Assembly (NCBI GenBank): GCA_004556395.1
Contig: SFHK01000010.1
Coordinates: forward strand, 1-64,000
DNA length: 64,000 nt
DNA from: Clostridiales bacterium
Lineage (GTDB): Bacteria; Bacillota; Clostridia; Christensenellales; Aristaeellaceae
Direction of reading: 5' to 3'
The position numbers were made by a program, and so were the translations under genes. Below, piece after piece: positions 1-64,000 of the stretch (positions are counted from its first letter, which is position 1; the number at the start of each line of letters is the position of its first letter). Under the pieces are notes generated by a model. That model was not told the DNA's origin and made no database searches. It saw nothing but the letters and a program-made list of their open reading frames with translations.

Positions 1-152
1 CCATTCTTCTCCTGCGTGATGTTTACCCTTGCTCCGTTTGCGAACGACTTCTGATACAGAAACGACCTTCCGCCGTTCTGTATTGCCGTGGTCGTCCAGT
101 ACGTCAGTGGTCGTCGATGCGCCTCAACGTCCCCGAACCACGTCATCTTCAT
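1..152 (-). CDS. Partial unknown protein cut by the left edge
   Basis: An open frame starts with ATG at 152, preceded by a GGGGGA ribosome site at about 159-164, and runs without a stop off the left end for about 50 codons. The peptide begins MKMTWFGDVEAHRR and is rich in Trp, Thr and Gln. I do not recognise the family from this fragment. A second in-frame ATG lies at 146. The ribosome site and absence of stops make it likelier to be real than the overlapping plus-strand frame, which lacks a ribosome site. Confidence 0.55.
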   Translation of the reverse strand, partial: MKMTWFGDVEAHRRPLTYWTTTAIQNGGRSFLYQKSFANGARVNITQEKN

Positions 153-230
153 TTGTTCTCCCCCTTCACCAATCAATTTGCAGGATTCTGTATGATTTCG
201 TCGAGACCATACACTGTATTATGTCATAAC

Positions 231-257
231 TCGCGAAAAAGTAACGCTTTTTCGCGA
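231..257. repeat. Perfect 11-bp inverted repeat upstream of the left-edge gene
   Basis: TCGCGAAAAAG at 231-241 and CTTTTTCGCGA at 247-257 are exact inverted copies around a 5-base loop. The repeat lies about 80 bases upstream of the start of the left-edge gene and 137 bases beyond the stop of the next minus-strand gene. It could be an operator for the left-edge gene or part of a terminator. There is no clean T-run on the minus-strand side, so an operator is slightly preferred. Confidence 0.5.
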
Positions 258-335
258 AAAAATTTTATTTTTTTCTGAGGCACTCTCTCCACCCCGAAAA
301 TCGTCTTTCTTATCGTACGGCCCGTTCTTTCACAT

Positions 336-364
336 GAAAAGGGACGAGAGCATATGCCCCGTCC
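336..364 (-). terminator. Weak candidate terminator after the Cys/His-repeat membrane protein
   Basis: Read on the minus strand, GGACG and CGTCC enclose a loop containing the palindrome GCATATGC, and the stem is followed by only four T residues. It lies 30 bases beyond the stop of the preceding gene, which is the right place, but the stem is short. Confidence 0.35.
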
Positions 365-393
365 GCATTTCTTATAAATTTATTGTGTTTGTT

Positions 394-1839
394 CTACGGC
401 TTCGTCGCCGTCATCGCACTTCTGGCTTCCTCTTCTGTAATGGGATGGCACAGGCCGCAGCGGTTTTTCTTATCTACGTGCAGAGCCTGGTAGAGGGTGT
501 GCACGTATTTCGAATTTGTCATGCGCTGGCAGGCTGTGTCGGCGTGGTAGCTTCGGCTGTTTTCGCTGTAGTAGACCGTGATCGTGCGTTCGTAGTTATA
601 CAGCGCCTGCAGTTCCTGATCGGCGTCGCCGTCCAGGGAGAACTGCTCGTCATTCTGCACCATGTACTCATAGCACACGTCCGCGCCGCAGGTGGGACAG
701 TAGACATAGCCGCCCTCGTACACATCCTCAAACGGCAGAAGCGTATAGCGTTCGCCGGTAAAAATCGGGCATTCGTCGGTGGTATGCACGTTGCGCCGTC
801 CGTCGACCCACAGATAGTGCTCGCAGTCCAGCATGCTGTAGGGCGTTACATTGCATCTCTCGCAGGTCTGTTTGCCCGCCGCCTTCGCTTCTCCCAGCGT
901 ATGAGACACGGCGTTCATCATGCCGCTGCAGTTCTTCGTTTCGTGATAATAGGTTCCGCCGGCGGTAAAGTACACCGGCGCGTACGCCGCTTCCTTGATC
1001 GGCGGGAGCGTTACCGGCTTGGGGGTAGGCATCGGCGTGGCCGTCGGCACGGGCGTTTCTGTCGGAGTCGGCATGCCCGTTTCCGCCGGCGAAAGCGTCG
1101 GCAGCGCCTGCGGCTCGGCCGCGTCCGGAGAGGCCTGCGTCGCGCCGACCACGCTCACGCCCCGATCCGGCGTCGCCTGACGAATCGGAACCGTGTCTTC
1201 AACGGGTTCCTGATAGTTGATCCACGTCTTGAACTGGTTCAGCAGAAGGCGCGGCAGGCGATTTTTCACAGCGTCGATGTTCGTGCCGACGTGGCTGTAG
1301 GCCTCAAGGCCCAGCCTTGCGACGTCCTCATCCATGCCGTCCCACGCGCGCAGCGCAACGTCCTTCGCCTCGTTCAGGCGGTCGCCCGCCCACTTGCCGA
1401 CCGCATCGATTCCGCCGCCGGTCTGGTCGTATATCCAGTCGAACGCGTCGGACACAGCCGTCTGCACGCGCTTGACGGTGGGATTTTCCGTCTTATACGT
1501 CAGGGCAAACACGAGCAGCACACAGAAAACTGCACCCGCGACGAGCGTAAGCAGAAACTTCGCCCCGCCGCTCCAGCGGATTTTCCGTGACCACAGGAAA
1601 AACAATCCGACCGGATACAGCAAAAGCAGCAATAAAATTGTAATACAAATATAGCCCATTCCGCTGCCGGAATCCCTGCCACCGTTTCGGCCGCTTCCGG
1701 ACGGGCGATCGAACGCGTCGTCATAGGGCGAGCGCTTTTCGGGCCTTTCAAAGGAATCTTTTCGCTTAAAATGCCTGTCAAACGCGTTTTTTCCCTGTAC
1801 TTTGCTCATGGGGTAATAGGTCGAATACACCGTCTGCAT
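394..1839 (-). CDS. Membrane-anchored protein with three Cys/His (Ada-like) modules
   Basis: This 481-residue protein starts at the ATG at 1839 behind a GAGGTG ribosome site; an in-frame extension to 1911 lacks one. An arginine-rich cytoplasmic head of about 60 residues is followed by two membrane helices near 62-80 and 92-115. A helical region, a Pro/Thr-rich linker (about residues 230-280) and a C-terminal domain come next. That domain holds three modules of the type H-x5-C ... C-x2-C: HETKNC to CERC, HTTDEC to CPTC, and HADTAC to CGLC. The spacing resembles the small Zn-binding fold of Ada and some secreted nucleases, but that is an inference. No enzymatic domain is seen and the function is unknown. 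Confidence 0.8.
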   Translation of the reverse strand: MQTVYSTYYPMSKVQGKNAFDRHFKRKDSFERPEKRSPYDDAFDRPSGSGRNGGRDSGSGMGYICITILLLLLLYPVGLFFLWSRKIRWSGGAKFLLTLVAGAVFCVLLVFALTYKTENPTVKRVQTAVSDAFDWIYDQTGGGIDAVGKWAGDRLNEAKDVALRAWDGMDEDVARLGLEAYSHVGTNIDAVKNRLPRLLLNQFKTWINYQEPVEDTVPIRQATPDRGVSVVGATQASPDAAEPQALPTLSPAETGMPTPTETPVPTATPMPTPKPVTLPPIKEAAYAPVYFTAGGTYYHETKNCSGMMNAVSHTLGEAKAAGKQTCERCNVTPYSMLDCEHYLWVDGRRNVHTTDECPIFTGERYTLLPFEDVYEGGYVYCPTCGADVCYEYMVQNDEQFSLDGDADQELQALYNYERTITVYYSENSRSYHADTACQRMTNSKYVHTLYQALHVDKKNRCGLCHPITEEEARSAMTATKP

Positions 1840-2019
1840 GCGTTTCACCTCTATATTGCAACCGCCGTCTCGCGTTTTGTTCCTGTCACCTATTATACCA
1901 GCCGCGTCCATTTATTACAACCTTTCTGTCATTTGACTTTAATATTTAATAGATTAATTTTCAGTTATTGGCATTTGATCTTCCCCATTCGAAAGTTTAT
2001 GAACGTTCTGTTGCCTGTA

Positions 2020-2048
2020 TTGAACTCCCGGATTTCGCGTGTTATAAT
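2020..2048 (+). promoter_or_regulatory. Sigma-A type promoter for the exonuclease/HD fusion gene
   Basis: TTGAAC at 2020-2025 and TATAAT at 2043-2048 are separated by 17 bases. The GTG start of the next gene lies 37 bases downstream of the -10 box. Confidence 0.85.
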
Positions 2049-2084
2049 AAAGACTGAGATTTTCCGCCCGGGAGGAGCTTTTCT

Positions 2085-3662
2085 GTGTATTACGTTGTGA
2101 TCGATCTGGAATGGAATCAATACCACAATCCGCTTAGAACGCCCACGTCCCGCTCGGGCGTGAAAATGCACGAGGAGATCATCCAGATCGGCGCGATCAA
2201 GACGGATCATCAGATGAACCCCGTGGACACCTTCCGGATGTTCATTCGTCTGGGCGGCGGCCGCCGTCTGGACAAATATGTCAAAAAGCTCACCCACATC
2301 TCGGACGCGGACATTGCCTCCGGCGAGGATTTCGTTTCCGCCGCGCCCCAGTTTGCCGAATGGCTGAAGGACGTGGACGCGGTGTTCAGCTGGGGGCCGG
2401 ACGACCGGCGCGTATACCTGAACAACCTCGCCTTTTTCGACCTCCCCGCCCCGTCGTGCGCATGGTACGACGCGCAGAAGATTTACGCGTCTCAGGTGCC
2501 CGAGCACGGCCCGCTGGCGCTGAAAACGGTGGCCGAGAGCCTGCAGGTTCGTGTGACCCTTTCGCTGCACGACGCGATGAACGACGCGATCCTCACCGCG
2601 TTCTGCATGTACCAGCTGAACGTCGAAGCCGGCGTCGAGGCCTATAATAAGCAGAAGGAAACCGCCGCGTCGGGCGACACGCTGCAAATGAAGCCCCTTT
2701 TCACCTGCAAGACGCACAGACATATGAACCAGCAGGCCGCGTGGGAAGAAGCCTGCAACGGCCTTCTGCGCTGCCCGCAGTGCATGCAGCCGCTTTCATG
2801 GTCGGGCGACGAGATCGGCACGCTCACGCGCTTCTACAAGCCCGCGAAATGCGATACGCACGGCGAATACCTGATTCGCGGCGAATTCGGCGGCAGCAAG
2901 ATGTGCACGGTGAAGTTCTCCTTCTTCCCGGCCACGCCGGAAATCCTCGAGCTCGCAAAGAAAGAGATGCAGCCCGCGGCCAAAAGGCACCGCCGTCGTC
3001 GCCGCCGCAAGCCCGCGGCGCCCGCGGCCGCTCCCGCGACGGAAGCCGCCGAGACCGTCGTCTCCATCGCTCCGGAGGAGCTTCTCCCCCGCGCGATCGT
3101 CTTCGCCGCCGAGGCGCACCGGCAGCAGGCGCGCGGAACGGGCGCGGCCGCCCGCATCGTCCACCCGATGGAAGTCGTTTCCGTCGCCGCGACGATGACG
3201 GACGATCCGGCGCTGCTCGCCGCCGCCGCGCTGCACGACACCTTGGAAACCTGCCCCGGCCTGACGGCGGAGGCCATCGAAAAGACCTTCGGCGCGCACG
3301 TGGCCGATCTCGTTTCCTTTGAAACGGAAATCGCCGACCCGGAAACGGGCTGGCGCGAACGCAAGCAGGCGGAACTCGATCGCCTGAAGGGCGCGGATGA
3401 AGAGCAGCTGATTCTGGCGCTCTCCGACCGTCTGTCCGACGCGCGCGCGCTGAGCCGCGAGTATGCCGCGCTGAAGGACGGGCTGTGGCAGCGCTTCAAC
3501 CAGGCCGACCGCCGCGAGCAGGCATGGTATTACAAGGCGCTCGTCGTCGCGTTCAAGCCGCTCGAACGGTTCGGCGCTTACGGCGAGTTCAAGCACCTGA
3601 TCAGCAGCGTGTTTGCCCGCCGCCGCGCGGCCAAATCCGCGCCGGAAGAAAATAACGGCTGA
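2085..3662 (+). CDS. DEDDh exonuclease fused to a RelA/SpoT-like HD domain
   Basis: This 525-residue protein starts with GTG at 2085, 7 bases after GGAGGAG. Residues 1-185 are a DEDDh 3'-5' exonuclease of the RNase T/KapD type: IDLEWNQ carries the first acidic pair, LHDAMND the catalytic His and last Asp. A middle part (about 195-295) has Cys pairs including CPQC, followed by a basic Arg/Lys run and an Ala/Pro linker. Residues 328-510 match the metal-dependent HD domain of (p)ppGpp hydrolases: an early His, IVHPMEV, then ALHDTLE and an FGAHVADLV segment. No synthetase or TGS domain is present, so this half resembles stand-alone Mesh1-type hydrolases. The substrates of either half are not shown by sequence. 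Confidence 0.85.
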   Translation: MYYVVIDLEWNQYHNPLRTPTSRSGVKMHEEIIQIGAIKTDHQMNPVDTFRMFIRLGGGRRLDKYVKKLTHISDADIASGEDFVSAAPQFAEWLKDVDAVFSWGPDDRRVYLNNLAFFDLPAPSCAWYDAQKIYASQVPEHGPLALKTVAESLQVRVTLSLHDAMNDAILTAFCMYQLNVEAGVEAYNKQKETAASGDTLQMKPLFTCKTHRHMNQQAAWEEACNGLLRCPQCMQPLSWSGDEIGTLTRFYKPAKCDTHGEYLIRGEFGGSKMCTVKFSFFPATPEILELAKKEMQPAAKRHRRRRRRKPAAPAAAPATEAAETVVSIAPEELLPRAIVFAAEAHRQQARGTGAAARIVHPMEVVSVAATMTDDPALLAAAALHDTLETCPGLTAEAIEKTFGAHVADLVSFETEIADPETGWRERKQAELDRLKGADEEQLILALSDRLSDARALSREYAALKDGLWQRFNQADRREQAWYYKALVVAFKPLERFGAYGEFKHLISSVFARRRAAKSAPEENNG

Positions 3663-3712
3663 ACTTAACCGCCAAATTACGCACGGCATACTCCAATCAT
3701 GCGCGTATTTAT

Positions 3713-3720
3713 GCTATAAT
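3713..3720 (+). promoter_or_regulatory. Extended -10 promoter for the Fe-S scaffold/GGGtGRT pair
   Basis: TGC followed by TATAAT at 3715-3720 forms an extended -10 element. The -35 region is poor. The untranslated leader to the ATG at 3817 is about 90 bases. Confidence 0.65.
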
Positions 3721-3816
3721 GTGAAGGCATCCAATGCGGCGCGGCACGCGGGCGGTTTTCGTCCCGGTATGCGCCGGTGTGTCCGCAAGGACGATTGTCA
3801 AAAAGGAGGACAGACC

Positions 3817-4518
3817 ATGCAGTATACCCGTGAAGTAGAAGAAATGGTATGCGTGGCGAAGGGCCCCAACCACGGCCCCGCCCCGATTCCCGAGGAAGGC
3901 AAATGGATTCAGGCCAAAGAGATCAAGGACATCTCCGGCTACACCCACGGCATCGGCTGGTGCGCGCCGCAGCAGGGCGCTTGCAAGCTGAGCCTGAACG
4001 TCAAAAACGGCGTGATCGAAGAAGCGCTCGTTGAGACCATCGGCTGCTCCGGCATGACCCACTCCGCCGCCATGGCGAGCGAGATCCTGCCCGGCAAGAC
4101 CATTCTGGAAGCGCTGAACACCGACCTCGTGTGCGACGCCATCAACACCGCCATGCGCGAGCTGTTCCTTCAGATCGTGTACGGCCGCACCCAGTCCGCT
4201 TTCTCCGACGACGGTCTGAAGATCGGCGCGGGTCTTGAAGACCTGGGCAAGGGTCTGCGCTCCATGGTCGGCACCATGTACGGCACCAGGGCGAAGGGCA
4301 CCCGTTACCTCGAAATGACCGAGGGCTACGTGCTCAAGCTCGCGCTGGACAAGGACGATCAGGTCTGCGGCTACCAGTACCTCTCTCTCGGCAAGATGAT
4401 GGACGCCATCAAAAAGGGCATGGCTCCCAACGAAGCCTACGAGAAGAACATCGGCACCTACGGCCGCTTCAAGGCCGAAGACGGCGCGGTCAAGTGGATT
4501 GACCCGCGCAAAGAATAA
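3817..4518 (+). CDS. NifU/IscU-like iron-sulfur scaffold protein
   Basis: The start at 3817 follows an AAAAGGAGG site; the frame is open upstream but lacks another good site. The 233-residue protein matches the IscU/NifU N-terminal fold family, with dispersed conserved cysteines (GWCAP, GACKL, IGCSGM, VCDAI) and the segment after GCSGM that in scaffolds carries cluster ligands. It has a longer C-terminal half than classical IscU (about 130 residues). The next gene, 14 bases downstream, is the GGGtGRT protein, and this pairing is recurrent in Clostridia. It is therefore likely a specialised scaffold rather than the housekeeping SUF one. The client protein is unknown. Confidence 0.85.
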   Translation: MQYTREVEEMVCVAKGPNHGPAPIPEEGKWIQAKEIKDISGYTHGIGWCAPQQGACKLSLNVKNGVIEEALVETIGCSGMTHSAAMASEILPGKTILEALNTDLVCDAINTAMRELFLQIVYGRTQSAFSDDGLKIGAGLEDLGKGLRSMVGTMYGTRAKGTRYLEMTEGYVLKLALDKDDQVCGYQYLSLGKMMDAIKKGMAPNEAYEKNIGTYGRFKAEDGAVKWIDPRKE

Positions 4519-4532
4519 AGGAGGGCTGAAGA

Positions 4533-5549
4533 ATGTCTCTGTTTGAAAACTATGAAGGCCGCATGCCTCAGCTCCAGCCCGTGCTCGAAAAGTACGGCTT
4601 CAAGGATTTTGAAGAAGTCAAGGCATTCAACAATTCCAAGGGCGTAGACGCCTATAAGATCGTCGAGAGCACCCAGCCCATCTGCTTCGAAAACGCGAAG
4701 TGGGCCTATGAGCTCGGCGCCGCCATCGCCATGAAGAAGGGCGTTAAGACCGCCGCCGACGCCGCCCGCTGCATCGGCGAAGGCCTGCAGGCCTTCTGCA
4801 TCCCCGGCTCCGTCGCGGATCAGCGCCAGGTCGGCATCGGCCACGGCAATCTGGGCGCGATGCTGCTGGACGAAAACACCGAGTGCTTCGCGTTCCTCGC
4901 CGGCCACGAATCCTTCGCCGCCGCCGAAGGCGCGATCAAAATCGCTCTGAACGCCAACAAGGTGCGCCGCAAGCCCCTGCGCGTCATCCTGAACGGTCTC
5001 GGCAAGGACGCCGCCATGATCATCTCCCGCATCAACGGCTTCACCTACGTGCAGACCAAGTACGACTACCTGTCTGCCGACGTGAAGGAAGATCACGCGC
5101 TGACCATCGTAAACAAGACCGCCTACTCCACCGGCGACCGCTCCAAGGTCAACTGCTACGGCGCGGACGACGTGCGCGAGGGCGTTGCCATCATGTGGCA
5201 TGAGAACGTGGACGTTTCCATCACCGGCAACTCCACCAACCCCACCCGCTTCCAGCATCCCACCGCCGGCACCTATAAGAAGGAACGCCTCGAAGCGGGC
5301 AAGAAGTACTTCTCCGTCGCTTCCGGCGGCGGCACGGGCCGTACCCTGCATCCCGACAACATGGCCGCCGGCCCCGCCTCCTACGGCATGACCGACACCA
5401 TGGGCCGTATGCACTCCGACGCCCAGTTCGCCGGTTCCTCCTCCGTGCCCGCGCACGTCGAAATGATGGGCTTCCTGGGCATGGGCAATAACCCCATGGT
5501 CGGCGCGACCGTGGCCGTAGCCGTGGCCGTGGAAGAGGCAATGAAGTAA
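4533..5549 (+). CDS. GGGtGRT family protein
   Basis: This 338-residue soluble protein has a GGAGGG site before its ATG. Near residue 268 it carries the family-naming motif GGGTGRT, followed by an Ala/Gly/Met-rich tail (VEMMGFLGMGNNPMVGA). The family is conserved and uncharacterised. It is co-transcribed with the NifU-like scaffold upstream, and a strong terminator closes the pair. The glycine-rich loop suggests nucleotide or cofactor binding, which is inference. Codon use is very biased to C/G third positions, as in highly expressed genes here. Confidence 0.85.
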   Translation: MSLFENYEGRMPQLQPVLEKYGFKDFEEVKAFNNSKGVDAYKIVESTQPICFENAKWAYELGAAIAMKKGVKTAADAARCIGEGLQAFCIPGSVADQRQVGIGHGNLGAMLLDENTECFAFLAGHESFAAAEGAIKIALNANKVRRKPLRVILNGLGKDAAMIISRINGFTYVQTKYDYLSADVKEDHALTIVNKTAYSTGDRSKVNCYGADDVREGVAIMWHENVDVSITGNSTNPTRFQHPTAGTYKKERLEAGKKYFSVASGGGTGRTLHPDNMAAGPASYGMTDTMGRMHSDAQFAGSSSVPAHVEMMGFLGMGNNPMVGATVAVAVAVEEAMK

Positions 5550-5571
5550 TCCCCTTCGCAATATGATTGAA

Positions 5572-5611
5572 GAAGCAATATGCCTGCGTTTTTGTGCATA
5601 TTGCTTCTTTT
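5572..5611 (+). terminator. Strong intrinsic terminator
   Basis: GAAGCAATATGC at 5572-5583 pairs perfectly with GCATATTGCTTC at 5596-5607, followed by TTTT. It ends the scaffold/GGGtGRT operon. Confidence 0.9.
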
Positions 5612-5649
5612 ATCAAATGCCCATGCAGCTCTCAGAAAGGATGGGAAAC

Positions 5650-6573
5650 ATGGTCTACGATCGCTACGCATTCGCTGTCCCGCAGGAGAAACAGGTGCGC
5701 CTGATCACCGATACCGACGCAAAAAACGAAGCCGACGACCAGTTTGCCGTTGTGCAGGCGCTGCTGAGTCCCAAGATGGACAATGTAGGATTAATCGCCG
5801 CGCATTTCGGCATCGATCGCGTGCCCGATGCAATGGAAGCCAGCTACCGGGAACTGGAAACCATTCTGGACAAGATGTACCTTCCGAAAGACGGTTTGCT
5901 TTACCACGGCGCGCCCCACGCCCTGCCCGACAGAACGGCTCCCGTTGTCAGTGAGGGTGCAGAGCTGATCGTGCGCGAAGCCATGAAGGACGACCCGCGT
6001 CGACTGTTCGTTATCTTTCTCGGCCCCCTGACCGACTTGGCCAGTGCCTACCTGATGGAGCCCCGCATTGCAAACCGGCTGACCGCCATATGGATTGGCG
6101 GCGGCGTTTACCCTTCCGGGAGCCCGGAGTTCAATTTGGGCAACGACGTCAACGCCGCAAACGTAGTATTTTCCAGCAAAATCGAGCTGTGGCAGGTGCC
6201 AAAGAACGTCTATGAAATGATGCCTGTCTCTTTAGCAGAATTGCAGGTTCGTGTGCGGCCCTACGGCGAAATTGGGCGCTATCTGTTCGATCAGCTGATC
6301 GCCCACAGTCAGGAGGAGATTCCCCGAAAGAGCGATTTCCGTACAGGTGAAACGTGGGTATTAGGCGACAGCCCTGCCGTCGGACTGATTCTGTATGAAC
6401 ACCGCTTTGAATTTGACTATGTTCCCGCCCCCTACATCACGCAGGAGCAGGTCTATGTGCATACCGGGCTCAGCCGCCCCATCCGCGTGTACAAATCGAT
6501 CGACAGCCGTTTGATTCTGGAAGATCTGTACGCGAAATTGCAGCTTTTCGCCGCGGAGAATTGTCCGCGGTAA
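5650..6573 (+). CDS. Nucleoside hydrolase (IU-NH family)
   Basis: This 307-residue protein hydrolyses the N-glycosidic bond of a nucleoside to free base and ribose, by family. The start is placed at 5650 behind AAAGGATGGG; upstream in-frame codons lie inside the preceding terminator. Near residue 20 it has the metal-binding cluster DTDAKNEADDQ, a variant of the usual DTDxGxDD motif that is known in one branch of the family. Other family signatures are GPLTDLA, IWIGGG and FNLGNDVNAAN. It is cytoplasmic, with no signal peptide. It stands between a terminator and a gene of different type, so it is probably expressed alone or with the next gene. Confidence 0.85.
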   Translation: MVYDRYAFAVPQEKQVRLITDTDAKNEADDQFAVVQALLSPKMDNVGLIAAHFGIDRVPDAMEASYRELETILDKMYLPKDGLLYHGAPHALPDRTAPVVSEGAELIVREAMKDDPRRLFVIFLGPLTDLASAYLMEPRIANRLTAIWIGGGVYPSGSPEFNLGNDVNAANVVFSSKIELWQVPKNVYEMMPVSLAELQVRVRPYGEIGRYLFDQLIAHSQEEIPRKSDFRTGETWVLGDSPAVGLILYEHRFEFDYVPAPYITQEQVYVHTGLSRPIRVYKSIDSRLILEDLYAKLQLFAAENCPR

Positions 6574-6606
6574 AATCGAAAGATGTTGATGGGAGGCGAT
6601 CTGCGC

Positions 6607-7380
6607 GTGGGAAGCTGGGGAAGCCGGTTATGTGAAAACGACACCGCATTGGACGTAATCGATGATATTGAATCGATCTTCTCCGAGGAGACGGATAACA
6701 AGGCGGCGTGCAGCCGAGTTATAGAAAAGCTGAAGAATTCGTATTCCGACGCGGACGATCAATCCATCGCGTGGCTTACGGCGGCATATAAGCTCATACC
6801 GAAAAGTGGAGAGCTTGTTTCCGAGCTTTACAAAGGAATTCGGAAATCCTCCGGCATTCTGTCTGATGAAACCATTCGAATGCTCGAAGAAAAGATCATC
6901 GAGTGCGGACGCAGACCGAGACAAAAGCGGACGAAAAGACCTGAAAGCACGTGGAAGGTCGGCGAAATCTATTGTTATGATATAGACCCGGCCTATGCCG
7001 ATAACCCCGAGCTGAAAGGCTACACGATCGGATTTCTGTGTGTTGACTTTTACAGATACGCAGGTGTGCATCCGCTCGTTTACACGTTTCGCTCGAAATC
7101 CTCCATGGAGGAAATACGCGCAAACCCCGACATTGTGTTAAACGGCGAGTTTTGGCGTGGTGCTAATTGGAATGATTATCTTTTTGTGTATCGAACGATT
7201 CTCTGGGCAGAAAAAGCGGATGAGGTTCCACTGAACAAGCTCCATGCTTGCGGAAGTGTAACTGCATTTCCGACGATTCCTGATGAAGTTGTCATGAGCG
7301 ATATACTTTATTACCGCAGAATCTACTTCAGTATGATTGAAGGCGACCTTCTCAGAACCGATAAACTGATGCACATGTAA
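6607..7380 (+). CDS. DUF4259-like protein with C-terminal extension
   Basis: A GTG start at 6607 is chosen because it gives the usual N-terminus of this family (MGSWGSRLCENDTALD) and has GGAGG 10 bases upstream; an ATG at 6583 is possible. The first 95 residues are helical and resemble DUF4259. A basic linker (RRPRQKRTKRPE) then leads to a second domain of about 145 residues with many aromatic residues that I cannot name. DUF4259-like proteins often occur near polymorphic toxins as immunity-type proteins, but no toxin is seen here. Third-position GC is clearly lower than in the neighbours, which hints at horizontal origin. Confidence 0.6.
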   Translation: MGSWGSRLCENDTALDVIDDIESIFSEETDNKAACSRVIEKLKNSYSDADDQSIAWLTAAYKLIPKSGELVSELYKGIRKSSGILSDETIRMLEEKIIECGRRPRQKRTKRPESTWKVGEIYCYDIDPAYADNPELKGYTIGFLCVDFYRYAGVHPLVYTFRSKSSMEEIRANPDIVLNGEFWRGANWNDYLFVYRTILWAEKADEVPLNKLHACGSVTAFPTIPDEVVMSDILYYRRIYFSMIEGDLLRTDKLMHM

Positions 7381-7413
7381 TTTCTCGCAAAATCGCCGTT
7401 TCATCGAGAACTT

Positions 7414-7442
7414 TTGCCGCATGCGTCAAAACTATGCGGCAA
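7414..7442. repeat. 9-bp inverted repeat
   Basis: TTGCCGCAT at 7414-7422 and ATGCGGCAA at 7434-7442 are exact inverted copies around an 11-base loop. It lies between convergent genes. No T-run follows on either strand, so it is not called a terminator. Confidence 0.5.
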
Positions 7443-7459
7443 GCATCCCCTTTGAAAAC

Positions 7460-7488
7460 ACCCGCCGGAGGCATTTTCCCCGGCGGGT
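7460..7488 (-). terminator. Terminator of the GH9 operon
   Basis: ACCCGCCGG at 7460-7468 pairs with CCGGCGGGT at 7480-7488. On the minus strand it is followed by GTTTTC and lies 10 bases past the GH9 stop codon. Confidence 0.75.
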
Positions 7489-7498
7489 CGGCTTTGGT

Positions 7499-9844
7499 TT
7501 ACAGGCAGGCGCTCAGCGTCCACATCCATTTATTGGCCGGGCTGATCCAGACCTCCTTATAGGTTGCGGTGCATACCTGCGGCCAGTATGGCGCGTCGTG
7601 CGCCCACAGCGACTGGATGCCCACGGGCATCTGTCCCACCGTCTGCCCGGGCTGCACGGCGTATTCGTTCGTCCAGTCGTATCCCTCGCCGAAGATGAGC
7701 GACTGCGCGAACGGGTTGCGTCCCACCGTCCATTCCAGCTGACGCTCGACCTGCTGGCGCGCATCGGCGTCGCCGGTGGCCTGCGCGGCCATGGCCAGCG
7801 CCGCCGTCTGCGACAGGAGCACGTTCAGGTTCCCGCGGAACGAGAACCAGACCGGGAACCGGCGCAGGTAATAGCCCCTGCCCAGCGCTATGCCGTTATG
7901 CACCTGATCCTTGAAGCCCTTCAGCTCCTCCCCGGTGCCCCAGATGATGTCGGCCAGCGTCTCCTTCGGATAATCGATCGCTTCGTTCTCATGATACACG
8001 CCCTCGGGCAGCATGTACCACGGCGCGGTGTGCGCCGCCGCGGCGCGCGCGTACTCGCAGTACAGGCTCAGCGCACGCTTCCAGCGCGGGCAGTCCTCGT
8101 GCGCCGGCAGAACCTCGACGAGCGCGGCCAGACCGGCGGTATAATACTGCTCGCAGGAGAAATGCGCGAAATGGCTGGGCAGCGTGTGCCCGCGGTCACG
8201 CCAGAAGAAGCCGCGAATCGGCTCGTCCCAGTCCGGCCATTCCGTCTGCTGACATTCCATCAGCAGCCGCGCGTAGCGCACGGCGGGCTCTTCGAATTCC
8301 GCCGCACCGGCGCGCACCAGCTCCGCGGCAGCCGCCGCTGCGGCGGCGAACAGGTTCACCTCATAGCGAACCGTTCCGTCCTCTTCCTTCGGCATGCGCC
8401 TTTCCGCAAGGCAGAAGTCCTCGCGCGCGATTTTCAGGCTGTACGCCGCGTAGGCAGGATCGCTCTCCCTCAGCCCCTCCGCGCCGAGCGCTTCGGCGCA
8501 GGCGGCGCAGAAATTGGCGAACGGATCGTCCGACGGCTCGGAAAGAATGTCGTCCTCCGTGCCGATCACGCCGTCCGTCCAGATGGACGTGGACGAATAG
8601 GAAGAGCGATACCCGTCGCCGAAGCGCGTCTTCAGCACATAGTCCAGTCCCCAGCGCGCTTCCTCCAGCACGCGCTCATACAGCCGCGCCGCAAGCCCCT
8701 GCGCGCCCTTCAGCCGACGCGCCAGCCGGAACAGCGCCGCCGTTCCGTCGGAGGTGTTGTTCATGCCCTGCGCCAGATCGGCCGCGTCGTGCCAGCCGCC
8801 GTTGGCCACGATCGCGCGGCCATTGTGCTTCAGAAGCAGGTCGGTATGGCAGGCATGATGCTTACCCGGCACATCCCAGCCGCAGCGCTGCGACAGATAG
8901 AAATTCAGCACCTTCCACACCGACGGCTCCCATACGCGCTCGTCGATGGGAAACACGCGCGTGGAAAGCTCGCCCGCGAGCAGAAGGTAGCGCCCCGGCG
9001 TTCGAAGCGCGGTGAAATCCATCACAGCCAGCCCGTTTTCGCGGCGCACCTCGCCCTCATACGCGCAGCGCCCCGTTTCCGTTTCCAGCACGCGGAAGCG
9101 CTCGGCGCAAATCTCCGCGCCCGCAATGGCCAGCTTGCGCCCGTCCGGACGGTACCCGCTGCCGGAAAACGCGATCCGTCCGCGCCCGGGCACCCAGCCC
9201 TCATACATTTCCGGCTCCACATACTGAAGCTCGAGCTTGTCAATGTACCATACGGCGGTATCGGCCGCGTCGAACTCGTGGCCGCACATGTCGTATTCCA
9301 GCGCGATGCCCACCGCGTCGTTCCGGTGCAGATACGGAATCTCCACGGTGATGTGGTTCCACTCGCCGTTTTTCAGATTCACGTTGTGCGCGCCCTCGCG
9401 CATGTAGCGGTCGGGCACGGGATGGTCGCCCTCGTTATACAGCTGCACGCGCAGGCACACGGAGCGCATGCCGGGAATCTCCGGCCGCACGCACACGGAG
9501 ATACGATTCCATTCGGTCAGATCCTCGTGCGGCAGCACGCGCATGGCGCCCGGCTCCGCGTAAATACGCCCGCGCCCCCGTCCGGGAAGCCAGTCCGGCA
9601 GGTTCGTTGGCGCGCTGAAGCGAATGCTGTGCCGTCCCTCGTAGGCATGCTCGTCCGAAAGCTCCACCTTCGCGTACGGCGTGAGCGCCTTCCAGTTTTC
9701 AAGGCTCTCGCAGTCGTCCACCAGTCGGGAGCGAAGCGCCGGCTTGCGGCGCAGGCGGTCATCGGCGGTCTCGCGCTCGTCATACTCCATGATCCGATGC
9801 GCGTCGCGCGTCTGTTCCAGAAGCCGCGTCAGTCGTTCGTCCAT
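7499..9844 (-). CDS. Cytoplasmic GH9-family glycoside hydrolase with CBM-like and Ig-like modules
   Basis: The ATG at 9844 follows GGAGGGA. The 781-residue protein has an N-terminal jelly-roll, carbohydrate-binding-like module (about 35-210; VDDCESLENW onward). An Ig-like CelD_N module (about 225-310) and a GH9 alpha/alpha barrel follow. GGWHDAADL keeps both Asp residues of the GH9 DAGD signature, and a C-terminal WTNEYA gives the expected acid Glu. There is no signal peptide, so it probably acts on imported oligosaccharides; exo-acting intracellular GH9 enzymes are known. It is the last gene of an operon with an oxidoreductase and a HAM1-like protein. The sugar specificity cannot be read from sequence. 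Confidence 0.85.
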   Translation of the reverse strand: MDERLTRLLEQTRDAHRIMEYDERETADDRLRRKPALRSRLVDDCESLENWKALTPYAKVELSDEHAYEGRHSIRFSAPTNLPDWLPGRGRGRIYAEPGAMRVLPHEDLTEWNRISVCVRPEIPGMRSVCLRVQLYNEGDHPVPDRYMREGAHNVNLKNGEWNHITVEIPYLHRNDAVGIALEYDMCGHEFDAADTAVWYIDKLELQYVEPEMYEGWVPGRGRIAFSGSGYRPDGRKLAIAGAEICAERFRVLETETGRCAYEGEVRRENGLAVMDFTALRTPGRYLLLAGELSTRVFPIDERVWEPSVWKVLNFYLSQRCGWDVPGKHHACHTDLLLKHNGRAIVANGGWHDAADLAQGMNNTSDGTAALFRLARRLKGAQGLAARLYERVLEEARWGLDYVLKTRFGDGYRSSYSSTSIWTDGVIGTEDDILSEPSDDPFANFCAACAEALGAEGLRESDPAYAAYSLKIAREDFCLAERRMPKEEDGTVRYEVNLFAAAAAAAAELVRAGAAEFEEPAVRYARLLMECQQTEWPDWDEPIRGFFWRDRGHTLPSHFAHFSCEQYYTAGLAALVEVLPAHEDCPRWKRALSLYCEYARAAAAHTAPWYMLPEGVYHENEAIDYPKETLADIIWGTGEELKGFKDQVHNGIALGRGYYLRRFPVWFSFRGNLNVLLSQTAALAMAAQATGDADARQQVERQLEWTVGRNPFAQSLIFGEGYDWTNEYAVQPGQTVGQMPVGIQSLWAHDAPYWPQVCTATYKEVWISPANKWMWTLSACL

Positions 9845-9864
9845 CCGTGTTCCCTCCTTTTGCT

Positions 9865-10533
9865 TTATTCGGTTTCCAGCATGCGCGAAGCCGTCTCCTG
9901 AAGCCATCGCGTCAGCTTCGCGCCGTTTTCGGCATGCGCCGTACTGGCCATTTCCGCCGAACGGCGTTCGTCCTCCTCCGTCATCTCCAGCCAGTATTTC
10001 CCGGTGCAGGGATCAATCGACAGGCTGTTCAGCGGCCAGCCGGGCACGCGCCCCGCGCACGGCGCGTCCACCATGTCAAACGCGTTCGCGAGCAGCATCT
10101 CCCGGTCGAAGGTGTAGGAATAAATGTGCTCCTCGTCCTTCAGAAGGCAGTAGGAATCCTGCCACGCGCACCTCAGCCGCCCGCCGTGCCGGTGAACCAC
10201 GCCGGCGAAGTAATTCAGCATTTCTTCGTCGTCCATTGCGTACCCGGGCGCGCGGCGCACGTGCACCCCGGGCTGATCGGGATCGTCGTCCGGCAAGTCC
10301 AGAAACACAAGCCCCGCGTCCAGCGCCAGCACCGGCATGCGCGCGGCATGATACCACGCCAGCGCCTTTTCAATGGCGTTGTCCTCGGCGGTCTTTGCGT
10401 TTTCCGGCGCGTCAAACCGCGCGAGCCCCAGCGCCGCCGGAGATACGCATTCAATGTCCGTGTCCTCGAAATATTCCATCAGATACGGCAGCTTGCTCAC
10501 GTTCGCCGTGCCGATCAGAAGCCGTTTGTTCAT
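9865..10533 (-). CDS. HAM1/RdgB-like non-canonical NTP pyrophosphatase
   Basis: This 222-residue protein resembles the HAM1 (ITP/XTP pyrophosphatase) fold. GTANVSKLPYL matches the phosphate-binding SNNxxK-type N-terminus, TAEDNAIEKAL matches the conserved ENA..KA helix, and LALDAGL matches ADDSGL. Substitutions in these motifs suggest a divergent member, so its substrate is uncertain. The start is taken as the ATG at 10533; an in-frame ATG at 10554 is possible because AAGGGG sits between them. It lies 24 bases after the oxidoreductase gene and 20 before GH9, in one operon. Confidence 0.65.
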   Translation of the reverse strand: MNKRLLIGTANVSKLPYLMEYFEDTDIECVSPAALGLARFDAPENAKTAEDNAIEKALAWYHAARMPVLALDAGLVFLDLPDDDPDQPGVHVRRAPGYAMDDEEMLNYFAGVVHRHGGRLRCAWQDSYCLLKDEEHIYSYTFDREMLLANAFDMVDAPCAGRVPGWPLNSLSIDPCTGKYWLEMTEEDERRSAEMASTAHAENGAKLTRWLQETASRMLETE

Positions 10534-10557
10534 CCTCCCTCGTCCCCTTCGCATCGC

Positions 10558-11595
10558 TTATACACGCCTGACCGGCGCGCCGGTTCGGCATTCCTCCAGA
10601 ATCTCCATCACGCGCAGCGTCTCCTCCACGGGCACAAACGGCGCGCCGCCCTCGATGAAATACGCGCGGCAGCGGTCGTAGAAATCCACCGCCATGTCCG
10701 GCCGCACGGGAAAGCGCTCGCTTCGCCACGGAAGCGTTCCGTCCTGATCATACCTGCGCCCCTTCGCCAGCAGGCACCCGTCCGCCTCCAGCGGCGGAAG
10801 CTCGTCCGGCTTCAGATAGCGCACGAGGAAGCGCGCGCCTTCGTCCGTCTTTTCCAGCTTCGCCGCGCCCAGCGTGCCCAGAAGCAGCCACGGCTCGGCG
10901 GACAGCGCCGCCGCCTGACTGATGTCGACATCCAGCAGCGGCCCGTTCGCGGTGCGGATGATCACCTTCACCACGTCGTCCGCGTCGCCCAGACTCACCT
11001 CGCGCATGCGCCAGCAGCGAACCTCCTCCGGCACGCCGCCGGTGAGATACAGCAGCTGATCGATGTAATGCGCGCCGTAGTTGGACAGCATGCCGCCCCC
11101 GTTCTTCTCGAACGCCTGCCAGTCGGCGCGGCGGTTGTAGCCGTTGCTGGCGCGCCTGATCATATACACCCGCCCCAGCAGCCCGCTTTCCAGCACCTGA
11201 CGCGCCGCGACGGCCTCCGCCGTGGCTCTGTGCGGCTGATATACCATCAGCTTCCGGTTGCATGCCCTCGCGCGGTCGACGATTTCCCGCGCTTCGGAAA
11301 GCGAGCAGGCCATCGGCTTATCCAGAAACACATGCGCGCCCGCGCGCAGCGCGTCCATGGCATGCTGCCGGTGGAACACCGTCGGCGACGCGACGACGAC
11401 CAGCTCGGGCGCTTCCTTCACCAGCATCTCCGCCGCGTCCGCGTAGCCGCGAATACCATAGGCCACCTCAGCCTCCCGCAGGCGCTCCGGATTCGTGTCC
11501 ACAACCGCCGCAAGCTCAAAGCCCTCGTGCTTCACGATCTGCGGCAGGTGATACTGCCACCCGATGCGACCCAGTCCGATCAACGCGGTTTTCAT
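10558..11595 (-). CDS. Gfo/Idh/MocA family oxidoreductase
   Basis: The second of two close ATG codons (11595) is chosen because it sits 8 bases from AGGAGG. The 345-residue protein starts with a Rossmann NAD(P) site (LIGLGRIGWQYH) and contains the family EKP-like motif (LDKPMAC) near residue 94. GGGMLSNYGAHYIDQ follows, matching the catalytic DxxxH-type region in weakened form. Members oxidise or reduce sugars, inositols and their derivatives. It leads the operon with the GH9 enzyme, which suggests sugar metabolism. Confidence 0.85.
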   Translation of the reverse strand: MKTALIGLGRIGWQYHLPQIVKHEGFELAAVVDTNPERLREAEVAYGIRGYADAAEMLVKEAPELVVVASPTVFHRQHAMDALRAGAHVFLDKPMACSLSEAREIVDRARACNRKLMVYQPHRATAEAVAARQVLESGLLGRVYMIRRASNGYNRRADWQAFEKNGGGMLSNYGAHYIDQLLYLTGGVPEEVRCWRMREVSLGDADDVVKVIIRTANGPLLDVDISQAAALSAEPWLLLGTLGAAKLEKTDEGARFLVRYLKPDELPPLEADGCLLAKGRRYDQDGTLPWRSERFPVRPDMAVDFYDRCRAYFIEGGAPFVPVEETLRVMEILEECRTGAPVRRV

Positions 11596-11623
11596 GTGCA
11601 TTCCTCCTATTCTCCGTATACCG

Positions 11624-11651
11624 ATTATAACAGATTCTTCCTCCGTTGAAC
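11624..11651 (-). promoter_or_regulatory. Promoter of the oxidoreductase/GH9 operon
   Basis: On the minus strand TATAAT occupies 11624-11629, with GTTCAA/TTCAAC 15-16 bases upstream at 11645-11651. The start codon is 29 bases downstream. Confidence 0.65.
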
Positions 11652-11689
11652 AGCGTTTTTAAAAGAAGACCTTGGTCTGTTTTCATCGG

Positions 11690-11718
11690 TTGACACGCGA
11701 TTCGCGCCGTGGTAGAAT
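11690..11718 (+). promoter_or_regulatory. Promoter of sbcDC
   Basis: TTGACA at 11690-11695 and TAGAAT at 11713-11718 are spaced by 17 bases. The GTG start of sbcD lies 41 bases downstream. Confidence 0.85.
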
Positions 11719-11759
11719 GAATTCATGTTCCTACACACAAAAGAATGGGAGGCGCGCGC

Positions 11760-12884
11760 GTGAAATTTCTGCACATTGCCGATCTGCATCTGGGCAAGCG
11801 GCTGAACGGGGTTTCCTTTTTAGAGGATCAGATTTTCCTGCTGAATCAGATTTCGGCGCTCGCGGAAGCCGAGCATGCTGACGCGGTGGTCATCGCGGGC
11901 GACGTATATCAGAAGGCTTCGCCGCAGAGCGAGGCTATGGCGGCGTTCGACGCGTTTGTTACCCGTCTCGCAGCGGCGGGCATTCGCGTGCTCGTCATCA
12001 GCGGCAACCACGATTCCGCGCAGCGCATCAGCTATTTTTCCGCGCTGGTTCGAAACGCGGGCGTGTATGTGTCCGAGGAATTCACGGGCACGGTGCAGAC
12101 GGTTGCGCTTTCGGACGCGTTCGGCGAGGTGCGCTTCGGGCTTTTGCCCTTCCTCAAGCCCATTCAGGCGCGCCGCTTCTACCCGGATGAGAAGATCGAG
12201 ACCTATGAGGACGCGGTGCGCGCGGTTCTGCGGCATTCGCCGATCGACCCTGCGGCGCGCAATGTGCTCGTGTGCCATCAGTTCGTGACCGGCGCGGAAA
12301 CCTGCGATTCCGAGGAAACCGCCGTCGGCGGGCTGGACTGCGTGGACGCTTCCGCGTTCGACGACTACGACTACGTGGCGCTCGGCCACATCCACGGCCC
12401 GCAGCGGCTGAAGCGCGACACCCTGCGCTACGCCGGCTCGCTGATGAAGTATTCCTTCTCCGAGGTAAACCACAGGAAGTCGGTCACGGTGGTTGAGATG
12501 CTCGAAAAGGGCGACGTTCGTCTGCACACCGTGCCTTTGACCGCGCCGCACGACATGCGAACCGTGGAAGGCATGCTTTCGGACGTTATGGCCATGCCCT
12601 ACTCCGAGGACTACGTTTGGGTGACGATTCACGACGAGCTGCCCCCGCCGGACGCGCGCGTGACGATTTCAACGGTATTTCCCAACATGCTGAAGTTCTC
12701 CGTGGTCAATTCCAAAACGAAGATGGATATCGACGTGCTGGCGCGGGAGCAGATGGAGAGCAAGTCCATTCCGGAGCTGTTTTCGGACTTCTACCGGCTG
12801 CAAAACAACGACGTCGCGCCCAGCGAGCGCCACATTGAAATGCTCACGGCGATTCTGAAGGAGTTGGAAGGAGAAGTGCGATGA
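11760..12884 (+). CDS. sbcD: SbcD nuclease subunit
   Basis: This 374-residue protein is the Mre11-like, manganese-dependent nuclease of the SbcCD complex, which trims DNA ends and cleaves hairpins. The start is GTG at 11760, 7 bases after GGGAGG. The phosphoesterase motifs are clear: HIADLHLGK, GDVYQ, GNHDS and LGHIHGP. The gene overlaps sbcC by four bases (ATGA), so the two are translationally coupled. Confidence 0.95.
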   Translation: MKFLHIADLHLGKRLNGVSFLEDQIFLLNQISALAEAEHADAVVIAGDVYQKASPQSEAMAAFDAFVTRLAAAGIRVLVISGNHDSAQRISYFSALVRNAGVYVSEEFTGTVQTVALSDAFGEVRFGLLPFLKPIQARRFYPDEKIETYEDAVRAVLRHSPIDPAARNVLVCHQFVTGAETCDSEETAVGGLDCVDASAFDDYDYVALGHIHGPQRLKRDTLRYAGSLMKYSFSEVNHRKSVTVVEMLEKGDVRLHTVPLTAPHDMRTVEGMLSDVMAMPYSEDYVWVTIHDELPPPDARVTISTVFPNMLKFSVVNSKTKMDIDVLAREQMESKSIPELFSDFYRLQNNDVAPSERHIEMLTAILKELEGEVR

Positions 12885-15502
12885 AGCCTTTGAAGCTGAC
12901 GATGTGCGCCTTTGGCCCGTACGCCCGCACGACGGAGATCGATTTTGAAGAGCTGGGTGAGAACGGCCTGTTCCTGATCACCGGCGACACCGGCGCGGGC
13001 AAGACCACGATTTTCGACGCCATCAGCTTCGCGCTGTACGGCGAAGCCGCGGGCGGCAAGGATCGCCGCGCCGCGAAGTCCTTCCGCTCGGACTACGCCG
13101 CCCAGACGGAGGATACGTGGGTGGAGCTGACGTTCCGCCACAGAGGGCACGACTACTGTCTGCGCCGCAATCCCGAATACACCCGCGCCAGCAAGCGCGG
13201 CGACGGCGTGATCGTGCGCAAGCACGCGGCGGAGCTTCAGTCCGACACCGGCGAGAGCTGGTCGGGACTGGATGAAATCGCGCAGCGCGTGCAGGATCTG
13301 ATCGGGCTGACCCGCGACCAGTTCGCGCAGACCGTGATGATCGCGCAGGGCGATTTTCTGAAGATTCTCAACGCCAAATCCGCCGAGCGGCGCGACCTGT
13401 TCCAGCGGCTGTTCGGCACGTTCCAGTATGCGCAGCTGCAGCTGCGTCTCAAGGAGAAAAGCGCCGCCGCCCAGCAGGCGCGCGGCACGCTGGAAAAGCG
13501 GCTGCAAATCGCCGCGTCGCGCGTGAACGTGGACGCGGATTACGCGGACGGCGCGCCTTTCGCGCTATACCTGTCCGAGCCGAAATACGCCGACCGGCTG
13601 CTCGCGGCGATGGACGGGCTGCTCGCGTTCGAGAACGAAAAGCGGGCGAACGTCGCGTCCCGGCTGGAAGCCGCCGACCGCCGGCTTGCCGACGCTTCCG
13701 CCGCGCTGGCCGACGCGAAGCATACCAACGAGGACTTCGCGCTGCTCGACCGCTGCCGCGCGGCGCTGGACAGGCTGATCGAAGCCCAGATCGCCATCGA
13801 CGACGACGCGGCCCGCCTTGCCCGCGCCCGCCGCGCCCTGCGGATCGCCCCCGCCGAAGCGCTGTGCCGCCAGAATGCGCAGGGGCTGCTCTCCGCTGAA
13901 AAGGCGCTGGCCGAAGCCGAACGGCAGTGCGCGGCGATTCGCGAAGCGCTGCCCGCGCTGGAAGCCGCCCACGCGGACGCGGAGCGCGCGCTGCCGGAAG
14001 CGGAGAAACAGAACGGGCTGGCCATGCAGCTTCGGGAATGCCTGCCGCTTCTTTCTGAGCTGGAAACCCGCGCCGCGGAGGAAGCCAGGCTCAAGGCCAA
14101 GCTCGTGCAGTCGCTGGACGCGAGCCGCGGCGCGGACGAAACCTATACCCGCATAAAGGACGCGTACTACCTCGGCCAGTGCGGCCTGCTGGCCGCCGGT
14201 CTGCGCGAGGGCAAGCCGTGCCCCGTGTGCGGCTCCACGAAGCATCCCGCTCCGGCGAAGCCCGCCGACGCGTCCGTCTCCCGCGAAGCGCTGGAACGCG
14301 CCGAAAAGGCGCAGCGCGCCGCGGCCGCCGCGGTTCAGGCGGTCGACGCGTCGCTTTCCGGCGTGCGCGCCGCCATGGAGGTTCAGAAAAAGCAGCTTGC
14401 CGCGCGCGGCATTCAGGAAAACGACACGCGCCGCGCGCTGGAAGCGCGCATCCGGCAGGCAGTGGATGAAGCCAATCGAATCACCCGCGCGGAGCTCGAC
14501 GCGCGCAACGCGCTGGAGCGCACGCGCCGCGCGCTCGCGGAGAGCGAAGCCCGGCGGCAGAGCGCCGCGGAGACGCATGCCCGTCTGACCGAGGAGGGCG
14601 TGCGGCTTCAGGCAGCGTTTGCCCGCTTACTTTCCGAAAACGAATTTGCGGACGAAGCGGACTACCGTCTCGCCCGCCTTCCCGAGAATCAGGTGCGCGA
14701 GCTGGAAGCGCGCATCACCGCCCACAACGAGAACCGGCGTTCGCTGGCCGACCGCATCGACGCGCAGAACCGCAAGCTCGCGGGCAAGGCGCGCGCGGAT
14801 CTGGACGCGCTGACCGCCGCGTTCCAGAACCTGAACGCCGAGCGGGACGCGCTGCGCAGGGACGAAGCCGACGTCGCGCGCCGGCTGGCGCTGAACGAGT
14901 CGGCGCTGAAGGAGCTGCGCGACGTGCGCCGCCTGCAAACGTCCCACGCCGGGGAATGGGCGGTGCTGGACGACTTATACCGCGCCGTCAGCGGGCAGCT
15001 GTCGCAGAAGGTGAAGATCACGTTCGAAACCTACGTGCAGCAGTACTATTTCAAGCAGGTCGTGGCGGCGGCGAACAAGCGGCTTACGCTTTTGACGGAC
15101 GGCATGTTCGTCCTGCGCCTGAAGGAGGAAGCGCGCGACCGGCGCAGCCAGGCCGGACTCGATCTGGACGTGTTCGACCGCTCCACCGGACAGTGGCGCG
15201 ACGTGACCACGCTTTCCGGCGGCGAATCGTTCATGGCCTCGCTGGCGCTGGCGCTGGGACTGTCGGACGTGGTGCAGGCGGAAAGCGGCGGCGTGCGGCT
15301 GGAAGCGATGTTCATCGACGAGGGCTTCGGCACGCTGGACGAAAACGCGCTGCGCAACGCGCTCGAGCTGCTCTCCCGTCTCGCCGACGGCGACCGGCTG
15401 ATCGGCATCATCTCTCATATGCCCGAGCTGCGCGACCGCATCGACAAAAAGATCGTCGTCCGCAAGCACCTCTGGGGCGCACAGGCGACGATTGAAGCGT
15501 AG
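12881..15502 (+). CDS. sbcC: SbcC ATPase subunit
   Basis: This 873-residue SMC/Rad50-like ATPase partners SbcD. The Walker A motif is GDTGAGKTT near residue 34. Two long Ala/Arg/Glu-rich coiled-coil arms flank the zinc hook CPVC near residue 447, and the ABC signature TLSGGESFMASLALALG with FIDEGFGTLD is near residue 775. At 873 residues the arms are somewhat short for the family. The very high Ala/Arg content reflects local GC. Confidence 0.95.
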   Translation: MKPLKLTMCAFGPYARTTEIDFEELGENGLFLITGDTGAGKTTIFDAISFALYGEAAGGKDRRAAKSFRSDYAAQTEDTWVELTFRHRGHDYCLRRNPEYTRASKRGDGVIVRKHAAELQSDTGESWSGLDEIAQRVQDLIGLTRDQFAQTVMIAQGDFLKILNAKSAERRDLFQRLFGTFQYAQLQLRLKEKSAAAQQARGTLEKRLQIAASRVNVDADYADGAPFALYLSEPKYADRLLAAMDGLLAFENEKRANVASRLEAADRRLADASAALADAKHTNEDFALLDRCRAALDRLIEAQIAIDDDAARLARARRALRIAPAEALCRQNAQGLLSAEKALAEAERQCAAIREALPALEAAHADAERALPEAEKQNGLAMQLRECLPLLSELETRAAEEARLKAKLVQSLDASRGADETYTRIKDAYYLGQCGLLAAGLREGKPCPVCGSTKHPAPAKPADASVSREALERAEKAQRAAAAAVQAVDASLSGVRAAMEVQKKQLAARGIQENDTRRALEARIRQAVDEANRITRAELDARNALERTRRALAESEARRQSAAETHARLTEEGVRLQAAFARLLSENEFADEADYRLARLPENQVRELEARITAHNENRRSLADRIDAQNRKLAGKARADLDALTAAFQNLNAERDALRRDEADVARRLALNESALKELRDVRRLQTSHAGEWAVLDDLYRAVSGQLSQKVKITFETYVQQYYFKQVVAAANKRLTLLTDGMFVLRLKEEARDRRSQAGLDLDVFDRSTGQWRDVTTLSGGESFMASLALALGLSDVVQAESGGVRLEAMFIDEGFGTLDENALRNALELLSRLADGDRLIGIISHMPELRDRIDKKIVVRKHLWGAQATIEA

Positions 15503-15514
15503 GGATATGCTTTT

Positions 15515-15544
15515 GCCCGCGGGCACGGCTGCGCGTCCGCGGGC
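15515..15544. repeat. 8-bp GC-rich hairpin between convergent genes
   Basis: GCCCGCGG at 15515-15522 pairs with CCGCGGGC at 15537-15544 between the ends of sbcC and glnA. Neither side has a T-run in the right place, so it is not a standard terminator, though it may help stop convergent transcription. Confidence 0.5.
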
Positions 15545-15564
15545 GAGAGTCGGTTTATCGGCTC

Positions 15565-16992
15565 TTACAGGTCGTAATACATTTCAAATTCCGCGGGGCT
15601 GGGATAGCTTTCCACGTAGCGCGCCTCTTTGCGGACGGTCTTCATCCACGTATTCAGAAGGCGCTCCGGGAATACGCCGCCGACGGTCAGGTAGTCGTGG
15701 TCGGCTTCCAGCGCGTCCAGCGCTTCCTCCAGCGACGCGGGCAGGTGCGTGAGCTTCGCCTTTTCCTCCTCCGGCAGCGCGAACAGGTTAAAGTCGAACG
15801 GCCCCCAGTTGTAGTTCGCCGGGTCGATCTTATTGCGCACGCCGTCCAGACCCGCCATCAGGATGGCGGCATAGGCGAAGTAGGGATTGCACGTCGCGTC
15901 CGGATTGCGCAGCTCGAAGCGCTTCTTGTCCGGGCTCTTGACGTATGCCGGAATGCGAACTACGGCGGAGCGGTTCGCGCTGGCGTAGCCGATCGTAACC
16001 GGCGCTTCAAAGCCGGGCACCAGGCGGCGATAGGAATTGGTGGACGGGTTCGTCAGCGCGCACAGGGAGCGCACGTGTTTAAGCAGTCCGCCGATGAAGT
16101 ACATGGCCGTGCGGCTCAGCTGCGCGTAGCCGTTTTCGTCGTAGAACAGCGGCCTGCCGTCCTTTTTCAAAAGCATGTGCACGTGCATGCCGTTGCCCGC
16201 CTCGCCGCGAATCGGCTTGGGCATCAGCGTGGCGGTTTTGCCGCTGCGCGCGGCGCAGTTGCGAAGCACGTACTTGGTCGCCATCGTGTCGTCTGCCGCC
16301 TTGCACACCTCGATCAGCTCGGTTTCGATTTCCATCTGTCCCGAGCCGCCCACCTCGTGATGATGATACTTCACCGGCACGTTCCAGCGCTCCAGCTCCT
16401 CGCACATTTCGTTGCGCAGGTCGTAGTGAATGTCACCGGGCAGGTCGGCGTGATAGCCCTCGTGCGCGCGCACGTGGTAGCCGTTCGAATCCTCGCTGCC
16501 CGCCGACCACGCCGATTCCACGCTCGTCAGGCGATACCCGGCGCAGTCAGGCTTCACGTCGTAAGCCACGCCGTCAAACACGTGGAACTCGAACTCCGGC
16601 CCCACGATCATCTCGTCGGCAATGCCCTCCTCGCGCATGAATTCCACGGCGCGGCGGATGATGTTGCGCGGGTACTGATCAAAAGGCCGGTTGTGCGGAT
16701 GGTCGATCACCATCACGTCGCCCACCATCGTCAGCGTCGGCGCTTCCACAAACGGATCGACGATAGCCGTGCGCACGTCCGGAATGAACACCATATCGCT
16801 GTTTTCCACGGCCGCGTAGCCGTAGTTGGAGCCGTCAAAGCCGATGCCGCTTTTCATCAGGCTCTCGTCAAACCGTCCCGCCGGAATGCACAGGTGCCGC
16901 CAGCGGCCATGCAGATCGATCATCTTGAAATCCACAAAGCGAATGCCGTTTTCCTTTATGTATGCCTGAACCTCCGCCGCGTTCTGAAACAA
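15565..16992 (-). CDS. glnA: Glutamine synthetase type I
   Basis: Makes glutamine from glutamate, ammonia and ATP. The 475-residue protein starts at a TTG (16992) with AAAGGGGGC 7 bases upstream; no ATG fits. GSI signatures are present: GFDGSNYGY, MPKPIRGEAGNGMHVH (ATP site), TNPSTNSYRRLVPG and NRSAVVRIP. At the adenylylation position the usual Tyr is replaced by Phe (FNLFALPEE), so covalent regulation is unlikely. Some active-site segments differ from housekeeping GlnA (for example GQMEIET), so it may be a divergent GSI with a related substrate. The gene is monocistronic. Confidence 0.85.
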   Translation of the reverse strand: MFQNAAEVQAYIKENGIRFVDFKMIDLHGRWRHLCIPAGRFDESLMKSGIGFDGSNYGYAAVENSDMVFIPDVRTAIVDPFVEAPTLTMVGDVMVIDHPHNRPFDQYPRNIIRRAVEFMREEGIADEMIVGPEFEFHVFDGVAYDVKPDCAGYRLTSVESAWSAGSEDSNGYHVRAHEGYHADLPGDIHYDLRNEMCEELERWNVPVKYHHHEVGGSGQMEIETELIEVCKAADDTMATKYVLRNCAARSGKTATLMPKPIRGEAGNGMHVHMLLKKDGRPLFYDENGYAQLSRTAMYFIGGLLKHVRSLCALTNPSTNSYRRLVPGFEAPVTIGYASANRSAVVRIPAYVKSPDKKRFELRNPDATCNPYFAYAAILMAGLDGVRNKIDPANYNWGPFDFNLFALPEEEKAKLTHLPASLEEALDALEADHDYLTVGGVFPERLLNTWMKTVRKEARYVESYPSPAEFEMYYDL

Positions 16993-17183
16993 GTCACGCG
17001 CCCCCTTTGCCGTATTTTGTCCTCTTCATTGTATCAGAGCCGGAGGGAAATAGCAACCCCGTCCGTCACCTTCGCGGCAGAATAAATCAGACAATTCATT
17101 TTTTTCTCCAAAATCCATTTCCGCGCGCGGAGCGTCTAACCTATGGAACGATCGATCGACGTACCGGATGAAAGGAAACACGT

Positions 17184-17660
17184 ATGGACAGGCAGCAATT
17201 TACCGAACGCGCGCGGAAGCTCGAAGCGCGGCTGTACCGCATCGGCTACGGCCTTCTGCGCGAGGAACAGGATCGCATGGACGCGGTGCAGGAAGCGCTT
17301 CTGAAGGCGTGGCGGCACTGCGGCCGTCTGAAGGACGATGCGTATTTTGATACCTGGCTTACGCGCATCTTCATCAACGAATGTACAAACATCCAGCGCC
17401 GTCAGGGTCGACAGCGCGCGCTGGATGAACGAATCAACGTCCCCGCGCCCACCGCCCACGCGGACAACGCCGCGCTGCGCGACGCCATCCTGTCGCTGAA
17501 GCCGCCGGAACGACTGGTGGTCATCCTTCAGTACATGGAGGGCTACACGCTGAGCGAAATCGCGTCTTTGCTTGGCGAGCGCGAGGGAACGATCAAATCG
17601 CGGGCACGCAGAGCAAAAATGCAGCTCAAGGCGTTTCTGACGGACGACGACAGGGAGTGA
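17184..17660 (+). CDS. ECF-type RNA polymerase sigma factor
   Basis: This 158-residue protein has region 2 (DAVQEALLKAWRHC to WLTRIFINECTNIQRR) and region 4 (LPPERLVV-like, TLSEIASLLGEREGTIKSRARRAK) and no other domains, typical of an extracytoplasmic-function sigma factor. The start is ATG at 17184, preceded by AAAGGAAAC. The next gene, four bases downstream, encodes a single-pass membrane protein likely to be its regulator. GGAAC at 17143-17147 could be part of an autoregulated ECF promoter, but no matching -10 element was placed. Confidence 0.9.
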   Translation: MDRQQFTERARKLEARLYRIGYGLLREEQDRMDAVQEALLKAWRHCGRLKDDAYFDTWLTRIFINECTNIQRRQGRQRALDERINVPAPTAHADNAALRDAILSLKPPERLVVILQYMEGYTLSEIASLLGEREGTIKSRARRAKMQLKAFLTDDDRE

Positions 17661-17664
17661 TTTT

Positions 17665-18738
17665 ATGAAACAGAGTGACTGGCAGCGCGCCTTCGGTCAG
17701 CCGGATCAAGCATTCCATCGAGCCTTCACGGAAACGCTCGAGCAATTGGAGGAAATGAACATGAAGAGACGATACAGGATTTCTACCCTTCTCGCAGCGG
17801 CGGTTCTTCTGACGCTAGCTTTCGCCGGCGCGGCGCTGGCCACGGGCGGCTTCGGCATCTTCGACCGAGCGGACGTACCCCCGCTCAAGGGCGCGGAAGC
17901 GCTGGTCGAAACCGGCCTTGGCAGGACGGCCAACGATCTGGTGCGGCTGACGGTGGAGGAGGCCGTGCGCGACGAGGGCGAGATCACGGCGCTCATCCGC
18001 CTGACCCCGCTGGATCCCGAGCGCTACGCGCTGTTTAACGACACGCTGGAAGACGCGCCGGATGGCGTTTACGACATCGAAAAGACCGTCGACGCGAACG
18101 GCTATGAGACGCGGACAATCAAGGGGCGCGTGGACGGCAAGACCGTCATCGACTACTGGCCGAGCTTTGACATGGAGGGCAAAACCTCTGGTGCTTCCCT
18201 CGACGCGATCTCGCAGCCGGACGGCAGCGTGCTGATTCGCGCGACGATTGAGCCGGAGGACGACGTGACGGACGATACCGTTTTCTACGCGCTCGCCACG
18301 CTCACCGTAAACGGCGAACAGACGCGGCTGGAAGCCGTCCGCTTCACGCTCGCCCAGAAGGAAGAAACCCGCAGTGCATCCTACGTCCCCGTGGACAACG
18401 GCGAAGTCGAGCGCGTGAAGGTGTACGGCGTGAAGCTGGAATCCACCAGTGTGTCGGCCATCGCGCACGTAAGCTATGCGTACCTGCCGAAGAAGACGGA
18501 CATGGGCGTCAGCTTCCACTACATGAACGGCAGTGGCATTCTCTACGAGGTCGGCAGCGGCGGCGGCGAGGCGCTCCCGGACGGCGAATACGAGATTCCG
18601 CAGGGCTACGAGGGCATGATGTACAGCGACCGCCTGCAGGCGATGGCGGAATTCCCGGACGAGCTGATTCTCGAAGCCAAGGTCATCGGCGAGGATACGA
18701 TTCTCGGCCGCGTGACGCTGAAGCGCGTGGACGAATAA
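17665..18738 (+). CDS. Putative anti-sigma factor, single-pass membrane protein (DUF4179-like)
   Basis: This 357-residue protein has a short cytoplasmic head (about 35 residues), one membrane helix at about 41-62 and a large extracellular part with no recognisable catalytic motif. The arrangement, and its position four bases after an ECF sigma gene, match the membrane-bound regulators of such sigma factors in Clostridia. The short head would have to bind the sigma factor. The function is inferred mainly from context. Confidence 0.7.
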   Translation: MKQSDWQRAFGQPDQAFHRAFTETLEQLEEMNMKRRYRISTLLAAAVLLTLAFAGAALATGGFGIFDRADVPPLKGAEALVETGLGRTANDLVRLTVEEAVRDEGEITALIRLTPLDPERYALFNDTLEDAPDGVYDIEKTVDANGYETRTIKGRVDGKTVIDYWPSFDMEGKTSGASLDAISQPDGSVLIRATIEPEDDVTDDTVFYALATLTVNGEQTRLEAVRFTLAQKEETRSASYVPVDNGEVERVKVYGVKLESTSVSAIAHVSYAYLPKKTDMGVSFHYMNGSGILYEVGSGGGEALPDGEYEIPQGYEGMMYSDRLQAMAEFPDELILEAKVIGEDTILGRVTLKRVDE

Positions 18739-18760
18739 CCGCATTCCCGATCAGATAATC

Positions 18761-18800
18761 AACGGCCGCGGTCTGACGAATTTCTCAGACCGCGGCCGTT
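18761..18800 (+). terminator. Long hairpin between convergent transcripts
   Basis: AACGGCCGCGGTCTGA at 18761-18776 pairs perfectly over 16 bases with TCAGACCGCGGCCGTT at 18785-18800, loop 8 bases. The T-run is short (TT plus TTC after the stem). It probably ends both the sigma/anti-sigma transcript and the leftward cobalamin operon. Confidence 0.8.
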
Positions 18801-18808
18801 TCATACTG

Positions 18809-19765
18809 TCATCCAAGACCGCTCAGCGCCCACACGGCCAGCGTGATCATCGCCAGCATCAGCCCGGACGCGGCGTACATCATCCGCACGGCCAAGCGTA
18901 TGTCGCGCTTCTCCGGCGCGCGCAGGTCGTCGCCGATGGTCGGCTTTACGACCGGCTTCCCGAAATACAGGTGCGTGCCGCCCAGCTGTACGTGCAGCGC
19001 GCCGGCTGCCGCCGCTTCGCTCCACGCGCAGTTCGGGCTTTTGTGGTTGCGGTGGTCGCGCTTCATGATGCGGAAGGCCGCGCCGCCGTCCAGCCCGCAA
19101 AGCCACGCGGCAAGGCATAGCAGGCAGCCGGTCAGCCGCGCGGGCAGATAGTTCAGCAGGTCGTCAAGCTTCGCGCTGCTCCAGCCGACGTCCCGGTATT
19201 TCTCGTCCAGATAGCCCACCATGGAATCGAGCGTGGACGACGCCTTGAACGCCCACATCAGCGCCGGCCCGCCCAGCATGCCGTACAGCATGGGGGAAAT
19301 CACGCCGTCGGTCGTGTTTTCCGCCACGGTCTCGATCGTCGCGCACACGACCTCGCGCTCGCTCAGCGCCGCCGTGTCGCGGCCTACGATGCGCGCCACC
19401 TGCCTGCGCCCCGCGTCCAGCCCGCGTCCCAGCGCCTTTTCCACGCCGACCGCCTCCTGCGCCAGACACCGGGCGGACAGCCCCATCCAGCTCAGAAGCG
19501 CCATGACGATCAGCCGCGGAACGCGCCCAAGCAATCCCGACAGAAACACCAGCAGCCCCGCCGCCAGCGCCGTCAGAAGCACCGTCGACGCGGTGAGCCA
19601 CACGGCGCTTCGGCGCAGGTTTCCACCGCGCGCCCGCAGCCGCTTTTCACACCAGCTGATATATTTTCCAATGACGCACACGGGATGATACAGCCACGCC
19701 GGATCGCCCAGCAGCAGGTCAAGCGCGCAGCCCGCCAGCAGTGCAAGGTAAAAATCCGTCCACAT
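18809..19765 (-). CDS. cbiB: Adenosylcobinamide-phosphate synthase CbiB
   Basis: This 318-residue integral membrane protein attaches aminopropanol phosphate to adenosylcobyric acid. The N-terminus LDLLLGDPAWLYHPVCVIG is the family signature, followed by ETVAENTTDGVISPMLY and FKASSTLDSMVGY. Its ATG at 19765 overlaps the stop of cbiP by one base. It is the third and last gene of the riboswitch-controlled operon. Confidence 0.95.
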   Translation of the reverse strand: MWTDFYLALLAGCALDLLLGDPAWLYHPVCVIGKYISWCEKRLRARGGNLRRSAVWLTASTVLLTALAAGLLVFLSGLLGRVPRLIVMALLSWMGLSARCLAQEAVGVEKALGRGLDAGRRQVARIVGRDTAALSEREVVCATIETVAENTTDGVISPMLYGMLGGPALMWAFKASSTLDSMVGYLDEKYRDVGWSSAKLDDLLNYLPARLTGCLLCLAAWLCGLDGGAAFRIMKRDHRNHKSPNCAWSEAAAAGALHVQLGGTHLYFGKPVVKPTIGDDLRAPEKRDIRLAVRMMYAASGLMLAMITLAVWALSGLG

Positions 19766-21267
19766 CAGCGTTCCCCCCGTATGATCGCGTAAATGGCTTC
19801 CATATCCAGACTGTCGCGCACAATCGCGGCGACGCGGTCAAATTCCCGCTCGCGGAAGGCTTCCATGGTCATGGGCGCTTCCGCCGCGCCCTGAATGCCC
19901 TTCTGTTCCCGGATATGCGCGGCGATGCGGCCGAACAGCTGTCCGTCGTCAAACAGGCCATGCAGGTAGCTGCCCAGCACGTTGCCCTCCGCATTCCGCA
20001 CGCCGTCCACCTCGCCGCCGATGCGCATCCACGGCACGCAGCGCGCGCCGAAGCGGTTCTGCCCCGCGTGAATCTCATAGCCGTCCACCAGCGCGCCGTT
20101 CAGGCTCTGAAGCCAGCCGTCCGCGTCCTCCACGCAGCCCGTCGCCTGCCGCGTGCGCTTTTCCTCCGCGAAGGTGACTTCCATGTCCAGAAGTCCCAGC
20201 CCGGAGACCTCCGGCACGCGGGATTCCACATGCATGGGATCGCGCAGCACCGTTCCCAGCATCTGATACCCGCCGCACACGCCCATCACCAGCCCTCCGG
20301 CGCGCGCGTGGCGCACGATGGCCGCATCCATGCCCCGGCGGCGCAGCTCGAGCAGGTCTTCAATGGTGTTTTTCGTGCCCGGAAGGATGATCATGTCCGC
20401 ACCCGCCAGTTCTCCGGCATGCTCCGCGTAGCGGCAGCTGACGCCCTCCATCAGGTTCAGCGCCTGAAAATCGGTGAAGTTGGAAATGTGCGGCAGGCGG
20501 ACGACCGCCACGTTCACATCGCCCTCGCGCCGCACGCTGTGAAAGCGCTCGGTCACGCTGTCCTCGTCCTCAAGCTCCACGTCCATCCACGGAACCACGC
20601 CCAGCACCGGAATGTGAATGCGCTCCTCCAGCATGCGAAGCCCGGGCTCCAGAATCTTCACGTCCCCGCGGAATTTGTTGATGATTACGCCCCTGACCCG
20701 CGCGCGCTCCTCGTCCGTCAGCAGCATCACCGTGCCCAGCAGCGACGCGAACACGCCGCCCAGATTGATGTCGCCCACCAGCAGAACCGGCGCGTCCGCC
20801 GCCTCGGCCATGGACATGTTCACAATGTCTCCGTCCCGCAGGTTGATTTCCGCCGGACTGCCCGCGCCCTCGATCACCACGCAGTCGACCCCGGCCTCCA
20901 GCCGGTCGTAGGTCTCGCGGATGCGCCTGCGAAGCTGCGGCTTGTATTCGTGGTACTCCATCGCCGTCATGTTGCCGATGGGACGGCCGTCCACGATCAC
21001 CTGCGAGCGCCGATCGCTGGTGGGCTTCAGAAGCACGGGATTCATGCGCACGTCCGGTTCCAGCCCCGCGGCCTGCGCCTGCATGGCCTGCGCGCGGCCG
21101 ATTTCCGCGCCGTCCTTCGTCACGAAGGAATTCAGCGCCATGTTCTGCGCCTTGAACGGCGCGACCCGCAGACCGTCCTGCTTCAGAATCCGCAGAAGCG
21201 CGGCGCACAGCACGCTCTTGCCCACCGACGAGCCCGTTCCCTGAAGCATAATGCTCTTCCCACGCAT
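19765..21267 (-). CDS. cbiP: Adenosylcobyric acid synthase CbiP/CobQ
   Basis: This 500-residue amidotransferase amidates the corrin ring side chains b, d, e and g using glutamine and ATP. The N-terminal half has the dethiobiotin-synthetase-like P-loop (GTGSSVGKS) and FKAQNMALNS. The C-terminal glutamine amidotransferase domain has GVCGGYQMLG with the nucleophilic Cys, and a late YLHGLF with the catalytic His. The gene lies four bases after cobD and overlaps cbiB by one base. Confidence 0.95.
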   Translation of the reverse strand: MRGKSIMLQGTGSSVGKSVLCAALLRILKQDGLRVAPFKAQNMALNSFVTKDGAEIGRAQAMQAQAAGLEPDVRMNPVLLKPTSDRRSQVIVDGRPIGNMTAMEYHEYKPQLRRRIRETYDRLEAGVDCVVIEGAGSPAEINLRDGDIVNMSMAEAADAPVLLVGDINLGGVFASLLGTVMLLTDEERARVRGVIINKFRGDVKILEPGLRMLEERIHIPVLGVVPWMDVELEDEDSVTERFHSVRREGDVNVAVVRLPHISNFTDFQALNLMEGVSCRYAEHAGELAGADMIILPGTKNTIEDLLELRRRGMDAAIVRHARAGGLVMGVCGGYQMLGTVLRDPMHVESRVPEVSGLGLLDMEVTFAEEKRTRQATGCVEDADGWLQSLNGALVDGYEIHAGQNRFGARCVPWMRIGGEVDGVRNAEGNVLGSYLHGLFDDGQLFGRIAAHIREQKGIQGAAEAPMTMEAFREREFDRVAAIVRDSLDMEAIYAIIRGER

Positions 21268-21271
21268 GGTT

Positions 21272-22267
21272 TCATCCTCCGTAATCGATGCATTCCCGCA
21301 GCGCTTCCAGAAAGCGCACGTTCTCCGCTTCCGTTTTCACCGCCAGCCGCAGATACGCCGGCGGCAGACCAAAGGATTCGCAGGTGCGCACCAGAATGCG
21401 CCGCGCCCGCAGCCTTTTCGCGACCTCTGTCATATCGCGCCCGAAATCCGCCAGCAGAAACGGCGCGTGGGACGGCATGACCCGCGCGCCCATCGCTTCC
21501 AGCGCACGTGCGAACGCCGCCCGCCGCGCGTCCGTCGCCTGCGCGTCCTTCTCAATTTCCCGCACGTGCAGCGGTAGCTCCGCCGCGATGGCGCTTGCAA
21601 AGCTGTTCAGCGACCACGTGAGCATCCGCTCTTCCAGCGCGCGGATCGTCTCCGGCGCGGCGCATACATAGCCCAGCCGCACGCCGGGCACGCACAGAAT
21701 CTTCGTGAGCGAGCCGACCACCGTCAGCCCCGGCTGCACGAATTTCCGCACGGAATGCGAGGGGCAGTAATCGATAAACGCTTCGTCCACGAGCAGCTCC
21801 GCACCCTGTTCCCGCAGCGCACGGAATTCCTCCAGCACGCGCTCCGGCTCCACGGCCTCGCCCGTCGGATTGTTGGGATTACACAGCACCCGCGTGTCGC
21901 CCGGCCGCGCGTTTCCGTTTTCGGCGACTGCCCGTCCGCGCGCCCGCGCCCGCTCCGCGTATTCTCCGAAGGTGGGCGGCTGCACGAGCACGCGCCCCTG
22001 ATTCAAGGACAGCGCCAGATCGATCGCCTGCGCCCCGCCCGCCGTGGGCAGCACGCGCGCTTCCTCCACGCCCAGCGCGGCGGCCAGCCCGGCGCGCGCC
22101 GCGCGCATCTGCCGGTCAGGATAATAGCGCGTGTCCACAATCGCCCGGCGCATCGTCTCCAACACCCACTCGGGCGTTCCCTCCGGCCGCAGGTTGGCCG
22201 AATAGTCCAGCCAGTCGCCCGGCCGCGCTTCGTCCCACACGTTGCCGCCGTGTCTCATATCCTGCAT
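21272..22267 (-). CDS. cobD: L-threonine-phosphate decarboxylase CobD (PLP enzyme)
   Basis: Forms aminopropanol phosphate for the nucleotide loop of cobalamin; CbiB downstream uses it. The fold is aminotransferase I/II: HGGN near the N-terminus, CNPNNPTGE, DEAFIDY, and SLTKILCVPGVRLGY with the PLP-binding Lys. The start is placed at the ATG at 22267, with AAGGGAG about 13 bases upstream; an ATG at 22258 is possible. An upstream TTG at 22309 is unlikely because it lies in the riboswitch expression platform. It is the first gene of the operon. Confidence 0.85.
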   Translation of the reverse strand: MQDMRHGGNVWDEARPGDWLDYSANLRPEGTPEWVLETMRRAIVDTRYYPDRQMRAARAGLAAALGVEEARVLPTAGGAQAIDLALSLNQGRVLVQPPTFGEYAERARARGRAVAENGNARPGDTRVLCNPNNPTGEAVEPERVLEEFRALREQGAELLVDEAFIDYCPSHSVRKFVQPGLTVVGSLTKILCVPGVRLGYVCAAPETIRALEERMLTWSLNSFASAIAAELPLHVREIEKDAQATDARRAAFARALEAMGARVMPSHAPFLLADFGRDMTEVAKRLRARRILVRTCESFGLPPAYLRLAVKTEAENVRFLEALRECIDYGG

Positions 22268-22384
22268 AAAAACAACGCTTCTCCCTTCTGTCTGTGGAAA
22301 AGCGTTCAAACCAGACGGCCGGACGGCGCGCGTCCCCCGTTTCCGGTCTCCCGCCTTCCCCTTTGCCCGGGAAGTCGACCCTCT

Positions 22385-22570
22385 TCGCGCGCGGCAGGTC
22401 TCCTGACTCGGAAGCGCCGGAAAATCCGCCCGGCGGCGTGCCGCCTTCTCGAACCTTCGTTCAATGGCTCCGGCACGCTCTTCTCTTCCTCACAGTAATG
22501 GCTGTTGCGCCGGCTTCGCACCGGCTTCCCTTTTCACCCGGCGCATGCCGGGCACCTCGCGCTGCTGATT
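22385..22570 (-). promoter_or_regulatory. Cobalamin riboswitch
   Basis: Read on the minus strand, the leader contains the conserved AGGTGCC, then GGTGAAAAGGGAAGCCGGTG, ACTGTGAGGAA, GAGCCATTG, and the closing AGTCAGGAGACCTGCC. This is the standard adenosylcobalamin riboswitch order. It lies between the promoter and cobD. No T-run follows the downstream GC-rich hairpin, so control may be at translation, near the cobD ribosome site. Confidence 0.95.
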
Positions 22571-22584
22571 CGATTGTACCCACC

Positions 22585-22613
22585 ATTATAGAAGTTCCCG
22601 GCGCAAACGTCAA
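22585..22613 (-). promoter_or_regulatory. Promoter of the cobalamin operon
   Basis: On the minus strand TTGACG at 22608-22613 and TATAAT at 22585-22590 are spaced by 17 bases. The riboswitch begins about 15 bases downstream. Confidence 0.9.
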
Positions 22614-22675
22614 CATCTGACATGCGGGCTTTCAGATTTTACCGCAACGCAACCCACAGACGCGAGGCGGTGCTT

Positions 22676-22681
22676 TATAAT
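22676..22681 (+). promoter_or_regulatory. Possible -10 box of the eutH transcript
   Basis: TATAAT at 22676-22681 stands just before the repeat element and 142 bases before eutH. There is no good -35 box 17 bases upstream, so this is tentative. Confidence 0.35.
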
Positions 22682-22690
22682 AGAACTAAG

Positions 22691-22795
22691 GCAACACCGC
22701 ACAAATGAGGTGGTCGGCCGGCGAATGGATTTTTCGTCAGATGCAAATGCAAATTTCGAAGGTTTACTGGAGGTAAATCGAGGAATTTGCATGCC
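22691..22795 (+). mobile_element. MITE-like element, truncated copy
   Basis: This stretch matches 32637-32741 over 105 bases with two mismatches. It begins with the terminal repeat GCAACACCGCACAA but lacks the right-hand terminal repeat. Inside, ATGCAAAT and ATTTGCAT enclose a smaller TTTAC/GTAAA stem, a nested hairpin. The copy lies between a possible -10 box and the eutH ribosome site, so it probably forms part of the eutH leader. No protein is encoded. Confidence 0.75.
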
Positions 22796-22822
22796 ATTCT
22801 CTCTGGAAGGCGTGGAGGAGCA

Positions 22823-23926
22823 ATGCCGTTTTCGGACTGGCTGAAGATGATCATGCTGGGATTTCTGGTTCTGGGTGGGCTGGATCACTGTCTGGGCAAC
22901 CGTTTCGGGCTGGGTGAGGGCTTTCGCGAAGGATTCATGACGCTGGGCAGCCTGTCGCTGGCCATGATCGGCATGAACACGGTTTCCCCGCTGATTGCGG
23001 ACGGGCTGAGCGGCATCCTGACGCCGCTGTTTCAGGCCGTCGGCGCGGACCCCTCGATGTTCGCGGGCGTGCTGCTGGCCAACGATTCCGGCGGCTATCC
23101 GCTGGCGATGAGCCTGTGCAAAGACGCGGCTGTCGGCCGGTACGCGGGCGCGGTCGTGTGCTCGATGATGGGCGTTACGATGACGTTCACGATTCCGTTC
23201 GCCTTCTCCACGGTCAAAACGCCCGAAGCGCGGCGCGCGCTGTCCCGCGGGCTGCTGATCGGCATCGCCACAATTCCCGTGGGCTGCATTGTCTCGGGTC
23301 TGCTGGCCGGGCTTCCGGTCGGCGTGCTGTTTGCGAACCTTCTGCCGCTGCTCGCGTGCGCGGCGGTGCTGCTGTTCTGCCTGCTGCGCTTCCCGAACGG
23401 CAGCATCCGCGTGATGAGCGCCTTTGGAAGGCTGCTCAGCGTGTTCCTGATTCTGACGCTGATTCTCGCCGTCGTCGACCACCAGCTTCCGGGACGGCTT
23501 TTCAGCGGGAAGCTGACGCCGTTTTCGGAGAGTCTGGCCATCGTGGGCGACATCTGCATCGTGCTCGCGGGCGCGTTTCCGATGCTGAAGCTGCTTCAGA
23601 AGCTTTTAAAGCGCCCGCTGGAAAAACTCGGCGCGCGCATGGGCATCAATGCCTGCGCCGTCACCGGCCTGTTCACTGCGCTCGTCAACAGCATTCCCAC
23701 CTTCGGCTCCATGGAACAGATGGACGCGCGCGGGCGGGTGCTGAACGCCGCGTTCGCCGTGTCCGCCGCGTTCGCGTTCGGCGACCATCTCGGTTTCACC
23801 GCCGGGGTCTGCCCGGACTATCTTCTACCGATGCTCGCCGGGAAGCTGCTCTCCGCCCTCTCCGCGCTGGCGCTGGCGCTGCTGCTTACCCGCAAAATGC
23901 CGACCGCACAGGAGGAAATCGCATGA
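22823..23926 (+). CDS. eutH: Ethanolamine transporter-like protein EutH
   Basis: This 367-residue integral membrane protein has about ten hydrophobic segments and the family features IGMNTVSPLIADGL, LLANDSGGYPLA and AFGDHLGFTAG. EutH mediates ethanolamine uptake at low pH in enteric bacteria. The start is ATG at 22823, three bases after GGAGGAG. No eutBC or shell genes are nearby, so it is an orphan here; a broader solute role is possible. It overlaps the next gene by four bases. Its neighbour to the left is a cobalamin operon, fitting because ethanolamine ammonia-lyase needs B12. Confidence 0.85.
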   Translation: MPFSDWLKMIMLGFLVLGGLDHCLGNRFGLGEGFREGFMTLGSLSLAMIGMNTVSPLIADGLSGILTPLFQAVGADPSMFAGVLLANDSGGYPLAMSLCKDAAVGRYAGAVVCSMMGVTMTFTIPFAFSTVKTPEARRALSRGLLIGIATIPVGCIVSGLLAGLPVGVLFANLLPLLACAAVLLFCLLRFPNGSIRVMSAFGRLLSVFLILTLILAVVDHQLPGRLFSGKLTPFSESLAIVGDICIVLAGAFPMLKLLQKLLKRPLEKLGARMGINACAVTGLFTALVNSIPTFGSMEQMDARGRVLNAAFAVSAAFAFGDHLGFTAGVCPDYLLPMLAGKLLSALSALALALLLTRKMPTAQEEIA

Positions 23927-24435
23927 CCATTGAGAAGCTCACGCGCGACAATTTCGCGCTTTCGTCGCTGGACGGCTTCGTCCGCACGCAGCCGGTCACA
24001 GAGGTCTACCGGAAGTTTGGCGGCGAATACCGGCTGGTGAACGAGCCCTTCACCGACGACTGGTCGCCCGCGCGCAAGCGCGAAAAGGCCGCGGAAATTC
24101 TGTCCGGCGCGTACATCGTCTACGGCGCGTGGCTCGACGGCCGGCTGGCCGGGTTCGTCATGCTCGCGAACGCGCTGAACAAAAACCGCCTGATCGTGGA
24201 CAGTTTTCACGTGTCGCGGGACGCGCGCCGCCACGGCATCGGCCGCGCGCTGTTCGAGTGCGCAAAAACAGAAGCCCGCGCCCGCGGCGCGAAACAGTTG
24301 TACATCTCCGCGTGCAGCTCAAAGGAAACCATCGCGTTTTACCTCGCCATGGACTGCCGCCTCGCGGACGACGCGATCCCGGAGGCGGTCGAAGCCGAGC
24401 CGTTCGATCTTCAGCTGGTCTGCGACGTGGAATAA
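23923..24435 (+). CDS. GNAT-family N-acetyltransferase
   Basis: The ATG at 23923 overlaps the eutH stop. The 170-residue protein has the acetyl-CoA binding segment (VSRDARRHGIGRALFE) with the R/Q-x2-G-x-G/A pattern, and a C-terminal YISACSSKETIAFY segment typical of GNAT enzymes. The acceptor is unknown. Co-translation with EutH suggests, weakly, an amine substrate. Confidence 0.8.
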   Translation: MTIEKLTRDNFALSSLDGFVRTQPVTEVYRKFGGEYRLVNEPFTDDWSPARKREKAAEILSGAYIVYGAWLDGRLAGFVMLANALNKNRLIVDSFHVSRDARRHGIGRALFECAKTEARARGAKQLYISACSSKETIAFYLAMDCRLADDAIPEAVEAEPFDLQLVCDVE

Positions 24436-24451
24436 AATTGACTGAAAACAG

Positions 24452-24481
24452 TTGTCCGGTCTGATAATTTTGTGGTATAAT
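24452..24481 (+). promoter_or_regulatory. Promoter of the ThuA-like gene
   Basis: TTGTCC at 24452-24457 and TATAAT at 24476-24481 are spaced by 18 bases. The ATG lies 35 bases downstream. Confidence 0.7.
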
Positions 24482-24516
24482 CATCCAGACGATTGATTGA
24501 AAAAGGAGTGACCAAC

Positions 24517-25221
24517 ATGATCCGCGTAACCATTTACAATGAATTTGTTCACGAGCGCACGGAGGAAAAGGTGCGCGAGGTATACCCGGACGGCATTCAC
24601 ATGGCGCTCAAGTCCTTTCTGGAGGACGGCGACGTGGTCGTGGACACCGTGACGCTGGACACGGTAAACGAGCTTACCGAGGAAAAGCTGAAGGACACCG
24701 ACGTGCTCGTATGGTGGGGCCATATGGCGCACAACAAGGTGCCGGACGAAGTCGCCGAGCACGTGAAAGAAGCCGTGCAGCGCGGCATGGGCGCGATTTT
24801 CCTGCATTCCGGTCACGAGTCCAAGCCCTTCAAAAAGCTGATGGGCACGCCCTGCAACCTCACGTGGCGCGAGGACGGTGACTACGAGCGCGTGTGGACG
24901 GTCAACCCGGCGCACCCGATCGCGCAGGGCATCGGCCGGTTCATCTATCTGGAGCATGAGGAAACCTACGGCGAGCCCTTCGGCATTCCGGAGCCGGACG
25001 AAACCGTGTTCATCGGCGGCTACGAGGGCGGCGAAGTCTTCCGCAGCGGCGTATGCTACCGCCGCGGCTGTGGGAGAATCTTCTATTTCCAGCCCGGCCA
25101 CGAGAGCTTTCCCACCTATAAGAACGCGGACGTGCAGCGTGTGATCAAAAACGCGGTTTGCTGGGCCGCGCCCATTTACCGCGTGGAGAACCTGAACTGC
25201 CCGCACGTGCAGAAACCGTAA
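24517..25221 (+). CDS. ThuA-like protein (trehalose-utilisation type)
   Basis: The start at 24517 follows AAAGGAG. The 234-residue protein has the ThuA glutamine-amidotransferase-like fold: VLVWWGHMAHNKV, GMGAIFLHSGHESKPF, HPIAQGI and GRIFYFQPGHESFPTY. In this family the site corresponding to the amidotransferase Cys is not conserved. Members lie in sugar catabolic operons, and some act on 3-keto sugars. The next gene is a sugar kinase, 63 bases downstream. Confidence 0.8.
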   Translation: MIRVTIYNEFVHERTEEKVREVYPDGIHMALKSFLEDGDVVVDTVTLDTVNELTEEKLKDTDVLVWWGHMAHNKVPDEVAEHVKEAVQRGMGAIFLHSGHESKPFKKLMGTPCNLTWREDGDYERVWTVNPAHPIAQGIGRFIYLEHEETYGEPFGIPEPDETVFIGGYEGGEVFRSGVCYRRGCGRIFYFQPGHESFPTYKNADVQRVIKNAVCWAAPIYRVENLNCPHVQKP

Positions 25222-25284
25222 GTCGCCGGTTCGAGCGATTTTGCCGCAATTGATTCGCCGCCCGCGCGGCAGGAGGGGCCTTTC

Positions 25285-26823
25285 ATGGCTACGATTCTGA
25301 CTCTGGACGCCGGCACATCCGCGCTGAAGTGCTCCCTGTTCCACACGGACGGCACGCTGAAGCGCGCGTACGCCGCCGAGTATCCCACCTGCTATCCCCG
25401 CGAGGGCTGGGCCGAGCAGAAGGCGGAGGAGCTTCTGGCCGCCGCCGTACGGGCGACGCGCGCGCTTTCCGAGGACGGCGGGCTGGACGACGTGTGCGCC
25501 GTCGGCCTGACCGGCACAATGAACGGCTGTATCGCGCTGACGGAAACAGGCGAGGCGCTGCGCCCGAACATCATCCATCTGGACACCCGCGCGCAGCGGG
25601 AGGTCGATCATCTGACGGAAGCGCTGGGCATGCGCGCGTTTTACGGGAAAACCGGCAACCGGCCGGACGTGCACTACGGCCTTCCCAAGGCGATGTGGCT
25701 GAAGGCGCACGAACCGGACGTATACCGCCGCGCACGTTGGCTGGTGAACACGAAGGATCTGATCTATGGCTTTCTGACCGGCGTTTACGGCCGAAGCGAC
25801 TATTCCGACGCGTCGCTGTTCGGCGCGCTGAACATCCATACCCGCGCGTGGGACGAGGATGTTGTTCATGCCGCAGGCGTCGACCTTGAAAAGCTGCCCC
25901 GGCTTCTGCCGTCCCACGACGTGAGCGGACGCGTGTCCGCCGCCGCGGCACGGCTGACGGGGCTTCGGGAGGGCACGCCCGTGGCCGTCGGCGCGGGCGA
26001 CGGCCCGTGCTCCACGCACGGCTCCGGCGTGTTCGCCGACGGGCAGGCGTATCTTACCGTCGGTTCCAGTGCGTGGGTATGCGGCCTGAGCCGCACGGCG
26101 CGCATGGACGAAGCGATGCGCATTTTCCACTATACCGACATGGATGAGCATCTCGTGAATGTGTGCGGCACGGTACAATGCGCCGCCACCGCGCTGGATT
26201 TCTATCTGAAAACGGTGCTGGGGCTGACAAACGAGCGCGGCGAAATCGATTTTCCCGCCGCTGAAGCGCTGGCGCAGGACTCCGTGCCCGGCGCGCGCGG
26301 CCTGTTTTTCCTGCCCACGCTGATGGGCGAGCGCTGCCCATGGTGGGACAGTGCCGCGCGCGGCATGCTGGCGGGGCTGACGCTTACGCACACCCGCGCC
26401 GACATGGTGCGCGCGGGCTATGAGGGCGTGGCGCAGGCGCTGAACAACTGTGTGGACGCGCTGCGCGAAAACGGCATGACCGTCGACCGGCTCACGCTGT
26501 CCGGCGGCGGCGTGAAGAGCCGCGTATGGCCGCAGATGTTCGCCGACGTGTGCAGCGCCGTCACCTGCATTCACGTGAATCCGCGCGAAACCACGTCGCT
26601 CGGCGCTGCGATGGCCGCGGGCGTGGGGGCGGGCGTATACGCTTCGTTCGCGGACGCGGCAAAGATTGTGCATACCCGCGACGAGCGGCGGCCCGATCCC
26701 GAGACCGCGGCGGCCTATCGCCGTCACACCGCCGTTTATCGCGCGCTCTATTCGCAAATGAAGGACGCCATGCATGCCGCAAGCCGGTATCAGGCGACCG
26801 AATCAGGAGGAAACCATGGCTGA
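25285..26823 (+). CDS. FGGY-family carbohydrate kinase (xylulokinase-like)
   Basis: This 512-residue ATP-dependent kinase begins LTLDAGTSALKCSLF, the phosphate-binding motif of the FGGY fold. It also has GLTGTMNG, WLVNTKDLIYGFLTG, DGPCSTHGSG, and GGGVKSRVWPQMFADV near the C-terminus. It is closest in pattern to xylulokinases, but related pentuloses or hexuloses are possible. The ribosome site is AGGAGGGG. The next small gene starts inside its last codons. Confidence 0.85.
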   Translation: MATILTLDAGTSALKCSLFHTDGTLKRAYAAEYPTCYPREGWAEQKAEELLAAAVRATRALSEDGGLDDVCAVGLTGTMNGCIALTETGEALRPNIIHLDTRAQREVDHLTEALGMRAFYGKTGNRPDVHYGLPKAMWLKAHEPDVYRRARWLVNTKDLIYGFLTGVYGRSDYSDASLFGALNIHTRAWDEDVVHAAGVDLEKLPRLLPSHDVSGRVSAAAARLTGLREGTPVAVGAGDGPCSTHGSGVFADGQAYLTVGSSAWVCGLSRTARMDEAMRIFHYTDMDEHLVNVCGTVQCAATALDFYLKTVLGLTNERGEIDFPAAEALAQDSVPGARGLFFLPTLMGERCPWWDSAARGMLAGLTLTHTRADMVRAGYEGVAQALNNCVDALRENGMTVDRLTLSGGGVKSRVWPQMFADVCSAVTCIHVNPRETTSLGAAMAAGVGAGVYASFADAAKIVHTRDERRPDPETAAAYRRHTAVYRALYSQMKDAMHAASRYQATESGGNHG

Positions 26824-27028
26824 AGTAAACATTGCCCGCATCAACGAGCTGGCGAAAAAGAATAAAACCGAAGGGCTGACCGACGCGGAAGCGCAGGAGC
26901 TTCACGAGCTTCGGCAGGCCTATCTCGAAGCCTTCCGTCACAACCTGCGCGCCCAGCTGGACAGCATCGTCGTCGTGGAGGAAAACGGCGAGCGGCATCC
27001 GCTGAAAAAGAAAGGCTCCGAAAACTGA
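26816..27028 (+). CDS. DUF896 (YnzC-like) small protein
   Basis: A 70-residue protein, RINELAKKNKTEGLTDAEAQELHELRQAYLEAFR, is the helical-hairpin signature of the YnzC/DUF896 family (quoted here in overlapping parts: RINELAKKNK, EGLTDAEAQE, LRQAYLEAFR). A strong CAGGAGG site precedes ATG at 26816, inside the end of the kinase gene. Members are small cytoplasmic proteins found across Bacillota; Bacillus YneA-operon members are linked to the SOS response. A terminator follows. Confidence 0.9.
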   Translation: MAEVNIARINELAKKNKTEGLTDAEAQELHELRQAYLEAFRHNLRAQLDSIVVVEENGERHPLKKKGSEN

Positions 27029-27045
27029 TCTCTTCCCAAAATGCA

Positions 27046-27089
27046 ATCGAGCCCGGGCGCGGTCAAACGCCGCATTCGGGCTCGATTTT
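27046..27089. terminator. Bidirectional terminator
   Basis: ATCGAGCCCG at 27046-27055 pairs with CGGGCTCGAT at 27077-27086, followed by TTT on the plus strand. It separates convergent genes ending at 27028 and 27101. Confidence 0.85.
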
Positions 27090-27100
27090 CCATACCAGTT

Positions 27101-27463
27101 TTATTTTCCTCCGCCGCAGAGCGCGTCCAGCCAGTCCTCGATCACATCCAGCGTTTCCTCATCCACGCTGTCGTCCACAAGAATTTTCCCGTTTTCCTCA
27201 TGCGCGGCCAGCGCGGAGAACGTCATCTCCGGACGCCCCTCAAGCGTGCATTCAATATACGCCCGATACCCCGTGGTCGGCAGCGGCCGGCTTTCAAACG
27301 CCGCGCCGCTTTTTTCATTTTCCCACGAAAGACGCAGATCCGGCGTCGCGTCCGATTCCTCAAAAAGGGCGCCATATTCCCGGAACAGGCGCTTATATTT
27401 CGAAAGAAGCTTCTCCTCCGCGCGAGCCAGCCCCGCCGGATCGGTGTTTGATAGAATCTGCAT
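27101..27463 (-). CDS. Hypothetical 120-residue cytoplasmic protein
   Basis: The ATG at 27463 follows GGAGGG; an upstream extension has no ribosome site. The protein is acidic, begins MQILSNTDPAGLARAEEKLL, and has no signal, membrane segment or recognised motif. A -10 like TATAAT lies at 27486-27491 on the minus strand, so it probably has its own promoter. Confidence 0.75.
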   Translation of the reverse strand: MQILSNTDPAGLARAEEKLLSKYKRLFREYGALFEESDATPDLRLSWENEKSGAAFESRPLPTTGYRAYIECTLEGRPEMTFSALAAHEENGKILVDDSVDEETLDVIEDWLDALCGGGK

Positions 27464-27535
27464 TGATTTTTCCCTCCAATTCATAATTATAGCACGAAGC
27501 GTCCGCGTTTGTCCATCATTTTGGCAAAACCGGGA

Positions 27536-27564
27536 TTGAACGCGCGCCGGATTTCGGGTATAAT
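27536..27564 (+). promoter_or_regulatory. Promoter of the TIM-barrel isomerase gene
   Basis: TTGAAC at 27536-27541 and TATAAT at 27559-27564 are spaced by 17 bases, 33 bases before the start codon. Confidence 0.85.
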
Positions 27565-27597
27565 ACATATGATCAATCATTCCGGAGGCGAAAACCT

Positions 27598-28563
27598 ATG
27601 AAACTCAGCGTATTTGCGGTTCTTCTGCAGGACAGATCCTTTGAGGACGCCTGCAAGTATCTTTCCAGTCTGGGCGTGCAGGCCGTGGAAATCGGCTGCG
27701 GCGGCTTCCCCGGCAAGGCGCACTGTGACGCCAAGGAATTCCTCGCACATCCCGAGAAGATCGACGAAATGCTCGCGACCCTGAAGAAATACAACCTCGA
27801 AATCGCGGCGCTGTCCACCCATGGCAACCCCGTGCATCCCAACAAGGAAATCGCCCGGCAGTTCCATGAGGACTTTGAAAACGCCGTCATGCTCGCCGAG
27901 AAAATGCATGTGGACACCGTGGTAACCTTCTCCGGCTGCCCCGGCGGCTGCAAGGACGACAAGACCCCCAACTGGGTCACCTGCCCCTGGCCGGACGATT
28001 ATTCCGAGATTCTCGAGTATCAGTGGAACGAGGTTCTGATTCCGTACTGGAAGAAGGAAGTCGAGTTCGTGCGCGCCCACGGCATTAAGAAGATTGCCTT
28101 CGAAATGCATCCCGGCTTCTGCGTGTACAACCCCGAAACCATGATGAAGCTGCGCAACGCCGTCGGCCCCGAAATCGGCGCCAACTTCGATCCCAGCCAC
28201 CTGTTCTGGCAGGGCATCGACCCCGTGGCCGCGATTCGCTACCTGGGCGACGCCATCTTCTATTTCCATGCCAAGGATACCAAGATCGACGAGATCAACA
28301 CCGCCATCAACGGCGTGCTCGACACGAAGCACTACGCCGACGAGCTGCACCGCAGCTGGATCTTCCGCTCCGTGGGCTACGGCCACAGCCACCAGGTCTG
28401 GAAGGACATGATGAGCGCGCTGCGCCTTGTGGGCTACGACGGAATGATCTCCATCGAGCACGAGGACAGCCTGATGACTCCCACCGAAGGGCTGGAAAAG
28501 GCTATCGCCATGCTGAAGGACGTTATGATCTTCGAGAGCAAGGGCGAGATGTGGTGGGCATAA
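27598..28563 (+). CDS. Sugar phosphate isomerase/epimerase-family TIM barrel
   Basis: This 321-residue protein has the xylose-isomerase-like barrel pattern with metal ligands in context: AVEIGCGGFPG, AFEMHPGFCVYN (Glu, His), GANFDPSHLFWQG (Asp, His), FHAKDTK (His) and ISIEHEDSL (final Glu). The start follows CCGGAGG. Codon bias is strong, suggesting high expression. It is transcribed alone. Its exact substrate (inositol derivative, ketose or 3-keto sugar) is not shown. Confidence 0.85.
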   Translation: MKLSVFAVLLQDRSFEDACKYLSSLGVQAVEIGCGGFPGKAHCDAKEFLAHPEKIDEMLATLKKYNLEIAALSTHGNPVHPNKEIARQFHEDFENAVMLAEKMHVDTVVTFSGCPGGCKDDKTPNWVTCPWPDDYSEILEYQWNEVLIPYWKKEVEFVRAHGIKKIAFEMHPGFCVYNPETMMKLRNAVGPEIGANFDPSHLFWQGIDPVAAIRYLGDAIFYFHAKDTKIDEINTAINGVLDTKHYADELHRSWIFRSVGYGHSHQVWKDMMSALRLVGYDGMISIEHEDSLMTPTEGLEKAIAMLKDVMIFESKGEMWWA

Positions 28564-28570
28564 AGGGGAT

Positions 28571-28846
28571 GTGGCGGCGGGAGCAAGCTCCCCCGCCACT
28601 GCCACCCCCTGTAGGACGCGGATACGATTTCCTGCGGAAATCCTTTTGATTGGAAGTTCGAGAGGGCTGCGGCCCTCTCGAGCTCTCCGGGGCTGTTCTG
28701 GCGAGAATTTTGGTTTCCGACGACGCGGGACATGGGGGCGCTCCGCTCCCCCTCACCCCCTCGGGTGACGGGGTGCGAGAGGGTTTTCACCCTCTCGCGC
28801 TCTCCCGGGGCTGTTCTATTGAAATTTTTTATTTCCGACGAAATCA
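28571..28846. repeat. Hairpin-rich non-coding repeat region
   Basis: This 335-base gap has no gene. Two imperfect copies of about 70 bases lie at 28656-28724 and 28773-28842. Each has a GAGAGGG/CCCTCTC hairpin, then CTCTCC(C)GGGGCTGTTCT, an AT-rich segment and TTTCCGACGA. Additional hairpins are GTGGCGG...CCGCCAC (28571-28599), GGGGGCG...CCCCC and CACCCC...GGGGTG (28753-28775). The pattern resembles a dispersed intergenic repeat rather than a simple terminator, although it lies between convergent genes and may end both transcripts. Confidence 0.75.
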
Positions 28847-28898
28847 GTATGGAGTTTCCGTTTTGAGGGTTTCCCCTTCGATACAGTGCTATCAACCA

Positions 28899-29930
28899 CT
28901 ATTTGCAGCCCTTTCTGCGCATTTCCTTTTCTGCTTTCATCTGGAAAGCCTTTTTCTTCTCCTTCACGCCGTCGCGGCGCTTTTCGGCGCGGGCTTCCTC
29001 GGCTTGAAGCTTCAGGTAGTTCTTCACACGGCGCGGATCCAAAATTCCGGCTTCCACGGCTTCGCGCACGGCGCAGCCGGGTTCGGTACGGTGGCTGCAA
29101 TCGCGAAAACGGCAGCACCGGGCGTATTCCGCAACGTCGGCGAAAGCCTCGTCCACGCCGCCCGCATCCCACAGACCCATTGTGCGCATGCCGGGCGTGT
29201 CGATCAGGACGATGTTGCCATCCAGTGTAAGAAGCTCCCGGTGCGTGGTCGTGTGGCGGCCGCGGCTGTCGTCCTCGCGGATGCCGCCGACCTTCATCTT
29301 CGTCCCTCCGGACAGAAAGTTCACGATGGAAGATTTCCCCACACCACTCATGCCAATGAGCGCGCACGTGCGATTCTCAAGCGCCGCGCGAAGCTCGTCC
29401 ATACCCTCTCCGGTCTGCGCGCTCACGCACAGCACCGAGGCGCCGTTTGCGATTTCACGCACGCGGGAAAGATATTCCTCCCGTTCCGGCACAAGATCGG
29501 CTTTGCTCAGAACGATAAACGGCTCCGCTCCGCCGGGCAGAAGTGCCGCAAGGTAACGCTCGATGCGGGAAACGTTGAAATCCGCGTTCAAACTGCTCAC
29601 AATCACAAAACGATCGATGTTCGCGGCAATCCGCTGTTCCATATCCACGGGTCCCGCCGCCCGCCGAGTCAGCACGGTTTTCCGCGGGAGAATCTCCGCC
29701 ACGCGTACGCCGCCCGGAATTGGCTCCAGCCGTACCCAGTCTCCGACGCATACGCCGTCCTCATGCCCGGGCGCGCCGATGGCCGGCGCGTAGGTGCACT
29801 CAATTTCGCCCTCATCCGTCGCCACGCGCGCCTGTCCCATGTAGGCCGTTACGACGCGGCCGACAAACTCCGTCGTTCCTTCTTTGCCAAAATACCATTC
29901 ATAGCCATATCGGCTCAATATGCCATTCAT
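28899..29930 (-). CDS. rsgA: Ribosome small subunit-dependent GTPase RsgA
   Basis: This 343-residue protein assists late 30S maturation. It has an OB-fold N-terminus, a circularly permuted GTPase with motifs in the order G4 (LSKADL), G1 (GMSGVGKSS), G2 (RHTTTHREL) and G3 (DTPGM), and a C-terminal Zn knuckle (CCRFRDCSH ... GCAV). The start is placed at the ATG at 29930; the frame is open further upstream but passes through a terminator. The ribosome site (AAAGAGAG) is weak. A promoter, a mini-ORF and a terminator precede it. Confidence 0.9.
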   Translation of the reverse strand: MNGILSRYGYEWYFGKEGTTEFVGRVVTAYMGQARVATDEGEIECTYAPAIGAPGHEDGVCVGDWVRLEPIPGGVRVAEILPRKTVLTRRAAGPVDMEQRIAANIDRFVIVSSLNADFNVSRIERYLAALLPGGAEPFIVLSKADLVPEREEYLSRVREIANGASVLCVSAQTGEGMDELRAALENRTCALIGMSGVGKSSIVNFLSGGTKMKVGGIREDDSRGRHTTTHRELLTLDGNIVLIDTPGMRTMGLWDAGGVDEAFADVAEYARCCRFRDCSHRTEPGCAVREAVEAGILDPRRVKNYLKLQAEEARAEKRRDGVKEKKKAFQMKAEKEMRRKGCK

Positions 29931-29985
29931 TTTCTTCGAATTCTCTCTTTCTTCGGTCGCTGCTGCCCCGCCGAAAAAAGCGCAT

Positions 29986-30014
29986 AAAAATGCCCGACAG
30001 CGAGTGCCGGGCAT
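29986..30014 (-). terminator. Terminator inside the rsgA leader
   Basis: On the minus strand ATGCCCG (30014-30008) pairs with CGGGCAT (29996-29990) and is followed by TTTTT. It lies between a good promoter at 30120-30148 and the rsgA start, so it may act as an attenuator; it could also end readthrough from the upstream ABC transporter operon. Confidence 0.75.
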
Positions 30015-30053
30015 GCAAATGCTTCGTCAATCCCTGTTTTTCGGCGTGTGTAA

Positions 30054-30089
30054 CTATAAAGAATCCCTCACCGTATCCATTTCTCTCAT
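30054..30089 (-). CDS. Possible 11-residue leader peptide before rsgA
   Basis: An ATG at 30089 sits 7 bases after GGAGGTG and encodes MREMDTVRDSL before TAG. It lies about 24 bases after the predicted transcription start and upstream of the leader terminator. No single amino acid is enriched, so classical starvation attenuation is not obvious. The call rests on the strong ribosome site and the position. Confidence 0.4.
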   Translation of the reverse strand: MREMDTVRDSL

Positions 30090-30119
30090 CACACAACACC
30101 TCCAAACAAAGTTTCCCAT

Positions 30120-30148
30120 AGTATACTTCCTCCGCACGCCCCTGTCAA
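30120..30148 (-). promoter_or_regulatory. Promoter of the rsgA transcript
   Basis: On the minus strand TTGACA at 30143-30148 and TATACT at 30120-30125 are spaced by 17 bases. The predicted transcript starts near 30113, giving a leader of about 180 bases. Confidence 0.85.
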
Positions 30149-30188
30149 CCCCCGGGCGCGAATTTTTCAGTCTCCGGCATTTTCCATC

Positions 30189-30932
30189 TCACTCCAGCCC
30201 CAGAAAGCGGCGGGTACGCGGATTTTGGGAGGCGAAGAGGGTTTCCGGCGGGTTATCTTCCACGACGATGCCATTTTCCATGAAGACCACGCGATCGGCT
30301 ACGTCGCGGGCGAAGTCCATTTCGTGGGTGACGACGACCATCGTCATGCGTTCCGCGGCGAGCTCCTTCATGACGGCGAGCACTTCTTTGGTCAGAAGCG
30401 GGTCGAGCGCGCTGGTCGGCTCGTCGAAGCACAGGATCTCCGGATTCATGCACAGCGCCCGGGCGATGGCCACGCGCTGCGCCTGTCCGCCGGAGAGCTG
30501 GTAGGGATACTGGTTTTCTCTATCCGCGAGACCCACCTTGGAAAGCATCTTCCGCGCCTGCGCGACGGCTTCGTCCTTCTTCATTTTCAAAACGTGCATC
30601 GGCGCGTCGATGAGGTTCTGAAGCACGGACATATGCGGAAACAGGTTGAACGACTGAAACACCATGCCCATTTTGAGCGTGATCGCGCGCTGCACATTTT
30701 CCTTCGCATACCGGAGCTTTCCGTTTTGCGTTTCGCACAGCGTGAGATCGTCCATGCGGATCGTGCCGCTGTCGACGCGCTCCAGCTGGTTCAGGCAGCG
30801 CAGAAACGTGCTCTTGCCCGAGCCGCTCTGCCCGATCAGCGCCACCACGTCGCCCTTGTTCACCGTCAGCGATACGCCGCGCAGCACCTCCAGATTGCCG
30901 TATTTCTTGTATATGTTTTCAGCGGTCAGCAT
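30189..30932 (-). CDS. Polar amino-acid ABC transporter ATPase
   Basis: This 247-residue ATPase has Walker A GQSGSGKST, Q-loop FQSFNLFPH, signature LSGGQAQR, Walker B EILCFDEP and H-loop VTHEMDFA, all of the GlnQ/HisP class. It is the last gene of a binding protein-permease-ATPase operon, 13 bases after the permease. It powers import of an amino acid or close relative. Confidence 0.95.
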   Translation of the reverse strand: MLTAENIYKKYGNLEVLRGVSLTVNKGDVVALIGQSGSGKSTFLRCLNQLERVDSGTIRMDDLTLCETQNGKLRYAKENVQRAITLKMGMVFQSFNLFPHMSVLQNLIDAPMHVLKMKKDEAVAQARKMLSKVGLADRENQYPYQLSGGQAQRVAIARALCMNPEILCFDEPTSALDPLLTKEVLAVMKELAAERMTMVVVTHEMDFARDVADRVVFMENGIVVEDNPPETLFASQNPRTRRFLGLE

Positions 30933-30945
30933 GCCTCGCGCCCTC

Positions 30946-31659
30946 CTAACGGTAGTAGTTCATGCGGCGTTCAATCCATTTGCAGGTCTGCTCCACCACG
31001 CCGTTGAAGATGAGGAAAAACACCAGCGCCATGATGTACGGATCCAGACTTACCATGCCGCTCACCTGCTTTTCAGCCACGTGCAATATGGTTCGGTTGT
31101 CCAGACTCACGGCAATCACCTTGGCGATGGAGGTATCCTTGACCAGCGTCACAAACTCGTTGGTCAGGGATGGCATCACGTTTTTGAAGATCTGCGGCAG
31201 CTGCACGCGGAAAAACGACTGCAGGCGCGAATAGCCCAGCACCTTGGCCGCTTCCCTCTGCCCCTGCGGCACGGACTGAATGCCGCCGCGGAAGATTTCG
31301 GCGAAATACGCCGCGTAGTTCAGCGAGAACATGGAAATGATGCAGCGAATGGGAAAGCTGCCGCGCTTGTCGCCGAACAGAAACCGCAGAACCGGCGACC
31401 ACTCGAGCCGCGAAAGCAGAAAATAGCTGAACAGCAGCTGAAGCATCAGCGGCGTGGAGCGAATCAGATAGATGTACACCGAAATCGGCATGCGCAGAAT
31501 TTTGACCTTCGACACGCGCCCCGCCGCCAGCAGGATGCCCAGCGGAATGGACAGAAGGATGGTAAAGCCAAAGATGCGCACCGTCGGCAGAATGCCGGTG
31601 AGCATCACCTTCAGAAGATCGCTGAATTTTTCGGCGTCTGAAAACACGTTGAACAGCAA
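30946..31659 (-). CDS. Polar amino-acid ABC transporter permease
   Basis: This 237-residue membrane protein has five hydrophobic segments and the EAA loop (GGIQSVPQGQREAAKVLGYS) typical of HisMQ/GlnP permeases. Only one permease is present, so it probably works as a homodimer. It lies between the binding protein and ATPase genes. Confidence 0.95.
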   Translation of the reverse strand: MLFNVFSDAEKFSDLLKVMLTGILPTVRIFGFTILLSIPLGILLAAGRVSKVKILRMPISVYIYLIRSTPLMLQLLFSYFLLSRLEWSPVLRFLFGDKRGSFPIRCIISMFSLNYAAYFAEIFRGGIQSVPQGQREAAKVLGYSRLQSFFRVQLPQIFKNVMPSLTNEFVTLVKDTSIAKVIAVSLDNRTILHVAEKQVSGMVSLDPYIMALVFFLIFNGVVEQTCKWIERRMNYYR

Positions 31660-31719
31660 GTTTCTTTCCTCCGTTTACAGCGGGAGACCGAAACCGGCCT
31701 CCCGCCTATTCTCTCCGGC

Positions 31720-32532
31720 TTATTTTGCCAGCAGCACGTCCGTGATCAGGTCGGCGCCGAACCATTTGTTGGAGATTTCGGCCGCCTTGCCGTCTTTCGC
31801 CATTTCAATCAGCGTATCGTACACGGCCTTTTCCAGCGCTTCGTCCGCCTTGCGGAAGCCGATGCCGTACAGGTCGTCGCACAGGCTGCCGGTGCACACC
31901 AGACTCTCGTCGCCCAGCTGCGTGAGCTTATACTGCGCCACGACCTCGTCGATCAGCACCGCGTCCACCATGCCGTTTTGCAGGTTCATGATCGCGTACA
32001 GGTAATCCGCTTCGGTCGTAACCTCGGCCAGCGAAGCATACAGCTCCGAATAGCCGTACTCTTCCAGCGTCAGCACCTCCTCGGCGAACGAGCCGCTCTG
32101 CACTGCCACGTACTTGCCCGCCAAATCCTTCGCTTCCTGAATGCCGGAATCCTTCTTCGTCAGGATGACGATGCGGTTGTTGAGATACGCGGGCGTCATG
32201 CACATGCTCTCCTCGCGGGCGGGCGTGATGGACATGCCGTTCCAGATGCAGTCGATGTTGCCGTTTTCCAGCAGCGTTTCCTTCGCACTCCAATCAATCG
32301 GCTGAAGCACCAGCTCCACGCCCAGCCGCGCGCAGACCTCCGTCGCCAGATCAATGTCGAAGCCCACGATTTCGCCCTTTTCGTTGTTGAAGCCCATCGG
32401 CGGGAAGCTGTCGTCCAGCCCCAGAATCAGCTTGCCGCTGTCCGTCATGCGCTTGAGCGAATCGTCCTCCGCCAGCGCGGTCATGGAAAACACAAAAATC
32501 AGGGAAAGTGCCAACGCCATCAGCTTTTTCAT
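31720..32532 (-). CDS. Polar amino-acid ABC transporter substrate-binding protein
   Basis: This 270-residue SBP family 3 protein starts MKKLMALALSLIFVFSM, a signal peptide ending near ALA. No lipobox cysteine is visible, unusual for a Gram-positive binding protein. LGLDDSFPPMGFNNEKGEIVGFDIDLA is the family N-terminus (parts LGLDDSFPPMGF and GFDIDLA), followed by NGMSITPAREE. The ribosome site is AAAGGAGAG. It heads the operon, 57 bases before the permease. Confidence 0.9.
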   Translation of the reverse strand: MKKLMALALSLIFVFSMTALAEDDSLKRMTDSGKLILGLDDSFPPMGFNNEKGEIVGFDIDLATEVCARLGVELVLQPIDWSAKETLLENGNIDCIWNGMSITPAREESMCMTPAYLNNRIVILTKKDSGIQEAKDLAGKYVAVQSGSFAEEVLTLEEYGYSELYASLAEVTTEADYLYAIMNLQNGMVDAVLIDEVVAQYKLTQLGDESLVCTGSLCDDLYGIGFRKADEALEKAVYDTLIEMAKDGKAAEISNKWFGADLITDVLLAK

Positions 32533-32583
32533 TTTTCTCTCTCCTTTGCCGGTCGCTTTGCTTTAGCTTGCTAACGTGGTAAT

Positions 32584-32612
32584 ATATTAGCACAGCATTT
32601 CAACTCTGTCAA
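32584..32612 (-). promoter_or_regulatory. Promoter of the amino-acid ABC operon
   Basis: On the minus strand TTGACA at 32607-32612 and TAATAT at 32584-32589 are spaced by 17 bases, about 50 bases before the binding-protein start. Confidence 0.85.
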
Positions 32613-32636
32613 CCCTTTTTCGCGTTAACTTCTTGA

Positions 32637-32795
32637 GCAACGCCGCACAAATGAGGTGGTCGGCCGGCGAATGGATTTTTCGTCAGATGCAAATGCAAAG
32701 TTCGAAGGTTTACTGGAGGTAAATCGAGGAATTTGCATGCCGCAGATGGCGGAAAAGACATCGCCTGACGCGCCGCCGAATTGTGCGGTGGTGCC
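32637..32795 (+). mobile_element. MITE-like element, full-length copy
   Basis: The element is about 159 bases and bounded by GCAACGCCGCACAA (32637-32650) and TTGTGCGGTGGTGC (32781-32794), inverted copies with two mismatches. Its first 105 bases match 22691-22795 with two mismatches. It contains the same nested hairpin. It lies between the divergent promoters of the amino-acid ABC operon and the glycosidase gene, ending one base before the glycosidase -35 box. No transposase is encoded; a target duplication was not seen. Confidence 0.8.
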
Positions 32796-32796
32796 C

Positions 32797-32825
32797 TTGT
32801 ATTTTGACATTCGATGCGGTATACT
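32797..32825 (+). promoter_or_regulatory. Promoter of the GH39-like gene
   Basis: TTGTAT at 32797-32802 and TATACT at 32820-32825 are spaced by 17 bases. A TTGACA inside the spacer is only 10 bases from the -10 box and is not used. Confidence 0.7.
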
Positions 32826-32855
32826 GATACCATACAATCAGAAGGGGGCATTCTC

Positions 32856-34154
32856 ATGGCAAAGCTTCATATCGATTTTGACCGCGCGCTCGGCCGCGTG
32901 CGTCCCATGCACGGCGTGGGTCAGCCGCCGCTCACTGGCATTGATAACCGCATGTTTCATTATCTGAAGGAGGCCGGCGTTCCCTATTCCCGTCCTCACG
33001 ACGCGGGCGGCGATTTTGGCGGCGGCGTGTACTGCGATATATCCTGCGTCTTCCCCGATTTCTCGCGCGATCCCGCCGATCCGGACGCGTATTGCTTTGA
33101 ATTCACCGACAACCTGCTGGCGGGACTCGTGGAAAACGGAGTAGAGCCGTTCTACCGCCTTGGCGAAGCAATCGAGAACCACCAGCGGCTGCGGCGCTAT
33201 ACCACCAATCCGCCCGCCGACTACGACAAGTGGGCGCGCGTGTGCGAGGGTGTCATTCGCCATGTAAACGAGGGCTGGGCGAACGGGCACCATTTCGGCA
33301 TCCGCTATTTCGAAATCTGGAACGAGCCGGACAACGACATTCCAAACCGCGACAACCAGATGTGGTCGGGCTCGATGGAGGACTATTTCCGTCTGTACGA
33401 CGTAGCCTCCAAATATCTGAAGGCGCGCTTCCCGAAATTGCAGATCGGCGGCTACGCGGCCTGCGGCTTCTACGCCGAGGCGAACCGGCTGGCGGGTCGA
33501 AGCTTCTCGGATCGCGAGCAGTACTTTGATGATTTCTTCCACGCCTTCCTGAAGTTCGCAGGTGAGAACAAATGCCCGCTGGACTTCTTCTCGTGGCACA
33601 GCTACGCGTCCCCCGCGGACACGGAGAACATGGCGCGCTACTGCCGCCATCACCTCGACGCGGCAGGGTTCGCGAACGTGCCGATGATTATGAACGAATG
33701 GAACCCCTCGATTCACTGCCGCGGATCCGCCTGCGCCGCCGCCGAAGCCGCGGAGATGTTCCTGCGCATGCACCGCGCCGGCGTGGAAGCCTGCATGTAT
33801 TATGACGCGCGCTACGGCGTGTCCGTCTACGGCGGCCTGTTCAACCCGCTCACGGCGAAGCCGTTTTCTACCTATTATTCCTTCGTTGCGTTCAACGCAC
33901 TGTACCGCGCCGGGACGCAGGTTGCCTGCGAAGCCGACGCGCCGCTGATCGCCATGGCCGCGGCGGGCGAAAACGGACAGCGGCTCGCGCTGATCGTGAA
34001 CACGACGAACACGGAAACCGCGCTGACGCTCGAGGGCTGCCCCGCGCCGGTGCGCCTTTCCGTGGTGGAGGACGGCGAAGCCTGTCTCAAGTGGCGGCCG
34101 CTTTCCGACGCCGGCACCATGCCCCCGCACGCCGTCTGGCTGATGGAGTTCTGA
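32856..34154 (+). CDS. GH39-like beta-xylosidase/glycosidase
   Basis: This 432-residue clan GH-A enzyme has the acid/base motif FEIWNEPDN near residue 155 and a nucleophile-type motif MIMNEWNP near residue 280. PMHGVGQPP at the N-terminus and FFSWHSYASP are also family-like. There is no signal peptide, so it acts in the cytoplasm. The start at 32856 follows GAAGGGGG. GH39 members cleave beta-xylosides or iduronides; specificity is not clear. Confidence 0.8.
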   Translation: MAKLHIDFDRALGRVRPMHGVGQPPLTGIDNRMFHYLKEAGVPYSRPHDAGGDFGGGVYCDISCVFPDFSRDPADPDAYCFEFTDNLLAGLVENGVEPFYRLGEAIENHQRLRRYTTNPPADYDKWARVCEGVIRHVNEGWANGHHFGIRYFEIWNEPDNDIPNRDNQMWSGSMEDYFRLYDVASKYLKARFPKLQIGGYAACGFYAEANRLAGRSFSDREQYFDDFFHAFLKFAGENKCPLDFFSWHSYASPADTENMARYCRHHLDAAGFANVPMIMNEWNPSIHCRGSACAAAEAAEMFLRMHRAGVEACMYYDARYGVSVYGGLFNPLTAKPFSTYYSFVAFNALYRAGTQVACEADAPLIAMAAAGENGQRLALIVNTTNTETALTLEGCPAPVRLSVVEDGEACLKWRPLSDAGTMPPHAVWLMEF

Positions 34155-34181
34155 GAAAAGCCTGTTCATTTCACGGAAATA

Positions 34182-34224
34182 CGCGGGGCGGCGGCGTTCC
34201 AACGGGAACAACCGCCGCCCCGCG
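34182..34224 (+). terminator. GC-rich 13-bp hairpin after the GH39-like gene
   Basis: CGCGGGGCGGCGG at 34182-34194 pairs with CCGCCGCCCCGCG at 34212-34224. No T-run follows. It may be a factor-dependent stop or mRNA end-protecting structure. Confidence 0.5.
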
Positions 34225-34247
34225 TCCGTCCAACCTGCGGGAGGTGG

Positions 34248-34625
34248 ATGGAAATGACTGGAAAGGAAACCTGCGCCCGGCTGCGCGAAATTCGAAATGA
34301 AATCGCCGTTCAGAACGGCTTTGAACCCATACCCGACACCTGCACGCATTCGGGAGATTGCCCCGGCACGTGCCCGAAATGCGACGCGGAGCTGAAGGCT
34401 CTATCCGAAAAGCTCGAAGCGCGCGCCAGGCTCAAAAAGCGCGTGGCGCTGGCGGGAATTTCCGTGGGACTGTGCGCCGCGCTGGCGGGCTGCTCCGTGG
34501 AAACGCCCGTCGCCGAATGGCTGGAACGGCTGACGCGGCCGTCCGAGGTTCGGCAGGCAAACGATCCCGGCGAGGCGACCGTGCTGATGGGCGAGGTCGA
34601 CATCAGCGGAGCCTATCAGCCGTGA
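34248..34625 (+). CDS. Small protein with C.GTCP.C motif and hydrophobic segment
   Basis: This 125-residue protein has a helical head, then CTHSGDCPGTCPKCDAEL (four Cys, C-x5-C-x3-C-x2-C), a charged helix, a hydrophobic stretch at about 66-83 ending LAGCS, and an acidic tail. The C-GTCP-C module is found in diverse uncharacterised proteins and could bind metal. The LAGC resembles a lipobox but is internal, so it may be a membrane anchor. The gene is preceded by GGGAGGTGG and overlaps the radical SAM gene by four bases, so the products are probably linked. Confidence 0.7.
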   Translation: MEMTGKETCARLREIRNEIAVQNGFEPIPDTCTHSGDCPGTCPKCDAELKALSEKLEARARLKKRVALAGISVGLCAALAGCSVETPVAEWLERLTRPSEVRQANDPGEATVLMGEVDISGAYQP

Positions 34626-35233
34626 GCGCGCTTCTGCCCGTATACGCGCTGTGCCGCCATCGCATCGATCATGACGGCGGCGGCGTGGTGACGCTGGTCG
34701 GTGTAAGCGGCTGTCCGCTGAACTGCCGCTGGTGTCTCAACCCCGAAGCCCGCGACGGCGCGGCCGCCGCAAGGCTCTATACCCCGGAAGCGCTGTATGA
34801 CGCGCTGGCCGTCGACGATCTGTACTTTCAGGCGACGAACGGCGGCGTGACCTTTGGCGGCGGCGAGCCGCTGATGCACGCCGACTTCCTCCGCGCCTTC
34901 ATCTGGCTGGTCAACGGCCGCTGGAAGGTGCGCGCCGAAACGTCCCTGCACGTGCCGCCGGAAAATGCGGTGCTGCCGCTGGACGAATATATCGTAGACA
35001 TAAAGGATATGAATCCCGCCATCTATCACGCCTACACCGGCGGGAACGCCGCGCTCGCGCGTGAAAACCTCGCCGCCGTCCTGCGCGCCGGAAGCACCGA
35101 CCGCGTTCTCGCGCGCGTGCCGCTCATTCCGGATTATAACACGGAAGGCGACGTGCAGAAGAGCGTCGAAGCCCTACGCGCTATGGGCGTGACGCGCGTC
35201 GACCCGTTCCGCTATCTTCGAAAGGAAGCCTGA
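34622..35233 (+). CDS. Radical SAM enzyme, glycyl-radical-activase-like, short form
   Basis: A GTG start at 34622 overlaps the previous stop (GTGA). The 203-residue protein has the radical SAM cluster motif CPLNCRWC (C-x3-C-x2-C) near residue 35 and GGGEPLMHADF, as in pyruvate formate-lyase activating enzymes. YIVDIKDMNPAIY and ARVPLIPDYN are also activase-like. It is shorter than usual activases and has no extra ferredoxin domain. No glycyl radical enzyme lies nearby; the next gene is a small secreted repeat protein, so a peptide or protein substrate is possible. Confidence 0.85.
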   Translation: MSALLPVYALCRHRIDHDGGGVVTLVGVSGCPLNCRWCLNPEARDGAAAARLYTPEALYDALAVDDLYFQATNGGVTFGGGEPLMHADFLRAFIWLVNGRWKVRAETSLHVPPENAVLPLDEYIVDIKDMNPAIYHAYTGGNAALARENLAAVLRAGSTDRVLARVPLIPDYNTEGDVQKSVEALRAMGVTRVDPFRYLRKEA

Positions 35234-35240
35234 TTTTCCC

Positions 35241-35630
35241 ATGAAACTGCTTCTTATCGCGCTGTCCATGCTGTTCGTGCTCCCCGCGTCTGTCTCCTCC
35301 GTCGGCTTTATCGGCGGCGCGGACGGGCCGATGGAGGTTTTCGTCACCACCCCTGACACAGCCAATACAAACATTGCCATCATCGGCGGCGCGGACGGCC
35401 CGACGGAAGTTTTCGTCACCACCCCCGACACGGTCGATACAAACATTGCCATCATCGGTGGCGCGGATGGCCCGACGGACGTTTTCGCCGTCAGTCCGGA
35501 CGAGGCCGACGCGCTGACCGTCATCGGCGGCGCGGATGGGCCGACCGCCGTGTTCATAAGCGGCTCACCCCGTCTCCTGCCCGCCCTGTGCGGATTCCTT
35601 GGCATCCTCTTTGCAAACGCCGGCCGCTGA
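35241..35630 (+). CDS. Secreted small protein with four IGGADGP repeats
   Basis: This 129-residue protein has a signal peptide (MKLLLIALSMLFVLPASVSS). Four tandem repeats begin at residues 24, 48, 72 and 95, each IGGADGP(T/M)xVF followed by a Thr/Asp/Pro-rich spacer. A hydrophobic C-terminus (LLPALCGFLGILFA) follows. The first two DNA repeat units are 72 bases each and nearly identical, so duplication is recent. The motif occurs in the beta subunit of sodium-pumping decarboxylases, but those are large membrane proteins. The gene lies seven bases after the radical SAM gene and is followed by a terminator. Confidence 0.8.
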   Translation: MKLLLIALSMLFVLPASVSSVGFIGGADGPMEVFVTTPDTANTNIAIIGGADGPTEVFVTTPDTVDTNIAIIGGADGPTDVFAVSPDEADALTVIGGADGPTAVFISGSPRLLPALCGFLGILFANAGR

Positions 35631-35633
35631 ATC

Positions 35634-35665
35634 GCGCCGGCGTATTGCGTCGGCGCTCTTTTTTT
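35634..35665 (+). terminator. Intrinsic terminator after the repeat-protein gene
   Basis: GCGCCGGCG at 35634-35642 pairs with CGTCGGCGC at 35648-35656 (one G-T pair), loop TATTG, followed by TCTTTTTTT. Confidence 0.9.
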
Positions 35666-35673
35666 GCTATAAT
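35645..35673 (+). promoter_or_regulatory. Promoter overlapping the terminator
   Basis: TTGCGT at 35645-35650 lies in the loop and stem of the terminator. TATAAT at 35668-35673, with TGC before it (extended -10), is 17 bases on. It would drive the DNA glycosylase gene and those that follow. Confidence 0.7.
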
Positions 35674-35741
35674 AATACCGGAACACGAACGTGGGAGGCG
35701 ACCGGCTTGCGAACTCGAACGAGCGTGCCGCCGGTTTTCTG

Positions 35742-36230
35742 ATGGCGCGCATCTACGGCTTCCCGCCGGTAGCGGACGCGAACAGCCGCGTGCTGATTCT
35801 GGGCAGCATGCCCAGCGTGAAATCACTGGAGGACGGGTTTTACTACGGTCATCCGCGCAACGCCTTCTGGCGCGTGCTGGCCGACGTGTTCGCCGAGCCG
35901 CTTCCGGAGGACATTCCCGCGAAGAAGCGGCTGCTCCTGCGCCACGGTCTCGCGCTATGGGATGTGATCGTCTCGTGCGAACGGGACGGCTCGCTGGACA
36001 GCGCCATTCGCCGCGAGGAACTCAACGACTTCGCCGCCTTCTTCGCCGCGCATCCGAGCATCCACGCGGTGCTGGTGAACGGCGGTCTGGCGGCACAGAA
36101 ATTCAAACCCGCGCTGGCGGAGGGGCGGCCGATTGTGCGCCTGCCGTCCACCAGCCCGGCGTACACGCTTCCCTACGACAAAAAGCGGGCCGCATGGCGG
36201 TCTGCGCTTATGCGATTTTTGGAGGACTGA
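35742..36230 (+). CDS. Hypoxanthine/uracil DNA glycosylase (Mug-like family)
   Basis: This 162-residue protein removes deaminated bases (hypoxanthine or uracil) from DNA. VLILGSMPSVKSLEDGFYYGHPRNAFWRVL carries the family motif 1 (parts LILGSMPS and YYGHPRNAFW), and LPSTSPAYTLPY is motif 2. The start is placed at ATG 35742, which gives the usual N-terminus (ARIYGFPPVAD). It has no ribosome site; an in-frame GTG at 35691 is the alternative. Two bases separate it from the next gene. Confidence 0.85.
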   Translation: MARIYGFPPVADANSRVLILGSMPSVKSLEDGFYYGHPRNAFWRVLADVFAEPLPEDIPAKKRLLLRHGLALWDVIVSCERDGSLDSAIRREELNDFAAFFAAHPSIHAVLVNGGLAAQKFKPALAEGRPIVRLPSTSPAYTLPYDKKRAAWRSALMRFLED

Positions 36231-36232
36231 CC

Positions 36233-37537
36233 ATGTCTGTGATTGATCTTCTTATAAAAAAGCGCTTCGGCGGCGAGCTGACGCACGAGGAAATCCGCGA
36301 ATTCGTGCGCGGCGTGACCGACGGCTCCGTGGCCGACTATCAGGCCAGCGCAATGCTGATGGCTATCTGCATCAATGGCATGACGGCGGAGGAAACGCTG
36401 AACCTGACGATGGAAATGGCCGTCTCCGGCGACACGCTCGACCTGAGCGCCATTCGCGGCGTGAAGGCGGACAAGCATTCCACCGGCGGCGTGGGCGACA
36501 CGACCAGTCTCGTTCTGGTGCCTCTGGTCGCGGCCTGCGGCGTGAAGGTGGCCAAAATGTCCGGCCGCGGGCTGGGCTTCACCGGCGGCACGCTCGACAA
36601 GCTGGAATCGGTACCGGGGCTGTCCGTGAGCATGGACACAGAGCGCTTCATTGAAACCGTAAACAAGCACGGTCTTGCGATCATCGGCCAGACGAAATCC
36701 CTCGCTCCGGCGGACAAGGTGCTCTACGCCCTGCGCGACGTGACCGGCACGGTGGACTGCCTGCCGCTGGTGGTCTCCTCCATCCTGTCCAAAAAGATTG
36801 CCGCGGGCGCGGACGTGATCGTGCTGGACGTGAAGACCGGCAGCGGCGCGATCATGCCTACCTATGAAAAATCGCTCGAGCTGGCGCGCACGATGGTGGA
36901 CATCGGCAACCGAACCGGCCGCAAATTCGCCGCGCTGGTGACCGACATGAACCAGCCGCTGGGCAACTACGTCGGCAACGCGCTGGAGGTATACGAGGCC
37001 ATTGAAATCCTCTCCGGCCGCGCCGAGGGCGACCTGAAAACCGTTTCCCTCATGCTGGGCGCACACATTCTGCGTCTGGCCGGCGTCGTGTCCACGGTGG
37101 ACGAGGGCGTTCGCATGCTGGAGGAAAAAATCCGCAGCGGCGAGGGGCTCAAAAAGCTGTCCGAGCTGTTCGCCTGCGAAGGCGGCGACCCGCGCGTACC
37201 CTACGAGCCCGATCGTCTGCCGAAGGCGCCGAAGCAGATCGACCTGTTTTCCGACGCGGACGGTTACGTGGCCGGCATTCACACCGACAAAATCGGTTAC
37301 GCCGCCAAGGCGCTGGGCGCGGGACGCGAGCGCAAGGAGGACAAAATCGACCTGTCCGTGGGCATCGTGATGAAAAAACGGCTGGGCGACCGCGTAAAGA
37401 AGGGCGAGCCGCTGCTCACCATGCACGTTTCGGAGATTTCGGATGTTCCCCGCGCCGAAGCGCTGGCGCGCGAAGCGTTCCGCTTCACGGATACAAAGCC
37501 CGAAACGCCGGAACTGATTCGCGGCGTCGTCGAATGA
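36233..37537 (+). CDS. pdp: Pyrimidine-nucleoside phosphorylase
   Basis: Splits uridine and thymidine with phosphate to base and pentose 1-phosphate. The 434-residue protein has KADKHSTGGVGDTTSL (family signature and phosphate loop), KMSGRGLGFTGGTLDKLE, DVKTGSGAIM and a C-terminal domain. The start at 36233 follows GGAGG. It is likely co-transcribed with the glycosylase before and the membrane protein after (ATGA overlap). Confidence 0.95.
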   Translation: MSVIDLLIKKRFGGELTHEEIREFVRGVTDGSVADYQASAMLMAICINGMTAEETLNLTMEMAVSGDTLDLSAIRGVKADKHSTGGVGDTTSLVLVPLVAACGVKVAKMSGRGLGFTGGTLDKLESVPGLSVSMDTERFIETVNKHGLAIIGQTKSLAPADKVLYALRDVTGTVDCLPLVVSSILSKKIAAGADVIVLDVKTGSGAIMPTYEKSLELARTMVDIGNRTGRKFAALVTDMNQPLGNYVGNALEVYEAIEILSGRAEGDLKTVSLMLGAHILRLAGVVSTVDEGVRMLEEKIRSGEGLKKLSELFACEGGDPRVPYEPDRLPKAPKQIDLFSDADGYVAGIHTDKIGYAAKALGAGRERKEDKIDLSVGIVMKKRLGDRVKKGEPLLTMHVSEISDVPRAEALAREAFRFTDTKPETPELIRGVVE

Positions 37538-38643
37538 AACGCAAACCAACCGTTTCGGTCTCCAAAATGCCGGAACCTGAAACGCAAAACGAATCCCGAC
37601 ACGCGAAGCGCAGCATGCGGAACATCTTCCGTCGCAGGGAGAACGCGCGCGCCGCGGCTTCCGAGGATTTGGAACGCGAAGCGCAAACCGCTGACCTTTC
37701 TCTGCTGTGCGAGAAAGGTCGACCGACGCGCGAAACGCAAGCTGTCGGAGGTGCTCTTCAGAAGCGGAACAGAAGACGCGCACTGATCGCCGCGCTGGTC
37801 TCTCTTGTGCTGCTGATCGGCGGCACGGTCGGCTTTTCGGCGCTGGTTTCCCGGCTGAACGCCGTCTCGATCCTGTCCGCGAACGCGGGCAGCTTCGCGC
37901 TGGGGCTGGCGCTCACGCTGGCCTGCGCGGCGCTGATTGCGCTTCTGCCGTCCTCCCGGACGCGCTCCGAGGTTTCTTCGGAGTCGACAGACGAACCGAA
38001 GCCCGGCTGCGCGGCTTCGAAGCTGGCTTCTTTCCTTCGAAAGCCGCTCCTGTGGGCGCCGATTTTTGGCGCGCTGGCCGCGGGGGCGGAAATCGGGCTG
38101 TTTTTACTGACGGGCAGCGCCCGCGTATCGCATGGGCGGACAGGAACGTCCGCCGGCGGCGTATGGCTGGCGCTGTGGCTCGACGCGGGTCTGGCGCTGT
38201 ATCCGGCGCTATGGATCTGCGGCGTTCTGCCGCGGTTTGAATCCGTACGCGCTCCGCGCCTACGGCGCTGGTTCCCGCCTATCGGCGCGGCGCTGGAAGC
38301 AGGCTGGCTCCTGTACGCGCGCGGCTGCACGGCGTGGATGTTTATCTTGAACGCGCTCCTGCTGGGCGGGCTTTTGTACGCCTTCGCCGGACGAGCGCGC
38401 GCGTGGCTTCCGGCCGCGGCGGGCGTGTTTGCCTTTTCCGCCGCGGCGCGCCTGTTCGGCGAAGCCGCGCCCGTGTATCCGGTGTCTGAGCCGTTTCTGA
38501 CCGGTGCCGAAGCCGGAGGGCTGTTCGGCTCGCCGGTGCTGACCGTTTTTCTGCTGTTTTGGGGTCTGACCGTCCTGACGAAGCGCGTGCATTCGCGCGA
38601 TATACCGAATGATCCCACGGAATTGGGAGGTGGAATGCAATGA
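37534..38643 (+). CDS. Multi-pass membrane protein of unknown function with low-complexity head
   Basis: The ATG at 37534 overlaps the pdp stop. The first 80 residues of this 369-residue protein are charged and low in complexity. They are encoded by DNA with repeated ACGCGAAGCGCA-like words and a perfect 10-bp inverted repeat (37693-37702 and 37711-37720). Eight or so hydrophobic segments follow (from about residue 83). I do not recognise a family. The true start could be further in, for example the Met at residue 28. It overlaps the lipid kinase gene by four bases. Confidence 0.65.
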   Translation: MKRKPTVSVSKMPEPETQNESRHAKRSMRNIFRRRENARAAASEDLEREAQTADLSLLCEKGRPTRETQAVGGALQKRNRRRALIAALVSLVLLIGGTVGFSALVSRLNAVSILSANAGSFALGLALTLACAALIALLPSSRTRSEVSSESTDEPKPGCAASKLASFLRKPLLWAPIFGALAAGAEIGLFLLTGSARVSHGRTGTSAGGVWLALWLDAGLALYPALWICGVLPRFESVRAPRLRRWFPPIGAALEAGWLLYARGCTAWMFILNALLLGGLLYAFAGRARAWLPAAAGVFAFSAAARLFGEAAPVYPVSEPFLTGAEAGGLFGSPVLTVFLLFWGLTVLTKRVHSRDIPNDPTELGGGMQ

Positions 38644-39554
38644 ATACCAAACGCATGCTTTTTATCATAAATCCCTGCGCCGGGCAGCGCCGCGTCGCGC
38701 GCAAGCTAGCCGACATTCTTCAGCGCTTCTGCGCGGGCGGCATGGTGCCGACGGTGCTGACGACGGAATACGCCGGGCACGCCCGCAAGCTCGTTCAGCA
38801 ATACGCCGGGCAGCATGACATCGTGGTCTGCGCGGGCGGCGACGGCACGCTGAACGAAACGGTGGCCGGGCTTCTGGAATCCGGCGCGGACATTCCCATC
38901 GGCTACCTGCCCTGCGGCACGACGAACGACCTCGCCTCCACGCTGGGGCTCTCCCGCGACCTCGATCAGGCCGCGCAGGACATTCTGGACGGCCAGCCGC
39001 GCATGCTCGACATTGGCAGCTTCAACGGCCGCAACTTCGTGTACACCGCGTCGTTCGGCGCGTTCACCAGCGTTTCCTACGCCACGCCGCAGCCGATCAA
39101 GAACGTGCTGGGCCACTTGGCGTACCTGCTCGAGGGCGTGAAGAACCTCGGGCAGCTTCAGCCGGTGTACGCCGACGTACATACCGACAGCGGAGACTAT
39201 TCCGGCGATTTCCTGTTCGGCTCCGTCAGCAACACCACGTCGCTGGCCGGAATTCTGACGCTGGACAAGAGCCTTGTGCAGCTGGACGACGGCCGGTTCG
39301 AGCTTCTGCTCGTGGACATGCCGCGCAACGCCATTGAGTTCAGTCAGCTGCTGATCAACGTGGCGCAGCGGAAATTCGAGGGGCTTCTGCACCTGTCAAC
39401 CGCCAGCGCCATCGAAATCAACACCCGCGAAAATGTGGACTGGACGCTGGACGGTGAGGACGGCCGCGGCGGCACGCATTTTGACATTCGCAACTTAGGC
39501 GGCGCGGTGCGCATCATCACCAATCAGCCGCTGGTTTCCGAGGGAGAAAACTGA
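38640..39554 (+). CDS. Diacylglycerol/lipid kinase family protein (YegS/DagK-like)
   Basis: This 304-residue protein has INPCAGQRR at the N-terminus, VVCAGGDGTLNETVAGL (nucleotide site GGDGT) and PCGTTNDLASTLGL, all diagnostic of the lipid kinase family. It phosphorylates diacylglycerol or a related lipid. Its ATG overlaps the stop of the membrane protein gene before it. Confidence 0.9.
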   Translation: MNTKRMLFIINPCAGQRRVARKLADILQRFCAGGMVPTVLTTEYAGHARKLVQQYAGQHDIVVCAGGDGTLNETVAGLLESGADIPIGYLPCGTTNDLASTLGLSRDLDQAAQDILDGQPRMLDIGSFNGRNFVYTASFGAFTSVSYATPQPIKNVLGHLAYLLEGVKNLGQLQPVYADVHTDSGDYSGDFLFGSVSNTTSLAGILTLDKSLVQLDDGRFELLLVDMPRNAIEFSQLLINVAQRKFEGLLHLSTASAIEINTRENVDWTLDGEDGRGGTHFDIRNLGGAVRIITNQPLVSEGEN

Positions 39555-39593
39555 GCCGTTCCCCGAAACGGCCAAAGAAGGCAGGAAAGCACC

Positions 39594-40331
39594 ATGGAAA
39601 ACGAAAAAGGCGTACGCCTGAACAAGTATCTGGCGGACGCGGGCAAGTGCTCGCGCCGCGAGGCCGACCGCTGGATTGAGGAGGGCCGCGTCTGGATCGA
39701 CGGGCGGCGCGGAACGCTGGGCGACCGCGTGCTGCCCGGCATGAAGGTAACCATCGCGGGCGACCGCGTGAAGCGCCAGTCGAAGCCCGTGTACATCGCG
39801 CTGAACAAGCCCGTGGGCATCGTGTGCACCTGCGACCCGAACGAGCCGAACAACGTGGTTTCCTTCATCGACCACGACCGGCGCATCTACCCCATCGGCC
39901 GTCTGGACAAGGACAGCGAGGGGCTTCTGCTGCTGACCAGCGACGGCAACATCGTGAACCGCATCCTCCGCGCCGCGGGACGGCACGAGAAGGAATATCA
40001 GGTGACGGTCGACCGCCCCGTCACGCCGGAGTTCATCCGCGAGATGGAATCGGGCGTAAAGATTCTGGGCACGACGACGCTTCCCTGCCAACTGAAGAAA
40101 ACCGGCGAGCGCGCCTTCACAATCGTGCTGACGCAGGGGCTGAACCGGCAGATTCGCCGCATGTGCGAAGCGCTCGGCTACCGCGTAAAGACGCTCAGGC
40201 GCGTGCGCATCATGAACATCCGACTGGGAATTTTGAAGCCGGGCCAGTGGCGCAACCTCGCGCCCACCGAGCTGAGCGAGCTGTTCCGTCAGCTGGACCG
40301 CGCCGATGAGGAAAGGAACGAACGAGCATGA
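39594..40331 (+). CDS. RsuA/RluF-family rRNA pseudouridine synthase
   Basis: This 245-residue enzyme has an S4 RNA-binding domain (LNKYLADAGKCSRREADRWI) and a catalytic domain with GRLDKDSEGLLLLTSDG, which holds the catalytic Asp, and LTQGLNRQIRRMCEALGY. The pattern is closest to RluF. The ribosome site is AGGAAAG. It overlaps the next gene by four bases. Confidence 0.9.
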   Translation: MENEKGVRLNKYLADAGKCSRREADRWIEEGRVWIDGRRGTLGDRVLPGMKVTIAGDRVKRQSKPVYIALNKPVGIVCTCDPNEPNNVVSFIDHDRRIYPIGRLDKDSEGLLLLTSDGNIVNRILRAAGRHEKEYQVTVDRPVTPEFIREMESGVKILGTTTLPCQLKKTGERAFTIVLTQGLNRQIRRMCEALGYRVKTLRRVRIMNIRLGILKPGQWRNLAPTELSELFRQLDRADEERNERA

Positions 40332-41059
40332 ATGTCATGGAACGCCTTCGCAATCGCCACAATTCCTTCCGCAGCGAGCGCCCCGTCGTGCTGGGCTTTC
40401 TGGGCGACAGCGTGACGCACGGCTGCTTCGAGGTCTTTATCAACGAAGCCGGCAAGGTCGACACCGCGTGCGAAGCCAGCAGCGCCTACCCGGCGCTGGT
40501 CGCGCATGAGCTGGGGCGCATGTTCCCCTTCGCGCAGCCCGCGGTGATCAACGCCGGCGTGTCCGGCGACAACGCCGTCGGCGGACACAGCCGCCTTGCG
40601 CGCGACGTGCTTTTCGCCAGGCCCGATCTGGTTTTCGTCAACTTCGGTCTGAACGATTCCATGAACCCCGACGTGGAGGACGGCCTGCGCCGCTACCGCG
40701 AAGCCATGAAGGGCATCTTCGAGGATGTGCGCAGCAGCGGCGCGGAATGCGTGCTGGTAACGCCCAACCACATGTGCGGCTACGTTTCCCATCGCCTTGA
40801 GAACGACACCCTGCGGGACATCGCCAGGGACGCCGCCCGCGTGCAGAACGAGGGCATCCTGCGCCGCTATGTGGACGCGGCCCGCGAGGAAGCCCGCGCG
40901 CAGGGCGTGCCGGTCGCCGATACCTACCGCGTGTGGGACGCGCTTGCCGCCGCGGGCGTCGACACCACCGAGATGCTCGCCAACAGCATCAACCATCCCT
41001 CCCGCGAAGCGCATCGGCTTTTCGTGAACGAGATTCTTCGCGTGCTGCTGGAAGTATAA
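40328..41059 (+). CDS. SGNH/GDSL-family esterase
   Basis: This 243-residue protein has block I FLGDSVTHG (nucleophilic Ser), block II NAGVSGD, block III FGLNDS and C-terminal INHPSREAHR carrying the Asp/His-type pair. There is no signal peptide, so it is cytoplasmic and probably deacylates a sugar or similar. It is the last gene of the operon, followed by a 19-bp inverted repeat. Confidence 0.85.
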   Translation: MNVMERLRNRHNSFRSERPVVLGFLGDSVTHGCFEVFINEAGKVDTACEASSAYPALVAHELGRMFPFAQPAVINAGVSGDNAVGGHSRLARDVLFARPDLVFVNFGLNDSMNPDVEDGLRRYREAMKGIFEDVRSSGAECVLVTPNHMCGYVSHRLENDTLRDIARDAARVQNEGILRRYVDAAREEARAQGVPVADTYRVWDALAAAGVDTTEMLANSINHPSREAHRLFVNEILRVLLEV

Positions 41060-41067
41060 ACCACGCT

Positions 41068-41128
41068 GATAAAACAAACCGAAGTCCGTTTTATCTCATC
41101 GCAGTAACAGACTTCGGTTTGTTTTATC
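41068..41128 (+). terminator. 19-bp perfect inverted repeat acting as terminator
   Basis: GATAAAACAAACCGAAGTC at 41068-41086 is perfectly complementary to 41110-41128. T-rich sequence follows (CATTTTTGTTTT). A third degenerate copy of the arm lies at about 41153-41172 (CGGTCTGTTTTTTTATC). Confidence 0.8.
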
Positions 41129-41185
41129 TGCATTTTTGTTTTAAATACAAACTCCGGTCTGTTTTTTTATCTCGCGGAAACTGCC

Positions 41186-41214
41186 TTTACAGCTTTCCGG
41201 AAATCCGCTATAAT
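41186..41214 (+). promoter_or_regulatory. Promoter of the six-helix membrane protein gene
   Basis: TTTACA at 41186-41191 and TATAAT at 41209-41214 are spaced by 17 bases, 30 bases before the start codon. Confidence 0.85.
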
Positions 41215-41244
41215 AAAACAAACAACGCGCGTCGGAGGGATTTC

Positions 41245-41886
41245 ATGAAGAAGAAGCTGCGACTGCTCGCGGCGTTCGCGTGCAATCTGGCCATTCTGGC
41301 GCTGGAAGCGCGCACGATTCTGCCCCTCTGGGACTGGGGCACGCTTCCGTTTTACACGCAGGACAGCAACCTCTTCGCCGCGGCGGCCTGCGCGCTGGCG
41401 GCGGTGCTTCAGCTTCGCTCGCTGCTGAACGGAAAAGCGTTTCCGCGCTGGGCGCGGCTTCTGAAATACATGGCCGCCTGCTGCCTGACGCTGACGATGC
41501 TCGTGGTAACCCTCGTGCTCGCGCCGGTCTATCTGGGCGCGGACGGCTATCGCCAGCTGCTGCTCGAGGAGCCCGCGCTGTCTCTGCACCTGCTGTGTCC
41601 GCTTCTGACGCTCGCATCCTTCCTGCTCTTCGAAACCGAACCGGCGCTGCCGCGGCGCGCGGTCGCTCTGGCCGTGCTGCCGACACTGGTCTACGGCGCG
41701 GCGCTCGGCTGTCTCAACGGGCTGGGCATGTTCGACGGCCCCTATCCCTTCCTGCGGGTGCACGCGCAGCCGCCGCTTGCGTCCGCGCTCTGGGCACTCG
41801 CGATTTCCGGCGGCGCGGCACTGATCGCATGGCTGATTCGCCTTTGCGCCGACCGGAAAAAGTTCTCGCTTCCCGGCAAGAATTAA
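41245..41886 (+). CDS. Six-helix membrane protein, Pr6Pr-like
   Basis: The ATG at 41245 follows CGGAGGG. The 213-residue protein has six hydrophobic segments. YTQDSNLFAAAACAL, a conserved-looking VTLVLAPVYLG loop and LHLLCPLLTLASFLLFE resemble the Pr6Pr family of bacterial membrane proteins, whose function is unknown. The similarity is by pattern only. Confidence 0.65.
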   Translation: MKKKLRLLAAFACNLAILALEARTILPLWDWGTLPFYTQDSNLFAAAACALAAVLQLRSLLNGKAFPRWARLLKYMAACCLTLTMLVVTLVLAPVYLGADGYRQLLLEEPALSLHLLCPLLTLASFLLFETEPALPRRAVALAVLPTLVYGAALGCLNGLGMFDGPYPFLRVHAQPPLASALWALAISGGAALIAWLIRLCADRKKFSLPGKN

Positions 41887-41917
41887 CCGAAAATCCATCG
41901 ATTTTCCCGCGGGATCG

Positions 41918-41926
41918 TGTTATACT
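41918..41926 (+). promoter_or_regulatory. Extended -10 promoter of the secreted ZinT-like gene
   Basis: TG at 41918-41919 precedes TATACT at 41921-41926. No clear -35 box is present. The leader contains CGGTTA/TAACCG inverted arms at 41933-41938 and 41947-41952. Confidence 0.6.
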
Positions 41927-41970
41927 CTCTGTCGGTTAAAGAACTCTAACCGAACTGAGGAGGGATTTCC

Positions 41971-42666
41971 ATGAAGAAACTGTTTTCCATCGTCCTCTGC
42001 CTCGTGTGCCTGTTCTCGTTCCTGTCCGTCGGCGCAGCCGAGACCGCGCAGGATGAGTTCCTGAGCGAGCTGTCCGGTCGAACCTATGTCGAGCTGTTCC
42101 CGGAGTTTGCCAAGGATGAATATCATCAGGCCTGGCTGGACGTGGTAACGCCGATCGTCGGCGAAGACGCGGCCGAGAACGTGGTTGCATATCTGCTGAA
42201 CGTCTGCATGGGCTCGCTGTACGGCGAGGAAGCCATCGCAGCCTATGAAGCCGATCCGGACAGCATGCAGTTCAACTGCTACTACCTCGGCGGCGTCAAG
42301 AAGATCACCGTTGACGGCAGCACCATCTACGGCGTGGACGAAGCGGGCAATGAAGTGTTCCGTCACAACTACGTGCCGATGGATCTCGAGAACGAAAACG
42401 GCTTTATCTTCTATCAGAGCGAGGACGCGGAGTCCGGCCAGTTCACCTACTTCGCCTTCTCTCCGGACACCATGGCCACCACGTGGCATCTGGAATTCCG
42501 CTACGCCGAGAACGTCGAAGACCTGCAGAGCTGGTTTGAAGGCTCCTACGCCTACTGGAACGTGGGCGCAATCGCCGAGGATTACAGCGAGGAGGAAATT
42601 CTGAGCGCCATCAACCTGTTTGCCACCGAGAACCTCTCCGAGGAAGAAGAGGAAGAAGCTGCCTGA
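41971..42666 (+). CDS. Secreted protein, possibly ZinT-like
   Basis: This 231-residue protein has a signal peptide (MKKLFSIVLCLVCLFSF to VGA) and a soluble domain. MQFNCYYLGGVKKITVDG, a GFIFYQSED strand and TWHLEFRYAENVEDL followed by YAYWNVGAI recall the ZinT/AdcA C-terminal lipocalin-like domain. Only one of the usual His zinc ligands in that segment is obvious. It ends in an acidic EEEEEEAA tail. The ribosome site is GAGGAGGG. The assignment is tentative. Confidence 0.55.
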   Translation: MKKLFSIVLCLVCLFSFLSVGAAETAQDEFLSELSGRTYVELFPEFAKDEYHQAWLDVVTPIVGEDAAENVVAYLLNVCMGSLYGEEAIAAYEADPDSMQFNCYYLGGVKKITVDGSTIYGVDEAGNEVFRHNYVPMDLENENGFIFYQSEDAESGQFTYFAFSPDTMATTWHLEFRYAENVEDLQSWFEGSYAYWNVGAIAEDYSEEEILSAINLFATENLSEEEEEEAA

Positions 42667-42721
42667 GCTTCCACTTTTTCAGATACTCCCACAGAACCAT
42701 AAAATTGTACAAAGGGCGTCG

Positions 42722-43060
42722 TCACCTCATCCGGGATGGCGGCGTTCCTTTTTCATGGTGCTGCGCTGCGTGCGGGTGCGAAACTGGATGCGCGTGCTGG
42801 GGCGAATGCGGGGGCACGGGTTTTCTTCCCGCATGCGCCACGCTGCGGAACGCGAGCGCCACGCCCGCGCCGAGAAGCGCGCTCAGCGCCGCCATCCAGA
42901 TAACCGCCTGCAGTTCGCCGTCCACCGTCTCGGGCAGGAAGGCGGGATACGGCATGAAGTAGCCCAAATGCAGGCAGATGGAAGCCGCCAGCGTGGCGAG
43001 ATACTGAACCGCCACGCCCTTCGCAGCGCCGTCAAGCGCGATTTTCAGATGCCGTTTCAT
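42722..43060 (-). CDS. Small two-helix membrane protein with His-rich tail
   Basis: The ATG at 43060 follows TAGGAGGAC, which overlaps the stop of the upstream fragment. The 112-residue protein has two hydrophobic segments (about 15-37 and 48-72) and a Pro/His-rich C-terminus (HSPQHAHPVSHPHAAQHH). No family is recognised. The tail might bind metal; that is inference. Confidence 0.6.
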   Translation of the reverse strand: MKRHLKIALDGAAKGVAVQYLATLAASICLHLGYFMPYPAFLPETVDGELQAVIWMAALSALLGAGVALAFRSVAHAGRKPVPPHSPQHAHPVSHPHAAQHHEKGTPPSRMR

Positions 43061-43069
43061 CAAGTCCTC

Positions 43070-43279
43070 CTAAAAATACAGGATATCCGACAGTCTGCGT
43101 TCCGAGCCCTGCGACGGCCGGTTGACGATGCTGCCATTGAACCACATTTCCGACAAGCCGCCGCCGTCGAGGTTGATGGCCATCTGCGCGCCATAGCGCA
43201 GGAACAGGTGTTGAAGCTCGATAAGCGTCATGCCCTTGGAATAGCCGCTCTGGCGGCCGTCCGCCACGATCACCACATG
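43070..43279 (-). pseudogene. C-terminal fragment of a NAGPA-type phosphodiester glycosidase
   Basis: The fragment reads VVIVADGRQSGYSKGMTL, then LINLDGGGLSEMWFNG-like (AINLDGGGLSEMWFNG) to the stop. These are the conserved C-terminal motifs of the phosphodiester glycosidase (NAGPA) domain. The N-terminal two-thirds is missing: going upstream the sequence turns at about 43277-43290 into an oppositely oriented kinase gene. No start codon with a ribosome site exists. This is either a deletion remnant or half of an assembly misjoin. Confidence 0.75.
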
Positions 43280-44602
43280 CGCTGCTGTTCGCGGCGACGA
43301 CGTTCGTGCTGTCCCTGTGCGTGTTCGTCACGTCCCTGCACTTTCTGCTCGACCGCCGCCGCACGGAGCTGGCGGGCAACCTGCGCAACATCACGGAAAT
43401 CTTTCTGGAAGAGGTCGCCGACGGGCACGACCCCACCGACCCGAACGTGCTGTGGGAGCTGAGCACGGACGACGACATCGTGCTGCTGTTTCTCACCTCC
43501 GACGGCACGGTCGCGAGCCGGGCGGGCTATTTTGAAGTAGACGCGGCCTCCATTCCCGACTGCGTTGGGAAAATCGTGATGCACAAGGAGAAAAACGGTC
43601 TCGCGCTGCTGGCGAAGAGCATGCCCGTGCTGATCAACGGCGAATTCACGGGCAATCTCATGGTCGTGAAACGCATCGACCGCGAATATGAATTCCTCGA
43701 GATGCTGGCGCGGCTCCTTCTGGCGCTGAACGTCTGCGGCGCGCTCATCGCGCTGGGCGTTGGAAAGCTCGCCTCGCAGAAGATGCTCGCGCCGCTTTCC
43801 GCCATCATCCGCAAGGCGCGCTCGATCGACAGCCGCTCGCTGCACACGCGCGTGGAGCTTCCGCGCGAGGACGACGAGCTGCGGCTGCTGGCGCAGACGC
43901 TGAACGACATGCTCGACCGCGTCGAGGACGCGTTCGCCCGGCAGGGGCAGTTCACGCAGGACGCTTCGCACGAGCTGCGCACGCCGCTGGCCGCGCTGCA
44001 GGGCAATGCCGAGCTGCTCCGCCGCTGGGGACGGGACGATCCCGCCGTGCTGGATAAATGCGTGGCGGCCATCTGGCGCCAGACGGAATACATGACCCAC
44101 CTGACGGAGAACCTGCTGTTCCTGACGCGCGGCGACCACGGCTCGCAGGCGCTGGAAAAGAAAGCCGTCGACATTTCGCGCTTTCTGGACGACCTGCTCG
44201 CGGAGCGGCGTGAAATCGACCCCGCGCATCCATATGAGGCGCAGGCGGAGGCCGGTCTGCGCGTATACGCGGATGAATCCCTGCTGCGCCAGCTGCTCCT
44301 CATCCTTCTCGACAACGCCGCCCGCTACACGCCCACCGGCGGAGCCATTCGCGTTTCCGTCGCGTCCGACGAGAACGGCGCGTGCCTGTCCGTGCGCGAC
44401 GAGGGCTGCGGCGTTCCGGCCGACCAGCTGGAAAACATCTTCGAGCGCTTCTACCGCGTGGATAAGGCGCGCGACCGGCGGCACCGGGCTGGGGCTCTCC
44501 ATTGCCAGAACCATCGTGCGCATGCACGGCAGCGACATCCGTGCCCAATTACCGAATGGCCCCGGCCTGCTCGTGACCGTCCATCTTCCCGCAAGGGAAT
44601 AG
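43279..44602 (+). pseudogene. Sensor histidine kinase, 5'-truncated and frameshifted
   Basis: The frame enters within the first membrane helix (ALLFAATTFVLSLCVF) with no proper start. It continues through an extracytoplasmic part, a second helix (LLALNVCGALIAL), HAMP, the phosphoacceptor H-box (ASHELRTPLAALQ), N-box LDNAARYTPTGG and G1 DEGCGVP. After FERFYRVDKAR the frame breaks at the CG-repeat 44467-44473. The ending GGTGLGLSIARTIVRMHG to the stop at 44602 is in another frame. The break is a 1-base insertion or 2-base loss. No response regulator gene is adjacent; it would lie beyond the breakpoint. Confidence 0.8.
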
Positions 44603-44619
44603 CCTTATATCTTCTCTTC

Positions 44620-44653
44620 GCCGCGACTGCCTTTCCGGAGTCGCGGCCTTTTT
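44620..44653 (+). terminator. Intrinsic terminator after the kinase remnant
   Basis: GCCGCGACT at 44620-44628 pairs with AGTCGCGGC at 44639-44647, followed by CTTTTT. Confidence 0.9.
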
Positions 44654-44693
44654 GCGCATAAAAAGAGGAACCGCGCAGGGCGATTCCCGAATT

Positions 44694-45515
44694 TTACTTT
44701 TTCGTGCGGCGCTGTCGGTCGATTTCGTACAGACAGATGGATGCGGCGCATCCGGCGTTCAGCGACGACGCGCTGCCCTGAATCGGAATCTTTGCCAGCA
44801 CGTCGCAACGCTCCTTCCAGCCCTTCGACAGGCCGAACGTCTCATTGCCGATCAGCAGCAGCGTCGGCCCCGTCAGGTCGACCTCATCCAAAAGACACGT
44901 TCCATGCGCGCTCGTACCCACGACGTTCAGGCGCACCGGCAGCGAATTCATCCAGTCGAACGCGTCCTGCATCGATTCCAGCGCGGCGAACGGACGGGCA
45001 AACAGGGTGCCGATCGAGGCGCGCAGGCATTGCGGGTCATAAAAATCGGCCGCGTGGCCGGTCGTCAGCACGCCCGCCGCGCCGAACGCGTCCGCGGAGC
45101 GAAGCAGCGTTCCAAGGTTCCCCGGCCCCTGCGGACGGTCAAACAGCACAAACAGCGGGTTCGCCGTTTCACGCGCCCGCTTCGTCATGCGCTCAAGGCC
45201 GTCCGTGCGCTGGCGCAGCAGCGCGACCAGCTCGCACGGGTTCTCGCGGTCGCTGAGCTCGTCGTGCAGCATCGGCGACATCTCGAAAACGATCTCTGGA
45301 TGCGCCTTTGCAAGCATATCCTGCGCCCAGCCGGAAAGCCGCCGACTGCCCGCGTATCCCATTGCGGCAAACTGCCAGCCGTGCGCAACGGCCTGCTCGA
45401 TGGGGTGTACGCCCTCCACAAACACCAGCTTCTGCTGCGTTCGCTTTTCGCGGTTGCGCTTGATCGTTTCAAACCGCTGAAACTCCGCCGAGCGCGAAAC
45501 CATCTGCCTGACCAT
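44694..45515 (-). CDS. TrmH/SpoU-family RNA methyltransferase
   Basis: This 273-residue protein 2'-O-methylates ribose in rRNA or tRNA using S-adenosylmethionine. It has a substrate-binding N-terminus (FVEGVHPIEQAV) and the knotted SPOUT domain: DRPQGPGNLGTLLRSADAFGA, LLIGNETFGLS and IPIQGSASSLNAGCAASICLYE. The start at 45515 is selected by GAGAGGTGA; two further upstream in-frame ATGs lack good sites. It is monocistronic. Confidence 0.9.
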   Translation of the reverse strand: MVRQMVSRSAEFQRFETIKRNREKRTQQKLVFVEGVHPIEQAVAHGWQFAAMGYAGSRRLSGWAQDMLAKAHPEIVFEMSPMLHDELSDRENPCELVALLRQRTDGLERMTKRARETANPLFVLFDRPQGPGNLGTLLRSADAFGAAGVLTTGHAADFYDPQCLRASIGTLFARPFAALESMQDAFDWMNSLPVRLNVVGTSAHGTCLLDEVDLTGPTLLLIGNETFGLSKGWKERCDVLAKIPIQGSASSLNAGCAASICLYEIDRQRRTKK

Positions 45516-45612
45516 ATCCGTCACCTCTCGCATATCTTCTGATTTTATGATATTCGCCGCGCCGGGTTCTGTCAAGCGTGAACGCGTTAGGAAAGAAAAC
45601 GCGCGCGGCCCA

Positions 45613-45641
45613 TTGACAGGCCTCCTCCCTTCTGCTATAAT
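45613..45641 (+). promoter_or_regulatory. Promoter of the CNNM-type gene
   Basis: TTGACA at 45613-45618 and TATAAT at 45636-45641 are spaced by 17 bases. The start codon is 162 bases downstream, leaving a long leader. Confidence 0.9.
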
Positions 45642-45647
45642 GGATAC

Positions 45648-45762
45648 TGGTTATGAAGGGGGTTTGAGCCTGAATGGATTCTGACAGTTCCGGCAGCACG
45701 GAACCGGCTTGAATAGAGGCATGGTCTGTCGACGTTTTCGTCGGCAGGGTCATGTCTTTTTG
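45648..45762 (+). promoter_or_regulatory. Structured leader with terminator: candidate cis-regulatory RNA
   Basis: The leader has a hairpin GTTCCG/CGGAAC (45687-45692 and 45699-45704). It then has a long stem formed by 45721-45734 and 45739-45753 (about 14 pairs including G-T pairs, one bulge, loop TTTT), followed by GTCTTTTTG. A terminator placed between a strong promoter and the coding start implies control by attenuation. I could not match it to a known riboswitch class (not cobalamin, M-box, yybP-ykoY, fluoride or NiCo by their core motifs). The gene product suggests Mg2+ or another cation as signal; this is inference. Confidence 0.65.
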
Positions 45763-45803
45763 CGTGCAAAAAATATAGAAACAATTGGAAAGGATATTCA
45801 TTC

Positions 45804-47141
45804 ATGAACATATTCCGGCAGCTGCTCGTGCAGGCCGTGCTCATTTTTCTGAACGCATTTTTTGCCATGACGGAAATCGCCGTGATTTCCCTGAACGCCA
45901 CCAAGCTCAAGCGAATGGCCGAGGAGGGCGACAAGACCGCTTCGAAGCTTCTGAAGCTGGTCGAGGAACCCGCCGGCTTTCTCTCCACGATTCAGATCGG
46001 CATCACGCTGGCCGGTTTCCTCGGAAGCGCCTTCGCGGCGGACAGCTTCTCGGCCGGTCTGGTCAACTGGATCTATAACGATCTGGGCTTCCATCTGTTC
46101 TCCGAAAAAACGCTGGGAACGCTTTCGGTCATTCTGATCACGATCATCCTGTCCTACTTCACGCTGGTGTTCGGTGAGCTGGTGCCCAAGCGCATCGCCA
46201 TGCAGAAGCCGCTGAAGATGGCGCGGCTCTCCTGCGGCGTCGTTTCGAGCCTTGCGACCGTGATGAAGCCCGTCGTGCGCTTTCTTTCCTTCTCGACAAA
46301 CGCGGTTCTGCGGCTTCTCCGCATGAAGACCGAGGCCGAAAGCGAAACCGTCACCGAGGAAGAAATTCGCATGATGGTCGATCTGGGCGAGGAACGCGGC
46401 ACGATCAACCGCGACGAGGGCGAATGGATCGACAACGTGTTTGAGTTCGGCGAAACCACCGTGCGCGAGGTCATGACGCACGTAATCGAGGTCGTCGCCG
46501 TACCCGCGGACGCCGCGCCGGACGACGTGCTGAAGACCATCCGCGAAAGCGGCTGCTCGCGCATTCCCGTTTACGGCAAGAACATTGACGACGTCCTCGG
46601 CATTCTCAACGCGCGCGAGTTCCTGCTCGAGCGCCGCGACACCGACACGCGCATCCCCGAGCACCTGATTCACCCGGCCTATTTCGTGCCGGAAACGCTG
46701 CGCGCCGCGACGCTGTTTAAGGACATGCAGCAGAAAAAGCAGCACATCGCCATCGTCGTCGACGAATACGGCCAGACCGGCGGCATTGTCACGATGGAAG
46801 ACCTGTTGGAGGAAATCGTCGGCAGCATCTACGACGAGTTCGATACCGCCGAGGAACCACCCGTGCAGAAGCTGGGCGAGAACCTCTGGCGCGCGCTCGG
46901 CAGCGCCCGACTGGACGAAATCTCCGACGCGACGGGCGTGAGCTTCCCCGAGGACGCGGACTTCGACACCCTGAACGGCCTGATTCTCAGCCGCCTCAAC
47001 AATATCCCCCGCGACGGCACCACCCTCGACCTCGAAGCCTTCGGCCTCCAAATCCACGTGGAAAAAATCGCCCATAAATGCGTCGTCAGCGCCACCCTCT
47101 CCCTCTCCAACGCACCCACCTTCCTGCCGGAAGCCGTATAA
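45804..47141 (+). CDS. CNNM/CorC (hemolysin-like) family transporter with CBS pair
   Basis: This 445-residue protein has the DUF21/CNNM membrane domain (about 1-200, with FFAMTEIAVISLNATKLK, GITLAGFLGSAFAA and FGELVPKRIAMQ). A CBS pair (VREVMTHVIEV, GCSRIPVYG, HIAIVVDEYGQTGGIVTMEDLLEEIVG) and a C-terminal CorC_HlyC domain follow. Bacterial relatives export or sense Mg2+. The start follows AAAGGAT. Its structured leader suggests ion- or metabolite-responsive expression. Confidence 0.9.
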   Translation: MNIFRQLLVQAVLIFLNAFFAMTEIAVISLNATKLKRMAEEGDKTASKLLKLVEEPAGFLSTIQIGITLAGFLGSAFAADSFSAGLVNWIYNDLGFHLFSEKTLGTLSVILITIILSYFTLVFGELVPKRIAMQKPLKMARLSCGVVSSLATVMKPVVRFLSFSTNAVLRLLRMKTEAESETVTEEEIRMMVDLGEERGTINRDEGEWIDNVFEFGETTVREVMTHVIEVVAVPADAAPDDVLKTIRESGCSRIPVYGKNIDDVLGILNAREFLLERRDTDTRIPEHLIHPAYFVPETLRAATLFKDMQQKKQHIAIVVDEYGQTGGIVTMEDLLEEIVGSIYDEFDTAEEPPVQKLGENLWRALGSARLDEISDATGVSFPEDADFDTLNGLILSRLNNIPRDGTTLDLEAFGLQIHVEKIAHKCVVSATLSLSNAPTFLPEAV

Positions 47142-47144
47142 ATC

Positions 47145-47183
47145 ATCCCACCGTGCCCCGCGTCAAGCGGAGTCCGGTGGGAT
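47145..47183. terminator. Bidirectional terminator
   Basis: ATCCCACCG at 47145-47153 pairs with CGGTGGGAT at 47175-47183 between convergent genes that end at 47141 and 47188. The T-runs are short on both sides. Confidence 0.75.
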
Positions 47184-47187
47184 TTCC

Positions 47188-48057
47188 TTATCGTATTTCC
47201 ATTGCCAGCATGGCGCCGCCAATGAAGCCCGCGTCGTTCCCCAGACTGGCCGCCACGATACGCGGCTTGTCCTGCTTCGGAAGGCAGGGACAGCGAGCGG
47301 CAAGCTGCGCTCTGATTCGCGACAGCAGCGCTTCGCCTGCCAGACTTAGCCCGCCGCCGATCACTACTAACTGGGGGCGGAACACGCTGAGAAGCCCGGC
47401 GATGCCGATCACAAGCTCGTGCACGTAATCGTCCAGCACGTCGCACATGGCTTTATCGCCCTTTTCGGCCCGCGCAAAAACCTCTTTGGCCGGTGTTCCT
47501 CCGGCTCTTTGCTCCAGCGCCTTTGCGGAGGCATACTGTTCAAAGCATCCGCGTCCGCCGCATACGCAGGGCAGTCCGTCCGTGTGTGTAACCATATGAC
47601 CAACCTCACCACCGGTATTATCCCAACCGCGGAACGGCTTGCCGTCGATCAGAAACGCGCCGCCGATGCCTGTGCCCAGCGCCATGTACAGCACGTATTT
47701 TTCGCCTGCGCAGGCGCCCAGCTTCCACTCGCCCATCAGCGCTCCGGCAATATCGTTGTCGATCGCAACCGGACATCCGAGCGCGGTTTCCATATGCTCG
47801 GCAAAGGGAACCGAGTCCCAGCGCAGATTGCTCGCCGTCACGCGCCGCGTAACCAGATTCACGCGTCCGGCGCAGGAGATACCCGCCGCGCGCAGCGGAA
47901 GCTTCGACTCAAACAGCGCCGCGGCTATCGCGCGGCTCAGTGCCTCCGCGTCGCCGCGAAGTGTGGGAATCTCCCGCCGCCAGACGGTTTTCCAGTCCTC
48001 GTTCAGGATTCCAAGCTTTACCGTTGTTCCACCCACGTCAATTCCCGCGTAATACAT
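47188..48057 (-). CDS. ROK-family sugar kinase
   Basis: This 289-residue cytoplasmic kinase begins YYAGIDVGGTTVKLGIL (ATP phosphate loop). It has IDNDIAGALMGE, LGTGIGGAFLIDGKPFRG and a zinc-binding ROK motif CVCGGRGCFEQYAS. There is no DNA-binding domain, so it is an enzyme rather than a repressor. As the last gene after nagA it probably phosphorylates GlcNAc, ManNAc or glucose. It lies 16 bases after nagA. Confidence 0.9.
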   Translation of the reverse strand: MYYAGIDVGGTTVKLGILNEDWKTVWRREIPTLRGDAEALSRAIAAALFESKLPLRAAGISCAGRVNLVTRRVTASNLRWDSVPFAEHMETALGCPVAIDNDIAGALMGEWKLGACAGEKYVLYMALGTGIGGAFLIDGKPFRGWDNTGGEVGHMVTHTDGLPCVCGGRGCFEQYASAKALEQRAGGTPAKEVFARAEKGDKAMCDVLDDYVHELVIGIAGLLSVFRPQLVVIGGGLSLAGEALLSRIRAQLAARCPCLPKQDKPRIVAASLGNDAGFIGGAMLAMEIR

Positions 48058-48073
48058 GCTTTTCCCCTCGCAT

Positions 48074-49210
48074 TCAGGCTTTCGAAAAAGCGTCCGTCCC
48101 CGCGCAGGCCCACGTGCAGTTCAAGCCCGAATCCCATCCGGCCAGCGAAGCAGTCATGCCCGGCACCAGATCACCCAGCGTTTTCGAGAAGCCAAGGCAG
48201 CGTGCCGGAGTCGCGGAAGCCGCTGTAAAGGCGTCCTCCATCGGAATCCCCGCACCTGCCACGCATCGAACGCCTGAGTCGAGAAACACATAGCTTCCCG
48301 ATATGCCGCCGCTGGCAGAGTAGCAGCGATTATCCTTCACCAGAATATAGTGGTTGTTCTGGGTGTATTCTCCTTCCGGCATGCCGGATACCATGCCGCA
48401 GTCAGAGACCATCGCAATTCCGGCCGCGCCCTTGGCTTTGAAGATCAGTCGAACGACCGGCTCGGCCAGGTGCACAAAATCGCAGATGGCTTCCACGCAG
48501 ATTCGATCATCCAGCATGCCGAACGCGGCCGGGCCGGGCTTTCTGTGCTCGATATCCGCCATGGCGTTGAACATGTGCGTAATACCGCTGAAGCCATGCT
48601 CGGCCGCCCGCTTCATCCCGGCATAATCCGCGTCCGTATGACCAGCCTGCACATGGATTCCCCGGCTCGCCAGACGTTCCGCCAGCTCGCAGGCACCCGG
48701 CATTTCCGGCGCTACCGTTATGGCGCGAATGATCTTCTCATGCTCACCGACGAGCGCCTGAAAGTTTCCCTCCGTCGGCGCAAGGACGTATTCGCCCGCC
48801 ATCGCGCCCCTGCGCTTCGGATTGATAAACGGCCCTTCCAGATGCACGCCGCGCACACGCGCGCCCGGCAGTTCTCCGTTCGCCTGCCTGTCCATGACTT
48901 CCGCCGCGAACGCAACCGCCTTTCGCGTAACCTCAACCGGGCCGGTGGCGATCGTGAAGAGCACGTCCGTTATGCCGTGCGAAAGCAGATGCTTCAGCCA
49001 CACGGCGCAGGCTTCCTTTTCTGGAGCCGCGCAGTCAAAGCCCACGCCGCCATGATGATGCTTGTCAAACAGGCCGGGCGTAAGGAATTCCACGCTTATG
49101 TCGCCGCTCGTCCCGCATCCGACGGATGCAATCCGCTCTCCGCAAATCTCAACGACGCGGTTTTCCTGCCATTTTCCATGAATCAGCGCTCGCTTCGCGT
49201 GAATCTTCAT
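48074..49210 (-). CDS. nagA: N-acetylglucosamine-6-phosphate deacetylase
   Basis: Converts GlcNAc-6-P to GlcN-6-P and acetate. The 378-residue amidohydrolase has PGLFDKHHHGGVGFD, VHLEGPFINPKRRGAM (metal Glu), QAGHTDADY and THMFNAM (metal His residues), and MVSDCGMVSG with the catalytic Asp. The usual HxHG metal motif is HHHGG. The ATG at 49210 overlaps the stop of the isomerase gene before it. Confidence 0.9.
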   Translation of the reverse strand: MKIHAKRALIHGKWQENRVVEICGERIASVGCGTSGDISVEFLTPGLFDKHHHGGVGFDCAAPEKEACAVWLKHLLSHGITDVLFTIATGPVEVTRKAVAFAAEVMDRQANGELPGARVRGVHLEGPFINPKRRGAMAGEYVLAPTEGNFQALVGEHEKIIRAITVAPEMPGACELAERLASRGIHVQAGHTDADYAGMKRAAEHGFSGITHMFNAMADIEHRKPGPAAFGMLDDRICVEAICDFVHLAEPVVRLIFKAKGAAGIAMVSDCGMVSGMPEGEYTQNNHYILVKDNRCYSASGGISGSYVFLDSGVRCVAGAGIPMEDAFTAASATPARCLGFSKTLGDLVPGMTASLAGWDSGLNCTWACAGTDAFSKA

Positions 49211-49986
49211 ACCGTTTCCCTCATATGCGCGCGCAGATGCTCCACGCACATGCGCACCGCGTCCATTGGCGCGTATTTGCGGTTGTTGGAGTATTCAACC
49301 GTCAGCGTGTCCGCGCCGCCCAGTTCCACGCACGCTTTCAGCAGACGGTTCCAATCGAAATCGTCCTCGTCGATCATCGTCGCGCCCTGATCGCGCAGGG
49401 AGAACGGTTTGATATGCACCCACGGCGAACGATGCGGGAACTTCTCCAGAATCGGAATCGACCACGCCCCGCCGGCAAGCGCGTTGCCCGTGTCCAGCAC
49501 CATCTTGAAGCTATCCGGCGTATTCTCAAAGATGCGATTCCACGCCGTCTGACCATCCACCACCACGAAGTCCGTTTTGTGCGTATGGTATCCGATTTCA
49601 AACCCCGCCTTCACGGCTTCGTCATTCACCCAGTTCAGATGCCGGATTACCGCTTCCAGCGTATCGCGCTGCCTGAGCATATCCACCGGTGCGGAAGCAA
49701 TTCCGATTCGGCGGTTTCCAATCGCGGCGGAGTATTCAAATGTGCGCAGCAGCGTATCCCGGCCGACAAACGGCCAGTTGGGCTGGTAGCCCATGCATTT
49801 CAGGCCCGCGTTTCGCAACGCGCGCTCGCACTCGCCCGCCGGCAGGTTGTTCTCTTCACTCCCATAAAACTCTACGCCGTCGTAGCCCATCTCGCGAATG
49901 CGCACCAGCGTTTCCTCCGGCGCCTTCGCAAATTCCTCTCGCACGGAGTACATCTCCAAGGCAATCGGCAGCTTTTGAATCGACAT
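49207..49986 (-). CDS. Sugar phosphate isomerase/epimerase family protein
   Basis: This 259-residue TIM-barrel protein has the AP-endonuclease-2-like fold: REMGYDGVEFYGS, IGYHTHKTDF, KMVLDTGNALAGG, VHIKPFSLRD and LTVEYSNN at the expected metal-ligand positions. It follows another protein of the same superfamily by three bases, suggesting two steps on one sugar. It overlaps nagA. Confidence 0.85.
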   Translation of the reverse strand: MSIQKLPIALEMYSVREEFAKAPEETLVRIREMGYDGVEFYGSEENNLPAGECERALRNAGLKCMGYQPNWPFVGRDTLLRTFEYSAAIGNRRIGIASAPVDMLRQRDTLEAVIRHLNWVNDEAVKAGFEIGYHTHKTDFVVVDGQTAWNRIFENTPDSFKMVLDTGNALAGGAWSIPILEKFPHRSPWVHIKPFSLRDQGATMIDEDDFDWNRLLKACVELGGADTLTVEYSNNRKYAPMDAVRMCVEHLRAHMRETV

Positions 49987-49989
49987 ATT

Positions 49990-50820
49990 CTACGCCTCCT
50001 TCATCCACTCATTCAGCAGGCACTTCGCCTGCGCAAGATCGCGTCTGCGCACTACGGGGTCGTCGATTTCCCGCTCAATCGTAATATCGCCCTCGTATCC
50101 GAATTCCTTCAGCATGCGCACGATTTCACGGAATTGCGTCTCGCCCTCTCCCAGCGGCGTCTGCGTTCCCTTTACCTTGCCGTTCGCCACGTCCGGATAG
50201 CGCCCGTCCTTCGCGTGCACGCCATACAGGCAGCCGCGGAACATCCGAAGCGCGTCCAGCGAATTGGCGCGACCGCTCATCATCAGGTTTGCCGGGTCAA
50301 AATTCACACCAAGGTTGTCAAGCCCGGTTTCGCGCATCAGCTGCAAAAGCGTGACCGGAAGCTCCTCGCCGGTTTCAAACAGGAAGCGCTGACCGCGCTG
50401 TGCCAGCGTCTGCCCGATCAGGCGAACGCATTGCACGATTTCCACGTGGTTTGCGTCGAACGGATCGTCCGGGAAATACCCGATATGCGTAATGACGTCG
50501 CGCACGCCCAGTAGATGGGCAAATTCCGCGCCCTTCAGCAGCTCGTTTACCCGCTGCGCCCGCATATAAGCCGGCACAAGTCCCAGCGAGTAGTACATGT
50601 CCGGATAGCCCCAGTGCACCGGGCCCGACCAGCCGCACCATACCGCCGTCAGCTCGAAGTTTTCCTTCTGGCACAGGTCGAGAACCTCCCGCGCAATCTC
50701 GGGCGTATACAGGTTCAGATCCCACACGACAAGCTGTCCCGACTGGAATCCCAGCTCGAGTGCCTCCCGGAAGGACTCTTTCACATTTCTTTGAAGATTC
50801 ACAAGGCATCCGATTCTCAT
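49990..50820 (-). CDS. Sugar phosphate isomerase/epimerase family protein
   Basis: This 276-residue TIM-barrel protein shows FLFETGEELP (Glu), GVNFDPANLMM (Asp), YGVHAKDGRYP (His) and ITIEREIDD (Glu), the metal ligands of the xylose-isomerase-like fold. It lies 13 bases after the oxidoreductase and is co-transcribed with it. An oxidoreductase plus isomerase pair of this kind often converts a sugar through a 3-keto intermediate. Confidence 0.85.
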   Translation of the reverse strand: MRIGCLVNLQRNVKESFREALELGFQSGQLVVWDLNLYTPEIAREVLDLCQKENFELTAVWCGWSGPVHWGYPDMYYSLGLVPAYMRAQRVNELLKGAEFAHLLGVRDVITHIGYFPDDPFDANHVEIVQCVRLIGQTLAQRGQRFLFETGEELPVTLLQLMRETGLDNLGVNFDPANLMMSGRANSLDALRMFRGCLYGVHAKDGRYPDVANGKVKGTQTPLGEGETQFREIVRMLKEFGYEGDITIEREIDDPVVRRRDLAQAKCLLNEWMKEA

Positions 50821-50833
50821 AGGGTGTTCCTCC

Positions 50834-51871
50834 TTAAAGGCTCACTTCCCGATTTTCACGCGCCGAACGATAAATCGCGTCTAGAATCCTCTGAATTGTC
50901 AGAGCGTCCTCCAGACAGGAAACCGGCTTGCGCCCCGTGCGGGCGCAAGCCACGAAATGGCGAATCTCATACTCAAATCGATCAATGTTGATCGTCACGG
51001 GATGCTTGTCCGTCAGATATTCATCCTCTTCTGTATAGATGCACAGGGGTTCCAGCTCCGCGCCGCCCTTTGTGCCGCAGATCTGCGTATAGCTCTGGTC
51101 ACGGCAGTTCAGCGCCCAGCTGGTTTCAAACAGCAGGCACGCGCCGTTTTCAAAATGCACGATACCGGCCGCGGAATCCTCCGTGTCAAACGCCGTAACG
51201 TCATGATCCAGCGCGACCCAGCGGTTTACGCCCTTCGTCTGGAAATTGCCGATCGCGTGCGAAATCTGCGCGCTCACGCGCACCGGCTTCGGCCGTCCCA
51301 TAAGGTACCACGTATTGTCGATGCAATGCACGCCAATGTCAACCACCGGCCCGCCGCCGGATTTCGTCGTGTCTGTGAACCAGCCGACCGGCGTGCCTCT
51401 GCGCCGGATCATCGCGCACTTGGCATAGTAAATATCGCCCAGCTTGCCCTCCGCGACCATATCCGCGAGCAGCCGTACATCCGTCTGATACCTTCTCGGC
51501 ACGGCCAGCATGAACGTCACGCCCGCGTCCTCGACCGCCCGCTTCATTCGCAGCGCGCCCTCGAGATCCGCCGCCATGGGCTTTTCGCACAGAACATGCT
51601 TTCCCGCACGCGCCGCCGCAATCGCTACCGGCTCATGCGAACGATTCCACACGCAGACATCCACACCGTCAATGTCCTCGTTTGCCAGAACCTGTTCTGC
51701 GGTCTCATATGCCTTACATCCCGGAAAATTCGCCGCAACCTGACACGCGCGCTCGATCTTCCAGTCGGCGACGGCCACGATTTCTACATCGTCTATTTTC
51801 TTATACGCGGGTACGTGCGCGCTCTGGCAAATATTGCCCGCGCCAATAATCGCCATTCGAAATTTCTTCAT
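50834..51871 (-). CDS. Gfo/Idh/MocA family oxidoreductase
   Basis: The ATG at 51871 is chosen because GGAGAT is 5 bases upstream; an in-frame start lies four codons before it. The 345-residue protein has the NAD(P) site IIGAGNICQSAHVPAY, VLCEKPMA (catalytic Lys motif EKP) and DIGVHCIDNTWYLMG (DxxxH). It belongs to the sugar importer operon and likely oxidises or reduces the imported sugar. Confidence 0.9.
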   Translation of the reverse strand: MKKFRMAIIGAGNICQSAHVPAYKKIDDVEIVAVADWKIERACQVAANFPGCKAYETAEQVLANEDIDGVDVCVWNRSHEPVAIAAARAGKHVLCEKPMAADLEGALRMKRAVEDAGVTFMLAVPRRYQTDVRLLADMVAEGKLGDIYYAKCAMIRRRGTPVGWFTDTTKSGGGPVVDIGVHCIDNTWYLMGRPKPVRVSAQISHAIGNFQTKGVNRWVALDHDVTAFDTEDSAAGIVHFENGACLLFETSWALNCRDQSYTQICGTKGGAELEPLCIYTEEDEYLTDKHPVTINIDRFEYEIRHFVACARTGRKPVSCLEDALTIQRILDAIYRSARENREVSL

Positions 51872-51898
51872 GGAAATCTCCAACCTTTCTTATACCGA

Positions 51899-52780
51899 TT
51901 AGCCCTTCACCGAGCCGATCATGATTCCCTTCACGAAATAGCGCTGCAGGAACGGATACACAAACAACACCGGCAGCACCGTAATGACCGTAACCGTCAT
52001 ACGCACGCCTCTGGGCGTCAGCGCCTCCATAAGGCCGGTATCCAGCTCGGAGGACATTTTCAGCTGCTGTGTAAGAATTTCCGCTTCCTTTAGATAGGTA
52101 TACAGCTTGTACTGAAGCGTCGTCAGCTCCGGACGGTTGAAGGTGTAAATGTGGTTGTCGAACCACGCGTTCCACTGACCGACGGCAGCGTATACCGCAA
52201 TCGTGGCAATGATCGGCTGTGCCATCGGAAGAATGATCCGCAGGAAAATACGGAATGTACCGGCGCCGTCAATCTTGGCCGCTTCTTCAATCGACGGCGG
52301 AAGCTGCTCCAGAAATGTCTTGATCAGAATCACGTAGTACGCCTGCACGATGGTTGGAAGGATATACACACTGAAGCTGTTGAGCATTCCATAGGAACGA
52401 TACACGAGATACGTGGGAATCAGGCCGCCGGAAACATACATCGTGACGATCAGGATGCGATACAGGGGCTTTCGCAGCGGCATCTCCTGCTTCGTGAACA
52501 GAAAGCCCAGAAACATGCAGGCGAGCACCGTAAGAGCCGTACCGAGCAGGGTGCGCACCAGCGAATTGCGGAACGCGACGCCCATTCCCTCGAGTTTGAA
52601 AACCTTGGAATAGTTGCTGAGCGTAGGGTTTATAGGAATGAAGAACTGCCCTACTCCGGAGCCGGAGCTGATCGACGAAATGAATATGTACCATATCGGA
52701 TACACGCACAGAAGGATAAACAGTCCGAAGAACAGATAATTGAAGCCGAGAAACACCCGGCGCGATACGGATACCTTCAT
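51899..52780 (-). CDS. Sugar ABC transporter permease, LplC/YtcP type
   Basis: This 293-residue membrane protein has six hydrophobic segments and the permease EAA loop (LPPSIEEAAKIDGAGTFRIF). LTTLQYKLY and the C-terminal YPFLQRYFVKGIMIGSVKG-type end (YFVKGIMIGSVKG) are typical of the LplC/YtcP group. The ATG at 52780 follows AGGAGGG. It pairs with the next permease. Confidence 0.95.
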   Translation of the reverse strand: MKVSVSRRVFLGFNYLFFGLFILLCVYPIWYIFISSISSGSGVGQFFIPINPTLSNYSKVFKLEGMGVAFRNSLVRTLLGTALTVLACMFLGFLFTKQEMPLRKPLYRILIVTMYVSGGLIPTYLVYRSYGMLNSFSVYILPTIVQAYYVILIKTFLEQLPPSIEEAAKIDGAGTFRIFLRIILPMAQPIIATIAVYAAVGQWNAWFDNHIYTFNRPELTTLQYKLYTYLKEAEILTQQLKMSSELDTGLMEALTPRGVRMTVTVITVLPVLFVYPFLQRYFVKGIMIGSVKG

Positions 52781-52794
52781 CACTTCATCCCTCC

Positions 52795-53730
52795 TTACAC
52801 AATGCCCTGACCGCGCACCAGCTTTGCCACGGTATTGGCGATAAACAGCATGATAACGCTGATCGTGGATTTAAAAATACCGATTGCGGTCGCATATGAA
52901 TAATCGTACAGCTGAAGGCCTACTCGATAGGTATATACGTCCAGCACCTCGATACGGTCATATACGAAGGTGTTTTTGAACACATAATACTGCTCCATGC
53001 CGACATTGATGAAGTTCGAAACGCACAGAAGCATCAAAACGATAAACGTGGGCATCAAAGACGGAATGGTGATGTGCAACGCACAACGGAACTTGCCCGC
53101 GCCGTCCACGGTCGCCGCCTCGTACAGCTGCTGATCGATGCCCGTAATGGCGGCTATATAAATGATCGCGTTCCACCCCAGCGTTTTCCAGATCGTTAAA
53201 AGACTCTGAAACCAGTATACGCTGTCCATGTCGTTGAGCACGCCGAGCTGACTGGCTTTCGCGCCGAAGAACGCGCGCACCTGATTGATCAATCCTTCGG
53301 AACCGAACACATTGAATGCAATAGAATACACGATGATCCAGCTGATGAAATGCGGAAGCGTGGTCATCGTCTGGGAAAGCTTGCGGAAGCGGGCGCTGCC
53401 GATTTCATTCAGCAGCACGGCCATCAAAAGCGGCAAAATCAGCGCGCAGAACGATATACCTGAAAATACAAACGTATTCACAAGAACGCGAATGGTGTCC
53501 TTGCTGGTAAAAAACATCTGGAAGTACTTGAGTCCTACATACGTGTTTTTAAACAGCGGCGTGCCCGGCTTGTACTCAAACAGCGACAGCACCCAGCCGA
53601 ACAACGGAATGTAGCGAAATAATACCACAAGGGCCATCAGCGGAAGCGCCATGAAAAACAACGACCAGGCTTTTTTCTCCCTGGAACGCGTTCTCCCCTG
53701 CATCGCCGGCTTCACATTCGTCACTTGCAT
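52795..53730 (-). CDS. Sugar ABC transporter permease, LplB/YteP type
   Basis: This 311-residue membrane protein has PHFISWIIVYSIAFNVF and GIDQQLYEAATVDGAGKFR (EAA loop), and six helices, as in LplB/YteP permeases. The ATG at 53730 is seven bases after AAGGAAGG; an upstream frame lacks a site. No ATPase gene is present in the operon, so a shared MsmX-like ATPase encoded elsewhere is expected. Confidence 0.95.
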   Translation of the reverse strand: MQVTNVKPAMQGRTRSREKKAWSLFFMALPLMALVVLFRYIPLFGWVLSLFEYKPGTPLFKNTYVGLKYFQMFFTSKDTIRVLVNTFVFSGISFCALILPLLMAVLLNEIGSARFRKLSQTMTTLPHFISWIIVYSIAFNVFGSEGLINQVRAFFGAKASQLGVLNDMDSVYWFQSLLTIWKTLGWNAIIYIAAITGIDQQLYEAATVDGAGKFRCALHITIPSLMPTFIVLMLLCVSNFINVGMEQYYVFKNTFVYDRIEVLDVYTYRVGLQLYDYSYATAIGIFKSTISVIMLFIANTVAKLVRGQGIV

Positions 53731-53763
53731 GTTCATCCTTCCTTTCGCCATCGTGCAAATCAC

Positions 53764-53795
53764 GCCCGGGCTGCGGCCATGGCTGCAGCCCGGGC
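53764..53795 (-). repeat. Intercistronic hairpin between binding protein and permease genes
   Basis: GCCCGGGCTGC at 53764-53774 pairs perfectly with GCAGCCCGGGC at 53785-53795. It has no T-run. Such hairpins after a binding-protein gene usually protect its mRNA and lower expression of the permeases. Confidence 0.8.
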
Positions 53796-53818
53796 CGGGT
53801 CAGCAGTGGTTCCGGTTG

Positions 53819-55549
53819 TTATTTGCCGAGGTAGTTCGCTTCGTATACCTGGCGCGCCTCGTCGTAAATGGGACGGATGACTTCGCGCACCTTGTTAAAC
53901 TCGGTTTCGCACCATTCCCAGGCAGTTTCTTCGTCCGCGTCCTCAAGCTCCTGAATGATCGCGTCCCGAAGCGCTTCGAATTCCTCGTCGCTTTCCGCCA
54001 TAATCAGCTTGGCCAGGCTGCGGTACAGAATATCGTTGCAATTGTCCATGATGCGCTTGATGTCCATGGGAATATCCGTGATACCGGATACGACCGTCTG
54101 CGCATAGTCGCCGCTCAGGTCTTTGGCCTCGCCGGCATACACGCGCTGCATGCAGGCGTCGGACGGATAAGACGCATTGTAGTATGCGCAGTAATCCTCG
54201 TACATCTTGCCGATACCCAGCGCACGATATTCCGCTTCTTCCATCAGCTCGTAGCTGTAGCCATCCTTCGCGGAACGGGTCGTGGGCTGCGCCATGTTCC
54301 ACTGTGCCACGGTGCTGCGGCCAAAGCCGGTCTTCTGCCATTCCTCGCCGTTCTCACTGCGAAGGCGAATCGTCTCGTCAAACAGATAGGGTTTGCCGTT
54401 GGCGTCGTAATCCCAGTGTACGCCCTGAATGCCGGAATAGAGCGTGCGGATGTATTCCGGAGAGTGCATCATGTCCAGCAGAGCTACTGCCTTTTCCTTG
54501 TGCTTGCTTTTCGCCGAGATGAAGATGGTGTTCGTAGGAGCGTTACCAATGATGTTGAGCTTGTTGGCGTGCACGTACGCACCGGAGGAAGGGATGATCA
54601 CCATGCCCGCCATGGTATCCGGATCCAGCTTCGTCTGCGCGTTATACAGCGTGTTGTAGTTATAAACCTCACCGACATAGCGACCGGCCTGCAGCTTGGC
54701 CGTGTACTCCTCCTCGGTCTGCGTGAAGGAATCCAGATCAAACAGCCCTGCACGGTACATCTTGTTGTAGAAGCTCATATCCGTCCAGAACGCAGAGCGC
54801 TCGGGATTGACATAGCCGTTATACAGGATGCAGTCGTCCCAGCTGGCCATATACTGATAACCATTGAACGTCCAGGGATTCAGGCCGACGCTGGTAAGAT
54901 AGCAGGCTCGAATGTAGAAGAAATCCAGTCTGTTATGCAGGCCAATGCCGTAGATTTTCTGTCCGTCCTCGGTTTCCGGATGGTTTTCCACCATCTTGAT
55001 CATCGCGTTCAGATAATCCTCGTCGTTTTCAACGGCCGGATAGCCGGCTTCTTTGTAATAGTCCCAGCGAAGCGCATAGCCGCGGGAAGGAAGCTTGCCG
55101 CCGCCCACACGTTCCGGGCCAAGGCCGGGCGCAATGAAGTACAGCCCGTGATCGTCGCCGCCGAGCATGGCGCGCATAACGTCGTTGCGCGCGGCAAACT
55201 GTTCGGAATCGATGTATTCCGTCTGATCGATCATGGTGTCGATGTTCAACGCCATGTGATTTTCAAGAATCGTCGCCAGATGTGACTGCGTCGTGCAAAC
55301 GATGTCCGGAAGGTCGTTGCTCGCCAGCATCAGGCTGAACTTGTCCGCGTCGTAGAACGTGTACTTGATCTCGATGTTCAGCGCGTCCTTCAGCACCTTC
55401 ACGACGTCCTCATCAAAGAAACCGTCGCGGAATACGAACGCCGATCCGACTGAAATGGTTTCTCTCTCGCCTTCGGCAAGCGTGGGAACACCAGCAATCG
55501 TCGTGAGGAGCATGACTGCGATCAGTATCCTGGTAAGAATTGCCTTCAT
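53819..55549 (-). CDS. Sugar ABC transporter substrate-binding protein, LplA type
   Basis: This 576-residue secreted protein has a signal peptide (MKAILTRILIAVMLLTTIAG to LAEG), no lipobox Cys, and an SBP family 1 body. The large size, DLPDIVCTTQSHL, YALRWDYYKEAGYP and a C-terminal helical end fit the LplA/YtcQ group, which binds oligosaccharides. It is the first gene of the operon, behind GGGAGGT, opposite the regulators. The lack of a lipid anchor is unusual. Confidence 0.9.
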   Translation of the reverse strand: MKAILTRILIAVMLLTTIAGVPTLAEGERETISVGSAFVFRDGFFDEDVVKVLKDALNIEIKYTFYDADKFSLMLASNDLPDIVCTTQSHLATILENHMALNIDTMIDQTEYIDSEQFAARNDVMRAMLGGDDHGLYFIAPGLGPERVGGGKLPSRGYALRWDYYKEAGYPAVENDEDYLNAMIKMVENHPETEDGQKIYGIGLHNRLDFFYIRACYLTSVGLNPWTFNGYQYMASWDDCILYNGYVNPERSAFWTDMSFYNKMYRAGLFDLDSFTQTEEEYTAKLQAGRYVGEVYNYNTLYNAQTKLDPDTMAGMVIIPSSGAYVHANKLNIIGNAPTNTIFISAKSKHKEKAVALLDMMHSPEYIRTLYSGIQGVHWDYDANGKPYLFDETIRLRSENGEEWQKTGFGRSTVAQWNMAQPTTRSAKDGYSYELMEEAEYRALGIGKMYEDYCAYYNASYPSDACMQRVYAGEAKDLSGDYAQTVVSGITDIPMDIKRIMDNCNDILYRSLAKLIMAESDEEFEALRDAIIQELEDADEETAWEWCETEFNKVREVIRPIYDEARQVYEANYLGK

Positions 55550-55584
55550 GTTGGTAATACCTCCCGTTTTCTATGTTCTTTCGT

Positions 55585-55601
55585 GAAACGCCCCGCGTTT
55601 C
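55585..55601. promoter_or_regulatory. Inverted repeat, possible operator or cre-like site
   Basis: GAAACG and CGTTTC are separated by five bases, within TGAAACGCCCCGCGTTTCC. It lies at or just after the predicted transcription start of the leftward sugar operon. The shape loosely recalls a catabolite-repression element, but the centre does not match the consensus. Confidence 0.35.
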
Positions 55602-55610
55602 CGTATTTCC

Positions 55611-55639
55611 ATTCTATTGCTTTCGGGCTGCATTGTCTA
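55611..55639 (-). promoter_or_regulatory. Promoter of the leftward sugar operon
   Basis: On the minus strand TAGACA at 55634-55639 and TAGAAT at 55611-55616 are spaced by 17 bases. The binding-protein start is about 60 bases downstream. Confidence 0.65.
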
Positions 55640-55725
55640 TGCTCTCTGCGACTCGGTTTTTATCCAAACCCACAATTCACAGTCCTTCGAGCGCTCCTTT
55701 ATTTGGATTATTCAGCGTCAAAACG

Positions 55726-55751
55726 TGCAAATCCTCCGCAATAATGCAAAT
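55726..55751. promoter_or_regulatory. Direct repeats in the divergent control region
   Basis: TGCAAAT occurs at 55726-55732 and 55745-55751 (period 19 bases) between the two divergent promoters. AraC-type regulators usually bind direct repeats about two helical turns apart, so these are candidate sites for the adjacent regulator. The rest of the 324-base gap (55550-55873) is AT-rich and holds only the promoters and the inverted repeat. Confidence 0.35.
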
Positions 55752-55800
55752 TTTAAGCCGTTTATTATTTATTCTACCTATTATTTTATGTCTATTTCCA

Positions 55801-55829
55801 TTGTAATCACCGCAGGCGTGTGCTATACT
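55801..55829 (+). promoter_or_regulatory. Promoter of the two-component regulator genes
   Basis: TTGTAA at 55801-55806 and TATACT at 55824-55829 are spaced by 17 bases, with TGC before the -10 box (extended -10). The regulator start is 44 bases downstream. Confidence 0.8.
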
Positions 55830-55873
55830 TCAAGCAGTTCACAGCGAAGAAGGACGGGGAGGATGAATCTTCC

Positions 55874-57391
55874 ATGCTGACTGTAATGATCGTCGAAGAC
55901 GAAATGCTTGTACGCATGGGACTTTCGGTTTCAATCGACTGGGAAAAGCGAAATATGCGTCTGGTGGCGGAAGTTGGCAACGGCAACGACGGATATTATG
56001 CCTTTTTGCGCCATCGTCCCAATATCGTTATCACCGACATACGCATGCCGGGCATGGACGGCCTTACGCTGATTCAGAAGATCCGCGAGCTTGACCGTTC
56101 CTGCCGAATCATTGTCATTTCCTGCATGACGGATTTTGCCACGCTGCACGAGGCCATGCAATACGACATTTCCTCCTACCTGATCAAAGCCACCATGACG
56201 CAGGATAACATCCGCGACGCCCTCGATAAGACGACGGATGATTTCAGCCGTCTGGAGCAGGTGACTGAATCCACCGGTTCTCAGGATCGATCGCAGATTT
56301 TGGCCGACCTCGTCGCCCGCTACCTGACCCTTCATTCGGTCACCTACCGGCAGCTGGTTTCCTCCCTTACGCGCGAAGGGATTCCTCTGCCTCCCCCCAC
56401 CGGCCTTCTGACCGTATACCGGAACGTAGTATCCACGGAACAGATGATGCTGAAAAGCGTCTGCCATCTGATTGAAAACGCGCTTTCACTTACCCGCGAA
56501 ACAAACTATTTCATCAGCGACCACTGCCTGATTTTCTTCACGAACACCTTCCTGTCCGACTCCATCGACGGGCCGATTCAGGCGCTGAACGACGTATACA
56601 ATTACATAAAGGAAAACTTCTCACAGCACCTGCGCTTCGTTTACTCCACGGAGGAAATCTCTTTAGAGAGCATGCCCGTGTATCTTGAGCGCGTGCTCGC
56701 GCTGGGCTCGCGCGCCTATCTGTTTGACACGCCCGTGCTTTCGGTCGATCACAACGGCGAGATTGCCGACCGCGATATCAACGGCTGGTTCGAGCATTTG
56801 CAGGTCTGCGCTTCTCAGCTTCGCCTCGATCCAAAGCTGTATTCCGATTACCTGAACGCGGTTCAAAACGCCTATCGTTCTCTGGGACAGCCCCGCTCGG
56901 AGGTTCTAAAGTGCCTGTACGAAGTCACGGTTTTGCTGGCGCAGAACAACCGGAAAATCACGCCCGACCAGCTTACCTGCTGCCACCACTACCTTTCCAA
57001 AGCACAGTCGCTGCGCAGCATGATGAGCATCATCGACAAGCAGATTCTGGCCTTTGCCGGTGCGCCGGTCACGCCTTACACGCATCTGCTGAGCGACGCC
57101 GTCGGATACATGGTGGACAATCTGGAAAGCGACCTGTCTCTGACCAGCGTCGCCGCGCATGTAAACCTGTCGCCCGGATATTTTTCTACCCTTCTGAAAA
57201 AGGAAACCGGCATGCGGTTTGCAGAACTGCTGGGCGACCTGCGCCTGAAGCGCGCGCAGGACCTTTTGAAAAACAGCGAATTCAACATCAATGAAATTGC
57301 ACAGAAATGCGGCTACACCGACATTGCCTATTTCAGCCGGTGCTTCAAAAAGCGTTTCGGCGTGTCACCCAGCAGCTGGAGGAATCTATGA
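55874..57391 (+). CDS. AraC-type response regulator (YesN-like)
   Basis: This 505-residue regulator has a receiver domain (MIVEDEMLVRMG, phosphoacceptor Asp in ITDIRMPGMDG, SSYLIKA), a long linker domain and a C-terminal pair of AraC helix-turn-helix motifs (LTSVAAHVNLSPGYFSTLLKKE and INEIAQKCGYTDIAYFSRCFKK, in parts). The start at 55874 follows GGGGAGGA at 11 bases. It overlaps the kinase by four bases and is divergent from the sugar importer it probably activates. Confidence 0.95.
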   Translation: MLTVMIVEDEMLVRMGLSVSIDWEKRNMRLVAEVGNGNDGYYAFLRHRPNIVITDIRMPGMDGLTLIQKIRELDRSCRIIVISCMTDFATLHEAMQYDISSYLIKATMTQDNIRDALDKTTDDFSRLEQVTESTGSQDRSQILADLVARYLTLHSVTYRQLVSSLTREGIPLPPPTGLLTVYRNVVSTEQMMLKSVCHLIENALSLTRETNYFISDHCLIFFTNTFLSDSIDGPIQALNDVYNYIKENFSQHLRFVYSTEEISLESMPVYLERVLALGSRAYLFDTPVLSVDHNGEIADRDINGWFEHLQVCASQLRLDPKLYSDYLNAVQNAYRSLGQPRSEVLKCLYEVTVLLAQNNRKITPDQLTCCHHYLSKAQSLRSMMSIIDKQILAFAGAPVTPYTHLLSDAVGYMVDNLESDLSLTSVAAHVNLSPGYFSTLLKKETGMRFAELLGDLRLKRAQDLLKNSEFNINEIAQKCGYTDIAYFSRCFKKRFGVSPSSWRNL

Positions 57392-59235
57392 AGCTTGCAG
57401 CGTTCCGGCACAAGTACTCTCTGTCCAAAACCTTTATCGTTTACACGACCCTGTTCATTTTCGTAGTGGTCTTTCTGCTCACACTTCTTGTAACCCGGCA
57501 ATACGGCTCCACGCTGAAAAGGCAGCAGGAGGACGCCACGATCGCCGCCTTTTCCTATTCGATCCGGCAGATCGAAAGCATGCTGGCTTCCTCCCGCAAA
57601 AGCGCGCTCGCCCTTACGCAGATTGCCGGTGTGCGCGATTATCTGACCGGCGCGTATTCAACACCGCTTGAGCAGGTAGAGCTCTTCCGCGAGGTCATTG
57701 AAAATATCCTGTCCGCACAGGGAGACAGCACGAACGGCATCGTATTCATCGATGAAAACGGCTATGCCTCCGGGCACTTGGACAAATGGGTCTTCTTCAA
57801 CGAGAATAACCAGACGCTTGCCGCCGTCGCCAACAGTATTTCCGGCGGCGTCGTGCCCAGCTTTCACATTGCGGGTTCCTACCTGCAGACGGAATTTCTT
57901 GAATCCATTCCGCTGGAATTCGCCTCCTACTACCGAAATAACTTATCCATTTTGGCTGTGCAGACCTACGCCTATCCCCGTTCGCAGGGCGCAAAATCGT
58001 TTTCCATTCTCCTGTCCATCCGCGAAGAAGCGCTGATGGAGCTCATTCAGCCCCTTGCGGACGACAGCAGCCTGATTATGCTCCTGCGGAAGGATGGCCA
58101 CTATGTCGCCGGAAAGGGCTGCGACTTCGTCGGGCGAACCTTTTCCATCACCGACGAACTAAGTGAAGACCAGCCCAGCGGCAGCCGCGTGGTCACCATG
58201 GATGGACAGCGCTATCAGATGATCTACTGCCGCTCCTCCAACGACAGCTGGATGCTGACCAAGCTGATCCCCTTGTCGGAGTATTCCGCCGCCGTAAATC
58301 AGATTACCGCCAAAACCGTCTGGATCAGCTCATTGATCTGGATTCTTTCCTGCACCATCTATTCCCTGTGGATGCGCCGGATCCTGCATCCGTTCACGGA
58401 AATCGCGCGAAAAATGTCCGCCCTTCGGGAGAGCCGTCTCGACGCGCGCCTGCACATCCGCACCCACATTCGCGAATTCGACACCATTAACCGCCAGTTC
58501 AATGAAATGGCCGCCAGCATCGAAGAGCTGCACCGGAAGGAACTGATCAACCACAACGAGAAGCTGCAGCTTGAGCTGCGCACGCTGCAATCCCAGATCA
58601 ATCCACACTTTTTGTACAATTCCATTGCGTCCATTCGCTGGCTCGCAACACTGAATGGTGCCAACCGTGTGGCTGAAATGCTGATTGAGCTGGCCGAGTG
58701 CCTTCGTCCGATCTTCAGAGAGTGGTCTCTTACATGGCCGCTTTCCGAGGAACTGAGCTTCATCAGCCACTATATGCAGCTCATGCATCTGCGCTATGAC
58801 GTGCGCTTCACAGTCGAAAACCAGCTTCCGGAGGACTCCGCGCAGCTGTCCGTTCCGCGCTTCGCGCTGCAGCCAATTCTCGAAAACGCCTGCGAGCACG
58901 GCATGCCGCCGAGCGGAAAGCTGAACGTCGTGATGCGGCTGGCCATGCAGGATTCTCATCTGGTCTTTACCGTCTCCGACGACGGCGCTGGCATTGACCC
59001 GCAGACCCTCGAGCGCCTGAACCTCGCCTTCCAAAATAGCGGCTCACCCGTGGAACAGCCGAAAACCTATCGCCACGGCATCGGCTTGGTGAACGTGAAC
59101 CGCCGTCTGGCGCTGATCTATGGGGAAGCCTTCGGCCTGTCCATTGAAAGCACACTCGGGCAGGGCACGCAGGTAACCATGCGCATTCTCGCATCCGTGC
59201 CCTCCACGCCCAGCCCGACGCACGAGAGCGTGTGA
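57388..59235 (+). CDS. Sensor histidine kinase (YesM-like)
   Basis: This 615-residue membrane kinase has a helix at about 17-40, an extracellular sensor region, a second helix at about 312-330, HAMP, the His_kinase box (LRTLQSQINPHFLYNSI, with the phosphoacceptor His) and an ATPase domain (LQPILENACEHGM, DDGAGIDP, GIGLVNVNRRL). It belongs to the YesM/LytS-type family, typically paired with AraC-type regulators and LplABC importers. The extracellular domain may sense the sugar or its binding protein. Confidence 0.95.
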   Translation: MKLAAFRHKYSLSKTFIVYTTLFIFVVVFLLTLLVTRQYGSTLKRQQEDATIAAFSYSIRQIESMLASSRKSALALTQIAGVRDYLTGAYSTPLEQVELFREVIENILSAQGDSTNGIVFIDENGYASGHLDKWVFFNENNQTLAAVANSISGGVVPSFHIAGSYLQTEFLESIPLEFASYYRNNLSILAVQTYAYPRSQGAKSFSILLSIREEALMELIQPLADDSSLIMLLRKDGHYVAGKGCDFVGRTFSITDELSEDQPSGSRVVTMDGQRYQMIYCRSSNDSWMLTKLIPLSEYSAAVNQITAKTVWISSLIWILSCTIYSLWMRRILHPFTEIARKMSALRESRLDARLHIRTHIREFDTINRQFNEMAASIEELHRKELINHNEKLQLELRTLQSQINPHFLYNSIASIRWLATLNGANRVAEMLIELAECLRPIFREWSLTWPLSEELSFISHYMQLMHLRYDVRFTVENQLPEDSAQLSVPRFALQPILENACEHGMPPSGKLNVVMRLAMQDSHLVFTVSDDGAGIDPQTLERLNLAFQNSGSPVEQPKTYRHGIGLVNVNRRLALIYGEAFGLSIESTLGQGTQVTMRILASVPSTPSPTHESV

Positions 59236-59263
59236 TTCTGCAAAATTGCAAGGGCTTTTTCCA

Positions 59264-59292
59264 TTGACTCCCCCTTGCGATTCCGATATAAT
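59264..59292 (+). promoter_or_regulatory. Promoter of the GH4/GlcNAc kinase/NagB-like operon
   Basis: TTGACT at 59264-59269 and TATAAT at 59287-59292 are spaced by 17 bases. TGCAAAA and TTGCAAG lie just upstream at 59240-59253, similar to the repeats in the divergent control region. Confidence 0.8.
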
Positions 59293-59329
59293 CTGCGTAA
59301 CGAGAATAACATGGAGGTGGACACATTTT

Positions 59330-60595
59330 ATGAAAATCGTCATCGTCGGCGCAGGAAGCCCCTATTCCCCGGAGATTTTCAAAGAACTCTCCGGCAAGTC
59401 TGAGATTCTGCCTGTAGAAGAGATCGCGCTGGTGGACATCGACACGAAACGCCTTTCCATCATTCACTCCTTCCTGGAACGCTTTTCAAAGCGCATCGGC
59501 ATTCACGCCCGCATCACCTCACATGCGCACTGGAACACGGCGCTCCCCGGCGCGGATTTCGTCATTACCCAATACCGCGTCGGCGGAAATGCGGCGCGCG
59601 TGAAGGATGAGCGCATCCCGCTGAGCATGGGCTTCATCGGGCAGGAAACGACCGGCCCCGGCGGCATGATGAAAGCCCTCCGAACGATTCCCGTGGCGCT
59701 GTCCCTCGCTCACTCGATGGAGCGCCTGTGCCCCGACGCGTGGATGATCAACTATACCAATCCCTCCGGCATGATCGCGGAGGCTCTCAGCAAGTATTCC
59801 AGCATCCATTCGGTAGGCCTCTGCGCCGGCGGCATTCGTCCTGCGCAGCAGCTCGCCAAGGCTGCCTCCGTGCGGGAAGAAGAAATTCGCTACGACTTCT
59901 TCGGTCTCAATCACCTGAACTTTGCCTACAACTTTACCATTCATGGAAAACCCGTATCGGAAGAGCTCTTGCAGAAAACGCTGGAAAGCCGCTATGACGA
60001 AGCCACTGAGCCGCTGATTCGCGCGCTGAAACTGTTCCCCTCCAGCTATCTGCAATACTACTTCCGCACGCAGAAGCGCTATAATGACATCACCACCGCC
60101 GAGAAAACCCGCGGGGAGCGCGTGCTTGAGCTTGAGAAGGTCATCTATGACGCATATGCCAACCCCGCCTGCGACGATGAACCCGCGGAACTGAAGCTGC
60201 GCGGCGGCGGGGGATATTCTCAGGTTGCCATCGGCGTGCTGGAAGCCCTTTACACAGGCGTCGACCGCTGGATGGTCTGCAACGTGCCCAATCAGGGAAC
60301 CGTCGCCTGCCTGCCGAACGACGCCGTGATTGAAACCGCCTGCATCGTGAATGCCGCGGGCATCAAGCCGCTTCCGCAGCCGAATTTCCCCAAAACCGTC
60401 TGGGGATTGGTGTGTGCGGTAAAGAACTACGAACAGCTCGCCATTGAAGCCGCCGTTACCGGCAATCGCGACCTCGCGCTGGCGGCACTGGTCGCGCATC
60501 CGCTGGTACGGGACGCAGATCGCGCGCTTCCTCTGCTGAACGCGCTTCTTGAAGCCAATCGCGAGTTCCTCCCGAACTTCTTCAAGGAGAGCTGA
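59330..60595 (+). CDS. GH4-family glycosidase (NAD- and metal-dependent)
   Basis: This 421-residue enzyme has an N-terminal NAD site (IVGAGSPYSPEIFKEL), QYRVGGNAAR, WMINYTNPSG, SVGLCAGG with the metal-binding Cys, and FGLNHLNFAYNF with the metal-binding His. GH4 enzymes cleave by a redox-elimination mechanism, often on 6-phospho sugars. As this locus has an ABC importer and kinases but no PTS, the substrate may be unphosphorylated or phosphorylated inside. The start at 59330 follows GGAGGTGG. Confidence 0.9.
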   Translation: MKIVIVGAGSPYSPEIFKELSGKSEILPVEEIALVDIDTKRLSIIHSFLERFSKRIGIHARITSHAHWNTALPGADFVITQYRVGGNAARVKDERIPLSMGFIGQETTGPGGMMKALRTIPVALSLAHSMERLCPDAWMINYTNPSGMIAEALSKYSSIHSVGLCAGGIRPAQQLAKAASVREEEIRYDFFGLNHLNFAYNFTIHGKPVSEELLQKTLESRYDEATEPLIRALKLFPSSYLQYYFRTQKRYNDITTAEKTRGERVLELEKVIYDAYANPACDDEPAELKLRGGGGYSQVAIGVLEALYTGVDRWMVCNVPNQGTVACLPNDAVIETACIVNAAGIKPLPQPNFPKTVWGLVCAVKNYEQLAIEAAVTGNRDLALAALVAHPLVRDADRALPLLNALLEANREFLPNFFKES

Positions 60596-60596
60596 T

Positions 60597-61592
60597 ATGT
60601 CACTGCTTCTCGGCCTAGATCAGGGCAGCACAAAAACGCACGCCATCGTCGTCACTCAAAGCGGCGAGATTCTCGGAACCGGCAGCGCGCCCGGCAGTCT
60701 GCACACGGTATACGGCATGGACGCCGCGCTCGGGCGCATGCATGAAGCCTGTGCGCAGGCGCTTTCGAACGCCGGGCATGCATTCGCGGACATCGAATGG
60801 GCCTCCGGCGGTATAACCGGCATCGACTATCCCTATGAGGAAGCCCTTTTGCAATCCGCCATTTCGGCGCACTTCGGCCTGCGTCCGGAAAATGTCTTCG
60901 TGAACAACGATTGCATGGGCGCGCTGTGGGGCGGAACCTTCCATGCGCCCGCCGTGGTATGCTGTGTCGGCACCGGTCTCGCCGTTGGCGGCGCAGACGA
61001 AGCGGGACACGCGCACATATTCGGAAATTACTGCAACGGCTATTATCAGGGCGGCTCCTCGATCGGACAGGATGCTCTTCAGCACGTATTCGACGCCGCC
61101 ATCGGGCTCCGCACCCCGACGTCGCTTACGCAGAAATTTCTCGCCTTCGCTCACGCAAAAGACGTGGACGAGCTGCTCCTCCTTCGGTATCGCAAAAAGA
61201 CCGTAGAGCCGAGCAGGCTGTGTCCCCTTGTCTTTGAGGCCGCCGGAGAAGGAGACGCGGTCGCCATCTCCATCCTTGAAACCTTCGCGCGGCGCTGGGG
61301 TGAAATTACGCTGTGCATGATCGACGCACTGGGGTTATCCCGAAGCGCGCCGATAGAGGTCATTCTGTCCGGCAGCGTATTCAAGGGCGTGCCTGCCATT
61401 CCGTATCGCGTCATCCGCAATCTGTTCCGCGTTCACGCACCCAACGCCGTGCTGCGCGAGGCCATTTATGAACCCGTGGTTGGCGGCGCCGCAATGGGGC
61501 TGTTCCAAATTGGACAGGGTGACTGGCGCACTGCCCTCGCCGCTTCCGCCGACAGACTGCATCTCAGGAGGAACCTTGAGCATGAAAATTGA
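60597..61592 (+). CDS. BadF/BcrA-type ATPase family kinase (GlcNAc kinase-like)
   Basis: This 331-residue protein of the ASKHA fold begins LLGLDQGSTKTHAIVV, with VNNDCMGALWGG, VCCVGTGLAVGG and ILSGSVFKG. This matches the N-acetylglucosamine kinase branch rather than the activator branch, which has a Cys cluster. Its ribosome site AAGGAGAG overlaps the end of the GH4 gene. It probably phosphorylates the amino sugar released by GH4. Confidence 0.85.
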   Translation: MSLLLGLDQGSTKTHAIVVTQSGEILGTGSAPGSLHTVYGMDAALGRMHEACAQALSNAGHAFADIEWASGGITGIDYPYEEALLQSAISAHFGLRPENVFVNNDCMGALWGGTFHAPAVVCCVGTGLAVGGADEAGHAHIFGNYCNGYYQGGSSIGQDALQHVFDAAIGLRTPTSLTQKFLAFAHAKDVDELLLLRYRKKTVEPSRLCPLVFEAAGEGDAVAISILETFARRWGEITLCMIDALGLSRSAPIEVILSGSVFKGVPAIPYRVIRNLFRVHAPNAVLREAIYEPVVGGAAMGLFQIGQGDWRTALAASADRLHLRRNLEHEN

Positions 61593-62307
61593 AATCCTTC
61601 AGACGGCCGCTCAGGTAAACGCCAAGGCCGCGTGGCACTTTATCCGGCGCGCCGCGTTTGACGGCGTGCTGACCGGCGTCGCAACCGGCGATACCACAAG
61701 GGCCGTATACGCGCTGGTTGCCGCCCTTTATGAGACAGCGCCCTTTGACACCTCCAAAATCCGCATCTGCGCACTGGACGATTACGCAGGCATCGAAGGA
61801 GACCATCCAGCGTCCTGCTCCGCCCGCATCCGTGCGCAGCTGCAGGTGCCGCTCCATCTGCGCAGCGAGCAGCTCATCCTGCCCGAAGCCTTCCCCGGCA
61901 CTCCGGACGCGGTGGCGCAGGCCTACGAAGAACGACTGACTTCGCTCGGCGGCATACAGACACAGCTTCTCGGCATCGGCGCGGACGCCCACCTTGGATT
62001 CTGCCGTCCCGGAACGCCATTCTGCAGTCCCGCACACGCGGTTCAGCTTCCGGAGGATACCCGGCAGATGCTCCACCGCAAATACACGCTCGAAATCGAA
62101 AAGCTGCCGCGCTGCGGCGTTACGCTGGGTCTGAAGAGCATCATGCAGATTCCGGAGCTGCTTGTAATCGCCACCGGAACGGCAAAGGCTCGCGCTGTAT
62201 ATGATTCTCTCCATCACGCGCCCGACGAGCGCATTCCCGCCTCCATCCTTCAGCTGCATCCGAACGTCACATGGCTGCTGGATGCCGAAGCCGCTTCTCT
62301 CCTCTGA
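61582..62307 (+). CDS. NagB-like glucosamine-6-phosphate deaminase family protein
   Basis: This 241-residue protein has GVATGDTTRAVY, ALDDYAGIEGDHPASCSARI (DEY-type acid) and LGIGADAHLGFCRPGTPF, which corresponds to GIGxDGHIAFNEPG of NagB with G to A and N to C changes. It therefore probably works on GlcN-6-P or a variant sugar phosphate. It starts at 61582, with CAGGAGG upstream, 11 bases inside the kinase gene. A strong terminator follows. Confidence 0.85.
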   Translation: MKIEILQTAAQVNAKAAWHFIRRAAFDGVLTGVATGDTTRAVYALVAALYETAPFDTSKIRICALDDYAGIEGDHPASCSARIRAQLQVPLHLRSEQLILPEAFPGTPDAVAQAYEERLTSLGGIQTQLLGIGADAHLGFCRPGTPFCSPAHAVQLPEDTRQMLHRKYTLEIEKLPRCGVTLGLKSIMQIPELLVIATGTAKARAVYDSLHHAPDERIPASILQLHPNVTWLLDAEAASLL

Positions 62308-62310
62308 CGC

Positions 62311-62358
62311 GGATACAGCACAAAGCCGGCGTTTTCTCCGCCGGCTTTGATTGTATCC
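62311..62358. terminator. Bidirectional terminator
   Basis: CAAAGCCGGCG at 62321-62331 pairs with CGCCGGCTTTG at 62339-62349. Outer arms GGATACA (62311-62317) and TGTATCC (62352-62358) add a second stem. It separates the amino-sugar operon from the convergent chromate transporter genes. Confidence 0.9.
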
Positions 62359-62372
62359 GAATTTTGTGCATG

Positions 62373-62933
62373 TTACATGCTCAGAATCACGCCGATTACC
62401 GCGCCCACGCCGATATAGGCTGCCGGATGAATCTTTTTAAGCCGTTTCACCTGCGTCAGCACAAGCAGCACGGCGAACAGCGCTACGGCGATCCAATCGA
62501 CGGACGCGAGCAGCGAATCCGCCTTTCGGAACAGCGCAACCCGAATCACGGAGAAGGCCGCGGCCGCGATCAGGCCTGTAACCGCGGGGCGCATGAAACT
62601 GAACATGCCCTGAATCCATTTGTTTTCACGGTATTTGTCCAGCGCACGTGCAATCGCCATGATTACGATCAGGGAGGGCAATACGAGGCTCAGCGTCGCG
62701 AGGATTCCGCCGACGACGCCCAACGAGGTAAAGCCGACATACGTGGCCATGTTCACGCCAATCGGGCCCGGCGTAGATTCCGACACCGCGATCATGTTGG
62801 CCAGTTCCTCCGCGGTAAACCACTGGTACTTCTGCTGAATCTGCGCAAGGAACGGGAGCGTGGCAAGCCCTCCGCCGACGGCGAACAGGCCGGTTTTGAA
62901 GAACTCCAGACACATAATGAGCAGCTTACTCAT
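62373..62933 (-). CDS. Chromate transporter family, half-size subunit
   Basis: This 186-residue membrane protein has LEFFKTGLFAVGGGLATLPFL and ESTPGPIGVNMATYVGF, the CHR-domain signatures. It overlaps the partner gene by eight bases; an alternative GTG start lies three codons upstream. The family forms paired short proteins (ChrA type) that export chromate or move other anions. Confidence 0.9.
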   Translation of the reverse strand: MSKLLIMCLEFFKTGLFAVGGGLATLPFLAQIQQKYQWFTAEELANMIAVSESTPGPIGVNMATYVGFTSLGVVGGILATLSLVLPSLIVIMAIARALDKYRENKWIQGMFSFMRPAVTGLIAAAAFSVIRVALFRKADSLLASVDWIAVALFAVLLVLTQVKRLKKIHPAAYIGVGAVIGVILSM

Positions 62934-63468
62934 GCTTTTCACATCTCCTTCCAAGCACAACGCTGGCCAGCGCACAGCCGACCACGATATACACCGGCGA
63001 GAAGCCGCACAGTCCGACGAGCACAAACGCGGCGACTGCCAGCGCAATGTGCCACCATGCCTTGACGTTGGATTTCGCAAGCTTGATCACGCTGGCGACG
63101 ATCAGCGCGCAGACCGCAACACGGATTCCCGCAAAGGCATGCTGCACCCAGACGACATCCATGAAATTTGTAAGCACCGCGGCGATTACCATAATGATGA
63201 CGATCGACGGCGAGACGACGCCCAGCGTAGCGACGATTCCTCCGATGATTCCCTTTTGCTTGTACCCTACGAACGTCGCCGTGTTCACCGCGATAATGCC
63301 CGGCGTGCATTGGCCAATGGCAAAATAGTCCAGAATTTCCTCCTGCGTCGCCCACTTATGCTTGGCGACGATTTCCCGTTCCAGCATGGGTAGCATAGCG
63401 TAACCGCCGCCGAAGGTCAGTGCGCCAATCATGAAAAAGGCGCGATACAGCGTCCACAGAATCTGCAT
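62926..63468 (-). CDS. Chromate transporter family, half-size subunit
   Basis: This 180-residue membrane protein has FFMIGALTFGGGYAMLPMLE and GQCTPGIIAVNTATFVGY, the CHR-domain signatures. The second of two ATG codons (63468) is chosen because it lies six bases from GAGGAGG. It pairs with the next gene, and a LysR-type regulator is divergent from it. Confidence 0.9.
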   Translation of the reverse strand: MQILWTLYRAFFMIGALTFGGGYAMLPMLEREIVAKHKWATQEEILDYFAIGQCTPGIIAVNTATFVGYKQKGIIGGIVATLGVVSPSIVIIMVIAAVLTNFMDVVWVQHAFAGIRVAVCALIVASVIKLAKSNVKAWWHIALAVAAFVLVGLCGFSPVYIVVGCALASVVLGRRCEKHE

Positions 63469-63494
63469 AGGCATCCTCCTCTCGTATAAACCCG

Positions 63495-63523
63495 ATTATA
63501 CGGCAAAACCCACGCACACACAA
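63495..63523 (-). promoter_or_regulatory. Promoter of the chromate transporter pair
   Basis: On the minus strand TTGTGT at 63518-63523 and TATAAT at 63495-63500 are spaced by 17 bases. Confidence 0.7.
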
Positions 63524-63571
63524 ATACCAAAGCGAAATACCCCCTATAACATTTCAAAGTGAGGCGAGCCC

Positions 63572-64000
63572 ATGAACCTGACAAGGCTTGAGAATTTCAA
63601 GGCGATCTACGAAGACGGCAGCGTGTCCGCCGCCGCGCGGCGTCTGTTTATCGCGCAGCCGGCGCTGAGCAATCAGCTGCGCGCCTTTGAAGCGGAGCTC
63701 GGTGTTCCTCTGTTTGAGCGAAAATCCTCCGCGCTCTGCCCCACAGCCGCCGGACACGCCCTGTACCGCCGCGCCGTACAGATTCTCTCCGTCGTACACG
63801 CGTCCGAACAGGAAATGCTGCAATATCGCTCCGGTGTCAAGGGCGTCATCCGTCTGGGCGTCGTCTCCTCCGGCGGATACGCGCTTCTCACCAGCGACAT
63901 CCGCGCCTTCCGCGCGCGCTTTCCTTCAATTCGCTTCGAAATCTTTGACCGAAATACCTATGCCCTTCGGCCGATGCTGCAGGCCGGGCTGATCGATATA
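63572..64000 (+). CDS. LysR-type transcriptional regulator, partial at right edge
   Basis: The 143 codons present begin MNLTRLENFKAIYEDGSVSA, followed by ARRLFIAQPALSNQLRAFE (helix-turn-helix) and GVPLFERKSSALCPTAAG, then the start of the effector domain (IRLGVVSSGGYAL). It is divergent from the chromate transporter pair and may regulate it. The ribosome site (GAGGCGAG) is modest. The gene continues beyond the window. Confidence 0.9.
   Translation, partial: MNLTRLENFKAIYEDGSVSAAARRLFIAQPALSNQLRAFEAELGVPLFERKSSALCPTAAGHALYRRAVQILSVVHASEQEMLQYRSGVKGVIRLGVVSSGGYALLTSDIRAFRARFPSIRFEIFDRNTYALRPMLQAGLIDI

Follow-up and report, generated by a model that had tools for sequence, protein, structure and literature searches.

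A short radical SAM enzyme encoded between a cysteine-rich protein and a secreted-type protein built of repeats raises the question of which of its two neighbours it acts upon. The locus lies in the window analysed here, a stretch of 64,000 nucleotides from a Clostridiales bacterium (contig SFHK01000010.1). The pairing worth following is that of the enzyme (gene 2) with the cysteine protein (gene 1), not that of the enzyme with the repeat protein (gene 3). We put at about 60% the probability that genes 1 and 2 are a conserved pair, the predicted role of the enzyme being to alter the tail of a protein that has a Cys head and is itself predicted to be exported, with gene 3 probably a separate carrier of a sequence tag.

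The three genes and all their described parts are found on the plus strand between positions 34248 and 35630 (Table 1). The first-pass annotation had outlined a three-gene cluster, and the sequence bears this out: genes 1 and 2 overlap by 4 bp (GTGA), and seven bases separate the stop codon of gene 2 from the ATG of gene 3. Gene 1 more likely starts at the ATG at 34254 than at the one at 34248, judging from the better Shine-Dalgarno spacing (GGAGG about nine bases off) and from its relatives, which begin M-x-G-K. The strong terminator that had been proposed is present as a 10-bp stem with 8 G-C pairs followed by TCTTTTTTT; it has the longest stem of three terminator-like sites, a number that is not above chance (shuffle mean 2.0), and the minimum-energy fold of 35610-35670 favours a different hairpin (z -1.73). 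The finer observations held as well. The C-x5-C-x3-C-x2-C motif of gene 1 is there, accompanied by a further conserved cysteine at residue 9, and gene 3 encodes a signal-peptide-like start and four IGGADGP units spaced 24, 24 and 23 residues. At the DNA level identity over 72 nt reaches 90% between repeat copies 1 and 2 versus 67% for copy 3, so that the suspected recent duplication is real. Rfam gave no match at gathering scores over 33900-36300, and the sole match of PADLOC on four proteins was to viperin (E 0.0046). A perfect 14-bp inverted repeat with a 17-nt loop and no T tract (34181-34225) lies 22 bases ahead of the first ATG of gene 1.

Table 1. Features of the three-gene locus (positions in the window), with two proteins from other loci (positions in the locus named)
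Feature	Position	Strand	Start or length	Basis
Gene 1, Cys-head protein, proposed substrate precursor	first ATG 34248, likelier start 34254, end 34625	+	125 aa	
Five-cysteine head domain, residues 5-60, proposed leader / enzyme-recognition domain	34260-34427	+		Cys pattern conservation
KKR, hydrophobic stretch and lipobox LAGC (Cys82), predicted lipoprotein signal	34434-34493	+		sequence
LMGEV, single tail-motif copy of gene 1, proposed modification site	34584-34598	+		motif statistics
Gene 2, minimal radical SAM enzyme, PFL-activase-like	34622-35233	+	GTG start, 203 aa	
CPLNCRWC, [4Fe-4S] cluster motif CxxxCxxC	34712-34735	+		three Cys invariant in 38 aligned relatives
GGGE, SAM-binding motif	34856-34867	+		invariant in 38 aligned relatives
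DIK, counterpart of PFL-activase DLK	34997-35005	+		aligned to 3c8f; D126 and K128 invariant in 38 relatives
Gene 3, secreted-type repeat protein, hydrophobic C-terminal segment	35241-35630	+	ATG start, 129 aa	
IGGADGP unit 1	35310-35330	+		
IGGADGP unit 2	35382-35402	+		
IGGADGP unit 3	35454-35474	+		
IGGADGP unit 4	35523-35543	+		
Intrinsic terminator	35634-35666 (stem 35634-35656, T tract)	+		terminator search
Unassigned proteins with C-terminal five-Cys head, overlapping enzyme gene	L262 2112-3155; L263 2118-3119		333-347 aa	

The product of gene 2 matches the Pfam Radical_SAM domain (E 1.6e-9) and, judged by sequence comparison, is a member of a minimal family related to pyruvate formate-lyase (PFL) activase. 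Its best solved relative is the PFL-activating enzyme 3c8f (E 4.2e-7 alone, 3.3e-23 with the family profile). With this structure and 3cb8 it shares the CxxxCxxC motif of the radical SAM cluster and the activase core, the GGE region, a D-h-K segment and the core length aligning over residues 15-202, whereas the enzyme as a whole is about 40 residues shorter. It misses the cut-offs of the NCBIfam activase models TIGR02494 (114 of 174.35 bits) and TIGR02493 (68.9 of 231.75 bits), and the best 25 of 34 NCBIfam families all score below their curated cut-offs. Pfam finds no SPASM domain in the enzyme and no RRE (PqqD-like) domain in the enzymes and partners scanned, the RRE being common in RiPP systems but not obligatory. 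A homology search yielded 2253 proteins at E <= 1e-10 among 4160 candidates; no relative of the enzyme was found in viral contigs. A tree built from alternate loci of L001-L080 and seven of L082-L093 and L258-L274, 58 rows once identical ones were dropped, places 47 family rows on one side of a 100/99 branch, and nine activase-like rows together with two enzymes fused to a head domain on the other; it is rooted at the midpoint only, and a long-branch warning applies where the outgroup and the fused enzymes join. Row L071 in this tree is the ordinary activase of that locus, and the label 'nocys' stands for no partner within 1.5 kb. One database protein, P0007, looks chimeric, with an activase N-terminus joined to a gene 2-type enzyme, and is probably an assembly join at shared words.

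What the enzyme may work with is indicated by its neighbourhood in other genomes. A single scan of genome contigs yielded 80 loci of 3.2 to 20.6 kb, by their titles mostly from Bacteroidota and otherwise from Clostridia. In 72 of the 79 scorable loci (L072, where no enzyme ORF was found, is unscored) the enzyme gene has a gene 1 relative no more than 1.5 kb away, and in 69 of these no more than 335 bases away; the relative stands upstream of the enzyme in Clostridia and mostly downstream in Bacteroidales. The seven loci lacking a near partner are a mixed lot: L023 and L048 end close behind the enzyme, L069 holds a headless tail close to the contig end, L065 a 49-aa vestige with just the first part of the head, and in L074 the partner is 4.9 kb away; the genome of L057 (G014) has two unlinked head copies, and L046 has none. 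The same association emerges from a less biased sample, 148 genomes drawn from the class of G001, a draw that includes G001 itself, which is one of the loci. The enzyme profile hits eight of these genomes at E <= 1.2e-46 and eight more at E 4.4e-34 to 9.4e-31, where the matches are activase-like proteins of 255 to 262 aa; the head profile hits eight at E <= 7.2e-14 and four at E 1.4e-4 to 5.3e-4, with matches starting at profile position 40 or later. Enzyme and head occur in the identical eight genomes and, at those cut-offs, in none of the other 140, the cut-offs having been chosen after the gaps were visible and two of the eight genomes (G609 and G643) being close relatives.

The head was found in all 25 genomes selected for holding the enzyme, with 33 places listed. 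Some genomes carry several copies, such as G015 with five heads and two enzyme genes and G016 with three heads, and others place the head on a contig other than that of the enzyme (two heads in G014, one in G320). Hence the partner need not be linked to the enzyme gene, and one enzyme may serve several partners. A putative dedicated modifying enzyme thus recurs beside a putative precursor gene, in 72 of 79 loci and in the same 8 of 148 genomes. The RiPP-like maturation layout suggested by the first-pass annotation is supported in outline with its roles changed, the recurrent partner of the enzyme being the Cys-motif protein. A glycyl radical enzyme as steady neighbour, which had been named as the observation that would overturn that layout, is not seen: a regular-expression search of the loci, which reach at most 10 kb to each side, found an ORF of more than 500 aa with a C-terminal glycyl-radical motif in 2 of 80. 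In this respect the family differs from PflA, since it has no regular glycyl radical enzyme neighbour and adjoins a Cys-head protein instead.

The partner proteins share an anatomy. In an alignment of gene 1 with 15 partners of 33 to 47% identity, C9, C32, C38, C42 and C45 are invariant, and the pattern C-x20-25-C-x5-C-x3-C-x2-C recurs in 120 of 120 listed homologues and in 71 of 72 locus partners, the one exception being cut by a contig end. This five-Cys head is followed by basic residues, a hydrophobic stretch, often a lipobox-like cysteine, and then the tail. The lipobox-like cysteine is present in 118 of the 120 listed homologues, a set for which the profile included tails and the length window favoured short partners, and in 59 of 85 locus partners; in many Bacteroidales partners the hydrophobic stretch closes, by eye, with an AxA-like site instead. 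A conserved N-terminal, leader-like part thus precedes a variable, core-like part, in which length and domains differ and one motif is common. Clostridia partners have short acidic tails (mean 26% Asp+Glu), and six of the ten partners scanned contain TonB_C or CarbopepD_reg domains. The head itself matches no Pfam or NCBIfam model at cut-off, its zinc-ribbon matches being sub-threshold, and by these profile comparisons no curated family appears to cover either enzyme or partner at cut-off. The head has at least 6806 relatives at E <= 1e-5 among 8000 candidates scored; among the 120 listed, those with a source name are called 'hypothetical protein'. In a variant partner in L085 (617-1438) the five-Cys head is preceded by an additional CxxC-like stretch; no lipobox was found in it, and its tail matches the broad motif five times.

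The common motif of the tails is a hydrophobic-x-Gly-Asp/Glu-hydrophobic repeat with the consensus L-[MDE]-G-[DE]-V-P. In a first set of 38 short tails (of 85; length 15 to 169, non-redundant) 33 tails together hold 59 matches to the broad expression [LVIMF]-x-G-[DEIVKLMF]-[VIMAP], where 1000 shuffles gave 8.2 on average and 17 at most. This expression was written after reading that set, so the fairer tests are the count in a separate homologue set, a free enumeration and a stricter expression. In the 66 non-redundant tails kept from the 120 homologues, themselves drawn from at least 6806 relatives, the broad motif occurs 137 times in 63 tails (shuffle mean 15.5, maximum 29 in 1000), and the strict motif, which admits only Asp or Glu after the glycine, 125 times in 61 tails (mean 8.4, maximum 18). 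An enumeration of three-position patterns that presupposed no motif ranks Gly-containing patterns first, h.G.h being found in 63 of 66 tails versus 18.6. The longer tails, mostly from Bacteroidales, show the strict motif 38 times in 23 of 28 non-redundant sequences (kept from 38), versus a mean of 6.7 and a maximum of 15. As a control, 60 enzyme sequences contain the strict motif three times. Cysteines beyond the lipobox number 11 in the 66 tails, and their scarcity argues against thioether chemistry.

PFL-activase is established to abstract hydrogen from the C-alpha of a glycine within a short peptide motif. Since the enzyme keeps the PFL-activase core and the tails repeat a glycine-centred motif, glycine suggests itself as the target, and we infer a leader-directed, RiPP-like system that would modify the tails of exported proteins, glycine being the probable site. 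Its five-Cys head, which likely binds metal, would dock the precursor on the enzyme in the cytosol, where the enzyme, like PFL-activase, would abstract a hydrogen from the glycine C-alpha in hydrophobic-x-Gly-[Asp/Glu]-[Val/Ile/Met]. The precursor would then be exported by Sec and cut by signal peptidase, II at the lipobox or, in many Bacteroidales, I. Cleavage would discard the head as a leader, and the modified, often lipid-anchored tail would stay outside; in fused forms the head resides on the enzyme and the lipoprotein would be recognised in trans. Candidate products are a rearranged, cross-linked or otherwise altered glycine. Several observations count against this scheme: G609 and G643, described below, show that a cleaved leader is not universal, no more than 59 of 85 locus partners have a lipobox-like cysteine (L085 has none), seven of 79 loci have no partner nearby, and the tail of gene 1 carries a single copy of the motif.

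In some genomes the head lies elsewhere, as an exception to its N-terminal position. In G704 and G600 a related radical SAM protein (315 and 306 aa) carries it as a C-terminal fusion, and the ORF that follows encodes a small lipoprotein of 81 or 97 aa that has no head and whose tail matches the broad motif only (VVGMM and LMGIP). The fused enzymes fall outside the main branch of the family, beside PFL-activase-like rows, in the part of the tree that carries the long-branch warning; no further fusions were found among the nine genomes of the order of G704 (eight besides G704 itself). In G609 and G643 the head is C-terminal on a protein of 347 or 333 aa that has no lipobox and whose gene overlaps the enzyme gene by four bases, so that a cleaved leader is not universal. 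The head is read as a recognition element between enzyme and would-be substrate chiefly because it can sit on either of the two, evidence that comes from two genomes with a fusion and two more with a C-terminal head and no lipobox.

These same four genomes can also be cited for another role, since the head, rather than being a leader, could donate electrons or metal. It would then be an accessory of the enzyme, the tail would be unmodified, and the lipoprotein would serve merely to place the head near the membrane. The cysteine spacing does resemble that of zinc ribbons, if by sub-threshold matches only. However, the head precedes the export signal in most members and would be lost on cleavage, conservation of the tail motif is strong, and a small lipoprotein still follows in the fused cases, all of which make an accessory head unlikely.

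Taken as a leader-directed system acting on tails, the pair invites comparison with what is known of radical SAM chemistry on peptides. Radical SAM RiPP systems include SCIFF/ranthipeptides, sactipeptides and epipeptides. Genes 1 and 2 resemble them in that a putative dedicated enzyme stands beside a putative precursor whose N-terminal part is conserved, while its C-terminal part varies and is often repetitive. They differ in having neither SPASM nor RRE by Pfam, in a leader that would be a five-Cys domain ahead of a lipobox or signal-peptidase-I-like site, and in a core that would be the tail of a lipoprotein or a TonB_C / CarbopepD_reg protein. TIGR04133 and TIGR04134, radical SAM / putative lipoprotein pairs of Bacteroides, are alike in setting a radical SAM gene beside a lipoprotein gene. 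The enzymes of that system are SPASM proteins, and neither model was listed for any of 10 scanned proteins (for two enzymes, among the best 25 of 31 and of 43 families). No description of the pair or of the named sequences was found in the full-text literature covered, a scope outside which lie most subscription papers and all preprints. The pair would seem, we infer, to work like a leader-directed radical SAM system whose types of leader, enzyme and substrate differ from the known ones.

If the tails are modified, the product of a radical SAM enzyme would be an ordinary exported lipoprotein or TonB-like protein, not a small peptide; the system would rely on a minimal activase-type enzyme with one cluster, and its recognition domain, found now on the enzyme and now on the substrate, would be open to testing. 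More tentatively, and at somewhat less than even odds, the pair may represent a large new class of modification in gut Bacteroidota and Clostridia, in which a minimal PFL-activase-like enzyme would abstract hydrogen from glycines in the tails of lipoproteins and TonB-type proteins that are exported, with a detachable five-cysteine head, on substrate or enzyme, as its guide. Were this true, glycyl-radical chemistry would take place on secreted tails rather than in an enzyme active site.

What, then, of gene 3? The IGGADGP repeats might themselves be the substrate, as the core of a repeat-core RiPP with the Cys protein as an accessory. Genes 2 and 3 are 7 bp apart and have a terminator in common, and the repeat number is 2, 3 or 4 among close relatives of gene 3. 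A hint of linkage in a second lineage is given by P0011, a radical SAM protein of 59% identity, and the repeat protein P0141, which come from the same source with a longest contig of 1769 bases each, a match that is one among thousands of pairs and can be chance. The recurrence of such a repeat gene beside the radical SAM gene, anticipated from the sequence of this single locus, was not borne out: none of the 80 enzyme loci contains one among six-frame ORFs of at least 30 aa, and one unrelated 207-aa ORF carries KGADGP. Outside OadB, the beta subunit of the Na+-pump decarboxylase, the tag occurs in 2 of 8 class-wide genomes with the enzyme and in 22 of 140 without it, and no association was detected (Fisher p = 0.62). 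The tag also sits in unrelated proteins, and the gene 3 protein has neither the Cys head nor the tail motif, which together render a repeat-core RiPP highly unlikely. Among 308 genomes of the family of G320 there is no close relative of gene 3, the best match (E 2.2e-8) being a tag-bearing binding protein.

That the enzyme is an ordinary activase of an unlinked glycyl radical enzyme, as its best NCBIfam and PDB relatives would have it, is very improbable, given that all listed NCBIfam scores lie below curated cut-offs, a glycyl-radical motif occurs in a large ORF at so few loci, the family has its own branch in the tree and the enzyme co-occurs with the head domain.

With genes 1 and 2 as the pair, gene 3 is probably one more carrier of the tag, here multiplied, and a bystander. 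IGGADGPT had rightly been recognised as a motif of decarboxylase beta subunits, and its use elsewhere turns out to be wider than one stretch of DNA could reveal. The exact codon pattern is found in 109 of the 148 class-wide genomes versus 0 of 148 for the reversed control, so IGGADGPT is not a product of chance. Among 133 exact matches that were read, 108 are OadB and 25 are not. The 25 fall by eye into about 16 kinds, including rhodanese-like lipoproteins, small two-helix proteins and a solute-binding protein, and 22 of them have a lipobox or a transmembrane/signal-like stretch (L149, L172 and L252 have neither). The unit comprises 16-17 residues, from about -4 to +12 around the motif (S-I-G-I-I-G-G-A-D-G-P-T-A-I-F-V-S), and then ends; OadB continues L-A-P.

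The gene 3 repeat matches PF03977 over 27 residues, and the Asp of the tag falls at about position 203 of an OadB profile. The likeness stops short of the whole membrane core, the best repeat covering 27 of 349 profile positions: the remainder of the pump has no match in gene 3, whose product is of secreted type, 129 aa long, and holds four copies. Sodium binding by OadB requires Asp203, which lies at the hairpin H1 tip (PMC7274780). The tag may perhaps be an exported mimic of this sodium-binding hairpin tip, possibly a decoy. The puzzle it poses is why unrelated proteins, most of them exported or in the membrane, should preserve a 16-17-residue piece of an ion pump nearly unchanged. Its carriers comprise gene 3 (35310-35543), L127, L129, L142, L155, L193, L203, L205, L242, L244, L246, L254 and others. 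By eye, L095, L097 and L111 encode FecB-like binding proteins in which the tag comes after the signal peptide, twice over in the case of L095, and L101 encodes an NMT1-like binding protein that ends in the tag. In the database protein P0145 the signal peptide of gene 3 is joined to OadB exactly at the tag, probably through an assembly join at shared words.
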